64,000 nt of DNA from Purpureocillium takamizusanense (lineage: Eukaryota > Ascomycota > Sordariomycetes > Hypocreales > Ophiocordycipitaceae), in assembly GCF_022605165.1 (NCBI RefSeq), contig NC_063071.1, positions 434,001-498,000 on the forward strand. Reading direction: 5' to 3'. Position numbers and translations under genes: made by a program. The notes beneath the pieces are model-generated. The model had not been told where the DNA came from and ran no database searches. It saw only the letters and a list, made by a program, of their open reading frames with translations. Every line of letters begins with the position of its first letter. The stretch's first letter is position 1. Positions 1 to 64,000 of this stretch are shown piece after piece.

Positions 1-560
1 AGATCGGCCTCGACTTTTTCATGTGCCTCACGCTGTTCGTCCAGCTGGATCTCAAGCTCACCGACTCTTGCAGCACGGCGCTCACGAAAGGCTCGCTGGG
101 CAGCCCGGTTCTGAGCCTTGCGCTTTGTCGGCGGCGTGTCCGTCGCCGGCTTACGGCCGGGCTTGGGCCTCGGTGGGATGACCCATTCCTTCGATGTCAT
201 GGACGTCTTCGGGGCGGGCGCCTCGGGAGCAGGACTGGGACTAATGACAGCAGCCATGGCCATTTTGTCGACGGGAGGGACAGAGAGTCGCGGCAGAGGC
301 GCCGGAGCAACGGCTGCCGCGGCCTTTGCCGACACGGCTGGTTTCGGCTGTCTTGTCGGAAGAGGGGCTCGAGCCTGCGGTGCAGTCCCGGACGGAACCG
401 CGGCGGCAGGAGCAGCGGACGACGGAGCTGGGGCCTTGCCGCCCTTGGCCGACGAGGCACGAGAGGCGATGCGCGGGCGAGCGGTTTCGCCGGGCTTGTT
501 GATGTCGGGCTGACCGACAGGAGATGGTGCAAGAGCGGTGGAGGAGGAAGAAGCGTTCAT
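1..560 (-). CDS. hapX: HapX-type bZIP iron regulator, N-terminal part (runs off the window)
   Basis: This is the 5' part of a gene whose 3' end lies left of the window; 186 residues are visible from the ATG at 560. Residues about 124-139 carry the Hap4-like CCAAT-binding-complex contact (K-E-W-V-I-P-P-R-P-K-P-G-R-K-P, with Trp126). A bZIP basic region follows at once, with the signature Asn151-x2-Ala154-Gln155-x2-Phe158-Arg159, and then the start of a leucine zipper or coiled coil. A Hap4 motif joined to an AP1-like basic region is diagnostic of HapX, which with the CCAAT-binding complex represses iron-consuming pathways in iron starvation and activates siderophore and iron uptake. The first 110 residues are Ala/Pro/Ser-rich and probably disordered. 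The Cys-rich iron-sensing regions expected further on are outside the window. Confidence 0.93.
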   Translation of the reverse strand, partial: MNASSSSTALAPSPVGQPDINKPGETARPRIASRASSAKGGKAPAPSSAAPAAAVPSGTAPQARAPLPTRQPKPAVSAKAAAAVAPAPLPRLSVPPVDKMAMAAVISPSPAPEAPAPKTSMTSKEWVIPPRPKPGRKPATDTPPTKRKAQNRAAQRAFRERRAARVGELEIQLDEQREAHEKVEAD

Positions 561-2515
561 GGCGGTGGTGGTGGTGGAAGCGGCAGCGCTGGTGGTGTGG
601 GTTTGGCTATTGGTGGGCTGAGGAGGGGGGGCGGATCCGCCTCGTGATTCGTCACCTCGGAGCTCCGAGTCGGGTCTGCCGCATGTGCCTCGGGGTAACA
701 GCAGCGACCAGCCAGATTGTCGACGAATTCAATTCGTGTCTTGTCCAAGGTTGTTTGGATTGGCCCAGCTATGTAGGCGAGTGAAAATGAGATTGCGCGA
801 TTGCCAATTGCTCTGGGTTGGTTGGCGATGTTAGGGGGCGGCGCGGCGGCTTATCAGATGGTGCCGGGGCGGGGGGAGGGGGAGTAAGCGGTGCGTGCCC
901 GGCTTGCTCGCTGCGGAAGGAGGGGAAACGGCCAGTGATTGCGATCCCTAGGGTGCTCAGTCTGCGACGCGCACAGTCTCTGATGCGGCCAGGGTTGGTT
1001 GTAGATAAATTGCCCTGCGTTCTGCAGATGGGTATGAGCTCAGCGTAAGGGTACCGTGCCGCGCTGTGCTGTGCCGCGATGCAGTCGATGAAGAAACCCG
1101 AGAGAGCAAGAAAAAGAGTCCTCGTAATGGCGGAACCGGAGACGAGACGCGGGGTTTGAGAGAATTTGCAAAAAAGTGCGGCAGCCGCCCTTTTGTGCCG
1201 AAGACCGTGTGGTCCGATTTCAGGAGGAGGGCAAGAGAAGGTGGGCCCTGATCGATTGATAAGATTTGATTGATAAAATCTTTTGCGCTAACTGGCCTAG
1301 CAGTCTCCAGCACCACCACCTGTAGGTACTCACTAAAAGAATCTACCCGGCCAGCGTCCCTCCAGTGCCGGTGCACCACCGCGAGCTGCTCAGAGGAGCC
1401 CAGCGAGCGGGCATAGCACCCTGTAGCGGGCCCCTCCCAGCGGATCAAGAGACACGGACGAGGCCAGTCGCGGCACGTCTGCGTGCATGTTAGGCGATCT
1501 ACTGGATCAGCCGCTGCCCATGTGATGACCAAGGCTTGACCCTATCGCTATGATCCGCCGCCAGTCCTAGTTGTGTGTCTTTGCGTGGCGACGGTCTTTG
1601 GAAGGCATATTTTCATTTGTTGTGCCAAGATAGGCGGGCTGCTTGCTCTGCATGTGCCATCATCGGGCCGTCGCCGAAACCACCAACCTCGGGTTTTAAT
1701 ATCTGACATGGTGCGTAAACATGACCATCCCGCCCAACAAACGTGCCTACTCACCATGCTGTACGTGCATTTGACAGCCCGCCTCGGTACTGCTGCTGCT
1801 TTGAGCCAATGGTGAGTACATGGCCTGTTGGGCATCTGCCGAGCGTCCAGGGCCCCGGACCCTGACCGCGACCCAAAATACCTCTCCGCACATGACGAAA
1901 ATGCCACGGACAGCGTCGGCTTTTCAAGGAAGAAAGAGGATGAGAGGCTGGGCAGGCCAAGTGATATGCACAGGCAGCGATCCGCTCATCCGCTCAATCG
2001 GGAGCCCATACGCACAATTCGCTCGTAGATCACCAACCCCTGGTGGCCATTACTGGCGGTAACGGTCCCAGCGAGACGGCTCCTTCTTCTCCGGCCTGAC
2101 CTGATTGATCCTTAGATGGGCCAATCCCGGAACACCTCTCACATTGTACGTAATGTATGGGGTGCGATTGTGGGCCAAACCGGGATATGGCCCAGCTCTC
2201 ACGGCTCCCTTGCTGCCATGCGGCCAAGGCCGACGGGGACTGCCAACGGTTCCCATGCATCTAACGGGGCTATGCATCAAAACAGTCAAACCTCGCCTAC
2301 TACCACCGTGGTCCACCACCACCATCCACGGCACACACTGGGCGCTTCGTACCAGCACAGCTGTTCACCACGACCCGTCCGTCGACAGCTCCACCTACCA
2401 CAGGCCCAACCCATGCCACCGCCAGTCTTCTAAAGGACCTCAGGGCACCAGCAGAACCGCAACGCATGTGATCACTGAATCTCTCGTTCGCTCTGCTTGC
2501 CCGTCCTCCGCCAGC
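561..2515. other. Divergent intergenic region between hapX and COG2
   Basis: About 1.95 kb with no convincing gene. It should hold the hapX promoter and leader (GATA and CCAAT motifs near 759-1276) and the COG2 promoter. The frame of COG2 stays open back to about 2105, but that stretch has no COG2-like content and is probably 5' leader. Confidence 0.5.
1003..1277. promoter_or_regulatory. Cluster of GATA motifs upstream of hapX
   Basis: GATAA cores lie at 1004-1008 (AGATAA), 1258-1262 (TGATAAG) and 1272-1276 (TGATAAA), the last two 14 bp apart. ATTGG at 759-763 is a CCAAT box read on the gene strand. In studied fungi hapX is repressed under iron sufficiency by the GATA factor SreA through such sites. 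The role here is inferred from position and motif only; the extended ATCWGATAA form is not present. Confidence 0.35.
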
Positions 2516-3442
2516 ATGGCACACCTGGCGCCCGCCTCCCACACCCACACACACCCCACCCCGTCCAACACGGCGGCCACCTTCAACCTGGCCGCCCCTT
2601 CGTCCTCCTCGTCTTCCACAGGCGGCGGCGATGACGACGACGACGACGACGCCCCGCTGCCCTTTCCCACCGCCCTGCCCCGGTCCGACTTCCTAGCGCC
2701 CGACTTCCAGCCCGCCGCCTACCTGTCCGCGCTGCCGCACCGCCACCAGACCCTCGAGGACCTGCGCGCCGACCTGCGCGACCGCAGCGCCGCCATCAGC
2801 GCCGAGCTGCTCGAGCTCGTCAACTCCAACTACACGGCCTTCCTGTCGCTTGGGTCTGAGCTCCGCGGCGGCGACGAAAAGGTCGAGGGCGTCAAGGTCG
2901 CGCTGCTCGGCTTCCGACGGGCCGTGGAGGACGTCAAGGCAAAGGTGGCGTCGCGGCGGGACGAGTCGCAGCGGCTGAGCGGCGAGCTGGGCGACGTGCG
3001 CTCCAGCATCGAGCAGGGTCGCAAGATGCTCGAGGTGTCGGACAGGCTCTCGGCGCTGGAGGAGCGGCTTGCGGTCGATAGCCTGCCGGCGGACGGGGAC
3101 GTGGAGTGGGACTCGGACGACACGGACGAAAACGACGACGACGAAGATGAGCACGTACAGGGCCTCGTGGGGAGCTCCCCCGCGAGACTGCTGCAGTCGG
3201 CGCGCGAATGCCGGCAAATAACGGTTTTGGAGCAGAGCCTCGACCCGCAACACCCTTTTTTCATCAAGCTAGACGAACGCCTTACAAGATGCCGCAACAC
3301 GCTACTTCTAGACCTTGGCAATGCGCTCAAAGAGGCTAGGGGAGCTGGCGCCCGTGGCCAAGGCCGCGTGATGAGATATCTAGAGATATACCGGATGCTG
3401 GATGCACAGGGCGAGGCCGTTAAGGCGCTGCGCAAAACATAG
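2516..3442 (+). CDS. COG2: Conserved oligomeric Golgi complex subunit 2 (COG2, N-terminal family)
   Basis: The protein has 308 residues and no visible intron. After a Ser- and Asp-rich N-terminus comes the COG2 core: a phrase with F-P-x-A-L-P-R-S-D-F, then a long helical, coiled-coil part with S-N-Y-x-x-F-L-S-L-G and heptad Leu/Val spacing. COG2 belongs to lobe A of the COG tethering complex and acts in retrograde traffic within the Golgi. Filamentous-fungal COG2 proteins are short like this one, lacking the C-terminal half of animal COG2. The start at 2516 was chosen because the open frame upstream is unrelated. An Asp/Glu-rich acidic loop lies around residues 200-215. Confidence 0.82.
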   Translation: MAHLAPASHTHTHPTPSNTAATFNLAAPSSSSSSTGGGDDDDDDDAPLPFPTALPRSDFLAPDFQPAAYLSALPHRHQTLEDLRADLRDRSAAISAELLELVNSNYTAFLSLGSELRGGDEKVEGVKVALLGFRRAVEDVKAKVASRRDESQRLSGELGDVRSSIEQGRKMLEVSDRLSALEERLAVDSLPADGDVEWDSDDTDENDDDEDEHVQGLVGSSPARLLQSARECRQITVLEQSLDPQHPFFIKLDERLTRCRNTLLLDLGNALKEARGAGARGQGRVMRYLEIYRMLDAQGEAVKALRKT

Positions 3443-3561
3443 AGCGGCTGTAAAGCCGCAAATGATACCCGAATAAGCCGTCGATTCCAACGGCCCATCT
3501 CTTACTCGTTCGCCGCGACTCGGCCAAGATATTGTACAATAATACATGCCGTGTGCTATGC

Positions 3562-4532
3562 CTACATGACGCTGGACAAAGCTTCCGGCGTGACTTGATC
3601 CTCTGCGTCCCTCAGCTTCCCATTGAGGCTCAACGCGGGACCGTGCGTGGAGCTGAGAACGACCTCGTTCACCTCCTTGGACGACTCCTCCGAGATCTCA
3701 GCGCACTCCGACTTGATCTTCTTGAGAAGCGCCTGGATGTTGGCCTTGAGCTGGTCCGGGGTATAGGCCAGCTGACCAATAGCCATGCGAATGACGCCCT
3801 GGCGCTCACGGTAGTCGGCAGCACCTGCAGAGTCTCGGATGGACTTGGCCACGTCGCTGACGATTGTCTTCATCCGCTGGCTGGGCATCAAACCCTTGGG
3901 CCCGAGAATCTTGCCCAACCCAGCCTTGTTGAGCGCCTTTTCGCTCGACTCATGGCAAATGAGTCGGTCGAATTCAATCTTTTCCTGACGAATGGCCTCG
4001 AAGAGCGTCTCCTCGCCGACGGCGACAGCACCGGCCGCGGTGGCGGCGTTGGCGATCTCGCTGCCCTCGGGGCAGATGACGGCGATCTGCCAGTCGCTCT
4101 GGACGGGGTGCGGCAAGCGAATGCTGTTCTTGATTACGGGTCCATTTCGCGCAGTCTTGAGGTTGATATGGACTTCGTATTTGACGGACGCAGAGGGCTG
4201 GCCGACTTCGACGGCTCGCAGGACACTGGCGCAGTTAGCAGGCGAGGAGAGGGAGAGTAGAGGGGATGATGGTAGCTCGCATACCGCATTGCCTCGCATA
4301 ATGAAAACTGAGGAAACCCCGTCTTCTCCAAATTGGGCCGCTTGAAGTCCTTGGGAATCGCCCTCTTCTTCTTGGCGGTCTTCTTGATCCTGATCACCGA
4401 GGCCTGGCGGCTCTGGACCAGTGCGGGCGCCAGGAAGCGCGGTATCGACGTCGCTGACGGGCGCGCGACGTGGGAGAACTGTGAGAGGCTGAGCCTGGCC
4501 ATGGAGGTCAGGCATCGGTCAATCGGCGACAT
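3562..4532 (-). CDS. Mitochondrial large-subunit ribosomal protein uL1m
   Basis: Two exons (4285-4532 and 3562-4225) are separated by a 59-nt intron with donor GTATGC, branch GCTAAC and acceptor CAG. The product has 303 residues. The first 55 or so are Arg/Ser/Ala-rich with few acidic residues, as in a mitochondrial presequence, followed by the Lys-rich start of the mature protein. The joint restores the family phrase C-E-A-M-R-V-L-R-A-V-E-V-G-Q-P. The uL1 hallmark G-P-K-G-L-M-P is present in the body. uL1m forms the L1 stalk of the mitoribosome that guides exit of deacylated tRNA. A second in-frame ATG at 4502 is a possible start. It is divergent from the glutamyl-tRNA synthetase gene. Confidence 0.9.
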
Positions 4533-4907
4533 GATGGGGGCGCTGGACGGAGCTGCTGGGGACCGTAATGCTCCAGCCAGACGCGCAAAAAGTCCAGTCC
4601 GGGACGAAGTTGGGACCTGCCTTGACCCAAATTGGCTGGCTGGCTGTCTGACTGCCTGGGAACTCAGGCGGTGAAAATTGGACTGGCCGGGGCTCTTATC
4701 GATAAAGGTCCATCCATGACCTACCGTGGGCGGCGTTAGGTACGTAGATGGACGCCAGCGCACCGCCGACCGCCGTCTGTGGGTGGTGCCCAGTATGTGT
4801 GGCCCCTCAAGCCCCTCCATTCCCCCACCACCAGAAAATCCATTGACTCACCCAAAGCTGCTTCATCGACACACTGCTCTCGACTACCCCAAGGGAGCGC
4901 CGCCACA
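4533..4907. other. Shared promoter of uL1m and glutamyl-tRNA synthetase genes
   Basis: A 375-bp divergent intergenic region. Both neighbours are translation genes, so co-regulation through this bidirectional promoter is plausible. No TATA box or clear operator was recognised. Confidence 0.45.
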
Positions 4908-6853
4908 ATGAAGCACGCCGAGCTCGAGACCCTCGCCTCCAAGCTCTCCGGGGACTTCCGGTCCATCGAGCCCCATCTCAGGGACCTCGACAAGCACCTG
5001 ACGCTGAGGACCTACCTAGAGGGCTATGGCTTGACGGACCTCGACAAGCAGGTCTGGCAGACGCTCAAGGCCAACAAGGCCGCCCTCGGCTTCATCCGCC
5101 GCAACGGCCTGCCCAACGTCACCCGATGGTTCACCTTTGTCGAGCAGTCCCACCCTGAGATCCAGGAGGACACCAAGACCGGCGAGGCCAAGAAGGCCGG
5201 CGCCAACTACAACCTCGCCCTTCAGGACACCGACAAGGGCGTCGTGACCCGTTTCCTCCCCGAGCCCTCGTACGTCGTCCTCCACCTGCCGCCGCTTCAA
5301 ATTTGGACGTCATACTGACTCTTACTAGCGGCTACTTGCACATTGGGCATGCCAAGGCGGCCCTCCTCAGCGATTATTTTGGCCATGTCGCCTACAAGGG
5401 TCAGATGCGCCTCCGGCTCGACGACACCAACCCCGCCAAGGAGAGCGAGGAGTTCCAAGATGCCATTGTCGAAGACCTCGCCCTCATGGGCATCAAGGCC
5501 GACACGCTGACCTACACCTCGGACTACTTCGACTACCTATACGACATGTGCAAGAAGCTCATCTCCATGGGCAAGGCCTACGCCGACGACACGGACCAGG
5601 AGACGATGCGTGCCCAGCGTATGGATGGCATTCCATCCAAGCATCGCGACCGATCCGTCGAGGAGAACCTGCGCATCTTTGAGGAGATGAAGAAGGGCTC
5701 CCCCGAGGGCCTGACGCACTGCATCCGCGCTAAGATCTCCTTTGACGACCCCAACAAGGCCATGCGCGACCCCGTCATCTACCGGTGCAATGTCAACGAC
5801 GCCCATCACCGCACCGGGCGCAAGTGGAACATGTACCCCATGTACGACTTTGCCTGCCCCGTCGTCGACAGCCACGAGGGCGTCACGCACGCGCTCCGCT
5901 CCACCGAGTACACGGATCGCAACCCCCAATACCAGTGGTTCCTCGACACGCTGGGCCTCCGGCAGGTTCACATGTGGGACTTTGCCCGCATGAACTTTAT
6001 CCGCACGTTTCTCTCCAAGCGCAAGCTGGCCAAGCTGGTCGACACGGGCAAGGTCTGGGGCTGGGACGACCCGCGCATGCCCACCGTCCGAGGTGTGCGC
6101 CGCCGCGGCATGTCGGTGGCTGCGCTGCGCGACTTCATCATCCGCCAGGGCCCGAGCCGCAACGTCGTCGTCATGGACTGGACGAGCTTCTGGAACGCCA
6201 ACAAGAAGGAGATTGACCCGGTCGTGCCTCGGCACACGGCCCTGCTCCAGAAGGACATGGTCAAGGCCAAGCTCACTGGCGCCGAGGCTCCCACGGGCGT
6301 CGTGGTCGAGCAGCGCCCCAAGCACCCCAAGAACCCCAGTGTTGGCACCAAGGACGTTGTCTTCTCTCCAGAGATCTACATCGACCAGGCCGACGCGAAG
6401 AGCTTCAAGGTCAACGAGGAGGTGACGCTCATGGGCTGGGGCAACGGTTTCGTCCGCGAGCTCCCCGCCGAGGATCCCATCAAGAGCATGACGGTGGAGC
6501 TCAACCTCAAGGGCGACTTCAAGGCCACGGACAAGAAGATTACGTGGCTGTCGGCCCAAGGCTTCGAGCTGGTGCCGGCCGAGCTGTGGGACTTTGACTA
6601 CCTCATCACCAAGGACAAGCTGGAGGAGGACGACAACGTAGAGGATTTCCTCAATCCTGACACGTCCAGCGTCGAGGACGCGTGGTGTGACGCGGGCGTG
6701 GGCAAGCTCAAGGCCGATGACATCATCCAGCTGGAGCGACGAGGCTTCTACCGGGTAGACAAGGGCATGAATGATTGGAAGCCGGGCGAGGCCGGGCTCA
6801 AGGGCCCGAGAGTGGTCTTGTTCAACATTCCGACCGGCAAGGCATCAAAATAG
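4908..6853 (+). CDS. GUS1: Cytosolic glutamyl-tRNA synthetase
   Basis: Two exons (4908-5269 and 5329-6853) with a 59-nt intron give 628 residues. The intron falls inside the catalytic signature: splicing joins a phrase ending L-P-E-P-S to G-Y-L-H-I-G-H. The class I HIGH motif is at residues 125-128 and the KMSKS counterpart, L-S-K-R-K-L, has Ser350-Lys351-Arg352. The N-terminal 100 residues match the GST-like appendage that in yeast binds Arc1. The C-terminal half is the eukaryote/archaeal-type anticodon-binding beta-barrel, not the bacterial helical cage. It charges tRNA-Glu with glutamate. The start ATG has a good context (CACAATG). The open frame extends upstream of it, but without family similarity. 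Confidence 0.95.
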
Positions 6854-7885
6854 GCGGCCACGACTTAGAAAAGTGGTAATTCCATGATATATCTCGCGAC
6901 AGTCACGCGCGAGTCGACGAGGCTCCTCCTTCGTGACTCTGTTTCGGATCCATATCGCCCGACTTGAAGACGCTAGGCGGATGGCATTATGCTGAATCCA
7001 AGCGTGGGTGTTTTGCTTCAGATTCCACCTGGCGCCGTTTCCATTTATGTACAACAATGAGGAAACATGCTTACTGCTAACTAATGTAGATTGTCGACGG
7101 TCGTCAGACGCGATAATTGAGTTGGTCTCGTGCTCACTGCTGCTTGGCCAGACCTTGGGCCAGGCAATGGCGCGGGAGGCACAGCGTCAGACGTAAGCGT
7201 AGCATTGGACTTGAAAAGATTCCCAAACAGGTAACGACCGGAAGGTGACAGCGAGCAGACATTAACTATTAGTACACATATAGGACCCCTCCTCAGATGC
7301 CTTGCGAGAATGTTCCCATACCTCACTCTGCATTCCCCTACCCCCCCTTCCCAACATCCTAAGCCAAGAGGTTCGAACAAAATAACAACCAAAACAACCG
7401 GCGGCCCTCAACTTGCAAACTGAACAATCTGCGTACCGACACACACAAAACAAGAAAGCAACAACTTGCACTTCTAGCCCAAGGACCTGGAATTGGAAAG
7501 GAAAATAGAAAAGAAAAGTCATCCAAGCGAGGATAGCGTGCCCGGCGAGGGGAAATCACCCGAGTCGCGGGCAGTCATGGGCTTCGCACTGGCTCCTGAT
7601 CTCGGCGGCGCCGCCCTCTCCATCCCGGCCACGGTCATCCTCGTACTCCTCCGCGGCTGGATCAACCTCACGACGTTCGTGAGGACCCGTTCGACCACAA
7701 CACAGATGCCGACCAAGCACGTGTTTCTCCACAAAGCGCGCCCCCCGACCGACGCCCCTGATACAGGACGTGACACCAAAGTCCAACAAATTCAACAAAA
7801 AGACCTTGAGTGAAAATATTCCTCCGGACATGGCAGACGCCGTGTGACTTGGGCCAGCGGTCACCCACCTGCCTGCATCAGGTAC
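6854..7885. other. Convergent intergenic region
   Basis: About 1 kb between the 3' ends of the GluRS and SurE-like genes. It should contain both 3' UTRs. No gene or repeat stands out. Confidence 0.5.
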
Positions 7886-8863
7886 TCAACAGCCGATGAC
7901 ACATGTCAAGTTCGCAGTCGGTGTGCAGTACCAGAGGTGTTCGAGCTTCTTCAACAGGTTGTAGTGCACCAGCGGAGCGGGGTGAGTCTCCATGTACCAG
8001 GAGTCGACGGCGGTGACGGAGATGTAGCACTTTTCGGGCCGGCGGATGCCGATGCCGTCGTCGGGCAGCCTCGTCTTCTTGCCGCAGTTCACGACACGGG
8101 GGCCCCAGAAGTTCCAACCCGAGGGGCGATGCGTCATCACCCACTTGAACTTGTCCGGGTGGTCGCACTTGTCCGTCAGGGGCGGGAAGTTGACGTTGAG
8201 GAAGACGCCCTCGGGGAGGTACGGCGGGCCCGCGGCGACGATCTCCTCGACCAGCCGCGCCGCCAGCTCCGGGTAGATGCGCGTGTACGCGGGCGCGCTG
8301 GTATCGTTCCAGGCAAACGACTGGCCGTCCTGGGCCGAGGCGAAGGCAATGGCCGGCACGCCCGTGAACGCGGCCCAGGCCGCCGCCCTCGCCGTGGCGG
8401 TCCACTTGGCGAAGAGTGCAAGGGGCATCGCGTTGACGGTCCTGGACATGGCGCCGCTGGGCCCCGCGACGGCGAACTGCGCCTCCCGCCCGTCCCACCC
8501 GGGCGTCATGGGCCCCATGGACTCGAGGCCGACGCGCATGCACGTCTTGGGGTGGGCGTTGAGCCACTGCAGCGTCGGGTCCGTCTCGTTGCGTCCCGAG
8601 GTGGCGTTGGCGCCCGCGGGGCACGACGAGAACTGGCACGCCTCCATGAGCGGCTCCGGGTCCCGGTCGGTGCGCCCGCTTCTGGTGCAGTGCTTGGTAG
8701 GGCCGACGAGCACGGCGCTGTGGTTGGCCGCCGTGAGCTTCGCGTGGAGGTTGCGCACCGTGAGGTCGGCCCAGCTCTCCTCGGACGCCTGGAGGATGCG
8801 GAGGGCGTGTGTGCCGGGCGCGACGGCTGCCGCGGCCATGGCGACGGTGACGAGGGACTTCAT
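7886..8863 (-). CDS. Secreted SurE-like phosphatase/nucleotidase homologue with degenerate active site
   Basis: A single exon of 325 residues. Residues 1-20 form a signal peptide ending T-H-A. What follows matches the fungal extracellular SurE branch: a Rossmann-like start, the phrase C-Q-F-S-S-C-P-A-G, G-V-P-A-I-A-F, a Y-P-E-L helix, and F-L-N-V-N-F-P near the C-terminal third. SurE enzymes use an Asn-Asp-Asp-Gly motif right after the first strand to bind the metal. Here the equivalent stretch, just after the signal peptide, reads S-E-E-S before the conserved Trp. The usual S-G-P-N and S-G-T-V-G-A-A loops are also altered (A-G-P-S and an Ala/Trp-rich run). Several N-glycosylation sites fit secretion. 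It may be a non-catalytic member. Confidence 0.75.
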   Translation of the reverse strand: MKSLVTVAMAAAAVAPGTHALRILQASEESWADLTVRNLHAKLTAANHSAVLVGPTKHCTRSGRTDRDPEPLMEACQFSSCPAGANATSGRNETDPTLQWLNAHPKTCMRVGLESMGPMTPGWDGREAQFAVAGPSGAMSRTVNAMPLALFAKWTATARAAAWAAFTGVPAIAFASAQDGQSFAWNDTSAPAYTRIYPELAARLVEEIVAAGPPYLPEGVFLNVNFPPLTDKCDHPDKFKWVMTHRPSGWNFWGPRVVNCGKKTRLPDDGIGIRRPEKCYISVTAVDSWYMETHPAPLVHYNLLKKLEHLWYCTPTANLTCVIGC

Positions 8864-10937
8864 GATGTAGAAGGCTGGAGCAGAAGAGAACGGGAACGTC
8901 GGGCCTTGTGAAGCTGTGTCAGTCCGCGCAAGGGTAGGCGGAGTCGAGGAAGAATGGAAGATTTTGTCGTGCTCGTTGCGCCTCGGGGCTCTGCCGCGTG
9001 CTTCTCCTTTTCGCGTATGGTGGGTGATATTTCAAGAAAGGCTCGCGTTCGGTGCAAAGCAAGAGATGACCTGTGCCTCGTGTGCCAAGTGTTCTTGTAC
9101 AAAGCCAGTTCAGTCTCTTTCTCCGAAAGAATCCTGGCAAGGGATCCCCTGCCCATTATATACCCTGGGGACGGGGGAAATCAACACGCCGTGGCTCTAC
9201 TACATCACCGTCCAGCTGTGTTCCGGCGCGGACGCGGGCGGCTGGCGCCTCGCCGACAAAACTCTCTCTTGTGTGAGCCGCCAACAGGCTTCCTGCTAGA
9301 GCGTTGAAGTCTTCCAACTACAGGGCACTAAGCCTCGTACCTTTTTTGGGGGGGGATTTTCTAAACCACAGAAACTGCGGTAGCTGACTACCTACGTGTG
9401 CTTGCCCCATGTGTGCCTGGTGGCGCCGAGCGCCGCCTTTAGGGGGAACACACACTTGACAGGCGCAAAGTCAACTGCGCGGGATAAGAGTCCAAAGAGG
9501 AAAACTTAACTCAAGCACACTCGACTAGCGAGCGGCGCCTCACATTACACCTCCTCCGCATTTTCCAGGATGCCGACGACAAAATTAAACTCTCATCTAT
9601 CCAGATTATACATAGCACCGTGCTGCCGCTGTCCTTAACATGATGTGTCATATGATGATGATGACGATGCAGCTGCTCCTCTGCACCCCCGGGCCTATTC
9701 GCGTCATCGACGACGCCCGTCGTAGCGCGCCCCCATGGTATCATAGGTAGCACGAGCCGGTTGGTGTCTGGCGTTTGGACATGTATTGTTCTTGCGCCAA
9801 GGGGAACTTAACTTCCAACGAGCGTCCGCCCGGAAGACAGAGTCCGAAGTCGTGCCTCCGCACGTTCAGGAGCAGTAAGATTGGTCAAAAGTTGGCGAAT
9901 GTGAATTAATGGAAGATCCTTGGGACGGAACGCTGGGTGTGACAGAGAGAGACAGGTCGTCACCGGTTGAGTGACTGACTGACACGACAGCCAATCAGGG
10001 CCGCGGGATGACCACATGTCCCGATTGGGAAATCTGGACTCTCCTCCTCCTCTGACGATGCTGGGGTCAACCCCGCGCAGGCAGGAAGCAATGTCGACTA
10101 AAAGAGCAGCGGCACCGCTTTCTTTGCACGGCGGTGGCAGCCCGTAATATAGACGGAACCGGGGATTGTCTTGATGATGACTTGACCAGTGGCTTGTCAA
10201 CTACGGTGCACTTGGAGCGCTTGGAGTGGCAATTGGCTTGGATTATTTTCCGCTGGCTTCAAAATGCCTACATGAATGATGCTTTTTCGCCCTCCCCCGA
10301 TTTAGTCCCCTCCTTCCCGCCTCACCACCAGCGTCGTGCCATGACGCCGTCCCCTGGGCGTGGTGTGCGAGCGCGCCGTCTCCTCCGGAGTCAGTCTGTT
10401 ACACGGCGCTGAGTCCCGTTCCTTTCGAGTTTCCTCGTACGCATGCGCCGAGGCAGAGGCGGAAGCTTAGGCATAGACTGCAGCCAGCGGGTTCATACGT
10501 CGTAGGCCTAGTCCGTCTCCTAGGCGTACCGCTTTCTTTCATGCGAGCGCCCGCCCGCGCGCCCGGCTGCGTGCCTTGCTACCCAGCTTGGCACGAGGAA
10601 GCGGGCATGCAGTCATTGTTGCCCGAGAGGACTCGGCGTGACGTTGTGCACATTGTCTCATGGCAACATCGCCAGGTGCGCTCAACCCGCATTGTAGTTG
10701 CTTCCAAACTGTGGCCGGCGCCGATAGGGTCGCGTGAGCACTGTGGTCGGAAGAGGGCCATTGCGGTGTGTCGACGACAACAATCGAACGACACAAAACA
10801 TGTCGACGTCCAGGGAGCGGCGGATCGATGCACATGTCTGTGGACATGGACTGCCGGCGTCCAGAGAGCGGCATATTCTAGATGCCGACGTCAAGAGAGC
10901 AGAGCAGCCTAGAGCTTAGTCCTTGACTCTGGCTCGG
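8864..10937. other. Intergenic region upstream of the SurE-like gene
   Basis: About 2 kb without a recognisable gene on either strand; the ORFs here are short and biased like random sequence. It contains the SurE-like promoter (right of 8863) and the 3' flank of the bZIP gene. Confidence 0.45.
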
Positions 10938-12227
10938 TCAAAAATTGCTGTCATTCTCGAGAATCTGGAAGAGGACAGTGTTCTTGACGAGGCACTCGGA
11001 CTGGCCGTTGCAGCCGAGCCTCTCCCTCGTCACGTCGCGGTCGGCGCCAGCGCCGCTGCTGCTGCTGTAGCCGTGCATCTCGGCGATGATCTGCGCCGCG
11101 GCGTTGCAGGACATCTCCATGGGCGACCCAAAGGCCTGGTCGCCCGCCGGGGACAGCGGGTGAGGCCCGCTCGAGGACGGTGTGACGGCCCCCGGGCTCG
11201 GGCCGACGGTGGAGGAGGGGCTGTTGGCGCGCGAGTCGGTGCCGGACGAGGCGGCGGGCAGGGCGCACTGGGTGCGGCCGTCGCAGCAGCCCTGCTGGAC
11301 GCTGGCCGACGCCAGGACGTCGAGCTTGTCAAAGGGCGTGACGGGCGGGAGCGCATAGTGCGTGGCCCCAGCCGAGGCTGCCGGGTGGTAGCCCGGAGCA
11401 TGAGGACTGTGGTTGTTGTTGTTGTGTGATGTAGTGCTGCTGCCGTGAGACGGACGGCACCCGTCGCCGTCCCCTTGCCTTGCCGGCGGCGGCTCCTCGG
11501 CCTTGACAGAGGCGGCGGCCGCGTCACCGTCGGCTTGCTGCTGCTGACGACCCTGCCAGCGGACGCTCTCGAGGGCCCTGGCAGCGTCGTGCTCCTGCGA
11601 GGACTGCAGAAAGGCCTCGACGTCGGCGTCAGAGGCGCCCATGCGGGCGAGCATGGCGCGCAGGCGGGCGTTCTCGAGGGCGACGGTGCGGGCAGCCGTC
11701 TGCATCTCGAGCGTGGCCTCGACGCGGTGCTTCTCGTACTCGTGGACCTTGCGCTCGAGGCCCTCGACGTACTCCTTTCGGCGAGCGCGCGAGCGGCGCT
11801 GGTTCTCGCGTATGCGTATGGCCGAGGCCGATGTCGACGCAGCGGCGTTGGCTCCTGTCGTCGTTGTCTGCGGGTGCGGAGAGAGACAGTTGAGTTAGTG
11901 CTTCAGCCCATGTGTATAGCATGCATGCGTGCAGTGGCGACATCGGCGGCATCCAAGGGTACGTGCAACCCGCCGGAAGGGGGGCCGTGTCATGATACTT
12001 CGAGAGTGACCGCGTGCATGCAGGTGTGCTTGTGTGTGTGTGTGTGCGTGTGATCGTTGACGAGCATGTCACTGCTTTGCAGCAGCGCATGCACGCACAA
12101 ACACACACACACTCCCCCCAATAGAGTTGCACGGATGGAATGACAGACGAAAAGGAAACCGGCTTACCTTTGCCCCCGCCATGATTGTCCCGCAAAAGCC
12201 CTCGCTCTCTTTGATCTTGAGACCCAT
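10938..12227 (-). CDS. bZIP transcription factor
   Basis: Two exons (12168-12227 and 10938-11867) with a long 300-nt intron (donor GTAAGC, branch CACTAAC, acceptor CGCAG) give 329 residues. The basic region follows a short Ala/Thr-rich N-terminus and reads I-R-E-N-Q-R-R-S-R-A-R-R-K-E-Y, the N-x7-R core of bZIP proteins, and runs into a leucine-zipper helix. The rest is Ser/Pro/Gly-rich with a short conserved C-terminal block around A-A-Q-I-I-A-E-M and a C-x5-C near the end. It is a nuclear DNA-binding regulator; the target pathway cannot be told. The start could instead be the inner ATG at 12182. The intron carries a TG/CA microsatellite. Confidence 0.8.
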
Positions 12228-13492
12228 TGGCGAACAAGCAAGCTGCGGTGCAGAGCGATCTCGTCAGAGGAAGGAAAAAAAGGTTGGTTGTGGTGTGGAG
12301 GGGATGGGAGGGGGGATTTTGGGCCAACAATTTCACCACGACGAGGCAGCGGAAGAAAAAAAAATGACTTGCATGTTGTCGGTGGAGCTGCTACTGCTGC
12401 TTCTGGAGCATGACCCCATCCAAGGCTCTTCGGGGGGGGGTTAGCGGGGATGACAGCGCGTGCGCGGCACAGACAGAGGCAGACCCTCCCAGTGCCGGCA
12501 ACCGGGCCCCAAGGGTCCAGTGGGCCAGAAGGTTTTTGCTTCGGCAGCGTATTTCCAGGGGCTGTGATTTGACGCTGGAGCGCGCGCGTTGGAGATCCCA
12601 GTGGAGGATCCAGCTGAGCCATCTGTGGCTGGCACTCGGTCCTGAGCCGCCGCAGGGGCACGCCGCACGTCCCACTCTAGCCCATGTATGTCACTCAACT
12701 CCTCCACGTCACTCATGCCGGTCTACCCTGGGGCTCTCGGAAGCATCTGCAAGAACCCAGCTCAGCTCGACCAACGCGATCTAGCCCTATTGTTATAGTC
12801 ATAATTGCATTTCAACCATTCTCCTGAATGGTATTCATTTCATTGCTACCCGATAAGGCCAACGGCGTACTTCGTAAGTACGAAGCAGGCTGTTCTACGA
12901 TCCTACCTTCGCCTCGCTGTGATGGCCTTCAAAACTGCTACTAAACTCCACCTGTGATTGCTGCGGAATTACGATGGCCCTTCGTAAAGAGGCGAGAGAG
13001 GAGGGAGCAAAAGTGAAATGCCCGATAGCATGTTGTTCTACCCGTCCTTTGAAATAGTTCAGAAATGAAGAAACTCCCGATGCTCTCATCATTCGCGTCC
13101 AAGGCGAACCTAGGGCCCCTGCACAGCGAAGTGGCCACCCATGTACAGGACAATCAGTGTCGAATGACTTGGGGCCGACAGTCGCGGCGAGCGTGCAGCT
13201 TTGACGGACGCGAATTTTATGCCGTAACACGCACCTACAAAGGCATTCACATCTCTTGATGAAGCCAGTAAATATGTTGCTTGTGCAAGGCTGTCAGACC
13301 TCATCCTAGACTACGGAAACATGCTCCTCAATGAGGGCACACCTGGAGCATCACAAACGCCAGCCAAATCGAATCAATGTTCGCTCCACCATCCTACGAG
13401 TCTATCGATGGATCGAGCCTGGGTATCATAGCAATTCTGGTTCAAGCACCCCCCTCAACCTTCATGGACCGCGTCAACCTCATTAGCGAGCA
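12228..13492. other. Intergenic region upstream of the bZIP gene
   Basis: About 1.27 kb with no supported gene. It holds the bZIP promoter and the 3' flank of TAF11. Confidence 0.45.
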
Positions 13493-14526
13493 TCACTTGA
13501 AGAGCCGCCTGCCGGTCCGCGTTGAGAACCGCTCCACGCCGTCCCCCTGCTGCGCGTGCCACAGCTGCTGCATGCCCACGCCGCGGCTTTCCCCGCCCGT
13601 CCTGTACCGCCTCCACGCCTCCCGCAGATGGTCCGGCCGGAGGGGCCCGCACTTCACCTCTGGCTCCTCCTCGCCCGCCGCGTCCTTGGCCGACGGAGGC
13701 GGCGTTGGGAGGTCGCTCTGCTTTTCGCCTGCCGTGATCCACTCGGCCTGCACGTTGCGCGCCGACTCGATGATTTCTCCCGCAAACAGCTTGGCCACGG
13801 CCTTGACCGCCGTGCTGACCATTTGCGGAACCGATTGTGACACCGTAGCGTTTACCACCTGCAACAAAAGAGTCAGTACTTTAATGGCTGCGCATGAAAC
13901 GCGGCGGTGAAACCGACCCTTTTCACGACGGCGTCCGACAGCTTGGCCGCTCGCCACAGCTCGTATCGGTTGTACTGCTCGCTGTCGAAAGCCTCAACGA
14001 GCATGGCGCGCAGCCGAATCTCCTCCTGCTTCTGCTCCTGTGTCCGTGCGACGCCCTCTTCAAGGGCCATTTCCTGGTTTTCGTCATCGTCGTCGTCGTC
14101 GGCTGCGTCCTTGTCGCCGCCGCCGCCCTGGCCGCTGACCGTCGTGGGTGCCTTGCCGCCGACGAGGCTGGGCGTCTGCTCGGCCGACTCGTCGCCGGGT
14201 CGAGGGTTCTTGGCCTTGCGGCCGCGCTTCTTCTTGGGCGCGCCATTGGCAGTGACGCCACTAGCCGCACTGCCGCTGACGATGGACGTGGCGTCGACTG
14301 ACGGGGACCGCGCATACGGCGACCGGCCTCCCTCGGGGGGGAAGGACGTTTGCCGCAAGGGGTGAATGGGGCCCGAAGACTGCGAGAGGTTGGAGGGCTT
14401 CCGGCGCTTGACCGGCGGGGCGTTGACGTCGAGGGTCGAAGAGCGTTTCTTGTTGGGGAGCTGGGCGGGAGATGGGTTGGGTGGCGACATGGCCAGCGGC
14501 GACGAGGCGTAGGGCGGCGACGCCAT
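13493..14526 (-). CDS. TAF11: TFIID subunit TAF11
   Basis: Two exons (13918-14526 and 13493-13858) with a 59-nt intron (donor GTCGGT, branch TACTGAC, acceptor TTGCAG) give 324 residues. The N-terminal half is disordered, Ser/Pro-rich and basic (a patch with K-K-K-R-G-R-K), then acidic. The TAFII28 histone fold begins around M-L-V-E-A-F and continues through Q-Y-N-R-Y-E-L-W-R. It crosses the splice joint at V-V-K-R-V-V-N-A-T-V and goes on to Q-S-V-P-Q-M-V. TAF11 pairs with TAF13 through this fold inside TFIID and contacts TBP/TFIIA at RNA polymerase II promoters. The donor is not the commonest type, but the join restores a continuous fold. Confidence 0.92.
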
Positions 14527-15625
14527 GGGGCGGGAGGCAAGATACGTCGTGCGCTAGATGCGCGTCGGGAAGGATGCGTTCCTCTGCTTGAAGCTGGTGG
14601 AAGACCTGTCGGTGCACCCTCTGTGGGAGAAAGAGCTGCACAACCGCGGTGGGTGGATGGCGGAGGGAGAGAAGCCGTGGCCGGGTGGATGTCCGATCCG
14701 ATGTGGAGGTGGTTGATGCTCGCCTCAGCAAACACGTTCAGCCAGGAGAGCAAGCAGGGTACGTCGGGTGGTAGCTGCCAACTGCCAGGCGCCAAGTCAC
14801 ATGACCGCCCACTAAGCGGCGCGACTGCGAGTCTCACGCACGCGGGCAGCAGGCGGTCTTGGGGTACATGCATTTGACCGCCGAGACAGGTCCAGCCACG
14901 TTTGCCCGATAAGATAACGACTCGAACCCATGAGCAGCCACCAGAGCGAATCATTGACAGGCCGCCGCTTTCCGGGCGAATTGTTTTCATTGTTCCTTTT
15001 GAGCTTGTTTCCTGCTCCCTTGATGCCCATACGATACGTAGGTGAATGTATGCATAATGCGCGCACCCGCGTGTTTGCATCAAGCCGTTGCGGCCTTGTG
15101 CCACCTGAACACCACTTGCACCAACCGTGACGAACTGATAGGCGAGCGTGGATCGGGCTGCGCTAGCATGATCAGGTGCTGCAGGTACCGGCTCGGTACC
15201 TGACATGGTTGTACCTCATCGACCCGGGGCGGGCGGGCTTCCGTCCCTCCTTCCTCATGTAAGAAATTCCCGTCGCACCCCGCAATCCCTTCCAAAGCCG
15301 ACGCCGTGCCACCGCCGAACGCCGACGTCGCTTGTGGCCCTGAGCCTCGCATCCTTCTTTTTTCTCTCAACTCGTCACCCATCCCGACTCCCTTCCCGAC
15401 TCCCGAAAAACAAGGGGCCGCTCGTATATACAATTCCCTTCTTCATCTCGCCTACCGTCCCTCGTCTACGGCACATAATTCCTTGGAGCGGCCATCTCAT
15501 CGTGCGTCTTGTCGCCCCTGTCGCTCGCCGCTCCGTGCCGCGCCGCGCCGAGCAGCATCACCAAATCGTTAACTCCGGGCGGATTGATAGACGTCGTAGC
15601 ATATTAAAGAGACAGCACGCCAGCA
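14527..15625. other. Divergent promoter region TAF11 / GTP cyclohydrolase I
   Basis: About 1.1 kb with no supported gene. The last 300 bp before 15626 are pyrimidine-rich, as is common in fungal 5' leaders. Confidence 0.45.
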
Positions 15626-16869
15626 ATGGCGCAGACCGAAGACGTCGACATGGCCGCGACCACCAAGAAGCGCTCCCTCGACTCGGCCAGCGTCTCAGGC
15701 TCCTCCACCAGCGACGAGTCCACGCGCAAGCGCCGCCGCAACAGGAACAAGAACCGCAAGTCCGGCAGCCCCAACGGCGACGTCGCCGTCGTCAATGGCG
15801 CCGCCTCGGCGCGCCGCCCCAGCGCTTTTGACCAGCGCCGCAACAGCCTGGGCAAGGCCGCACGCGACCCCCGGGACGAACCGCCCCCCAAGAAGCGCGC
15901 CCCCGTCGCAGGCCAGGGCCAAAAGGTCCGCCCGCCGAGCCCCGTCATCGACTATGACGGCCTGAGCAGGCCGAGTAAGCTATAGCCTGTTCCCCGTGGA
16001 AGATAGTCCATGTCGAAACATTGTTGCTCGAGTCATCGCTTGCTAACACCCGTCGCTCCCAGCCCGAGGCACGCGCCAACGCCGAGAGGAAGACCCCGAG
16101 CAGGCTGAGAAGCGCCTTGACAAGATGCGCGGCGCCGTGCGCACCCTCCTCGAGTGTGTCGGCGAGGACCCGGACCGCGAGGGCCTCCTCGACACGCCTT
16201 CGCGTTACGCAAAGGCCCTTCTTTTCCTCACAAAGGGCTACCAGGTCAACGTCGAGGACATTGTCAACAACGCCCTCTTCCACGAGGGCCACAACGAGAT
16301 GGTCATTGTCAAGGACATTGAGATTCACAGCCTTTGCGAGCACCACCTCGTGCCCTTCATCGGCAAGGTACGTTTCCCCCCCCTGCGTCCCCGCCCAAAC
16401 AGCCATGGGCGGTCAGTCCATGGCAGGCTCTCGCGCTTGAGACCCACGCCCTATGCTCTGCTCGTCTCGTCCCCGGCTTGTGTGACTTTTCGCCGCCGCC
16501 GCCGCCGCCGCCGCCGCTCTCCAATTTCTCGCAACTGCTGACTCACCCGCGCGTATGCAGATGCACATCGGCTACATCCCCTCCGACACCGTCATCGGCC
16601 TCTCCAAGCTGCCCCGCATCGCCGAGATGTACGCCCGCCGCCTGCAGATCCAGGAGCGCCTTACCAAGGAGGTCGCCCACGCCATCATGGAGATCCTCAA
16701 GCCCCAGGGCGTCGCCGTCGTCATGGAGTCGAGCCACCTCTGCATGGTCATGCGCGGCGTCCAGCAGACGTCGACCTCCACAATCACCAGCTGCGTCCTC
16801 GGCTGCTTCGAGCGCAAGTCCAAGACGCGCAACGAATTTCTCAGCCTCGTTGGCGTCAACCGCACATGA
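15626..16869 (+). CDS. FOL2: GTP cyclohydrolase I
   Basis: Three exons (15626-15974, 16063-16367, 16561-16869) give 320 residues. The enzyme converts GTP to 7,8-dihydroneopterin triphosphate, the first step of folate (and tetrahydropterin) synthesis, in the cytosol. The catalytic domain starts near residue 130 ([13 protein letters not shown]). Zinc ligands are visible: Cys208 and His211 in L-C-E-H-H, and Cys279 in [10 protein letters not shown]. The second splice joint restores V-P-F-I-G-K-M-H-I-G-Y. An N-terminal extension of about 110 residues is Ser/Lys/Arg-rich, with a nuclear-localisation-like basic run near residue 35; such extensions are usual in filamentous fungi. Intron 2 contains a CCG microsatellite. 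Confidence 0.95.
16491..16517 (+). repeat. (CCG)9 microsatellite in FOL2 intron 2
   Basis: Nine or so uninterrupted CCG units lie inside the 193-nt second intron of the GTP cyclohydrolase gene, about 45 nt before the acceptor. Confidence 0.85.
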
Positions 16870-17976
16870 GCTCCTCGACGCGTCTTGCTGCCCGCTGTTC
16901 CTGTACCTGGCGCATGTCTTCTTTTCCCATTCAACAATCCATTCAACCATCCATCCACCTAAACGCATCAACGCACGTGTTGGACCACATTCACCAATCT
17001 AGCTATCTCTGCATTTTCGGCGGCGTTTTGCTTTTTTAAAGACACGGACAAACAGCCTTTATCCTCTGACAACGAATGCGACCAGGATCGACGAGCGGTT
17101 CTTCCCCCCTCGTCTTCGTCTGCTGGTTTTCTTCTTTTTCTTTTCTTCTGCTGGGTATGTGTGCGCTTTCGCAAAAGAATCAAGAAAGAGGGGGGGTGGG
17201 GAGGGGGGAAAGAGAGCGAGAGAGACCATGTGCATTCAACAACCTGAACTTGGTCGGCCACGACGACGATGACAACGAACGACAATGGTGTTTACGTGTT
17301 TTTGCTGTTATTCTTCACACACACACACACACACATCATGTAACGAACACGCGGTCTGGGAGGCGGCGCCGGCGCAGGCGGCGGTGGAGAGCGGTGGATG
17401 GAGGAAGGGCCCGGGCTGCTGCCGGAGACAGACAGCCACTGCAGGTCGAACTGAACTGCCGATGCCCAGACATCACCGCCGCCGCCACGGCCACCAGCGA
17501 ACAACCCGCGCGGCTGGTCTGCATACACGTATAGACTTCCTGGGCTCAACGCCCTGAAGAGAGAGAGAGAGAGAGCGGGCTTGAGAAAGAATCCGAAGCG
17601 CGAAGTCGCGACAGAAATGACATCACATCAAAGAGGGAACATGACGTGCCTATTCATCCCACCGTCCGTTGCGATGCGATGCGACGTAATGCAGTGCAAC
17701 CCGAGGCATTTGGAGTCATCCACTAAGCACGTACCAACTGCGTCACTTGTGACTGTGTGTGACTGTATTCCCCCCCTTCTCTGAGAAACGCCTCGTCTAG
17801 CCATGACATGGCACGCGAACTAATGTTACATTTTCCCTTTGGTACATTCCTTGTCAAGCAAGCAAGCAGCCGGCAATGATCTGCGCCATCACACCATCTT
17901 CCCTGAAAGATGGAAACAAACCTGAGAGAAAGATGGACGCCTCCCGTGACTCCCTGAAACGCAACTTCCACTTTAA
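16870..17976. other. Convergent intergenic region with CA and GA microsatellites
   Basis: 3' flanks of FOL2 and of the KDM5 gene. It holds a (CA) run at about 17316-17334 and a (GA) run at about 17558-17575. No gene is recognised. Confidence 0.5.
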
Positions 17977-20900
17977 CTACTCACCATCCAACAGCGCGTC
18001 CATGCCATTTCTCTCGCTCTCGAGAGATTCCGCCGTAACGGGGCCGTTCGCGACGCTCTCCTTCTTCTTCTGCTCGTCTTCATCGTCCTGGTTCGTCATG
18101 TCCTTGAACATCTGGTCCACGTTCCCCTGATCATGCTTCATCATGTCGTCTTCCGCGCCGCCAGGAGTCATGGACCGATCCTGGGTGCTCATGGATCTGC
18201 GGTTTGAGCCCCATACATTTCCGCCAAAAATCTTCTCGGCCTCTCTCCTCCCCGCTTCCGTGCGGCCGAAGATCTCGAGGGCCTTGCTCTTCCCAGCCTC
18301 CGTCTGCAGGTCCATGGGGTCTTCCTCTTCCTCTCCTTGCAACAGGCGCTCTTCCAATGACATAATAGAGCCATCCATGAGCAAATGAGATCCGAACCCA
18401 GGATGCAGAATGGTGGTGCCAGCCAATTTCGCCCTGTCTTTGTCCATCGGCGACGGCAGCTTCCCACCGTGGTCGCCCGATGGCCCTGCCGTGTCCAAAC
18501 CACCTGTGTGAGGGGCTCTGGAGTAGAACGCCGGACCGCCATAGGCAGAATTATTGGATGGAGGCAGAATGACCCCAGGATTCGTGTGCGAGGCGGCGGC
18601 AGCAGCTTCGGCGTTTGCCGCCTTCCGGCGCAAGCTATTCGCCTTGCCCCTGGCGTGCTCGGGTAGGTCGTCTGGGTTGTCCACACCGTATTCAGCAAGC
18701 ATCTTCTGCAGCTTGGTGGGCCGGGGCTTGCGAGTGCTCAGTGACACCTCCAGAATTGGCGGCGGCTCGGGTGCGACGGGGCACCACCTATGGAGTTCTT
18801 GCCGGAAAAAGTTGGTCTCGTAGGCGAGAAGCACTTCGGCGCCTTCGAGCTTTCGGAGGTAGAATCGCTGCGTCTCTGCTTCCGCCTCGGTGGAGAGAAG
18901 AGGATTGCAGTAGCGCGCAATGCGATCTCGAAAGGTCTGTGCGTTGTCGATGATGCGCGAGAGAACGTCCTCTTCATCGGGTTGGAACGGCAGGGCCGAG
19001 ATCTCGTCGGACAGGGCCACGAGGTCTTCAAGCTTGGGTCTCGCAGCGTCCCGAGGTATCTTCATCCGCCAGTCGCAGATCGGGCACGTGTACTTGTCGT
19101 CCTCCTTGACCTTCCCTCGCGCGATCTTCAAACACTTGTAATGGTACCTGTTGCGCCGTGTTAGCTGTTGGCTGAGCCAGTATCTCGTAGTGTTTCACTT
19201 ACCACTCATGGCAGAGTTCGCACTCAATCATCATGCCAGCCTCAATCTTTCTGCAAATGCAAAAGACTTGCCTGGCGCGAGGATCTTCCCAGCGATTGCC
19301 ACCTTGCTCGGGGCTGGCCTCCCGCGACACCGGCTCACCGGGAAGCCGGGGAGTGTCGTTGTCCACATCGAAACAGTCCGAGTTACGGTCTAGGACATAC
19401 TCGAGGTGGCTCTTGAGAATGTGGAGCGGCGCGTTGGATTTTCCAAACAGCTTCTTGCCTTTGCGCATCCAATCCTCGTGCCTCTTCTTCTCATTCTCCA
19501 AGTCGAGCGTGCCGTTGGGTTTCGAATTCAGGTCCTCCAGCTTCTTAGAAATTTCAACCGCTTCCGAATACTTTGGTCGCTTCGAGTAGTCCGGATTGCG
19601 ACATCTTTCCGTGATGTCGAGAATCTGACGGTGCGCCTCACGCTGCTTGTGAAGAATCTGGTCGACGCTAGCTAACGTCTCCCGCGAGACTGGAAGTGCG
19701 TTGACCTGCACTTGGTTGGAGAGGGCCTCCAGCTGAGGGTAATGGACAACCTCTGCATCGATGAGCTCCCGTGCTTTCCTCTCCCATGTCTCGCCGGCAA
19801 GCATCTGGTCGCAGTAGAATTTGAGATGGTCGTTGTAGCTCGGGATCTCAAGCCGCTTGCCCTCCTCAATGAGATCCTGGACTTCCTTCAGGGAAAGGAA
19901 AGCGCCACGGCTAGATCGGGCCTTTTCGTTCCAGCGCATCTGCTCCTGCACTCTCGAAAGTCTGTCGACCTCGGGCGTGTCCACGTTAAAGCCACGACCC
20001 TCCTCGAGGAGCTCTTCGACCGTCTCCATGGACATGCTGTTGCTATTCTCGAGGGCGGCTGCGGCCCGCACCTGGAACTCCTTAACGGCGGTTGCCCGCT
20101 CCTGGAGCTGCGCAATCTCCGGGCAGTCGAAGCCGATATGTTCCGCTTCTCTCAAAAGCCGATAGATGTTGGACACGTTGCGCGATTCGCGCTCTTTCTG
20201 GTCCTGGTAGGAGTTGCCGATCGACTTTCGCATGCCGCTCTGCCAGGCCCGCTCGTTTTTGCGCCGGTTCTGTTGCTTTCGCACAATATAGTTCGTCGCT
20301 TCCTCGACCCATTCGTTGCATCTGTCGACAAACTCCTTAAGAATCGGCAACGATGCCAAGTCGTATGGAATGCGTTCACCTTCATGAAGTAAGGTGCGGA
20401 GAGTTTTTAGCGACGGCGTGGCTTCTTCCTCGAGTGTCTTGGCGTACTTTTCTTCCCATAGCTCTGGGGTGCGAGCCTTTTCGACGACTTTGTCATGAGC
20501 CGCGGTCATATCGTCTTCGGTCTTGCGGTAGATCAGGGTATGACCCTCGCCGGTGAGTCTCTGTTGCTCGGTCATCTCGCAGCAGGGGTGTGTTCCGGCG
20601 TGAAGAATGCACACGACCTTGCCGGATCGCTGGCACTTGAAGCGTGACAGGTATGCGAACGCCTTGCAGTAGCTGCAGCATTGTTCGTCCTCATCGAGCA
20701 CGTCTTCGTCTTCGACCTTGTAAGTTAATGGGCAGTCACCTTCGCCCGGACTGCCCGAAAGGGGACATTTATGGGGTAACGCTTCTTCATGCTTGGCGAC
20801 GAAGTCTGCCCGCTGCGTCTTTTCACGTTTGTGAATGCGATCGAGGGCCGGAGCGAGCCACTTTGCCGTTTCTATGGTGAGGCTCGACGCGGCACTACCT

Positions 20901-23461
20901 TCCGCTGCGGTCCACAGCAGTTCGTCGTGAGAAAAGCATGGCTGGCGCCGGAAAGCCTGAGTCCTTTCGACGCTGGCGAGACCGAAAGGCTCCCAGTCGG
21001 AAGGTGCAAAATTGACAGCCTCGTTGAAGTTGAAGCCGTGGTTGAAACCAGCGTGGTAAGCCTGGGGGAATGTGATGACGAACTGCCCCGCCCTCTGGTC
21101 CAAGGCATACACGCGCACGCCGGCCTTCTTCAGCTGCTCCGGAGTGAGCAGGGTGACGAGCTGGAATAGCAGATCTGGTTGCGTTTCAAACAGCTCGGGC
21201 ACCGCTTCCTTCATCGCCTCCTCAAATTTCTCAGCGTCCTCGCCGGGAATGCCGTACCAGGTCTTCGTGGCACCGAAATGCTGATAGTTCGCCGAGTATG
21301 CGTAGTGATCCTCGTTATGCCAGCAGAAGGTGGAGAATATCATGCCGACGTACACCCAGGGTACTGTCATGCCCGAGATGTCCGACTTGATGTGCCTGAA
21401 AAGGCTGTCGGCGTGGAACGGAAGGACGTTGAGATTCCATGGGTCGGTCGCGTATGGGCTGTTGGGGTTCTTCTCAACCGTGGGAAAGCCCGAGCCGTGA
21501 GTTGTGCAGTGGATATCGGCGCCGTATTCCACCTCCACTGTTTCTTCCAAATCGGCAACGAGGCGCCAAAATTCAACCTCGACGTCCTCCTCTGTCACTG
21601 GTCGATGGCAATTGAGGGCGTGGTCGAAGGGCATCTTCTTCTCAAAGTAGCCCTGTTTGAAGTCGTTGGCCTTTTGTTGAAACTGTTTCAGCGAGTATAA
21701 ACCACCTTCTTCAAATCCGAACTGTCCGTCGCCGACGAGACACCTGGGACAGTTCCATTCGGCATCTGGTTTTCGCTTCAGAGGCGGATCCAGGCATAGA
21801 CCATGGTACGAATGGTCGCACGATTCACAGACGAGAAGAGAACCTGTATCATCGCCTTTCCCGCAAATCTCGCATTTGTCGCCAGCCGTGGGAGCCTCAT
21901 CGCGAGGAATTCGAGGAACAGAGGGTCTGAAAGGCGTCATGTGAGATCCCGCGACCGTTGGGACGGCCTCCTTCTTCAATCGCTTGCTCCGGCGACTGCT
22001 GCTCTCCCCGTCCTCCTTATCCGCGTCGGTATCCTTCCTCGCGGAGTCGGAGGAGCTGTCACAGCTCAGTTGCCGTTTGAGGGCGGCTGCAGCGGCGAGT
22101 CCGACCGGCCGAGTCTCTGGCGTGTTTTTGGCAGAGGAGCCCGGAGTATCAAACCTTTTCGGGTCCGGCGTGAAACTCTTTGTTTCGCCATTTGCGGCTC
22201 GGCTGGCGGCGCTAGATGCAGCGTTGACGGCAGTGAAGCCATTCGTATTGATAGCGGTAAAGCCTCCCGGCGTGCTCGCTGAAGTCGGTATCGGCGGAGC
22301 ATCAAGCATCGGCGTGTCCCGATCCGTCTCCTTCTTCAGGCTGCTGAAGCTGGACTGCAACGCATCAGACGCCTGCCGGGTGGGCGAGTCGCCTTTCGCG
22401 CTCGATGGTGTGTTTCCATTTGATCGCTTAGGCGGAGTTGGTGCCGGGCTCGGGGTCAACGGTCCACCGTACTCTTGCTCCAGCTGCTGGTGAACGCCGG
22501 GTTTGGCAAGGCGAAGATATTCTTCGTAGGGGCAGAGCCATCGCTGGTAAGAGTTCTTGAGTGACGTCGAGAGCGACGACATGATCTTCCCACTGTAGCC
22601 CAGGTCTCGACCGATCTCGGCCCATTTCTTGAGCTTGCAGACCTTGTCGAAGCCACCGCGAGACTCTACGGCCTTTTTCAGGCGATACAAATCCAGGGGC
22701 TTCTTGTCGACATAGGGCAGGCGAAGCAGGTGATTGCCCTGCTGCTTGTGAAACTTGGCCAGCCCGTCGAGGTAAGTCAGGTTGGCGCGGGTGCCTGCAG
22801 AAGAGGGACAGGGTCAGCACACGCCGTCGCACCACCTCCAGCATCAACACGGGGTCCGTGAGAAAAAACTTACTCCCTTCTACAGAATTGAGCTCCTGCT
22901 TTCGAGTCCGGAAATGAAACTTCTGTATCGACAACGTCAGACCATGCCAATGATGAGTGGGTGTTGCGCGCAAATGAGAAAACGTGAGCGAGACACGGGG
23001 CCTTCGACTACAGGTTCGAGATGGAGAGACCAGAGAGCGCATACCTCGGTATCAATTGCAAAGTCGGGATTCCATGAGTCCGGGGGTATGATTTTGCACA
23101 TGCCGTATTCAGATGCCTCTGGGGCAATCTTTTTGATGTATTCGAGCGGGTCGCGCCATTCTTCCTCATTCGGGCAGTATGTCGGGGCATCCGAGATGCC
23201 GTGCAGGCGGTCCTTCTTCTTGAGAGGCTCGCGCACCGCCGTGGGCTGGCCGCGACGTTCGACCGACGTCAGGTCCAGACTCGTGCTGACCATGGCGCTC
23301 AAGGGGACCGTCGTGTTGGCAGGGTGGTAGCCGTTGGTATTGACTTTGCGTTTTGGCCTCGTCGACGCCTGAGTCGGGGTTGATCTCGGGGCTGGGGAAT
23401 TGCGGGCGCTGGCATTTGTGCTGCTGGCGACGCCGCCGCCGGCGCTCGGGGCCGACACCAT
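17977..23461 (-). CDS. KDM5/JARID1 (Lid2-type) histone H3K4 demethylase
   Basis: Four exons (23045-23461, 22874-22922, 19203-22794, 17977-19147) give 1742 residues. Domains in order: JmjN about 91-132; ARID about 160-250; PHD1 about 463-509 (C-E-I-C ... C-P-R-C); JmjC with Fe(II) ligands His648, Glu650 and His736; a C5HC2 zinc finger; a long PLU-1-like helical region; PHD2 about 1334-1383, split by the third intron at Trp1353. This is the full JARID1 layout, for a nuclear enzyme that removes H3K4me3/me2 with Fe(II) and 2-oxoglutarate. The second exon is only 49 nt, but supplies the conserved R-T-R-K-Q-E-L-N link between JmjN and ARID. The stop overlaps a perfect donor (G|GTGAGT), so the true 3' end might differ slightly. 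Confidence 0.95.
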
Positions 23462-26400
23462 GGCGAGGGTGTTGTGATGGGGGGATATTATCGTATTAAG
23501 GGGAGGCGCTGCGATCGTACGTATCGTCGGCAGCGCTCATTCAAGTCTTGGAGGTCTGTTTCGACGTGCTCACGGGATGGTGGTCGTCGCAGTATTCGAA
23601 GGGCTATGGCGACAGTCGCATCGTATCGGCGGTTCGGGGTGGTGACGGGCGTCGTCGGGAAGACCACCGAGAGGGAAGCCGCCGTCTTGGAGTGATTTCA
23701 AACGAGCCGTGGGCGATTTCGAGGGCCGCGAGAGAGGAGGTTTTGGCCGCGGGCTAACGGGTTGGGTTCATCAGCATGAAAAGCTAAAACAGCGTGGACG
23801 GACATGGCGGGCATCGACTAACACGAGGGAGACAAAAAAGTCGTGCGCAGGTACGTATCAAAAGGACGTTCAATCCGAAATTGAATAAGAGGCGAGTGCG
23901 CAGACGGGCCGCACGGGGGGTTTGGCCGTCGAAATCGGCGGCGTGCGAGGCATGCAACGGCGGTGGTGGTCGGGGGGTGCCGTGGTGTAGTAGAATGGGA
24001 TGTTGGAGAGAGAAGAGATGGGAGGGCGGGCGAGGAGGAATGGGTCGCGGCGCCAGACGTGAGAGCGTGAAGGTGCGGCAGAGGTTCCTGCCGCTGCTGG
24101 TGCTGGGGCGCTGCTGTCGGGTGCGTGCGAGCGAGCGAGGAAGAGAGTGCCCGAGCAGGGCAGCCCGCCCGCAAGGCCGCCGCGCAGCAGCAGGTGAGTT
24201 GCCCTGAGGTGGTGATGTGGGGGCAGCAGCCACAGGCGAAAAAAGGTACTAGCTACTTGGGGGCTACCCTCGCGCAGATGGCGTTCCAGGTCGTGTCCCG
24301 GTCATGGTGTCCACTGTCCACGCTGGGGCCGGGCAGCCCGCCTCTCCCCCGGGTGACGGGGCCCGCCCGCGGGAAGAACTCGGAATACTGCTGGGATGCT
24401 GGGGTCTCGCCCGCCTGGGGTACCGCTCGACTCGCTGCAGCATACCATTTTGAAAGCAAGTGCAGCGCTGGCGGTGGAGGCGAGTCGGCACCAGCCCAGC
24501 ACAGTGGCCCCCCCCGGTCGTCTCCATGATAGACAGAGAAGGTACGTACCGTGTCCGTTCCGCATAAGTACCCTGTACACATGCAGTTAGCGCGAGCGCC
24601 CCAAGCGTGGCCTTGCGGGCTCCTTCTGGCACCTGTCGCTTCCAGCGGCCAGCAGCTGCACCAGCAGCGCCGAGCAGGCACATAAGGTCCATACTAAGGT
24701 AGTCCGGCCCCGAAGGTGGGAGAAGGTCGTGAGCGGCTGGCCTGGTCCACTTGGTCCTGCCAAACCCACCACGTCGGGTGTCATAAGCCTCTCTTCCAGA
24801 ACCTGGCCTGCCTGACTCTGCCCGGCCTCGGCCCTGCGTCCTCGGCCGGCCCGCTTCAAGCCTCATCTATCGGTCGTCAGCGGGCCAGCATTCCTTCCCA
24901 AATCCCATTTGAGTGAAGGGGCTCTCTCGCAGCATCCAGGAACTACTTAGTTGTGATTGGCACTCAAGGCACTGCCCCGAAGGCCGACCGGGGGCCAGAG
25001 ACATTGGCAATAAACAGCAAACCTTCCTCGCCTGACGCGCAGCGACGCACGGTGGGAGATAGGTATGCACAGCAGCAGCAGCAGCGATAGCAGCAGTAGT
25101 CGTGCGTAGCAGCAGCTGGCGCAGAGATCCACCCGCAACGACGTTCGGCCAGCCATGCCCACCGACCGACGACGACCTTTTTGCGCCGCGACGGACTCGG
25201 ACCGAGCGAGACGCACTTGCGCCGCCGCCCCTTGTGGCAGCTCGAGGGTCCAGGTCCTAGTACTACGTACGACGCACTTAATAGGGCGCACATCGCTTCG
25301 CTGCCATCGCATGTCTGCGGTAACCTACCCCCGCGGGAGGGGATCTATCAACCTTGAGGCACCCGCTCCGAGCTGCAGCAGCGGCAGGGGCGGGCGGGCG
25401 CGCAGGTCGAGGCGATTTCTTTCAGATCGGAGTCGACAAGTACGAGGCAACGAAACCCCCCCCCGGGCCCAGACAGCTGGCTGTCTGGCTGACTGACTGT
25501 GTCACGCAAACGCGATGCACACACCGAGGGGGGCGACCCTGACTACGACTTCGTACCTACTACTCGGCGCATCCGCAACGGGTAAGAAGACAGTCGACAA
25601 CGCCCAATCGCGTGGGACGATGGGGCCGAGGAGAAAATGATGGGCAGACGTGACAGCCATCTCCTTTGGGGGGTGGGGGGTGGGTGTTGTCGTCCGAATG
25701 CGGCAATGCAGTCGAGTGACGGAGAGTGACGAGGCATCATCCTCTCCGCAATAGTACAGTATGACCGGGGCAGGCAGGCAGGCCATTATCACGCGCACGT
25801 ACCGTACACTGCACTACACTACACACCCCCAGGAGCGAAGAGTCGTCGTCACTCCATCGCTCCATATCGCTGCTGGTGGCCGTGCACCCTGCACTGCACG
25901 CACACACTTGTTACGCCGCCCGTCATGGGCGCTCTGATATCGCTCGCCGCACTTGCAGGGGGCCGGTCGATGCTGGTGGCTTGTCGGGCCAATCAGCGGC
26001 CGATGAAGTTGGAAAAGTGTGTGTCTCGAAGTTTTTTTTTCCTTCGGCCAAGAACAGCGGCCCCCCGTGGGCCCCCCGCCCCATCGCCGCCGCCAGCCAG
26101 GGGGGGCGGCGATGGCTAACCAGTGGGGGGATGAACCGCGAGTCTCCCCAGCCAGTGGAGGAGGAGGCTCGCAGCCACTCGACCCCCCCGGTCGTCATCC
26201 ACCATATGCATGGCAGGTCATTGAGCACGCGAGATGAAATGGTCCACGGTCTGTGATGTAGATGATGATATTGCTGCAAGTTGATGACGACGAGAAAGGG
26301 AGTGGAAATTTGTCGCTTCGCGTACTTTGTATTCAGGCGAAAAAATCCCGGGCAGCCCTGAAAGAGATTCCAGCACCTGCGCCGTCGCAAAACATTCCTC

Positions 26401-26595
26401 CGTGATGCAGTTACTCCGAAGCGCTGCGAGAAAAAAAGTGCAAGCAGACCTACAGCACATGTACATTGGCCTTCGTAGCAATCCTCCGTGAGTCCCAGCC
26501 ATGTACATCGTCCTTTATAATAACCCGGTCGATGATCCATACTCCCAATGCCAAGGCCCTGTCCCAGAATTCGCGATATACAGCGCCCCCAGCGC
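23462..26595. other. Long intergenic region upstream of the KDM5 gene
   Basis: About 3.1 kb with no recognisable coding gene, tRNA or repeat family; it is GC-rich with many short homopolymer runs. It contains the KDM5 promoter (just right of 23461) and the SLX1 3' flank. Confidence 0.45.
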
Positions 26596-27747
26596 TCAAC
26601 CCACCGTCGGTGCGGTCGTCTTCGTCGTTTTCCTCGTCTTCTTCTTCTTAAGCAGCTTGTCCACCTCGTTGGCCCCGCGAACCCGAAGGCTTAGCTCCTT
26701 CATCATGTCTCCCCAGCGCACCTCGCCTCCACACGACGGACACGCGCAAACATCAGGTATCACCTCGCCCTGCTGCCCGTCTTCGTCGCCAGCAAGCGCG
26801 TGCCTGCTCCAGCAGTCGAGGTGGCCCATGCCCCTGCACCCGTCGTTGGGGCACATGGTGTGCAGCCCCCGGCCCGACTCGAGCTGCTCTCCGCAGTGCA
26901 CGCAGGCGCCCTCACGCTCAAACGACACCACGTCGTGCGCCTTTTCGACGTACGCGCGGAGGGGCTTGTAGTCCAGCGGGAGGGCGTATATGCCCCGCTG
27001 GGACGCTTCCGCCGCGGCGTCACCACTATGACCGCTACCGCTACCGCCGCCGTCGCGGTCACCACTATTCCTCGGCGGTGGCTGCACATCATAGTCGGTC
27101 AGGATGCGTAGCCCGGGCCTGCTGGGCTTGCCCAACGTCGCGAGCCAGGTCTTCCACGCCGCGTGCGGCTCCCGCGCTAGGAAGTGCAGGTTCAAGGGCC
27201 AGCGTGCGAAGCTCGGCACGCCCGTGAGGAGGTGCAGGTTCGACACGACCGAGTTGAGGCTGTGCGGCGGGCGCCTGGGCATGCCGTTCTTCTTGCGCTG
27301 CGTCGAGACGGCGAGCCGCGACTCGTCGGGTATATGCAGCGACAGGTGCGGGTTTGTGAGCGCCCATCTTTTTAAACAATACCCGAGGGTCAGTCACATA
27401 TTTCCCAAGCGGTCTATATCGCGGCTGCTTCTTTTTGCGCGCGCGGATGGATAGCGAAAGGATAACGAACAGAGGGACCAGGAGAAGAAGGGGAAGCGGG
27501 GCTCTGCTCACTCAAACTTGAGCGCGGCAATCATGCTGGGGAATCCAGACACGAGGACAATCATCTCCCAGGGCCGCAGCGTGTGCCGCGACGTGCGCGC
27601 CGCGCCGCCCTTGACGTCGCCATTGTGCTGCTTGAGCCGCCGTGGCGGGTTCGGCGTCGAGCCAATGTACAGCGACGCGTGGCGCACGGTAGAGCGCAGG
27701 ACGTAGACCGTGTACAGGGCCGGCAGGGGCTTCGTGACTTGACTCAT
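26596..27747 (-). CDS. SLX1: Structure-specific endonuclease subunit Slx1
   Basis: Two exons (27512-27747 and 26596-27367) with a 144-nt intron (GTGAGC...AAAAAG) give 335 residues. The first 85 form the GIY-YIG nuclease (Y-T-V-Y-V-L-R-S ... L-Y-I-G-S-T-x-N-P-x-R-R-L-x-Q-H-N-G); the catalytic Glu is rebuilt exactly at the splice joint in K-F-E-W-A-L-T-N-P. The C-terminal part is the Slx1 RING/PHD-like zinc domain (C-V-H-C ... C-P-N-D-G-C ... C-A-C-P-S-C), ending in a basic, Lys-rich tail. Slx1 with Slx4 cleaves branched DNA during replication and repair. A Gly/Ser/Asp-rich linker sits between the domains. Confidence 0.93.
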
Positions 27748-28104
27748 GCCTGGCGCAGGCGGGCGGTGGCGAGATAGCTCATGGCGTCGTTCACGGCTGA
27801 TGTTGCTGTGAAGTGAGATGCTGGCAACTCAGTGTGATGGTGTTGTGTTGTTGTCGCCCCGGCAGCCGCTAGAGCCAGGCGTGCCGAGGCGAATGACTAA
27901 TCGCGCATGGAAGCCAAGCAGACTGCCTCATCAAATGCAGTCGCTCACGCTCCGTGATGCTCGGCTCTCGCGATGCCATGAAATGCGCTCCAAAAAGTTG
28001 GTATTCGAGATACACGTGGCTGTACCGTCAGGGCCACATCTATAATACATCTAGTAGTTGTAACCACCGCTTTTCTTCCCAAGAACCGCCGCCATGCCCG
28101 CCGC
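27748..28104. other. Short intergenic region
   Basis: About 360 bp between the start of SLX1 and the end of the Prp9-like gene. It holds the SLX1 promoter and the Prp9 3' UTR; nothing else is seen. Confidence 0.45.
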
Positions 28105-29679
28105 TTACAGAAGACCCTGCTTCTGCAGGTCCAGGTATACCTTCTCGGGCATGACGTTGCCCTCGCTGTCCTCCATCTGCACGATGCTGCCGTCGTCAAT
28201 CCTCGACTTCTTCTGCTCCTTCTGAATCCTGTCCCACAGCTTCAACGCCTCTTCGATCTTGGTTATATCTCGGAAGAGGGTGACGTTGGTGATGCCCAGG
28301 CACTTGAGGCCGTAAATGTGTCGCGGCTCGCTAAAGTGCTTGTCGAACGCCCGGCGTCCCATGTATACAAAGTTGCCGCAGACCTCGCAGTTGAACTCTG
28401 CGCCTAGGCCGTGCAGTCGGTACAGCCAGAAGGGGATCGGCTTGCCGTCCCAGGCGAGCGGCAGCTTCAGCGGGTTGTATATCTTTTCGTCTCCCTCGTC
28501 ACCTTCTTCTTGACCGTTCTCTTCCGTCTCTCTCGGCTCCTCGGTTATGTTGTTGAGGTTCTCGAGCTCCTGCTGGCGCTCGCGCTCCGTCATACCCTGC
28601 TTGCGCTCGACGTTGACTCGCGTGTCACTGCGTTCCGTGCTCATCGCGCTGGCAAGTCGCTTGACTCGATGCTCACGCTCTGCCACGGCTCGCTCCTTGA
28701 TGCGCTTTGTTGACAGAGCGCCATTTGATCGGCCGCCATCCTCGTTGTCGCCAGCCTCCTGGTGCTGCTTCCTGGCCTCGGCTGCCTTGACGTGTTTCCG
28801 TCCAGTCAGATGGTTCTTGTAAACGTTTTCGTTCTTGAACTCCTTCTCGCAATCGTCGCACCATACAGCGTCGGGGCTACTGAGATTGTTGGGGCCACTA
28901 CTCGCGGAACCGCCCTCGGACTGCCAGCCTGGCACCTCGTCCTTGCTCCATGCCTTGCCAAACTCGACATCGAACTCGGCCAAGACCTTGTCGACATCCT
29001 CGAGGGGTTTCGTGCGTTTCCGGAATGAAGTTAGATACTCGGCCAAGTCCCCGACGTACTTGAAGTACTGGTCGGTCAGCTTCTCGGCCCGTTTCACTCC
29101 GCCGTGATTGGGGGCGAAGTTGTCGAACTCTTCAAGATATTGGAGATAGGAAAGATGTTTGACATTGGGGAGGCTGAGAAATTCGTCGTGGCAGGTGTTG
29201 AGGTCAAAGTATTTGCCGAAGCCCTCTTCGCCGGAAAAGAGCGAGTCGACGATCGAGGCGGTTGCGCCAGTGTAGTCGTGCTTCAGTCGATAGCGTTGCT
29301 CGAGGTTCTCGGCCTGCTCGTTCGGGTACCGGTTGTGATGCTCACGAAGAGTGTCCATCTGACTGTAGAACTTGCTGAATGGATCGCCGGTGCTCAGCTC
29401 CTCCATAGCCTGCCCCGTGAAGCCGATATCATCGTTCAGGATGTCAACCAGGCTGCTAGCCTGCTTCTGGATCTCACCAAGCAGCTGCGCCACCTCGTGA
29501 TCTCTGTTGAGAATGTTGCGGATCTTTGCATCCCTTGTCAATAACACATAATTTTGCGACGATGGAAGGGGTGCATGGGCACGCACATGCTTGGGCTCTT
29601 CCCGTACGCGATCCGAGATGCCCTGTTCGAGGCGCTCGAGATCCTCGCGGATGTTCCGCGCTGCCTCGAGGGCAGACAT
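28105..29679 (-). CDS. Splicing factor SF3a subunit 3 (Prp9/SF3a60 homologue)
   Basis: The frame is open throughout, but the family alignment breaks at one place. I infer two exons (29587-29679 and 28105-29523) with a 63-nt intron that is a multiple of three and has no stop (donor GTGCGT, branch TTGAC, acceptor AAAG). Splicing joins E-E-P-K-H to I-R-N-I-L-N-R-D-H-E, the normal Prp9 phrase, giving 503 residues. A central C2H2 finger (C-D-D-C-E-K-E-F ... H-L-x-G-R-K-H) and a C-terminal U1-like finger (C-E-V-C-G-N-F ... H-F-x-E-P-R-H) are the SF3a60 hallmarks. The protein is part of the U2 snRNP SF3a complex and helps recognise the branch site. Divergent from the FAL1-like helicase. Confidence 0.93.
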   Translation of the reverse strand: MSALEAARNIREDLERLEQGISDRVREEPKHVRAHAPLPSSQNYVLLTRDAKIRNILNRDHEVAQLLGEIQKQASSLVDILNDDIGFTGQAMEELSTGDPFSKFYSQMDTLREHHNRYPNEQAENLEQRYRLKHDYTGATASIVDSLFSGEEGFGKYFDLNTCHDEFLSLPNVKHLSYLQYLEEFDNFAPNHGGVKRAEKLTDQYFKYVGDLAEYLTSFRKRTKPLEDVDKVLAEFDVEFGKAWSKDEVPGWQSEGGSASSGPNNLSSPDAVWCDDCEKEFKNENVYKNHLTGRKHVKAAEARKQHQEAGDNEDGGRSNGALSTKRIKERAVAEREHRVKRLASAMSTERSDTRVNVERKQGMTERERQQELENLNNITEEPRETEENGQEEGDEGDEKIYNPLKLPLAWDGKPIPFWLYRLHGLGAEFNCEVCGNFVYMGRRAFDKHFSEPRHIYGLKCLGITNVTLFRDITKIEEALKLWDRIQKEQKKSRIDDGSIVQMEDSEGNVMPEKVYLDLQKQGLL

Positions 29680-30036
29680 TGCGAGATGATCGACAGGGGA
29701 AGTGGATGAGGGTTGCTAATGCGACCGCAGCTTTGGAGTGAGGCGCTTCGTGCGGTGCGTGGCGGTGATGCGAGAAGCAGGCTTTCGACGTCGTCGGTAG
29801 GTGGTGTTTGCTGGGAAAAAGTTCCCAGCGGCCGACGCCAGCTGGCGCGCCAAAGACGGGCGGGTGGCGCGCGACACGACGGCGCCTGCGGCGGCCAGCC
29901 GAAGTAATCCCGGCGCTGGCGTTTCTTTGCTGCCCCCGAACTGGTCAACGACTCGAAACTTTTCTGCCAGCTCTTGCAAGCGAGGTGCATCTCCCTTCTG
30001 CACGCACACACAACTTTCCACCCAAACACCGCAAAC
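29680..30036. other. Divergent promoter of Prp9-like and FAL1-like genes
   Basis: About 360 bp shared by two RNA-processing genes (U2 snRNP subunit and eIF4A-III/FAL1 helicase). Co-regulation is possible; no specific operator was recognised. Confidence 0.4.
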
Positions 30037-31352
30037 ATGGCTGAAGGCGCAGGAGGCATTGACCGCAAGGCGGAGGAGAGGATGGAGTTTTCCACCTCCA
30101 AGGAAGTCACGGTCCATCCTACTTTCGAGTCCATGTCGCTCAAAGGTATTATCCATCGGATGTCCCTCGATTCTCCAGGCTTTCATTGACACCCTTGACT
30201 AGAGAGTCTGCTGCGCGGCATCTACGCATACGGATACGAAACTCCCTCTGCCGTCCAGTCTCGAGCCATCGTCCAGGTCTGCAAGGGCCGCGATACCATC
30301 GCCCAGGCCCAGTCCGGAACAGGCAAGACGGCAACCTTTTCCATCAGCATGCTTCAGGTCATCGATACGGCCGTGCGCGAGACCCAAGCCCTGGTCTTGT
30401 CGCCTACGCGCGAGTTGGCGACCCAGATTCAGAGCGTCGTCATGGCACTGGGAGACTACATGAACGTGCAGTGCCATGCCTGCATCGGAGGCACCAACGT
30501 TGGCGAAGACATTCGCAAGCTCGACTACGGCCAGCACATCGTCTCGGGTACCCCCGGCCGCGTGGCTGATATGATTCGCCGCCGCCACTTGCGCACCAGA
30601 CACATCAAGATGCTGGTCCTCGATGAGGCCGACGAGCTTCTCAACAAGGGCTTCCGCGAACAAATCTACGACGTCTACCGCTACCTTCCGCCGGCGACCC
30701 AAGTCGTTGTCGTCAGCGCCACCCTGCCGTACGACGTGCTCGACATGACGACCAAGTTCATGACGGATCCCGTGCGCATCCTGGTCAAGCGTGACGAGCT
30801 GACCCTCGAGGGCCTGAAACAGTACTTTATCGCCGTGGAGAAGGAGGATTGGAAGTTTGATACCCTTTGTGATCTTTACGACACCCTCACCATCACCCAG
30901 GCGGTCATTTTCTGCAACACACGCCGCAAGGTCGACTGGTTGACAGACAAGATGCGTGAGGCCAACTTTACTGTGAGCAGCATGCATGGCGACATGCCGC
31001 AAAAGGAGCGCGACAGCATCATGCAGGATTTCAGACAGGGCAACAGCCGAGTCTTGATATCGACTGACGTTTGGGCTCGCGGAATCGACGTCCAGCAGGT
31101 CAGCCTGGTCATCAACTACGACCTGCCCAGCAACCGTGAGAACTACATTCACCGCATTGGTCGCAGTGGCCGTTTCGGTCGCAAGGGCGTGGCAATCAAC
31201 TTTGTTACCACCGAAGATGTGCGCATCCTTCGCGACATTGAGTGTAAGTGGCATTGCCCGCTTCAGCCAAGCTGTATTCCTGACCCCTCTCAGTGTACTA
31301 CTCGACACAAATCGATGAGATGCCGATGAACGTTGCCGATCTCATCGCTTAA
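30037..31352 (+). CDS. FAL1: DEAD-box RNA helicase FAL1 / eIF4A-III
   Basis: Three exons (30037-30145, 30203-31243, 31294-31352) give 402 residues, the usual length. Helicase motifs run in order: Q motif before [10 protein letters not shown] (Walker A), P-T-R-E-L-A, V-L-D-E-A-D (motif II), S-A-T (III), A-R-G-I-D-V, and H-R-I-G-R-S-G-R (VI). The ending [12 protein letters not shown] is typical of eIF4A-III/FAL1. In yeast FAL1 works in 18S rRNA maturation; in other eukaryotes eIF4A-III anchors the exon-junction complex. Which role dominates here is not decidable from sequence. The third intron-bounded exon is only 59 nt and would be missed by a single-ORF reading. Confidence 0.93.
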
Positions 31353-32072
31353 TCTCCGACAAAAACGCACATGGCGTTACGGTGTGAATCTGAAATGACA
31401 GTAAAAACGCCGCTCCGTGGGGAGCTGGCCGATCCGAGTGGAGGAAATGGGTACGTTGTAGGATTAGGTGGGTGCTCCGTCCTCGCTTGTGGTGATGTGC
31501 AAGCTAACATGTGCCCTGTAGATTGGACCGACTATAGGGAACCACCGGGCAGCCTATGCTGCGATTTAAACGGACAGTTATGGAGACACGAATGCCCGTC
31601 ATTAAGGCCCAAGCCTTTGACTTTATGACAATCAGCTTCGTACAGCTTGGAATCAGATGTTTCTTGGCCCTTGAGATGCGCAGCTACCATATGTCACCGT
31701 AGCCTCCATACGTATTGTGGCCAGGCTCACCCTAAAGAATTGTCAAGTTCACTTCAATGCGCTACGAGGTTCCTCCAGCACCTTATCACCTTGTCATGGG
31801 GTGATGAAAATCCATCTTGCCCATCCACTGCCGTTTCGACATTCGACTTGTCTCTCGGAGTCGCTGATTCACTGCTCATGTCCCCAGCCTATATAAAGCC
31901 AGAGCCGTCGACGATGCTCCCGACGATATCTATTCTTCTTCTTCGCCGTCGCCGACGAGATATCTCGCAACCCTCCGCCCCGAACTTATCGTAGCCCCAA
32001 CGAACCACCGCGCAGGTTACCCATCCTCGTAGCCTAACCGCCTCGTAGAAACCTTCTTCTTTTTCGCCCAAG
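31353..32072. other. Intergenic region with TATA box for the following small gene
   Basis: About 720 bp. The left part is FAL1 3' flank. A TATATAAAG element lies at about 31890-31898, some 180 bp before the ATG at 32073, followed by a pyrimidine-rich leader; this supports transcription of the small gene. Confidence 0.5.
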
Positions 32073-32318
32073 ATGCCAGACATTGACTTCACCCTCACGG
32101 ATGCGTTCCAGTGCCGCGCCATCGTGGGGCCCAACGGCGGCCACTGCAACGCGATCACCAGGATCAACCAAGGGAAGTGGGACCCGCCGTGCAAGAACTG
32201 CGGCCTGCGGCCCAAGGTCAGCGACTACTCGATCAAGTACGTGGCCATGCCGGGCCCGTCGGTGCAGGTGACTGTCAACGGCGAGTGGGCGAGCAGCTCC
32301 GAGGTCGTGTACAACTAG
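32073..32318 (+). CDS. Small four-cysteine protein of unknown function
   Basis: A single exon of 81 residues; not recognised. No signal peptide or membrane segment. Cysteines at 14, 25, 40 and 43 form a C-x10-C-x14-C-x2-C pattern, the last two in P-P-C-K-N-C-G-L-R-P, which could hold one zinc ion like a small ribbon. The gene is preceded by a TATATAAAG box and a CT-rich leader, and has a codon usage like its neighbours, so it is probably real. It may be a fungal orphan; disulfide pairing is less likely without a secretion signal. Confidence 0.6.
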   Translation: MPDIDFTLTDAFQCRAIVGPNGGHCNAITRINQGKWDPPCKNCGLRPKVSDYSIKYVAMPGPSVQVTVNGEWASSSEVVYN

Positions 32319-33111
32319 AGCGACATGGAGGAAATTGGAGCGTGGGGCAGGAGGAACACCAGGCGTTGATGCTGGAATGGAATTTTGAGAATGGCTTAGC
32401 AAGCAGACGGGGGCGGGGAGGGGGCTTTCATTGTATTGTTTTGCGGATGAAGCATGGCTTGGGCATAGAAGGGTGACGTGGCTATGTGATCATCGGATAT
32501 CACTAAACGAAATTGCCAAATCATAATGTTCAATTACGGTAATCTCCTTGAATTTCATCTCGACGCTGTCCATTGATTCCATTGGAAGCCCTTTTCCAGC
32601 TACCACATGGTTCATGGCCTGCTACACGTACCCAGGCCAACTATGTTCCAGGCTCGTGTGCGGACGAAACCATGACCGACCATCAAACTGCATGCGCAAG
32701 CACATGCGGAGAACTGGGCACAATCATGAAATTGCTATCAAGTACGTACTCCCGTAAACTGCCATGCGCACCGTTATCATGCGGTGCCGAGGCACTCCCG
32801 CCGCATTAGACTCCGCACCATGTATCTCCAGTCACACCAAAAAAGATGTATGTATGCCATTGACGGGGAGGTTGAGAGGTACGTGTGTAACCGCCTTGTG
32901 TAGAATTATAGCTCAGCATTTCATCAAGCGTGCGTGCGTGGCATCTCGTCTAGCCAATACGTGAAAGAAATTCATATCTCCCAGAAGTGAAATTTACTCG
33001 GGGCGTAAGGAGCCTCCCTCCAGTCCCCAACATGAAGTCTGCTGGCGTGAAGCTTGTGAGACCGTGGTGGCATGGAGCGAGCGAGCGAGCAAAAACTCAG
33101 GCCTTTCACTC
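32319..33111. other. Convergent intergenic region
   Basis: About 790 bp between the 81-residue gene and the CFEM gene. 3' flanks only; no gene recognised. Confidence 0.45.
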
Positions 33112-34599
33112 TCAGAGCCAAGCAAAGCCGGCAAAGAGGGCGACAGCGCCGACCACGAGCCCGGTGCCGCTGCGCTGCATCATGGCGGCTGCGGCGGTGA
33201 CGACGGGAGGGTGAGGCGACGACGTGACGGTCGAGTTGCCGCCTGGGGCGCCAGGGCCGGGGGTGACCTGAGTAGGGACCGGCGGGTTCGTGGGGATGGG
33301 CACCTCGGTCTGGGTCTCGGCGGGCGGGCCCGTAGGCACAGGAGCTTCCGTCTCCGTCTCGGCAGGCGGACCGGTAGGGACGGGAGCTTCTGTCTGGGTC
33401 TCAGCGGGCGGGCCGGAAGGCACAGGAACCTCGGTCTGCGTCTCGGCGGGCGGACCCGTAGGGACAGGAACTTCAGTCTGCGTCTCGGCCGGCGGGCCGG
33501 TGGGGACGGGCACGACGGTCTCCGTCTCGCAGGGCGAGCTCGTGGGCGCGGGAGGGGCTTCCGTCTCGGGGCACCAGGTCGTGGTGGTGACGATGGTCTC
33601 GGTGATGACTCCGCCGGTCGGGCAGGCCGTGACCGTCGGGGGGCAGGACGTGATAGTGTGTACCTTTGTGGTGGTAAAGGTCGACGTCAGGGTGACGGGC
33701 TTGGAGGAGGAGGGGGCGGGCTTGGACGTCGTCGTAGTCGAGTTGGAGGTTGCGTGGGAGGAGGTGGGCTTGCTCGTCGTCGTCGACGACGTCTGGCTTG
33801 CCGTTGCCGAAGTATGCGAAGACGTCACGGAGTGTGTCTTGGTGTGTGAGGTATGCGTCTTTGTGTGAGAGCTATGCGTCTTTGTGTGAGAGGTGTGGCT
33901 CTCCGTGTGAGAGGTGTGAGAGGTGTGAGACGAGGTGTGAGAGTGACTCGTGGACGTCTTGGTCTTGGAGGTGCTCGTCTTGGACGTCGTCGTCGTCGTC
34001 TTGCCTCCATTGATACAATCGCACCAGTTCCGCAGCGGAGGAAACACCGGCCCCTGACCCTTGCACTCCTTGGCCACGCAGTCCGCCGAGCGCTCAATGA
34101 TCTTGTCCAGGTTCCCAGGCACGCACCCGCACTTGGTGTCGCCCTTGTCGCAAATCTTGGCAAACTCCTTGTTTACGCATGAGTTGGCGCACTGGGGAAC
34201 CTTGGACGCCTCCGCCGCGCAGGTAGGCGTGGGCGTGGGCGTGGGCTTCTTGGTCGTCGTGTGCGTGGGCGTGGACGTGGGCTTCCCGCCGACGATGCAC
34301 TGGCACCAGGTGCGCAGCGGGGGAAACACGGGTCCCTGGCCCTTGCACGCGTTGGAGACGCAGGTGGCCGAGTCGGCGATGATCTTCTCGATGGTCTTGG
34401 GCGCGCAGCCGCAGTCGAGGTCGCCGGGCGTGCAGTACTGCTTGGCGGCGAAGTTGACGCAGGGCTGGGCGCAGATGGGGATCTTGCCTTCCAGGGCGTC
34501 GCATTTGTTGTCGTCCTTGTTGTCGTTGTCGTTGTTGTGGTTCGTTGCCGAGGCGAGAGTTGCAAAGGTCGCCAGAGCGACGGGGACGAGGAACTTCAT
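33112..34599 (-). CDS. GPI-anchored cell-wall protein with two CFEM-like domains and a His-rich stalk
   Basis: A single exon of 495 residues. Residues 1-18 are a signal peptide. Two related Cys-rich domains follow (about 33-101 and 127-195), each with ten cysteines in the CFEM-like order, including D-C-G-C or K-C-G-C after an Asp and a shared G-Q-G-P-V-F-P-P-L-R tail; they look like an internal duplication. Residues about 219-262 are built of Ser/Thr-His-Thr repeats with 13 histidines. Then come a Ser/Thr/Lys-rich stalk and five 14-residue repeats (V-P-V-P-T-G-P-P-A-E-T-Q-T-E). The end has a hydrophobic tail after R-S-G-T-G, as for a GPI anchor. CFEM proteins of fungal walls bind haem or act as surface or effector proteins. 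Whether this one binds haem is not shown. Confidence 0.85.
   Translation of the reverse strand: MKFLVPVALATFATLASATNHNNDNDNKDDNKCDALEGKIPICAQPCVNFAAKQYCTPGDLDCGCAPKTIEKIIADSATCVSNACKGQGPVFPPLRTWCQCIVGGKPTSTPTHTTTKKPTPTPTPTCAAEASKVPQCANSCVNKEFAKICDKGDTKCGCVPGNLDKIIERSADCVAKECKGQGPVFPPLRNWCDCINGGKTTTTTSKTSTSKTKTSTSHSHTSSHTSHTSHTESHTSHTKTHSSHTKTHTSHTKTHSVTSSHTSATASQTSSTTTSKPTSSHATSNSTTTTSKPAPSSSKPVTLTSTFTTTKVHTITSCPPTVTACPTGGVITETIVTTTTWCPETEAPPAPTSSPCETETVVPVPTGPPAETQTEVPVPTGPPAETQTEVPVPSGPPAETQTEAPVPTGPPAETETEAPVPTGPPAETQTEVPIPTNPPVPTQVTPGPGAPGGNSTVTSSPHPPVVTAAAAMMQRSGTGLVVGAVALFAGFAWL
33309..33518 (-). repeat. Five 42-bp coding tandem repeats in the CFEM gene
   Basis: Exact 42-bp periodicity (starts at 33309, 33351, 33393, 33435, 33477) encodes 14-residue Pro/Thr/Glu units. 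Differences are mostly silent or T/S, V/A and Q/E swaps. Copy number is likely to vary between strains and to change stalk length. Confidence 0.9.
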
Positions 34600-36117
34600 C
34601 CTGAGGAGGGTATATATACCAAGTTGCTACTAACTGCACGTTTCTTAGAGAAGAAAAAGAGTGACCGAAACAATAGTGTTTCAAACGAGTGGATTTCCTC
34701 AAAAAACGAGGTTGACGAGTTGTCAATGATATAAACTGAGACACGCAGGCGTTCGACTTGTGGGCAGAGAGAAGAGGACCTCGACTTATACCCTCTTGCC
34801 TCACCACACCTCCTCCACGCAGGTACCCGCCACCAGTCAACGTCAACCCCATCCGCGGTTTCCAATCGCTCTGTCCACGTACGTACGCCAGGTGAGCTAA
34901 AATTAAGCACAAGTGACCAAAGGCTGGTTCCAGTCATCCGGGGCTGCTCATGTGCCTCATTTCCGAATAAGCCATCCCAGGGCCATCGGGCGTTTAGCCT
35001 TTCTCTACAACATCAAGGTTGTCAACTGTCCCGGAGGCTCTGCGTGCTCTTACGTTCAACAATGACCAGGGGCGGGGAAATATTTACACCGAGCAACCCC
35101 TGCAAAACGAACAATTGGAAGCCCCTTCAAGAAGAGCCCTCATTCGCGGTAAGCAAAAAGAACTGACTGCTGGTTCTCGGCTAAAGTCTCTGGAAGGCGC
35201 GTCAGGGCTAGTTCTGGTGTTGTCGGAGCTGACCGCCCGTGCTGTGGGTAGGCAACCTATTTACATAACTAGTAAGTGGGTTGGTGCTGCGTGTAAGCCG
35301 GGGGGACGTGAGCCCGGACAGTCTGTTTCTTGCGGCAATGATGTGCCTGCCAAGTCGACTGCACCCCGGACGCCGCATGAACGACGGCGCCTTGGCAGGC
35401 TGAGCTGAGTGTTTTGTTAGTTTTGTCCCAATGAGGCAACCAGTGCTTTCTGGCCCAGCCAGCCCGACGGGCCGAAATACACTTGACGTCTTGTTCATCT
35501 TAGCCAAGTCGGCGCTCAGTCTGTGCTCCGGGGAGACATCAAACCAGCCGCCCGCCACCAGCCAATTGTATTTTTCGTTGTCATCGATGGAAATACAAGC
35601 ATAAGCCTCATGAGTCCCACCGATCTTAGCCTGGTGGTTTGGTTTGACATTTTGGCCGTGCCGTCTCCGGTGGTGGAGAGGAGCCGTCTTGAACAGCTGG
35701 TTCAGCGCTTCGATACCGCAACGGCGCTTCTTAATACGTATTCGTTTTTCACTAATCAGGTCTCGCAGCAAGGGATGAAGCTTCCAGAGACAGCGGGGCA
35801 TGGCGATTTGCATCGCTACACGTTACATTCTGAGGCCGTAGCGGCACAGCCCCTCCGCAGGCGTTGCGCGTCGTCTCTCTACCTGCCGGGGCCGGCTCCG
35901 TTCGTTTTCCTTTTAAAGACGTCAGGGAACATCAAGACACTGTCACTGGGACCTCACGACTCGCTTCAGGGTTTTTGCAGCTGCAAAGCACGTTCCGATG
36001 ACCAATGTGTCTAAGCAATCCCGGCAGAGGGCGAACTCTTCTCGTTGATCATGAGGACAAGCATGGTCCGCCACCTCTCATCATTATTTCGACTTGAAAT
36101 CATGCGTGCGACTGACT
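34600..36117. other. Intergenic region upstream of the CFEM gene
   Basis: About 1.5 kb with several short ORFs of no recognisable similarity. It contains the CFEM gene promoter, with a TATATATA element close before 34620 on the gene's 5' side. Confidence 0.4.
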
Positions 36118-37533
36118 CTATCTAGTCTTTTCAGTCGACTTCCGGGCATCGTCTGATTCATCATCGTCTCCGTCCTCGGCCACAACAAAGTACTCGTCGC
36201 TCTGGAGAGGAACCAGTTGCTCTTCCTCCTCCTCACCTTCTACCACTCCATTGGACTTTGCAGCCATGCTCTTGTTGCGACGGCGAATCCAAAACGTCAA
36301 GCCCACGCCCCCGACGACGATGTAACCCGCCACAATCGCCATACACAGGCGCGAGTATCCGCTCAGCGCAAGGCCCAGCAGCACGTTGACGGAGCCGCCG
36401 GCCAAAAAGACCCGCCCGGCCCAGATATGCGCGTGCGATATCCATGTCCGCCGGCGTATCCGGACGAAGTCGACGTGGTGCCTCCACCCGAGATAGATCT
36501 GCACGACCACCATGCCGGCGAGGCATACGCCCACGACCTGGTGCACCGTGCTGATCTCCGGATGCATGCTCAGACCGGCGGCCAGGCCGCCTGCCATGGC
36601 CAACGACGCGGTGGTCTGGATGATCCAGTGGTACTTGAACGACCGCGGCGAGCCGGACCGGATGGCAAGAACTCCAAGCGGCAGGAGCAGTAGGAACGCA
36701 ACCATCATGAGCACGCCGTGGATGCGCATCACAATGACGTGGAACGACATGGGCTTGGGCTTGGGCTTGGAAGTGCCAGTAGACTTGGGGCTGTCGGAGG
36801 CGCCCACCGCGGCGACGCCAGGATCGATGACGGGCAGCGACGGCTCCTTGGATCCCGCACTCTCCGCCTGTGTCATGTCGACGTAAAAGTGTCCATAGCC
36901 TCCGCTGTCCGGCCGCGGCTCGTGCATGGCGAGGTGTTCGTTGTCCGTAAAGGTCGCAAACTGCTGGCCCTTGTTCCACGCCCAGATCCAGGGCTGCGCC
37001 GTCGACGACGCCGAGATGGGCTCGTCCGGCCACAGCGTGCAGGAGTAGCAGACGAGCGACACGACCGCGGTCGAGGTGTCGCGCTGCCCGCCGTCGGTGA
37101 GCCATTCGGCGTGCATGACCCGCCAGTCTCCGCCGTTCATTCTCTCGCGCGGCACCACGTTCGGATACGTGTGACCCGTGGCCGTGCGTACGCTCACGGT
37201 AGGCTTCTTCTCGCCGGACGCCGCCGGGTCGCCGTACATGACGAACATCAAGGCCCCCATCATGGTCCGGCCGATGCCCACGGCCGTCCAGCCCACGGCG
37301 GAGTGCGACGGCCGGGTGTGCGTCAGCGTGATGTAGGCATTGTGCGCGTCCGTGGAGGCGTTTCGATGGAGCGAGAGGCCGACGCAAAAGTCCACGCCGT
37401 CTTCGCCGTCCGTCGAGTGTCCAGACTTGCAGTACTGAACCGGCTCGGCGACGCTCTGGAGCGGGAGGGCAAGGCAGAGCAGTGCTGCCAGGGGCCACAA
37501 TCCCCGCAGCGGCTTCTGCGAAGAGAGCGTCAT
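36118..37533 (-). CDS. DOMON (CDH-type cytochrome) and cytochrome b561 membrane protein
   Basis: A single exon of 471 residues. Signal peptide about 1-29. Residues about 30-225 form a luminal or extracellular DOMON domain like the cytochrome of cellobiose dehydrogenase (G-W-T-A-V-G-I-G-R-T-M-x-G-A, a Met-rich haem-ligand area, and several paired Cys). After a Ser/Lys/Pro linker comes a cytochrome b561 core of about five membrane helices with the expected histidines (R-I-H-G-V-L-M, Y-H-W-I-I-Q, V-H-Q-V-V-G, H-I-W-A-G-R). The C-terminal tail is acidic and cytosolic. Such proteins pass electrons across a membrane, and are thought to act in ferric or extracellular electron transfer. The electron donor and acceptor cannot be read from sequence. 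Confidence 0.85.
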   Translation of the reverse strand: MTLSSQKPLRGLWPLAALLCLALPLQSVAEPVQYCKSGHSTDGEDGVDFCVGLSLHRNASTDAHNAYITLTHTRPSHSAVGWTAVGIGRTMMGALMFVMYGDPAASGEKKPTVSVRTATGHTYPNVVPRERMNGGDWRVMHAEWLTDGGQRDTSTAVVSLVCYSCTLWPDEPISASSTAQPWIWAWNKGQQFATFTDNEHLAMHEPRPDSGGYGHFYVDMTQAESAGSKEPSLPVIDPGVAAVGASDSPKSTGTSKPKPKPMSFHVIVMRIHGVLMMVAFLLLLPLGVLAIRSGSPRSFKYHWIIQTTASLAMAGGLAAGLSMHPEISTVHQVVGVCLAGMVVVQIYLGWRHHVDFVRIRRRTWISHAHIWAGRVFLAGGSVNVLLGLALSGYSRLCMAIVAGYIVVGGVGLTFWIRRRNKSMAAKSNGVVEGEEEEEQLVPLQSDEYFVVAEDGDDDESDDARKSTEKTR

Positions 37534-38901
37534 TGCATGAGGCTACGGGCGGGAGCTAGCACCCATCAGGTTCTCAATGAGGGTGCGGCCGGTCCCTTTC
37601 TTGTGTGTCGTATGAACAGTCGAGTACTAGGTGATCACGGGCTGGAAAAGAGAGCGATTCGGTCGGCAACAGGTAAATGAGGGTGGCTGGATGTCGCGAC
37701 GAGGCGCGCGCACACACACAACATGGCGGGGAGAACAAGTCCGGAGAGGGAGATGGAGAGAGGGGAGGATTCTTCATTTAGCGGCCGGGTTATGGAACGG
37801 ATTGGTGCTTACCATGTAACTTCGTAACTACTCGAGAGTGAGAGTGACATAATGCCTGCTACATACTTCGTACCACATAGTACGTATCCCCCGTCATCCG
37901 TCTCTGCCTTGTCCGCACGGGGGCTGCACCAACAGATGACAGTTCATGTTTGACTTGAAGGCCCTTGATTTGACGATGCCCGCAGCGGTCTGGCCCGGCC
38001 GGGGCGTACTCACTTGTGCGGATGCGGCACGGTCATGCACGCGCACCTATCCGCGCAAAACCTGACCTATCTCGGAGCCTGTCGACCGGTGTCACAGCAG
38101 GGGGGTCTGCGGGTTGCCAACAACGGGCGGTCGAGCAACGGGGGGGCTGTGTGAGCCGCCGAGTTCACACAATTGACGACCGCGCGAGGCGCACCAACAT
38201 CGTCAGGTCTGCTGGGGACAGCGAATGTCATTGACGACTGACGAGTCGAATTCTATACCCATTCACCAAGTACTTGTGGGCCAAAGGTGTTTCTCTACAA
38301 TTGCCTTTCCGTCTGCCATATGCTCATGGAGATTGATCGTCGATGCCGTAGTTGTCGCTGGGTGGCAGTGGCGGCGGTGGTGGTGGTGGTGGTGGTGATT
38401 CGTGAGCAAGTTGTTTCAGACACTGACACTGACTCAGCGATCATGTATCGGCTTTGCTCCTTGCAACGCCCAAATGGCCTGGTCTCCTCCGACAAAGGCA
38501 GCTGCGTGGTTGGTCAAGAGTGCGAGTGTGAGTTGAGGGGGTGGAATAATGACTGGTGCCTCGTACGTCACGTCCTTTCGAGAACTGCCACCACAAGCCC
38601 CGGCCTGATATGCGTTATTCACTGATTGCTCGCATATGAGAGACGCACATACACCGTCACAAAATTTTTTTTGATGCCGGCAACTTGACTAGGCTCGCGC
38701 GCTGTTGTGGCTGTATTGAGCAACAAAGAGCGATCTTGATCGTGTAACGACCAGGCGTGTCGTCATCTGAGAGCACACAAGTTTGATGGCACAAGGTATA
38801 GGATAAAGGGCGGTCATCAGAAGCCCATTCCTTCGTATTCAGCAAACCATATCACATACCCCTACAAACGTAGACAGATCTCGTCAATTGCAAGGCGGAT
38901 G
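37534..38901. other. Intergenic region with a GGT microsatellite
   Basis: About 1.37 kb with no recognised gene. A (GGT) run lies around 38371-38396. It includes the promoter of the DOMON-b561 gene and the 3' flank of the NmrA-like gene. Confidence 0.45.
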
Positions 38902-39859
38902 TCATTTCAACGCCGCAGCCACCCTCGCCCTCAACGCAGCCTCCGGAAGCAGCTCCACCCCGAGGAGTTCATTGTCCAGCTCGGCAAACTGCGCCTTGAA
39001 CTTGCCAGAAAAGAGCGTCGCCACGACCAGGGCCATGATCGTGTCCATCTCCGGCCTCTGCAGCACGGCCTGGAGACGTTTTTCGAATTCCGCGTTCGGA
39101 TCTTCGAACCTGGTCACCGTCCACTCCGTGCCCTCGGGAGCAACCTCTTCACCTAGTCTCAAGATCTGCGCCTGCGTGACCACCAACTCATTCACGTAGA
39201 CGGCACGGTTCCTCGTCTGCGCCGGGTTCCTGAGCACCTCGCCCACCGCCCTGGCCGCCGCTGCCAGACTCGTCACGGAGACGGGGTAGTCGCCCTTTTC
39301 TCCCCACAGCTGCGCAGACCTCTCCTTCCAGTTCACCGCGAATCCATAATCAATCAGAAACTCTAGAAACACTCCCGTAGCGACGATTGTGTACTCCAGC
39401 CGCCCCGCCTCGGCGTAGTCTCGCAGCTGCTTCTGCACAGCCGTGAGGGCCAGGTGCTGCGGGAGCTGGGCGGCCGCCGGGTCCGTCGAGAAGCTGGTGT
39501 AGTCGGCCGGGATGAAGCGCTTGACGCCGGCTTCGACGGCTGCGTCAATCATGGGCTTCTGCGCGAGGATCGAGTCGAAGCCAATGGTCGAAACGAGGGC
39601 GTCTTGGCCCCGGAAGGCCTTCGTCATGCCATCGACCGAGCTGTAGTCGACGACGGCATGCGCCACGCCGGTGGGGAGACTGTCTTTGTTCTTCTCGTGG
39701 CGGCTAAAGACGGTGACTGTAAATCCGGCATCAAGCAGAGCAGGGAGCACGGCGGAGCCAAAAAGGCCTTTCTATATAAGTGTCAGTACAGCAGATCAGG
39801 TTAGGCACATTCGTGGAAAGACGTACCCCGATAAGACCGACGTTCTTGATCAAGGCCAT
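38902..39859 (-). CDS. NmrA-like / isoflavone-reductase-type NAD(P)-binding protein
   Basis: Two exons (39827-39859 and 38902-39771) with a 55-nt intron (GTACGT...TATATAG) give 300 residues. The tiny first exon supplies the nucleotide-binding glycine loop (V-G-L-I-G-K-G-L-F-G), which the downstream frame alone lacks. The body shows the atypical short-chain dehydrogenase pattern: S-R acidic/basic turn after strand 2, the D-A-L-V-S-T-I-G loop, and F-I-P-A-D-Y-T-S-F-S. This group includes NmrA sensors, phenylcoumaran-benzylic-ether and isoflavone reductases, and many secondary-metabolism reductases. A regulatory redox sensor or a small-molecule reductase are both possible; the substrate is unknown. 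Confidence 0.85.
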
Positions 39860-40438
39860 GGCTGTAGTCAAATGTTCTAGGAAGGTATTTTCCTTGTGTG
39901 AATAAGGGATTGCAGAATACGGATTCTTCGCTAAAATGTACTCCTCAATGTTGTGGAATTAAAGCGAGGAGCAGAAGTCCTAGTATGAGAGCCCATCGGC
40001 TTTTATAACAGAATTGACACCGAAGGCTTTTACCACATAATAGGTTCGCTGACAAGACAATCAAGATGTCAACTCTGGATCCGCATTATTAATTGCGCAT
40101 TAAAAACTCAGATGTAAAGCTCCGAGTTGAAGTAGTTCACTTCCATGTCACACGTTTCGCACCATGGGAGCATTGCCATTGGAAATACCTACGAACGGAT
40201 ACAGTCTGCTTCCGCACGTCTTTGTAATGTCCGGCGGAGAAGTGGCAGGCCAAAACCCCACCAAAGGATGCGCGGGCTTTGCCAAAAACAGAGCCTAGTG
40301 TAAGTGCACATGCCCAAAGGCGGGCGCCACAAATGTTAGTACCGTCTGGTTGTAACTAGGATGTAGGCTCTCTTGCTTCATCATCACCACTCATCGACAA
40401 CATATGCGCATTGGGCCTGGTCGCAGACATTCGCCGTG
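39860..40438. other. Divergent promoter: NmrA-like protein and Zn2Cys6 regulator
   Basis: About 580 bp, more AT-rich than the surroundings, between a reductase gene and a cluster-type regulator transcribed away from each other. Such pairs often are regulator and target; this is inference. Confidence 0.4.
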
Positions 40439-42930
40439 ATGCCCCCTCGCAAAGGCAAGGCAAACGAGTCAACCACGGTCGACACGGCGCCCGAATCCAA
40501 GTCCCCAGCCGCCACAAAGAGCCGCAAGCGCACCTTCAACGTAAGCGTCAATGCCAACAAACGTGCAGCAAACTTCGTCCACTCTCTTCCTCCCTCAGTA
40601 GGCCATCCCCGCTTACACACGGCAATGTAAAATTCGCAGGCGTGCCAGCCATGTCAACGACGCAAGAGGCGATGCAATGGCGCGAAACCCCGTTGCTCAG
40701 AATGCTCGCGCGGCAACATCGCATGCACGTACAGCGCTGCGAGGAGACTGCGCGGCAAAGGGAAAATGTCTGCCCCCCCACTTCATGTCTGAAGGCCTCG
40801 CAGGTGCGATGAGCTGTCGTGACTGACATGTTGTTTAGGAAAGCACAGCTCATAGCTCTAGAGCAGAGGTTGAAGAAGCTCGAGTCGTCGCCACAACAGC
40901 AAGGCGGCCGCGCGGAGGCCAGTCTTGCTGAGAGGCAACATGCTTCAACCGACAAGAGAGGCGATGATGATGACCCTGCCGGCTCGACGAATGCGCCTGG
41001 CATCCAACAACCGATCAAGGAGGGCGACACGACGTCGGCACCGCGCCGCTCATCCGCGCGTTTACGTGACGCCTCTCAGGCAGTCGTAGCCCTTCCACCC
41101 GGCCAAAGAGCCATGTCGCGCGCACGAGACAGACTGTCGTCCATATTCGCCGAGCTGCAGAGCCTCCAATTCTCCGTAGACGACAGCCCCTTTGCGCGAA
41201 GAGTCTTCGTCCCGCTCCCCAGGCAGGATGTCGCCTCTCGCATCCTGCGGTCCCAGCTCGAGGTCCTCCAGCTCCACGGCATCGTCTTCAGCATCCGACA
41301 CGTCCTCGGGCTCCTCGAGGAGCAGTTCTTCCGCAGCGGCAGCGGCGGGGGAGGCAGAGGAGGAGGAGGAGGCTTCAAAAGCTCAATTGGTGGTGCATGT
41401 GATGACGATGATGACCCCTCTAGGTGGGCCTTGATCAACGCCCTCCTCGCGGGCACCATGCTGTGCAAGGTCACCAACGAGTACCCCGATGCCTACACGC
41501 GCCCTGTCTGGGCCCTCTTCAAGAATGCCTTTGCGGTGTTTCCCGAGATCAGCATGATACGCAGGCCGACGATCCGGACGTGCGAGGCGCTCGTCGCCAT
41601 GATCTTCTTCCTGCAGGGCACTGCGGATGCCCGTATGATGGCGCAGCTCGTCGCGACGCTGACCAGAGCAGTGCAAGAGCTGGGCTTATTACATGGCCGA
41701 AATGCGGTTGCCGGACAGCCTCCGGACGAGGCGGAGCGTGCGAGGCGTATCCTGTGGGCGACAAGTGTGCTTAGTGCCGATGTCGCGGACTCATTCGGTC
41801 TCGCGCCACCTGCCGGACTGAGAAGCGTGAGGGTTGAAGACGACTGGAAGCCTGACGATGGCCCAGAAGCTCGACGCATGTCTGTGGCACGAGACAAGAA
41901 TGCATCCTCAGAATCGCCAGACATACTTCGTGCCAGGGCAACGCTGGCCGCCATCCAACTAAAGTTGTACGAAATTGCACACGACGCAGACTCGCTCCAC
42001 GGTGACAACATTACAGGTACGATCCGGACTGTCACGGCCATTCACAAAAAGCTACAGACATGGCGATCTTCAAACGGTGCCATCATCGACCATCACGCGC
42101 AAGGACCACCCGATGAGGAATCGCACCTGCCGCGGATTCTCCTCAGCTTTATTTACACCACATGCGAGATCAAGATTTACACCACACTGTCCCATCTGGC
42201 AAGCCGGCTTGCAAGCAGAACAAACCCGTCTGTAAAATCCAGACAGGAATGGACTCACCGACAACAGGAGTACCGACAAGACTGCGCAGCCAAAGCGCGA
42301 AGCATCATCAACATGCTTCCTGCCCTGCCGGTCCATCCATTCTTTCAAGTCTGGTAATGACCCCGGACACCCAGCGTCTATGCGAGAAGCTCATCCTTAG
42401 CTAGGAGAATGATCCGATATCCGCTAGCGGCAATGCTGGCACTGCTTTTTGCTGTGCTTGAGCACCCTCGATCTCATGGCGTGACAGAACATCTCCACGC
42501 CATGCAGAGGTTCATTGATTACCTTGTGCGGCTCAAACAAGATGACTGCCACGTCGACGTGATGATCGAGGGATGCACCAAGCTTGTTGAGCTGGCGAAA
42601 TCAGTCGTACAGACGTCCCCAGCACATGGGCAAGCCCCAGCTGACGATAGCTTGGCATGCCAGGTCGAGGTAAGTAATACAGGTCCCTATCACGTTTCAC
42701 ACTGCAGCTGAAGCCAGTCGACAAAGGTAATCCGTCAGAAAATGGAAACAGTCAGGGATTGGCTTCAACTCGCTCAAGGCTTACTCACAAACAATCCCGT
42801 AGCATGCTTCAAGGCCCGCGAGGTGCTTGCATCTGCTCTGGAAACAGATGTATGTGGTGACGAAGATGGCTATGGGCCCTTTGTCCCGGACATCTTGAAG
42901 CCATACAAGCACAACCTTCTATATGTATAG
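40439..42930 (+). CDS. Zn2Cys6 fungal transcription factor
   Basis: Five exons: 40439-40540, 40640 to about 40767, 40839-42353, 42405-42669 and 42727-42930, about 737 residues. The second exon carries a canonical binuclear zinc cluster with Cys36, 39, 46, 53, 56 and 63 (C-x2-C-x6-C-x6-C-x2-C-x6-C) and the R-R-K-R-R-C core. The third exon opens with a coiled-coil linker (A-L-E-Q-R-L-K-K-L-E) and then the fungal-specific transcription factor middle domain (around R-P-T-I-R-T-C-E-A-L-V-A). The donor of intron 2 is uncertain: the only phase-compatible one after the cluster is AT|GTCTGC at 40767/40768. A nuclear regulator of unknown targets; its divergent neighbour is an NmrA-like gene. Confidence 0.83.
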
Positions 42931-45900
42931 TGCATGATGCTTGTAGACGTAGGCAGAATGCGACGAAGGATGGCCGTGAATCATCTGCCCTGATGATTCA
43001 TCTAGCCAGAGATCGATCATTGAGATTGTGGGCGCGCGAGGTATGTTCTGGCTATTTAGCCTTGGCTAATGACGGCTGAGACCAATGATAGCTTGCGGGA
43101 CCTTTCCTGAGCCTTTACCCGAACGTATCCGAGAGACCGATGGTAGGAATCCTGCCCCTAGTTTCCAGCCGCGTCGGGGCCGAGCATGCATTGATCTGTG
43201 GGCGAATGGCGGGGAAGGATTAAGTGCAGTTGGCGTTGCCAATTGGAGAATCGGCATACTTCGTACGAACGAGAGCTTTTGGCAGCCAGACATCGAGCTT
43301 CTCCTGGTCCGTTCAACCCAGACTGCAGGCGGGGCACTTTCATACACACTACTAGAGATGTCAATCGAACGCTTTCCTGGCCGTACACAATACCAGGGAT
43401 AAACTGTGCAACAGCGCGGGAACAGGCGGCCATCGGTAACCCTTGGCTTGTCCCCCCGGCGTTGCACTTTTTCAGTGAACGAGGTGGGCGCGACTCATTG
43501 CGCCCATAAGCAGGCCGGCCTCCCGTTCAAGAATCCAGATGCAACGTGCAATGGACCTGCGGCACAGCCAGGGTTTACCACGTATTGCAGCTTCACAAGG
43601 TGCGGAGGGGGCACAGCCTCGCTTCATTGGTCTCAATAACGCTACAGTTGAAATCCTGCCGGCTGGCGATGGAACCGCTCCTTGTCCATTGGGCAGCACC
43701 AGTGTCATTTCCACGACATGAGGCACGGATCAGCTGAGGTTAGATTTTGGAAGAAGGCTCGCCGGGAGCGAAGGCCAAGATCGATATTCGTCCGGTGGCC
43801 ACCCTCCCTTCGAGACCATTGGATCGTTACCACGCCGTGCAGATTGACGGACCGATGGCGAGCGTCTCTGCAACGAACTAGCAGGGGCCACGGTTCCAGA
43901 AGACTGGTTCGCTCCGCTAAACATGAGGGAGACAGGGGATGCCCTCACTTAGACCAGACGCATGCCCCGCTTGCGGGCTAGGGGAACTAGGTGAACGGGG
44001 CCGCGTCGCCTCTGTGTCGGGACGATTGGGAGGGGTACTGCGGAAGCCCACAAGTGCTGGTTTCGAGACGGATAGTTCGGACGGTAGACTGTTGCAACGG
44101 ATCGGCTGCTCCCAAAAGACGGCCCGAACCGCGACCAATGATTCCTCGCCTGCCTCATCGACGCTATGAGAACTGTGGTGGTGATTGAGGTTGAGCACCG
44201 TGGAAACGCGACTGATGCCGGACAAGGGCGAAAAGGATTGTCCCTCTTTTCGGAGATGCTCTAGGGCCTAGGCCAAAGGAGGACGTCGGTCGAGGGTGAT
44301 ATGCAGCGCACGCTGTCAACCTTATTCCGATTCCTGCAAAAGCCGTCTGTTGGTCCGGGTCGTTGTCGACATGCATGTCCCTGGCTAAAACCCGCAGTGG
44401 CGTCGGTGCCTTGCAGGCCGCCCAGGCTAGCTTCCCAAAGAATCCAGGAACCACGTTACAAGCGGCAGGTGCTCCGTGGAGACCCGGAAAGCGAGATGGG
44501 CTTGCTGTTGCGGAAAGCCGGCGAATTTGCCTCGTCGAGGGACGCGTGTGAGGTCCGAAGCACCCAATACGTACTTCATGTGCCCGCACACCACGGTCCA
44601 CGGTCCACAGCGACTGCTGACAATGCGCGGGAGAGGCGGTCGCTCCTGGCCGCTGGCTCGGAGGATCTGGCGAGTTCGAGACGGGCCTCGTCGTGGCGAA
44701 GGCTGGAGGGACATGTTTGTGAGACTTGGTAGTTAGCCTTGCTCGTTGAGTCGCACATCCCAGGTGGGATGGTGGGCCAATGTTTGCTTGGGAAACAAGC
44801 CCGACAGACCCGCACGGCGTCCCCCCGGCGAGGCAGGGTAGGGAGGGGAATGGAGCATGTTGGCCTTTCGTTTCGTGGCCGTGGAGAAGGGCAGCGGGTT
44901 TGTCGATGGGAGACCAGAATGAATGAGGGTGAGGTGGGAAGCCGGTCAGCGCTGCAGGCGCATGAGGCTTGTCACGGAACTTTGCCTGAGAGGCGGCCTG
45001 TCGACTGCCCTCTGTGGAGATTGTCACGGGAAGACTGGACCGCATCGTGGCTGCCCATTCAAGAAGCGATGCTTCGCGTTCGGCGAGTAATATGATGATG
45101 ATGGGCAGTCGCTGGCTTGGTCAAGGTCGCACCTGCCTCACGATCGAGTACAAACACGCACTAGGTACTTTGCACCGTCCACCAACAAAGCATCCTGAGT
45201 AAGGTACTAAGGTACCTACCACATACTCAGGCACCGTTCTTCTGAGGTAGGCAAGTTACTTCACCTTGCCTTGTTTCGGAAGGCAAGTACGATGGACGCA
45301 AGGTGCCTGTAGGCAGCTGCTGCCTGTTTTGCGAGGTTCTCCTTTCCGTCCCTTTGCCACTGGCCCAGGAGTGATCACATTGGCTCGGTCCCTTGCCTTG
45401 CCATGAGCAGGCAGGCCGGCTTGTAGTCGACGGGACTCAAGATCTCCTCACCCCAGTCCAACAGCTTGCCATCTTGCCAACAACCTTGCCACTTCAGTTG
45501 CAACGCTGTTCTGTAATTCCAAAAACAAGTACACACACGCACAACAAAAACAAGCACCGCAGCCATTTATTTCGGATCGGCGTCCTTCCTCCACCTTTTT
45601 TCTCCCGGTGCTTTTGGGCCGGTACTTGTCTCGCCATCCGCTCGGTTCCGCCGGCATTCTCAAACCTACCGAAAGGGAAAATCAGGAGAGCAGTAGAGAG
45701 AGCTGGCGCGCGCTTGGATGGTGACGACTTTAGGAGAGAGACTGGATGCCAGGAAACCGGTGAGTCGTGACCCTACCGAGCTGATGGCGACCACCACCAG
45801 CGCCTCATGCGTGGCATCGTTGCGCAAATGCTCCGATAAAGCCTGTCTTGTCTTGCGGCTCGCCTGCGCATGCTTCCGCGCGCCATGATTGCATTGTCGG

Positions 45901-46942
45901 CTGCCTGGTAGGCCCCACGTGCCATAGGCCCCCCTCGAACCCACCCCTGAGGTTGGAGGCAACGAGGTCCCTGGAGATGCTGGCCAAGGAGCGGGGAGGC
46001 TAACGAAGATCAGGGCCGCCACGAGTCCAGTCACCAACGCACCGCTTTGACTGCACTGACTCAATGGCTTGAATTAGGTCATTTCGCGCCTGTGCGATCG
46101 ACGCCCAACCGCTCGGCTGGTACTGTAGTAGTGAGGCCGCATCTACGGAGTACTTCGTAGGCAGGCAGCTACCTACCGACCTACCCGTTCTCGACAGCCG
46201 GTCCGGCGTTCGGACTGCCGTCAAGGTGGGGTGCTCTGCTGCTTGGTCTCGTGGGCGCCGTGACGGCACGACGGAAAGCGACATGAGCTGGACTACTGCC
46301 ATGGCGGACGCCCAAGGGACGACGAGAACATTGGCTAACGACGCAATCTAACAGCAGAGCAGACCTTGGCCCGATCGGACCTCCTCGCTGTGCCTAACGC
46401 ACCCGGTTTCTCGGCCCGTCACCAATCGGCACCATAGCCGCCCCAGACAACTTCCCACTGACGCTTCGGCCGACAACCAGAGGACGAACACCCCCCCAGC
46501 CCTCCCCCCCAGGCCCAAGCTACGACCCGGCACCCCTCCCTGGACTGGACCTGCCTGCACGCTCGTCCGCCCCCCCGCAGACCCCTGCCCATCGCTCTGG
46601 ACCTGGCGAGAACCCAGCGCGTCTCCTCAAAAGCAACCCGTCACCCTTTCGAGCTCCTGAGGGAGTAGAATCGTCTTTTTAGACGTCAACCCGCCAATCT
46701 GTCACGCGCGCTGCGAACTCTTCCTACCTCGCCGCGGCCCCCTGTGGCAGCCTCGCGAGACGTTTCTATCCCGAGGACCCCTCGAGCCGCCGTTGCATCC
46801 TCGCCCGTCTGCTGGTTCTCGATCGTCAGTCACCTGTCACCTGCGGGCTTACCTTAGCGACAGCGACCTTCCCCCGCACCCCGCCCTCCTCCGTCACCCT
46901 GCGCCCGCCGCGGCTTGACCTCGCACCAAGGCGCCAACCAGA
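42931..46942. other. Gene-poor stretch of about 4 kb
   Basis: No recognisable gene on either strand. The longest frames (for example 44164-45045, -) are Pro/Ser/Arg-rich and lack domain features. Around 45160-45320 many GGTACCT, AAGGTA and GGTAGGCA words recur. The last few hundred bases are the pyrimidine-rich leader of the Urc4 gene. Confidence 0.5.
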
Positions 46943-48759
46943 ATGGGCATCTTCTCTCGGAGAGAAAAGGCTCCCAAGGGAAACTCTTCCCTGGCCACTT
47001 CTCACTCCACAGGCAGCGTCAATTCGAACCATTCGCGAGCCATTCCCAGCCGAACGTCAGGAGGAAGCGCAACCGCCGGCACCCCAATGTCCCCCATGTC
47101 CCCAGTCAAGCTTCCCAAAGTCGATCTCCCTCGCCCTCCCGACCCGCAGCTGGACCCGACCGGCTACCTCCGAAGCTTGGGGGCGGTGAGGGAACGGAGC
47201 AAGATTATCTTCGACAAGGCCTCTCGCAACGAATTGAACCACTTCGACGTCGATCTCGACAAGCTTTCGGACGTGGTCAGCTTCGTGTCTGGCTTGATCA
47301 AGGTATGTCCTGGGCAATTGAACTAGATTCTTGTTCGGAGATTGCCGATGGCCGTCTTGGGCCTCAGCACAGCTATGTTTGGTGTCTCATCGTGTCCAGA
47401 ATGACTGACCCGAGATGACTGCAGCGCGACTATGACGCCCCGTTCAACACGATCCCCGGCCATGGCCGATACCAACACTTCTGCGTCGGTGGCCGCGACC
47501 GCATTGCCGACATGCTCTCTACTTGGCCCGAAGGCGTTGATAGCACTGAGCGCTGTCGCCGAATGATCGACCTTTTTCTCATCAGTGTTCTCCTAGATGC
47601 CGGTGCCGGCACCCAGTGGAGCTACAAGAGTAACGAAAACGGACGAGTTTACCGACGGTCCGAAGGCCTGGCCATTGCCAGCCTGGAAATGTTCAAATCA
47701 GTGAGTTGCCCGCTCTTTCGATTCATGGAGACCCAGCTGGACCTAACAATCTCATAGGGCGTCTTCTCGGGCAATCCTTCCAACAAAACACAAGTTGACA
47801 AGGTCGGCTTGCAATCGCTAAATGTGGAGAAGCTTGAAGCCGGCCTCCAGTCGCGCCCTGGCAATGAACTCGCTGGTCTGCAGGGCCGCACTGAGCTACT
47901 CATCAGACTGGCGAAGGCCTTGGGGAGCAATGAGGAATTCTTCGGCAAGGACGGCCGTCCTGGTAATATGATCGGTGGGCCTCTCCGTGCTTGTGATAGT
48001 GGCGTGTCCCGGCACTGACGTGTATACAGATCACCTGCTGTCTCACCCCTCCACTCAGGCTTCTTCGATGCTCATTGTTCCACTGCACGTGCTATGGAAT
48101 GTTCTCATGACCGGCCTTGCCAGTATCTGGCCGCCATCCCGAACGGCTCTTAACGGGGTGTCACTGGGCGACGCGTGGCCGTGCAAGGCGATGCCCAAGG
48201 CTGGAAGCGCCTCCTGGGAATCTATCCTGCCATTCCACAAGCTGACGCAGTGGCTCACATACTCCCTCATGCAGCCAATGCAATCGCTGCTCAACATGCA
48301 CTTTGCAGGCACGGAGCTGCTGACAGGTCTTCCGGAGTATCGCAATGGCGGCCTCTTCGTTGACATGGGGGTGCTCACGCTAAAGCCCGATGACCTCGAA
48401 CGGGGCTTGCAACATTACGCGGAGCACTGTCGACGGACGGGCAGCAAGGGTATCGAGGTCGCCCCGATGTTCGAACCAGGTGATGACGTGGTGGTCGAAT
48501 GGAGGGGGCTGACGGTTGGCCTATTGGACAAGCTTCATGAGGAAGTCAACAAATTTCTCAAGGCCGAGTTGGCCGGTAATGAGTTGACTTTACCGCAGTT
48601 GCTGGAGGCGGGAAGCTGGAAGGTCAGTACTTGGCTCAAAATCAAGACACTCTATGATGAGCTAACAGACGTCAGGGTGGCCGCGAGATTGCCGAGATCC
48701 ATCGGCCAAATACGAAGGAGCCACCGATTCTCATCGACAGCGACGGTACAGTTTTCTGA
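46943..48759 (+). CDS. URC4: Uracil catabolism protein Urc4 (DUF1688)
   Basis: Five exons (46943-47302, 47425-47700, 47758-47974, 48030-48622, 48676-48759) give 509 residues. The Ser/Pro-rich N-terminus is followed by the DUF1688 body: P-x-F-N-T-I-P-G-H-G-R-Y-Q-H-F, L-D-A-G-A-G-x-x-W, Y-R-R-S-E-G-L-A-I-A-S, F-H-K-L-T-Q-W-L-x-Y-S, and the final E-P-P-I-L-I-D-S-D-G-T-V-F. Urc4/Urg3 proteins are needed for the URC route of uracil degradation in fungi; the exact reaction is not settled. Reading through the last intron gives a false ending, whereas splicing restores the conserved C-terminus. The other URC genes are not in the window. Confidence 0.92.
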
Positions 48760-49263
48760 GACACGACAAGGGTAGATTAAGGTTACCCGCTGGCATGGTA
48801 CAGCGTCGGGGAGATACCAGAGCCTCTCAAGGCTGCGTTGATTCTGAAGTTTGCGACAACTGCATAGACGGCGGCGAGGGCTTTTGCGGAGGTAGGGCTG
48901 CATGCCCGTAACGATACATGTCTTAGTTCGTCTGCATGAATGGGACCCAGGTCTGGTTATTCGACGACCCCTTGCTGAGCACGCTGCCCCGTCAAGGGGT
49001 TTGGTGAAAGTGGACGCCCGAAGGGACGCCTCAGGCCTGATCCATTTTTAGGAGAGTGGCTCTACCCTTGTCTATTATTATACACGATCTTTTCCTTTGA
49101 GCCTGGTCCGCAGGCTTCGCCACTGCTGGACCCCTGCTAGATGGTTTTACACATGATCGCAGCCGCGCGCGTGGGTACATGTACATGTCTGACCGTCTTA
49201 TGGTCTTGCTCCGGAGCCATGTCGACAATGGCTAGCCAACAGAGAGGGGAAAGAGGGTGCAGC
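48760..49263. other. Convergent intergenic region
   Basis: About 500 bp between URC4 and OXA1 3' ends. Nothing else recognised. Confidence 0.45.
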
Positions 49264-50961
49264 TCATCGCTTGCCCTTGTACTTCTTCTCGAACTCGTCA
49301 CGTTCCTGCTGTCTGCGCGTCTCCTCGAGCTTGCGCAAGAGGTCCTTGCGCTTGCGCTCCGCCTTTTCGGCCTCGGTGCCCTGATGCTGGCCCGTGTAGT
49401 TGGTGACCTGCTCCGAGAAGCCCTTCTTCATGTCATTGAGGCCGCTCGACATGCGCTCGCGGATGCCCTGAGGGGTGGCCGTGGCGCGTGGAGCCTCGTA
49501 GGTGACCGTCTTGGGGGCGTCGGCGGGCGCGGGGGGGAGGTTGAAGATGGAGCGGACGGCAGGGATGTTGAGGATGATGGACTGGAGGAGGGTGGAGGCG
49601 CCGAGGGCGACGGTCATGAGGTTGACGGCCGAGGAGAGGAAGGTGGTGCCGACGAAACCGACGACGCCAAAGACGTAGGCCATGTTCTTGAGCATCTTCC
49701 GTTGCGCCTCAGGGGTGTACTTGGCGTTGAGCTGCTCAGGCCAGGAGGATTAGCTAACTGGGATCAACACGAACAACGGGTCGCGTGGGGGGTGAAACGA
49801 ACCGCGAGGGCGCCGATCATGAGGCTGGTGCCGACGGCCGGCAGCACAAAGTACGGGTCGGTGGCCGTCAGATCGGTGAACCACAGGTAGCCGGCCGTCT
49901 CGAGTGAGGGGACGGGGATATGGGTCATGCCGCTGACGATGCGGAACAGGCCAAAGGTGAAGGGGATCTGCATAAAGGACCACAGCATGCCCCAGTTGCT
50001 GGCGCCGTACTGCTGCTTGAGCATCTTGTTGAGGTACTGGCCCCTCTGGCGCATCTCCATGTCGCGCTCCTGGAGGCCCTGCTGGATGAGCTTCATGGCC
50101 TCCTGGGAGCGCGGATCCTTGCGCATCTTCTGCATGACGCCGTTGAACTGCAGGCTGCGGACCTGGGGGAAGAACATGACGAGGCGGAGCAGGACGGCCG
50201 TGGCCATGATGGAGGCGCCCCAGCCGAGGCCCGTCCAGATGTGGACGTGCTCGAGCACCCACTGCATGGCCGACGTCGGGCCCCAGCCGTAGTCGAGGCC
50301 GAGGGCGTGCAGGTAGCCGAGCGTCTCGGGTATTTTGGTAATGTCCACACCGCTGCTGAGCACGTCGCCTGATGCCACCTCGGGATATAATTGTATGTCG
50401 GTCATCGGGTTGATTGGGCCTCTGGCTGTCGGTCCGAAGGTTGGAGCGGCGATGTCCGTGGGGGGGGGAAGGGTGTTGGTGGATGTTGATGCTGATGTTG
50501 ATGTTGATGACAGTGGTGTTGGTGTTGGTGATGACGCTGTGGCGGCTGCAGGGTCATGCACCGGCGCGGCCACGTCCTTCTTGCCGCCGCCCCAGCCCCA
50601 GAGGGAGAAGGCGCGCGAGGACGAAGCCATGCCGCCGAGCATCATCGGTGCGGCTATGGACCGGCTCCGGAGCGGAGAGCTCCCGGACGAAGCCGCGATG
50701 ACTGTGCCGAACTGTCGCCCATTGCGAATGCGCAGCGACAATGCGCTCGGTGAAGATGATTTCTGCAAGCGAGCACAGCGATTGTCAGCGCCTCACGTTT
50801 TGTTTCCGTTGAAATTCGTTTCGGTGTGATGCGCGCCTCCGATGCGCCGACCGAGGGGGGAACGGGGCAATGGGGATCCATACTGTCCACCGGCTTTGGA
50901 GCTGCCGCCGCGCCGGCCCGGTCGAGGGGAGGGACCGCGCGATTCCCCTGCTTGGAAGCAT
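49264..50961 (-). CDS. OXA1: Mitochondrial inner-membrane insertase Oxa1
   Basis: Three exons (50884-50961, 49803-50762, 49264-49731) give 501 residues. Exon 1 supplies the start and an Arg/Ser-rich presequence (M-L-P-S-R-G-I-A-R); the main frame has no suitable ATG at its 5' end and begins at an acceptor (TTGCAG). The YidC/Oxa1 core has five membrane segments, with W-G-x-x-I-x-A-T-A-V-L-L-R, F-M-Q-I-P-F-T-F-G-L-F-R-I and L-N-A-K-Y-T-P-E-A. The C-terminal tail is long, basic and coiled-coil, and in yeast this part binds the mitoribosome. Oxa1 inserts mtDNA-encoded and imported proteins into the inner membrane. An alternative start is the ATG at 50973; 50961 has the better context. Confidence 0.9.
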
Positions 50962-51499
50962 GGCGAGCGGCATTGGGAGGGGGAGGGGGGGTTGAGGGGA
51001 GGCGGGTGCTTCACGGTCGAGACGTGATGCCGTCGCCGGGGGATTTTTCTTCGGGGCGGGATGAGAGCCCGGCCTTTTTCTGGGGTTGGCGGTCGGGCCA
51101 GGTACCGGTTAAACGTCGGGCGGGTCCTGGTGGTCGTCGTGCAATCTAACTGTAGTCTACGGAGGAAGGCGGTGAGGTGGTAATCATCCAGTCACACACA
51201 CTTTACGCTGTCCTCTTCAAAGCTCATGGGTCGAAATAGTTGGTTGGGTCGTGCACAAGGTGAGTTTGCCTCCCACTACAAGGTAGCTGGCGCACGTCGA
51301 ATAGAGGAAATTTTGGGCCCCTGAAACTCGTTTGCATACGAAGTACAATTCACGAATTGTCAAGCTAAGAACAAGGGCACATGAAGTAAGCATGACACCG
51401 GCATCGGGTCTCGACATGGTGGATGTGAGCATCTGTGGTAAATCATTCTCTCTGCCTCTCGGACTGCATGTAGACTGTCATTGCAGGCGGACTGTGACA
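50962..51499. other. Intergenic region between OXA1 start and amine oxidase end
   Basis: About 540 bp: OXA1 promoter and the 3' flank of the amine oxidase. It also marks the approximate left edge of the accessory peptide locus. Confidence 0.45.
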
Positions 51500-52995
51500 C
51501 TATTTCGTCAAAGCCGCAGCTACCTCCTTGCCTCCTCGGATTCCCGACCTTACAGCCCCTTCCATATATCCCCGCCACATGGGCGACGTCTCCGTGCCAA
51601 CAAAATGAATATTTCCAAATGATTCGGAGATGCTCTTGCCCGCCTCCCCAGCCAAAAGCCCAGTTTTCATAATCGGACCCGGCCCCCCTCGCGCCCACTC
51701 GTCTTGCGTCCAGTCTTTCTCGACAACATGGATAGGCTCCGGAACCGGGTCGACTACCTTGCGGAACGCGGCGCGAAAATCCTCCAGCACGACGCGCCTT
51801 CGTTCCTCGGCGGAGAGCGTCGACCACTGCCGGCCTGAGGCCCCGGTGTGGAAGCAGGTGATGCTGTACTGCCCGTCTGCGGGGACGCAGGTGTCGCGCG
51901 TGAAGCCGATGGGCCCGTTGGCGGAGCTGTACTCGCCGGAGAGGTTTGTGGAATGCCACCACGGCTCGTCGAAGACGAGGACTGTCTTGGTGTAGTAGCC
52001 GGACTCTGTCGACTGGCTGAGCGTCTTCTTGCCCGGCGGGAGATCCGGGTCGAAGCGTATGCTCGAGTAGAAGGGTGTGGGCACCGAGACGATGACCCTG
52101 TGTGCCTTATACGAGGCCCCGTTGCTTGCTTCGACGACGCAGCCAGCGTCTCGCGGGGAGATCGCTTCCACAGCGCAATTGACCTTGACGCTATCGGCGT
52201 GGAGCCCCGCGGCGAGCCGTTCGCAGAAGGCTTGGTTGCCTTGCTAAGATTCAGCGGTTGTGGTATGCCCACGTATAACTCATTTACTCACCTTGGCGGT
52301 TCCGGAGATACTGACCGCCGTCTTTATGATCGGACAGCACGTTGGTCAAGCCGGTCCCTCGTTTCAAAGTGTCCAGGAAGAAAAGGGCGCTAAGCTCATC
52401 GCTCTCGACCCCCAGCAGGCTGCGCGTGATGGCGTTCACCAGTTGCGATGCCCCTGGGTCGTTGAAACCATCCGCATACTCTTTGACTGTGATGGAATCC
52501 AAACGCTGGGCATCAAGCCCCCCTGCGGGGTGTTCCAGGTCGCATTTGTCGACGTGCTCGGAAATGACCTGTAGGAGTTGCTCGACTTGACGGAGCTGCT
52601 CTGGTTCAAGCTACAGCATGTTAGATCGTGCTACCTGGCAGGGCGTCAAGACATACCTTGGCCGGCACCCCGTACGGAATGCAATGCACCTCGCCCTCGC
52701 CATCTCTGTAGAGGCTGGTCCCTCCTGTGCGTTGCTCGACCAGGTCGAACCCAAACTCCCTTGCCAGGTTATACATCTCGGACTGGCTCGTGTCGTTTAT
52801 CCACGCCGCACCCATGTCTACAAGACCTTTGCCACCGGGAGATGCCTGCACCGAAAGCGTCTTTCCGCCAATCCGATCCCTTGCTTCGAGGACAACGTAC
52901 TTGAGGCCAGCGCTGTGGAGTTCTCTGGCGGCTCGCAGGCCGCTGAGCCCGGCACCCACGACGACGACATCGACGGACTGGGGAGATGGCGCCAT
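51500..52995 (-). CDS. Flavin-containing amine oxidase (MAO-like)
   Basis: Three exons (52657-52995, 52292-52610, 51500-52239) give 465 residues. The N-terminal FAD-binding motif is V-V-V-V-G-A-G-L-S-G-L with the following acidic E-A-R-D-R-I-G-G. The C-terminal FAD-closing block is F-V-G-T-E-T-S-P-M-W-R-G-Y-M-E-G-A. The Cys that binds FAD covalently in animal MAO is absent (an A-R-G-G-P stretch stands in its place), as in fungal MAO-N-type enzymes with free FAD. It should oxidise a primary or secondary amine to an imine, giving H2O2. The first intron is very short (46 nt) and the second acceptor is CAAG. It is the nearest enzyme to the peptide precursor on the left, so a tailoring role is possible but unproved. 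Confidence 0.88.
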
Positions 52996-53890
52996 GGTGT
53001 GATTAGAATTTCAGAATTTCAGGAAAGATACTCTTGCCCGGATTTCAATTCTTGGGGCTTGCTGCATGAACGGGATATATATATTTTAATACTTCGTATA
53101 GTGATCAATCGCAACTGTAGCATGCAATGGCGACGAACGCTAGACCCAGGGCCCGATAGCCCGAAAGCCCGAAAGTCCGAAAGTCCGAACTTTAACTTCA
53201 CAATCAGAGCTGGTAAACTGCCCAACTTCGTTTCTTAAGGCCTGTTACGCAACCCGCGACCGGGTTGCCTCGCCCTATGCCCTAGAACCAGGAACTTATT
53301 CTCTGCCCCGTGGCTTAAGGCCGGATGGGAATGCACGACTGCCCGATTTAGATGTTCAGCCACATGGCCTCCGTAACTCGGCCTCCGTAGCAGAGTGGTT
53401 CGGCCCGTCTAGCAATTGCCCTGATCTAAAGCGACGTGGGCCCAAGGTCTGTTGGTATCTCTGTATCCAGCGTCCAAATACGAGCTCAAGGCACGAGCAG
53501 CAGCTTAAAGTCCGTCTGGTATGGCTCTGCGATAGACGAATGACATATATTGGTGTGTGAGGCGTGGGATTGATTGTTCCCAATGACGAGCAAAGCGGAA
53601 CGAGTGGCAAAAGTTGGCTAAGCGGACAGTATTTCAAAATGACCTCATGAATTCAGTGGAACAACGTCCAACCACCTTTGACATTCCTTTCTGCACAGCG
53701 TGGCGCCTCTCATCGAAGTGCTACCGAAGTTGACGCCGTAGCCTGATGGATGTGTACAATCCTTTTTGGCCCTGTCGGTAGCAGCCGAAAGACAGGCGCC
53801 CATGGAGCCGGCTCTCTCTCCTTCATGCCTTCCTATTGCTGTTGTTAGCATTATTGTTTGATACCGGCGTTGGTGCTTTAACTGACGTGA
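52996..53890. other. Intergenic region between amine oxidase and peptide precursor
   Basis: About 900 bp: promoter of the amine oxidase and 3' flank of the precursor gene. It holds an 8-bp tandem repeat (CCCGAAAG type) at 53152-53189. No gene recognised. Confidence 0.45.
53152..53189. repeat. 8-bp tandem repeat, about 4.75 copies
   Basis: Unit CCCGAAAG with T/C and A/T variants, period exactly 8, about 160 bp upstream of the amine oxidase start. It could be a regulatory or simply a slippage repeat. Confidence 0.8.
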
Positions 53891-54183
53891 CTACTCGTGG
53901 GCCTTTTCCTCTGCGAGGATATATCTGTTCGCGAAGGGATCCTTGGCCTAGTAACCCGGGTGAGAAATACTGCTCCAAACTAGCGGGTTGAAAACTTAGT
54001 CACAAACCCTCTTCTCGTTGGCCTTTTCCTCTGCGAGGATATATCTATTTGCGAAGGGATCCGCGCCCTAGTAACCTGCGTGAGAAATACTGCTCCAATC
54101 TAGCAGGTTGAAGATTTAGTCACAAACCCTTTTCTCGTTGGCTTTTTCCTCTGCGAGGATATACCTGTTTGCGAAGGGATCCT
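53891..54183. repeat. 120-bp tandem repeat (2.4 copies) made of one exon plus one intron
   Basis: Direct repeats start at 53901, 54021 and 54141 with exact 120-bp spacing; the third copy stops near 54183. Each unit holds one peptide-coding exon (54-60 nt) and one intron (60 nt) of the precursor gene on the minus strand. The symmetrical phase lets copies be gained or lost without breaking the frame. Confidence 0.92.
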
Positions 54184-54344
54184 TGTGAGGTTGACTATTA
54201 GCAGACACAATGTCACGGCTTGAAATTTTGAAATTGGAGACAAACCGGGCTTCTATGGACTTCTTGGCCCTCGGGACGGGCCACGGGAGCAGGGATTGCA
54301 GCGGCGAATCCACACATGGCGATAATAATAAAGTTGGCTTTCAT
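53891..54344 (-). CDS. Secreted repeat precursor peptide of a dikaritin-like RiPP (Kex2-processed)
   Basis: I infer four exons (54246-54344, 54128-54181, 54008-54067, 53891-53947), all joined in phase 0, encoding 89 residues. Exon 1 gives a signal peptide (M-K-A-N-F-I-I-I-A-M...A-A-A) and a short pro-region. Exons 2-4 each encode one copy of a unit beginning Asp-Pro-Phe, containing Arg-Tyr-Ile-Leu-Ala, and ending Asn-Glu-Lys-Arg. The last copy ends in a stop instead of Lys-Arg. The introns are 64, 60 and 60 nt, with the same GTTTGT donor and TAG or AAG acceptor. All differences between copies in the shared Asp-to-Ala core are silent, while the introns differ by point changes, which points to selection on the peptide. 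Signal peptide, Kex2 sites and Tyr-aliphatic core match ustiloxin-type precursors, and a UstYa gene is adjacent. Confidence 0.8.
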
Positions 54345-55786
54345 GATTGCGCGGATGATCCTTCTATAAAACCAATCGGCCTTTGTTCTAGGATTTGAAT
54401 GTAACGGAGAAGCTTCTTGCTGGTATGACTCCTGTCCACGGTCTGGCAGGGCGTGCGTCTTTTATACGTGGCCGCGTCGGCTCTGCGGGGCATTTGGCAG
54501 TAAAGGTCCTAAAACGGGCCAAAGCTCTTTGGTGACTGGCTTCGGAATTCTTAGAAATCACATAAATCCATGCTCGGATCTTGACTTCAGACGTTCAGCC
54601 CAGCGTAGCAGGCGGATGTCGCTTGTTGGGGTTCTTCCAAGTGCGGGCGTCTATGTAACTTTGTCTGCCATCCCCTCAAGGTACTCTTGGGTACCTGTCA
54701 ATCTCAGACAGGACAATTCGGAAGATCTCTTGATGATCTCGGTTATTACCTTGACTGGACCGCATCCCCTGTGGCATCGGCAATGATTTCGTCCTTTTGC
54801 TGCAGCATTCGACCTGACGGGCCAACATCCTGATGCTACCTACTTCTTATGGTATCGTACCAGTTATTGCTCATGATAATCTCAGTGGATGCAGCCAGTG
54901 GCGAGCGGCGGCGAGTTTCCTCTGCCAAACCCCGCGATCTACGTATCTCAGCTGTTGACGGAAACGGGCATCGCCGTGGAGTAGCATGGTAGGATCTGAC
55001 GTGAGACCAACGTGACCACCGAAAGTGTCATAAGCTCTGAAGCGTGTCGAATAAAAGCCATTGCATAATGGTTTTTATTATTGGAATTCATAAGTCGGAC
55101 TATATATCCCAAGGCGCGGAGCATTGTCCTCTCGTAGCATCGATACATGTAACCAGTTGATTCTACCATGTCGCTCATAGAGTAGCCATGATCTGCTAGG
55201 CCAAGATTGTCAACACCGTCTATATTTGTGTATCCGCGTGCAAACTCGTGGCTGCGTTCTTGCTCAGCTTGTCAGAAGTGCCCTTTTGCAAGCAGTTAGC
55301 ATTAAAATCCCGTCGTCAGGATCTGCAACAGCGGGATATAGCCGTCACGTCTTTGGCATTGTGGCCGATTGCGCCATATGTATTTCCCATTTCTCTACGA
55401 TTTTGGGCCCTCAAAAAAAGGTTAATGAGATGCAGCCAGACTCGGGTGTTGCTTGAAATGGTCTAAAGGACTTTTGTCACTCTCTTAGGAGCGGCCTCGA
55501 ACAGGTGTCCTCGCATATACGAGGTACCTGAGGGTACAGAAAAACATAACCAAAATACATCATAGATAGAAGGAAGTAACTTTTACGTAGCAGGAAATCG
55601 CCGTTGCCACCTGCCTGTAATGTGGATGATGCCTTCGGCACCATCCGTCACACAATTGATACAGATTTCCAAACCTTTCACAGACGCACCCCATTTTCTT
55701 TTGTTCTACAACACATGCTTGCCTCTTCTATTTTTTTCTTTGACGGCTACGTTGTTTAAAGACCACATTGCGTTGCAGAAATTATC
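54345..55786. other. Divergent promoter between precursor peptide and UstYa-family genes
   Basis: About 1.44 kb with only short ORFs of random character. It likely drives both cluster genes. It is less GC-rich than the core-gene areas. Confidence 0.5.
54459..54466 (-). promoter_or_regulatory. TATA box of the precursor peptide gene
   Basis: TATAAAAG on the minus strand, about 115 bp before the ATG at 54344. A consensus TATA box is uncommon in this window and fits a strongly induced small secreted-protein gene. Confidence 0.55.
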
Positions 55787-56446
55787 ATGGGCCTGCTACG
55801 AGAGCGAGAACAGTCACAACCATCCCATGAGATGTACGAGGCTCTCCTGTCCGAGAGCGACGCGGATATTCAGAAAGTGCAACTTCTTCAACGCCATAGC
55901 AGACGCTGTAAGACTTTCATCTGGCTATCATGTTTCACAAATGTCCTCTTTGCTGCGGGGATCATATCGCTGCTGGTGAGGCAAGGCACGATTGATCCCT
56001 CTCTCTACGACGCAGCACACTGGCCAGGCTCTTACTGTAAGTACAAAACCCGTCAGAAAACCACGGCGCATTTCATCAGCACAAGCATTCTCCTGCTGAT
56101 CTGCCTGTTAGCACCTGCTGAGGAGGCCGTGAAATATGTGCCGCGCCAGTTCCTTGCGGCCTTTGGCAAAGAGACGTCTCCCTACCAGGGCTGGCCGACT
56201 GACGAGCAGGACCAGATGTGGGAAGACATGTACATATGCAAGTGACGTACCTTGGCATGCACATACTCCCATGAAGGAGACTGACAGGATCCTGTTACAG
56301 ACGGGACAACATTTCAGATCGACCAAAAAGAGCACGATCGCCTCATTAACAAGACCGAACACGTTGCTATACCTGGGTTGGAAGACAAGTACATGACGGG
56401 ACTTGACGTCTTTCACCAGCTGCATTGCCTGGTAAGACGCCCGTAG

Positions 56447-56496
<50 letters not shown>

Positions 56497-56968
56497 GTCA
56501 TCAGCTGACTTGAGCTGGTATGCAGAACATGATCCGCCAGAACCTCTATCCCAAAAGATACAATTCATCCATAGTTCGAGAAGACGGTACAATCGACTAT
56601 CCCAAATGGAGACATGTCGGTAAGCTGATGGCGCCAATGTACAGTTCAACATTGGCTTGCTAATCAGTAAAGACCACTGCATCGAGTCAATACGACAATC
56701 AATCACTTGCAACGTCGACATTAGCATGATTAGATACAAGTGGTCTTCGTACGACATGATTGAGCCACAGCTCGGTGTCATGCACATGTGTCGCGATTTT
56801 GACAGAATTCGCGACTGGGCGTACCAGCGCTATGTCGATCCGGGCAATCGGCGACAGCACGTCGAGAACGGCAGGATTGTCGACTACTCAGAGGCCGGCA
56901 CCAGCTTCGAGGATAATGCGGCGGATTATGCTCCCAAAGGGTGGGATAAAACTATAAATGATCTTTAG
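55787..56968 (+). CDS. UstYa-family oxidase (DUF3328)
   Basis: Five exons (55787-56036, 56112-56237, 56301-56431, 56526-56619, 56673-56968) give 298 residues. After a cytosolic N-terminus there is one membrane helix (about 44-64). The luminal part shows the two family motifs: H-Q-L-H-C at 164-168 and H-C at 202-203, followed by I-E-S-I-R-Q and the C-R-x-F-D-x-I-R-D-W-A phrase. These His/Cys motifs are held to form the metal site of UstYa-type enzymes, which cross-link Tyr and other residues of RiPP core peptides. Intron 1 is a stop-free multiple of three, and intron 2 appears to be a GC-AG intron (T|GCAAGT); both joints restore family phrases. The partner substrate is probably the precursor peptide on the other side of the shared promoter. 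Confidence 0.9.
56451..56493 (+). repeat. (CT)n microsatellite in intron 3 of the UstYa-family gene
   Basis: About 21 uninterrupted CT units on the coding strand inside a 94-nt intron, 30 nt before the acceptor. Its length is likely to vary and might affect splicing. Confidence 0.92.
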
Positions 56969-57328
56969 GAATGTCTCCCCTTTATAACGACTACATACCT
57001 TACTTCCTTTATCGCTAGGCAAAGGGCAAGCCAGACCTTAAAAAGAATAGTCTAAATGCCTCAGATACCTTATTACTATTATAAATATTTACTTTTGCCT
57101 ATATTACTTTCCGGTCTTATAATATATATTATAGTCTAATAGAAGTTAAGGGTTATATTAATAAAGAGGGAAAAGAGCGGCAGCTTATACTTACTTACCT
57201 TATTTATATAGGGGTAAAAGCTATATAATATATAATTAGCTAGAAAAAGAATAAAAGTAAGATATCTATATAGCTAATACTTTTAATTTATATAGCTAAT
57301 ATTATTTATAAATATATTTAAAATCTTA

Positions 57329-57765
57329 ATCTTAACCCTTTAATATACTTAACCCTTAATATATACTTAAAAACTTATCTTTAACCGTTTAATATACTTA
57401 ACCCTCTATATATACTTAAAATCTCTAATTTAACCCTTTAATATACTTAACCCTCTATATATACTTAAAAACTTATCTTTAACTCTCTAATTTACTTAAC
57501 CCTCTAGATATACTTAAAATTCTTTACTTAACCCTTTAATATACTTAGCCCTTTAAGTATACTTAAAAGCCTTTACTTAACCCTCTAATATACTTAACCC
57601 TTTAAATATACCTAAAATCCCTTACTTAACCCTCTATTATATTTAACCCTCTATATATACTTAAAATCCTTTACTTAACCCTCTACTATACTTAACCCTT
57701 TATATTTACTTAAAACTCCTTACTTAACCCTTTAATATACTTAACCCTTTAAATATAAGTTATAT
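57329..57765. repeat. 49-bp minisatellite, nine copies
   Basis: The TAATATACTT-type element recurs at 57341, 57390, 57439, 57488, 57537, 57586, 57635, 57684 and 57733, an exact 49-bp period. Each unit contains two CTTAACCCT words. Copies differ by point changes only. It lies within the AT-rich block. Confidence 0.92.
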
Positions 57766-57980
57766 TATTTATTATAAGTTAAGTATTAATATTAACTTAG
57801 CTATTAGCTATTATAATTTTACTTACTTTAAGGTAAGTCTATAATATTTAAGAAATATAATAAAGTCTTTTAGCTTATAATTATAATAAGGATTTATAAT
57901 AATTAAATATTATAGATTATTAAAAGTCTCTTTATTTATGATTTTTATATAAAATAAATACTTAATTTTTCTTAAGCTTA

Positions 57981-58200
57981 TTGTAATGAACGTACTATTG
58001 CATGCGAATATAGATAGTGAATTAGGTTACGTACGTAACGCGCCTAAACTATAGGGTATTAGAGCCCGTTTAGCTAGCGAACTAAAAGCTTGAACCTATA
58101 AGCTTTAGTCTTATAATACTATTACCCCTACGCTCGTCCGACTATACTATTGCTTCTCTTACTTAACTACTAAACTGATATCTAGCGAGTAAGCCGTTAT
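57981..58200. mobile_element. Possible mutated LTR remnant
   Basis: A less AT-rich island starting TGTAATGAACGTAC, with TACGTACGTAACGCG shortly after and a TATA-like run, set inside the AT-rich block. The TG start and composition recall fungal LTRs. No matching second copy, CA end or coding remnant was found in the window, so this is only a suggestion. Confidence 0.2.
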
Positions 58201-59107
58201 ACTTATATTATAAAGCTTTAATAATATAATTTTATAATAAATAACGCTATATATATATAATTAAGCTCTTTATAAGCTAATATATTACTAATATAGTTAT
58301 TGTTTCTTTTCTTTACTATAATATATTTATTAGCCTTTATAAAGTCTTAAATAGCTTTAATTTTAATATTTAAGCTCTTTTATAGCTTTAATCTAAATAA
58401 GGCTAATAGCTTAAAATATTCCTTTAAAGATAATATTATTAACATAATAAAAAAGGTATAAAAAAGCGGCTTAAAGTAATTAATATAAGGAATAGTCTTT
58501 ATAAATAACGGTAATTATAAATAATTAAAATAGCTTAAAAGATATAATAAAATATTATATATAAATGCCTTAATATATAGTCTTATAGTCTTATATATTT
58601 CGTATTATAGCTATTAGGGTCATAACTAGCCGCAATAAGCTATATTAAATTATATAGGAAATAGGCGTATATATAAGTTACCGAAGGCGAGTTAATCCGT
58701 CCTGCCTATTCGGGCTCGAAACATAGTGGGACTAACTCCGGAGGGCAGTAGGATTAAGCGCACCGACGGCGCCCCCAGCGCCGCAGGATGAGTGCATGTC
58801 CAGGTGCCGACCAATCAGTCGCCCACTCAGTGCTATCCACAAATAGCTGAGAAAGTCGGACCATAATTGATTCCTCGGGCATGAAGGAAACGCTTCAGGC
58901 ATAAAGAGAACGCGCTGCAGTTTTGAGACGCCATTCTGCCAGAGTCGACAGCAAAAGTCCTGTAACGCCATTCTCATCCCTTTCAAGAGCATACCGATCC
59001 ACAAACTGACATCTACTGCCTGTCAATCTTGATCCCTATCTGACCTCAGCCGGAGACCTACCTCTTCTCTGCTCGCTGTCCTTTCGCACGCCTAGCTAAA
59101 CGGTGTG

Positions 59108-59614
59108 ATGGATATAAATCGGGCCGAACGGCAGGCGAAGAGAGTCCTGATCATGGTGTCGCGGAGAAGCCCGCAGTGGGAGAAAGCGTGGACATTTCCC
59201 GAGGAACTAATTGTCATTGCACTGCGACTCGCACAGGAGAGCGGACTGCTTCCACAATGCGTGCAAGAGGACTCATCCGCAACCCGATTCCTGGCAAAGG
59301 AGAGGTGGGATGGTCGAACATTCATCGTGTTTGACGTCTATCACGACACCTACGACCCCGATAGAGCTCACATGCATGGCCAAGAAGATAACCTGCCTGT
59401 GATTGAGGTTTATTTGAGTCGAAAGGAGGTCGCGAGGATGGCGGGCAACCCGACAGCGAACAAGGTCAATGGCGACGTCAGAGCTCTCCATAATGCGACT
59501 GGTCCAGGCAGCCGACCGCCCTTTAGCGTTGACCACAGCGAAGGGAAAGTGCCCTTCTATAATAACCCGCGATCTTCTGAGTCATGTGGCGTAACGGGCT
59601 TGTCTCTCAGTTGA
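59108..59614 (+). CDS. Orphan hypothetical protein
   Basis: A single open frame of 168 residues; not recognised. The first 60 residues are amphipathic and basic (A-E-R-Q-A-K-R-V-L-I-M-V-S-R-R-S), followed by a mixed region with D-G-R-T-F-I-V-F-D-V-Y and a polar tail. No signal peptide, membrane segment or metal motif. It lies between the AT-rich block and a dead regulator gene, so it may be a relict, a fragment of a larger gene or a lineage-specific gene. Composition is like real coding sequence, but there is no independent support. Confidence 0.35.
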   Translation: MDINRAERQAKRVLIMVSRRSPQWEKAWTFPEELIVIALRLAQESGLLPQCVQEDSSATRFLAKERWDGRTFIVFDVYHDTYDPDRAHMHGQEDNLPVIEVYLSRKEVARMAGNPTANKVNGDVRALHNATGPGSRPPFSVDHSEGKVPFYNNPRSSESCGVTGLSLS

Positions 59615-59676
59615 ATATAGACGCCTAGCGACATCGCACTAGGGGGTGAACACTCTATAGAGCCGCCGCCGCCGCC

Positions 59677-61241
59677 ATGCCGACCTTCTACTCCATTCCC
59701 CTAAAAGTTTCGCCTACGACACCCCAGGTCTAGATCCGGGTGTCTTACGTGCCGTTACCGCAAGAAGAAATGTAACGAGACCCATGGGTGCTGCACGGCC
59801 TGCTGGCGAGGGAGACTCAATTGCCAGTGGCCGGATATTACCACCACCTCGGAAGACAGACGGCCTAAGCAACTGAACAACTCAGAAGCTCGGGGCATGA
59901 GTTCCACGCCGACCTCTACGAGCCTCGCCGTCACCGACTAAACTCGTCCCTGTCACTTGACTAGCGCATCGTCTCTTCTTCTTCGACGCTATATCACTGA
60001 AACGGCTGCTAAACTTGCGACGATAGAGTCGTTGATAGTTAATCCGTTCCTCTCTTGTGTGCTATCGGTCGCTTTCTCGGACGACACGTTGATGCATGTA
60101 GTCCTGGCTGTGGCAGGGGCTCATTTGCCATTCAAGGCTAGTGATGTAAGCGTTATTAGAGCTTCGACGCGGCAGCATTATGGTTGCGCCGTTCGAGGGG
60201 TATAGACCAATCTAGCAAACGGAGAGGCCGCGGGAGCGCAGCCTAAGGGACAACTACTCCTTGTCATTGCGTTGCTTTGCCATTATGAAGTATGTCGTAT
60301 CAGCAGAACCCTCAACCAGCTTGACCGCTGCCTGACCATTTGGGCCATGTATTAGGTCTTGGCGAACTCGCCGCAAAGTGCACTGTCCATACACCTCGGT
60401 GCCTTGCGACAGCTATTTCGTCGTCTTTCTTATGGTCACGATAGGTCAGAGAACCATATTCTTCAGCCAGACGAGCAGCTGGCCCTTGCGCTTGAGATAT
60501 ACTCTTTCCAAGTTCTCGTCCACAATACCGTCACTCCAGGCCCGAGAAACGGGGATGGTGTCACGGACGAGGCCGCCGTTACATCCCACTGCCCTCGCTA
60601 TCTGGATCCCCAATATGCCCTAGGCGGGATCTTTAGTGGCAGTCGTGGACTCGTTGACCTCATTCCGCGCGCGAAACGTTTTATCGTTGGCGCCTCGCCG
60701 AAGAAGCCCTCGGACTAACAGAACCAGCCCCCGAACTTGAAGATGCCACACACGACTTGCGACAGATTGACCGCTGGAGGGTAGAAGAAGAAAAGCCGTC
60801 TTCAGCACCAAGTCGGTCTTGTCATAGCGGCAACTATATCGGGAAGGCCCAGCAAAGCATGGCTGCCGAATGCCTTCGCCATGCACTGCACATTTACAGC
60901 CTTGCAGTCGTAGTAGGCTCCTCGCAGCTCTCGCCAATTACGAAGAACGAGGCCTTGGCCCACGCAAACGCCATGTTCGACCTGTCCATGTATTGGAGGG
61001 AGTACCGGCTTCTTCGAATACTCTCTGGGCCGTTACCATTGCGGCGTCTTGCTTGCTGGATGGTCGGCGCCGCCGACGATTAGCGGACAGACTGTCGCGT
61101 TCGGTCTTCAAGATGCAGCACCTCGTGTCTTGGAGCAAATTCCAGGAGTTGCTCTGGAAAGAATCGGACCCTCTCGTATGTGGACCTCATGGTTTACAAG
61201 CCGTTGCGGAAAAGTACGGCATGGCCGTGGCCATCCTGTGA
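59677..61241 (+). pseudogene. Broken Zn2Cys6 transcription factor (fungal_trans_2 type)
   Basis: Around 59733-59830 a zinc cluster is readable (C-L-T-C-R-Y-R-K-K-K-C ... C-x2-C ... C). From about 59970 a frame matches the second fungal regulator domain (R-Y-I-T-E-T-A-A-K-L-A-T, F-S-D-D-T-L-M-H-V-V-L-A-V-A-G-A-H-L). It then meets an in-frame TAG at about 60203-60205, and the same frame continues family-like sequence to a second TAG at about 60356-60358. The C-terminal part is in two other frames and ends with G-P-H-G-L-Q-A-V-A-E-K-Y-G-M-A, as in the family. Several stops and frame changes in conserved parts cannot be introns, so the gene is dead. It may once have regulated the neighbouring peptide locus. 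Confidence 0.8.
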
Positions 61242-61602
61242 CATTTCATTTTACGCGGAGACTTGCAGGCTTTGCTTGTAGAAGAGCATACGCCCTACCA
61301 TCTGGGTTGGCAAGTTTAGGTAGGAAAGTACAGTCATTGCTCTATATACCGAGTACTTCCTAGACTCCAGTCGGATTGCCGACAGGAGGATGCAATCACC
61401 ACGCCATCCCCGACGCCGTCTAGATGGATCCCACATAGCCCTCGTTGGCCGTCCTCTCCACATGCCGTGGATGTCATGTTCCTACGACCGCCGTCAGATC
61501 AGAATGCGAACCATCAAAGCCGCAGTTCCGCAGTGTGCCATGTCGTGAATATTGCGTTGTCTTTAATATTGAGTAGACGGTTATTTGCCCGGCAGTGTTT
61601 CT
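61242..61602. other. Convergent intergenic region
   Basis: About 360 bp between the pseudogene and MIM1. It marks the right edge of the accessory region. Nothing recognised. Confidence 0.45.
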
Positions 61603-62117
61603 CTACTCCAGGCTGGCGTAGTCGAGCAGTGACACACCCGGCTTCTCGCGCCGCTCTCTGACCTCGATGCCCGGACCGATGGCGTGCGCTCTCCGTCTCG
61701 ACGTGGGGAAAACCTTGAAGCAGTCAGATACAGCGCATTACAAAAACTGAACAGGAGTCGCTTGGCTCCCGTCAAGCCACGGCCGACGCCTTTCTCTCGC
61801 CCGCGAGCGTACTACCCAGCGCACGACGCTCATCTACTCACCTTGGTGCCGCCCCAGCCTAACCTAAACGCAGCCTCGTGGGCGAAAAGCTCTCCGAAGC
61901 CCAGCATCATGCCGTTGATGAAGGGGAGGAGCAGATTGATGGCGGCGCCGCGCACCAGCGACCACACGGTGGGGGGCTTGTAGAGGATGACGGGCGACCC
62001 CGAGGACGGCGGCGACGTCGACAGCTCCTCGCCGGGGGAGTACTGCTCGCTGTCGGAGTGCATCGTGATGCCGGACTCGGCGAGGTGGTGGTTGGACGGG
62101 GAGTCTTCGGAAGCCAT
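61603..62117 (-). CDS. MIM1: Mitochondrial import protein Mim1 (TOM13 family)
   Basis: Two exons (61842-62117 and 61603-61713) with a 128-nt intron (GTGAGT...TTCAAG) give 128 residues. After a Ser-rich cytosolic N-terminus comes the conserved core P-T-V-W-S-L-V-R-G-A-A-I-N-L-L-L-P-F, whose helix with G-M-M-L-G-F-G-E-L crosses the outer mitochondrial membrane. The second exon supplies the family tail, V-F-P-T-S-R-R-R and G-P-G-I-E-V-R-E. Mim1 with Mim2 inserts alpha-helical outer-membrane proteins such as Tom20 and Tom70. Reading the first exon alone gives a false ending inside the intron. Confidence 0.92.
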
Positions 62118-62641
62118 GGCCGCGATATCTGCCCCGCGGTCGTCGTCGTCGTCGTCGTCGTCGTCGTCTCGGCGGTTGGGGGCGGTCGGAGAGCCCAGAC
62201 GTCCACATGCCGGGGATCGTGAGCTTCGGGGGGCGGGCGGCAGCGGCGCAACAGCTGTTACGTAAGCATGATGCAGTGGTTCAGGTGCCGCACTGGCAGG
62301 CCCCGGCGACAGTGACGCGGTGGGCTGGGGAGCGCCACTTCACCCACTGCGAGTGAGCTTGTGTGTGCCTGGGGCTCGAGCTCTCCACTGCTGGCCCGAG
62401 CAGTGACCTCTACCCGCTGGAGCATGATGAGGTCGGCGCTGCCTGCTTTTGTGTTCTTGCAACTCGCATAAACCTACCGCACCCAACCCCATCCCCCCTT
62501 TGAAGCAGGAAAGTGTGTTGCTTCCTGCAACACAGCTCGCACTAGCTTCGTGATCGTCTCTTCCGACATCGTCAGCTTCTTGGAAAGCCCTGCACGCACC
62601 TCTCCAAGTCTGCGCGCCTCGCCCCGCGTTCACTCCCCGCC
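62118..62641. other. Divergent promoter MIM1 / Shp1-like with (GTC)n repeat
   Basis: About 520 bp. A (GTC)/(GAC) microsatellite of about ten units lies at about 62139-62168, close to the MIM1 start. Confidence 0.55.
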
Positions 62642-64000
62642 ATGGCAGACAGTGACGCTGTCGACAAGCAGAAGCTTGTCAAGGACTTTCGCTTGGCCAG
62701 CGGCGCCGCGGAAGACGTGGTGCGTACACTCTCTAACCATGTAAATGCGGTTCCACGACCCGTTACTGACATGGCTTTCCGCGCCTAGGCTGTCCAGTAT
62801 CTCGACGCACACAACTGGGACTACGTTACCGCCGTCGAGAGCTACTTTGCGGACGATGACGACAGGGAGGATGAGGGCGCAGCCGCCGGACCAGACTATA
62901 CCGGTCCTCGAACGCTAGATGGCCGGCCGGCGCCTCAGGCGTACCAGCGACCTGCCCGCGGCACCGCCGCGCAGCCCAAGAGGAAAGGCGTCGCGACGCT
63001 GGGCTCGTTAGGGGGCGGCTCCGCCCACCATCACGACGACGACGACGAAGATGATGACGACGATGAAGATGGCGACGACGATGGCCGAGGCAATCTTTTT
63101 GCGGGCGGCGAAAAGTCTGGTCTGGCCGTGCAGGACCCGAAGCAGCAGGAGGGCAGTGGATCGCGCGGCATCATCAACGACATCTTGGCCAAGGCGCGAG
63201 CGTAAGTGCCACTTGTTGTCACGGCGCCCGTTTACGATCTGGCTGACTCTCTTGCAGCAACTCTACGCGGCCTGAAACCGCCGATCCAGAGGCCGGCCCG
63301 TCCCGCCCGTCCCGGTTCCGCGGCACCGGCATGACGCTGGGCGGCGAGGGGATCGAGAGCCGCAGCATCCCCGACCCTCTCGGGCCCGCCCGCCCCAGCA
63401 ATGCGCAGCCCCAGGAGCGGGTGCTGCACATCTGGCACGACGGATTCAGCATCGATGATGGCGACCTGCGCCGCTTCGACGACCCGGCTAACCAGGCGGA
63501 CCTGGCTATGATCCGGTCCGGCAGGGCGCCCCTCCACCTCATGAACGTGCAGCACGACCAGCCCGTCGACGTCAAGCTCCACCAGCACGACAGCGCATAT
63601 ACGCCCCAGCCGAAGAAATACAGACCCTTTGGCGGGAGCGGACAGCGACTCGGCAGTCCCGTGCCAGGCGTGGGCGGTGGCCAGACGTCTACCCAGGCCT
63701 CCGCCGCGACGTCGAGCGCTGCCCCGGCCGCGACGACGTCCAACTCAGCCCCCACAGTGGACAGCGCGCAGCCGACCATCATGCTTCGCATCCAGATGCC
63801 TGACGGCACCAGGCTCCCCGCTCGGTTCAACACGACGCACACCATCGGCGATGTATACGGGTTCGTTCAGGGCGCATCGCCGGAGACTCGAAGTCGTCCC
63901 TGGGTCTTGGCGACGACGTTTCCCAACAAGGACCACACGGACAAGGACCTGGTGCTAGGAGAGGTTCCCGAGTTCAAGAAGGGCGGAACAGCCGTGGTCA
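62642..64000 (+). CDS. Shp1/p47-type UBA-SEP-UBX cofactor of Cdc48 (runs off the window)
   Basis: Three visible exons (62642-62719, 62789-63201, 63258-64000), partial at the 3' end. The N-terminal UBA-like helix bundle is cut by intron 1 and continues A-V-Q-Y-L-D-A-H-N-W-D-Y. A long acidic linker (a run of Asp/Glu) follows, then basic patches. The SEP domain shows V-L-H-I-W-H-D-G-F-S-I-D-D-G and R-S-G-R-A-P-L-H-L-M-N-V. After an Ala/Thr/Ser-rich linker the UBX domain begins (I-M-L-R-I-Q-M-P-D-G-T-R-L) and is cut by the window edge. Such proteins link the AAA ATPase Cdc48/p97 to ubiquitinated substrates, protein phosphatase 1 and membrane fusion. Confidence 0.93.

Follow-up and report, generated by a model that had tools for sequence, protein, structure and literature searches.

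A 64-kb stretch of the Purpureocillium takamizusanense genome, analysed at its full length and called the window here, contains two divergently oriented genes that lie 1.44 kb apart (Table 1). If spliced as the DNA suggests, four exons separated by three phase-0 introns on the minus strand (54344-53891) would encode an 89-residue precursor in which a signal peptide is followed by three DPFANRYILAEEKA(N/H)E units; Lys-Arg (KR) closes two of them and a stop codon closes the third. Head-to-head with it on the plus strand (55787-56968) is an intact, five-exon gene for a UstYa (DUF3328) protein of 298 residues, which is the nearest gene found upstream of the precursor. A first-pass annotation had proposed the precursor gene from the bare sequence, and re-reading confirmed it to the base: coordinates, exon count and 89-residue length are as given, and so are both KR sites, the stop that ends unit 3 and the motifs DPF and RYILA. 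Its remark that no frame contains the whole gene also holds, with no single frame open throughout the locus.

Table 1. Features of the precursor and UstYa genes (window positions) and repeat arrays at other UstYa loci of the genome (positions within the 10-kb piece named)
Feature	Position	Strand	Basis or remark
Precursor exon 4, unit 3 AKDPFANRYILAEEKAHE and stop, 57 nt	53891..53947	minus	sequence
Precursor intron 3, 60 nt, phase 0	53948..54007	minus	sequence
Precursor exon 3, unit 2 GADPFANRYILAEEKANEKR, 60 nt	54008..54067	minus	sequence
Precursor intron 2, 60 nt, phase 0	54068..54127	minus	sequence
Precursor exon 2, unit 1 DPFANRYILAEEKANEKR, 54 nt	54128..54181	minus	sequence
Precursor intron 1, 64 nt, phase 0, GTTTGT...CACAAG	54182..54245	minus	inferred from sequence
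Precursor exon 1, predicted signal peptide and short leader MKANFIIIAMCGFAAAIPAPVARPEGQEVHRSP	54246..54344	minus	ATG-opened, 33 codons
Divergent intergenic region, 1,442 nt, between precursor and UstYa start codons	54345..55786		
TATAAA, possible core promoter, 122 nt upstream of precursor ATG	54461..54466	minus	motif match only
UstYa exon 1, N-terminus and hydrophobic stretch	55787..56036	plus	hand model = NCBI protein
UstYa exon 2 (YSPAEEAVKY...)	56112..56237	plus	hand model
UstYa exon 3, first HxxHC motif HQLHC, residue 164	56301..56431	plus	hand model
UstYa exon 4, runs into second HxxHC motif HVDHC, residue 199	56526..56619	plus	hand model
UstYa exon 5, inside HVDHC to stop	56673..56968	plus	PF11807 58 bits
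L007 array, 15 AEPDRHQAYI units, nearly all with KR	3908-3181 (C9, about 421.2-421.9 kb)	minus	near two UstYa genes; candidate intron after signal peptide
L008 array, six units PDILYNNQAGWG-KR (PDI/VLYNNQAGWG-KR)	5975-5558 (C5)	minus	open without intron; between two UstYa genes
L010 array, units GDLAYNKPASPE-RR	2422-1835	minus	adjoins UstYa
L012 array, units DSYALRSGWYYT-KR	9987-9649	minus	adjoins UstYa of L013
L015 array, units DTGLYAPANWGT-KR	3447-3043 (C9)	minus	adjoins UstYa JDV02_009009
L018 array, units KDSIVIKAASYY-KR	3238-3031	minus	adjoins UstYa
L020 array, units VAEGVQGEATVF-KR, without Tyr	5911-6191	plus	adjoins UstYa

All three precursor introns have the form GTTTGT...AG. Exon 4 contains a second in-frame acceptor six bases on (GCCAAG/GATCCC), from which the unit would start at DPF, so that the AK of unit 3 may be absent from the protein. 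The signal peptide is predicted from a Kyte-Doolittle peak of 2.59 in an 11-residue window and from a leader alignment judged by eye. The three units are 18-20 residues long with two KR sites among them, consistent with the repeats of at least 8 residues between Kex2 sites that mark KEPs; KR is absent between the leader and unit 1. Each unit has one Tyr and none has Trp or Cys, which are residues of Sordariomycete alpha-pheromone cores. The signal-peptide stretch, repeats and KR sites together point to the secreted, Kex2-type repeat precursor that had been suggested for the locus. It matches no Pfam family, and it is single-copy, with no second copy of the locus in the genome searched (35,574,015 bases in 14 contigs).

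At the DNA level, direct repeats of 120 nt stand in tandem at the locus. Identity is 89% in two registers and drops to 60% in the third, owing to a different intron 1; between introns 2 and 3, 54 of 60 bases agree. Six positions vary among the units in the shared DPF...KR stretch, of which five are silent, among them the AAA/AAG of KR, and one exchanges N for H. A simple neutral simulation gave P = 0.006 for at most one amino-acid change in six, and this value rises to 0.06 once three changes in the two extra codons that start units 2 and 3 (GA versus AK) are counted, so the selection signal alone is modest. More weight than these silent changes is carried by the context of the precursor, which has an intact UstYa gene beside it and counterparts of this pairing elsewhere in the genome.

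The hand-built UstYa model is identical, letter for letter, to NCBI protein JDV02_004803. It includes a GC-AG intron (56238-56300, donor GCAAGT) whose junction yields the deposited protein; with splice sites read by hand, no in-frame GT-AG pair joins exons 2 and 3, and the GC-AG intron fits. A TC microsatellite (56450-56493) lies within the third intron. The whole gene, introns included, matches PF11807 at 97 bits, and its last exon taken separately reaches 58 bits, above the cut-off; with both HxxHC motifs present, the DUF3328 gene that the first-pass annotation placed beside the precursor is an intact UstYa gene. Among the best 120 of 213 protein matches, identity to anything but itself is at most 58%, a value that P0019 reaches over 59% of the query; the closest UstYa of the same genome in this set is JDV02_009009 (L015), with 45% identity over 85%. 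A tree was built from 32 of these 120 rows, hand-picked for taxon spread and with the window protein included. JDV02_009009 groups with P. lilacinum and Tolypocladium proteins with full support, and the window UstYa groups closely with none. It forms a single long branch (0.76) within an unresolved group of 20 rows, as do three other rows, and it therefore has no close UstYa orthologue among the rows used. No relative of the protein sequence was found in the PDB at E 0.01.

P. takamizusanense PT3 is an insect pathogen from a cicada that was annotated by Funannotate with RNA-seq, and its assembly has 35.6 Mb in 14 scaffolds (maximum 6.1 Mb, N50 3.09 Mb, 57.76% GC) (PMC9302088); GC content of the window is 57.7%. 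Searches of 5.8 billion proteins with the 89-residue query and a lengthened 169-residue probe gave no candidate relative of the precursor, under a demand for three shared 5-residue words and a length 0.55-1.75 times that of the query; relatives that have diverged or differ greatly in length may have escaped these settings. The absence of a protein relative agrees with the earlier statement that no described product with the proposed core is known. The same database does contain the UstYa protein of this fungus; the precursor is thus probably not among its deposited proteins, within the length ranges searched. It had been argued that ordinary gene finders would miss the gene, which seems to be how the RNA-seq-aided annotation turned out, with no findable protein. 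The reason offered, that no frame holds the whole gene, overstates the case, as introns are part of the models that fungal gene finders use. A limited literature search showed, among the titles listed, no RiPP study of the genus Purpureocillium. A published survey counts 7,878 KEPs in 1,345 of 1,461 strains, 22% of them with a DUF3328 gene nearby (PMC7329392), and nine dikaritin clusters are described from one Venturia genome (PMC9632046). The class of repeat RiPP precursors is already well known; the window gene adds a new case with an odd gene architecture.

PF11807 has 35 matches in the genome, which were grouped by hand into 17 loci, the window included. Twenty pieces of 10 kb were taken, 16 over the other UstYa loci and four as flanks, and near-identical 12-mers before dibasic sites (at least 9 of 12 residues) were sought alike in the loci and in eight control pieces. 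With KR as the dibasic site, arrays occur at 6 of the 16 other UstYa loci versus none of the eight controls; with [KR]R, the counts are 7/16 and 1/8, the latter at L031. This control piece, which has no PF11807 match, has, near 5712 on the minus strand, a pair of near-identical 12-mers (NLEKGIAST..) that precede a dibasic site at a spacing of 120 nt. In the pieces scanned, 9 of the 16 other loci have no array, and the KR scan of the rest of the window returned nothing beyond the precursor's own rows. A looser first scan (at least 7 of 12 residues, [KR]R) was read from the best 25 of 76 rows at L007 and the best 25 of 32 at L010. Matches set aside from it comprise a single L009 match (8/12, RR), plus-strand L010 and minus-strand L020 matches that overlap arrays on the other strand, out-of-frame shadows (L007 and the precursor) and seven window matches near 33 kb in a repetitive ORF.

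The window precursor is therefore not a lone curiosity, as the genome has seven further arrays built in this way, each beside a UstYa gene. Array and UstYa are head-to-head in six of the eight pairs (window, L008, L010, L015, L018 and L020); the gaps, taken from the ends of the BLAST matches, span roughly 0.8-1.8 kb. The two exceptions are L007 and L012/L013, where array and nearest UstYa share a strand. Five of the seven other arrays need a candidate intron behind the signal peptide and two are open without one. None of the seven has introns between units, which leaves the window gene as the only one with a separate exon for every unit. At L015, as in the window, a KR-repeat precursor lies head-to-head with UstYa, but the L015 units form one uninterrupted array after the candidate intron behind the signal peptide. 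When the eight leaders are aligned, the only invariant columns are Met and one Pro, which any signal peptides might show. A tyrosinase match (C1:1930691-1931406, about 2690-3407 of L016) about 1.3 kb from the L016 UstYa marks a candidate classical dikaritin cluster; the dibasic-repeat scan found no precursor array at this locus.

The precursor and UstYa genes occupy a lower-GC pocket (53000-57000, 46-52% versus 54-65% GC in the preceding 3 kb), and beyond it lies a very AT-rich section (57000-58500, 21-26% GC) that looks like a RIP-degraded repeat relic. A 2-kb query from this side (57000-59000) has at least 48 partial matches elsewhere in the genome. Downstream of the precursor is a flavin amine oxidase gene (51503-53010, minus, PF01593), a possible tailoring enzyme, and a transcription-factor-like ORF (Fungal_trans_2, PF11951; 59957-60205, plus), possibly broken or multi-exon, is a possible regulator. 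Farther away, a minus-strand ORF of 504 codons (33115-34626) has a signal-peptide-like start, a Cys-containing N-terminus that appears CFEM-like by eye and a repetitive tail. Eight neighbour ORFs (amine oxidase, Oxa1-like, DUF1688, transcription-factor-like and others) have no match in pieces L005-L028 outside the window, and so are not shown to belong with the precursor/UstYa pair.

The sequence itself displays the exon anatomy, the repeats with their KR sites, the recurrence of the pairing and an intact UstYa that has both HxxHC motifs; these make it likely that the locus is a two-gene RiPP pair of UstYa (DUF3328) type, Kex2-processed and dikaritin-like. Its product is probably a ring peptide, one with no relative in the searches made. 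The spliced minus-strand transcript would yield a precursor that enters the secretory path and loses its signal peptide. In the Golgi, Kex2 cleavage behind every Lys-Arg would give fragments that each contain a single Tyr (GADPFANRYILAEEKANE and close variants of it). The UstYa oxidase, encoded in the opposite direction, could then form an oxidative side-chain bond from the Tyr of ANRYILAE to a neighbour, with Tyr-Ile-Leu-Ala, a conjecture of the first-pass annotation, as the putative core, before peptidases trim the flanks. Ahead of NRYILA, the sequence can be read as successive X-Ala/X-Pro dipeptides (GA, DP, FA). Such dipeptides are removed by Ste13-type dipeptidyl peptidases, one of which could trim the fragment to NRYILA. 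Insect colonisation, competition or development are all candidate roles. This pathway is drawn by analogy with ustiloxin and epichloecyclin (PMC6514808, PMC7317419, PMC7329392).

The single Tyr per unit counts for this reading, given that one Tyr per repeat is commoner in precursors beside DUF3328 genes (65.6% versus 38.2% otherwise) in the survey passages concerned (PMC7329392). Several observations count against a RiPP pair. There are only three units and no KR between the leader and unit 1, YILA is not Y-x-I-x, the contig has no tyrosinase match, 9 of 16 UstYa loci lack an array, the L031 control has a loose [KR]R match and the silent-change signal weakens to P = 0.06 over all unit differences. 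DUF3328 proteins are also described from polyketide and nonribosomal-peptide, non-RiPP clusters (PMC12048977), which makes the UstYa neighbour strong but not conclusive evidence of a RiPP.

A different reading is that Kex2 does process a real precursor whose peptides then remain linear, as an effector, signal or pheromone-type KEP, and that UstYa serves another substrate. With 22% of KEP genes near a DUF3328 gene, KEPs without one are common (PMC7329392), YILA does not match YXIX and DUF3328 proteins work outside RiPP pathways too (PMC12048977). We nevertheless regard linear peptides as unlikely, since UstYa is the nearest upstream gene found and is head-to-head with the precursor, the pairing recurs at seven other loci of the genome (six by the strict scan) and every unit has a Tyr and lacks the Trp/Cys of Sordariomycete alpha-pheromones. 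Still less probable is a decaying or silent relic, that is, a precursor that once worked but has shrunk to three units and lost its transcription or splicing. The few units, the absence of the precursor among proteins found from the RNA-seq-aided annotation and the AT-rich repeat relic about 2.7 kb away would fit such decay, but the exons are all open, splice signals recur in each unit, silent changes prevail and UstYa is intact. The published RNA came from one culture condition (PMC9302088), so absence there says little. That the locus is a non-coding 120-bp minisatellite that chances to read as peptide units is scarcely credible: the repeat does span intron-like and coding DNA, with introns 2 and 3 nearly as alike as the exons, but the signal peptide, KR in units 1 and 2, the stop replacing KR in unit 3 and the UstYa neighbour would all have to be coincidence.

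Within the preferred reading of a UstYa-type RiPP pair, the exon-per-unit architecture deserves attention. Since each unit occupies a phase-0 exon of its own, the reading frame would survive the skipping of any unit exon. An unspliced intron 2 or 3 would bring a stop three codons after KR (for intron 2: VCD, stop) and leave a complete one-core or two-core precursor, and retention of intron 1 would leave no core. Core number, and whether any core is made, could thereby be set by splicing, with arrays growing by exon duplication rather than by slippage within one exon. We offer this splicing dosage as a long shot. A stop soon after the start of an intron is expected by chance, so the sequence permits such use and does not show it. 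Literature passages on GigA, Cin3 and KEPs do not give the exon structure of repeats, and no precedent for one exon per unit was found in them. GigA or Cin1/Cin3 may have one exon per repeat, and the architecture is therefore not claimed as unprecedented.

These findings suggest that precursors with units split among exons can escape annotation even though the adjacent UstYa is annotated, and some of the 9 of 16 UstYa loci without an array in the pieces scanned may hide more of them. From an insect pathogen of interest for biocontrol, the locus contributes a predicted ring peptide that found no relative in the searches, and the genome supplies seven more candidate precursors. Eight candidate enzyme-substrate loci would make the rules of UstYa recognition directly testable.

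The label dikaritin-like, given to the precursor in the first-pass annotation, is probably apt in the broad sense of DUF3328-associated RiPPs, given the UstYa/DUF3328 gene beside the repeat precursor and a product that would be oxidatively cyclised; the narrow sense is not supported, with no Y-x-I-x core and no tyrosinase match on the contig. The core rule of ustiloxins and phomopsins is Y-x-I-x according to passages of PMC7329392, with Ile at +2 in the ustiloxin type, whereas the window Y-I-L-A has Ile at +1 and Leu at +2. A linked tyrosinase (UstQ/PhomQ) was sought with PF00264, whose 10 matches in the genome include none on the window's contig (C4). The five-gene ustiloxin/phomopsin-type definition cited in PMC12048977 involves several DUF3328 genes and a methyltransferase, transporter or peptidase; the 64-kb window has one DUF3328 gene found. 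No methyltransferase, transporter or S41 peptidase is among the 18 window ORFs run against Pfam, a scan that stops short of the 10 kb beyond the window (L023) and went ORF by ORF, so that multi-exon neighbours may have been missed. UstA and PhomA share with the window precursor a signal peptide, tandem near-identical units, KR sites, one Tyr per core and a DUF3328 gene nearby. In UstA, ED and KR flank each YAIG, which places acidic residues beside the core as in the window (PMC6514808). UstA and PhomA differ in having 16 or 8 units rather than three (PMC6514808), as well as a Y-x-I-x core rather than YILA and a tyrosinase, for which the window's contig has no match. One exon per unit also sets the window precursor apart, a distinction drawn from the window gene and not from the exon structures of ustA and phomA.

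Epichloe GigA and asperipin-2a provide further comparisons. To our knowledge, asperipin-2a needs no tyrosinase. Compared by published description only, GigA resembles the window precursor in its signal sequence, about four imperfect KR repeats and a small cluster with one DUF3328 gene (PMC7317419, PMC6514808), but it has a 27-residue repeat and a kexin gene in its cluster (PMC7317419). Asperipin-2a (AprY) differs from the window precursor in its 8-residue repeats (PMC7329392) and is like it in that a DUF3328 oxidase is the proposed ring former.
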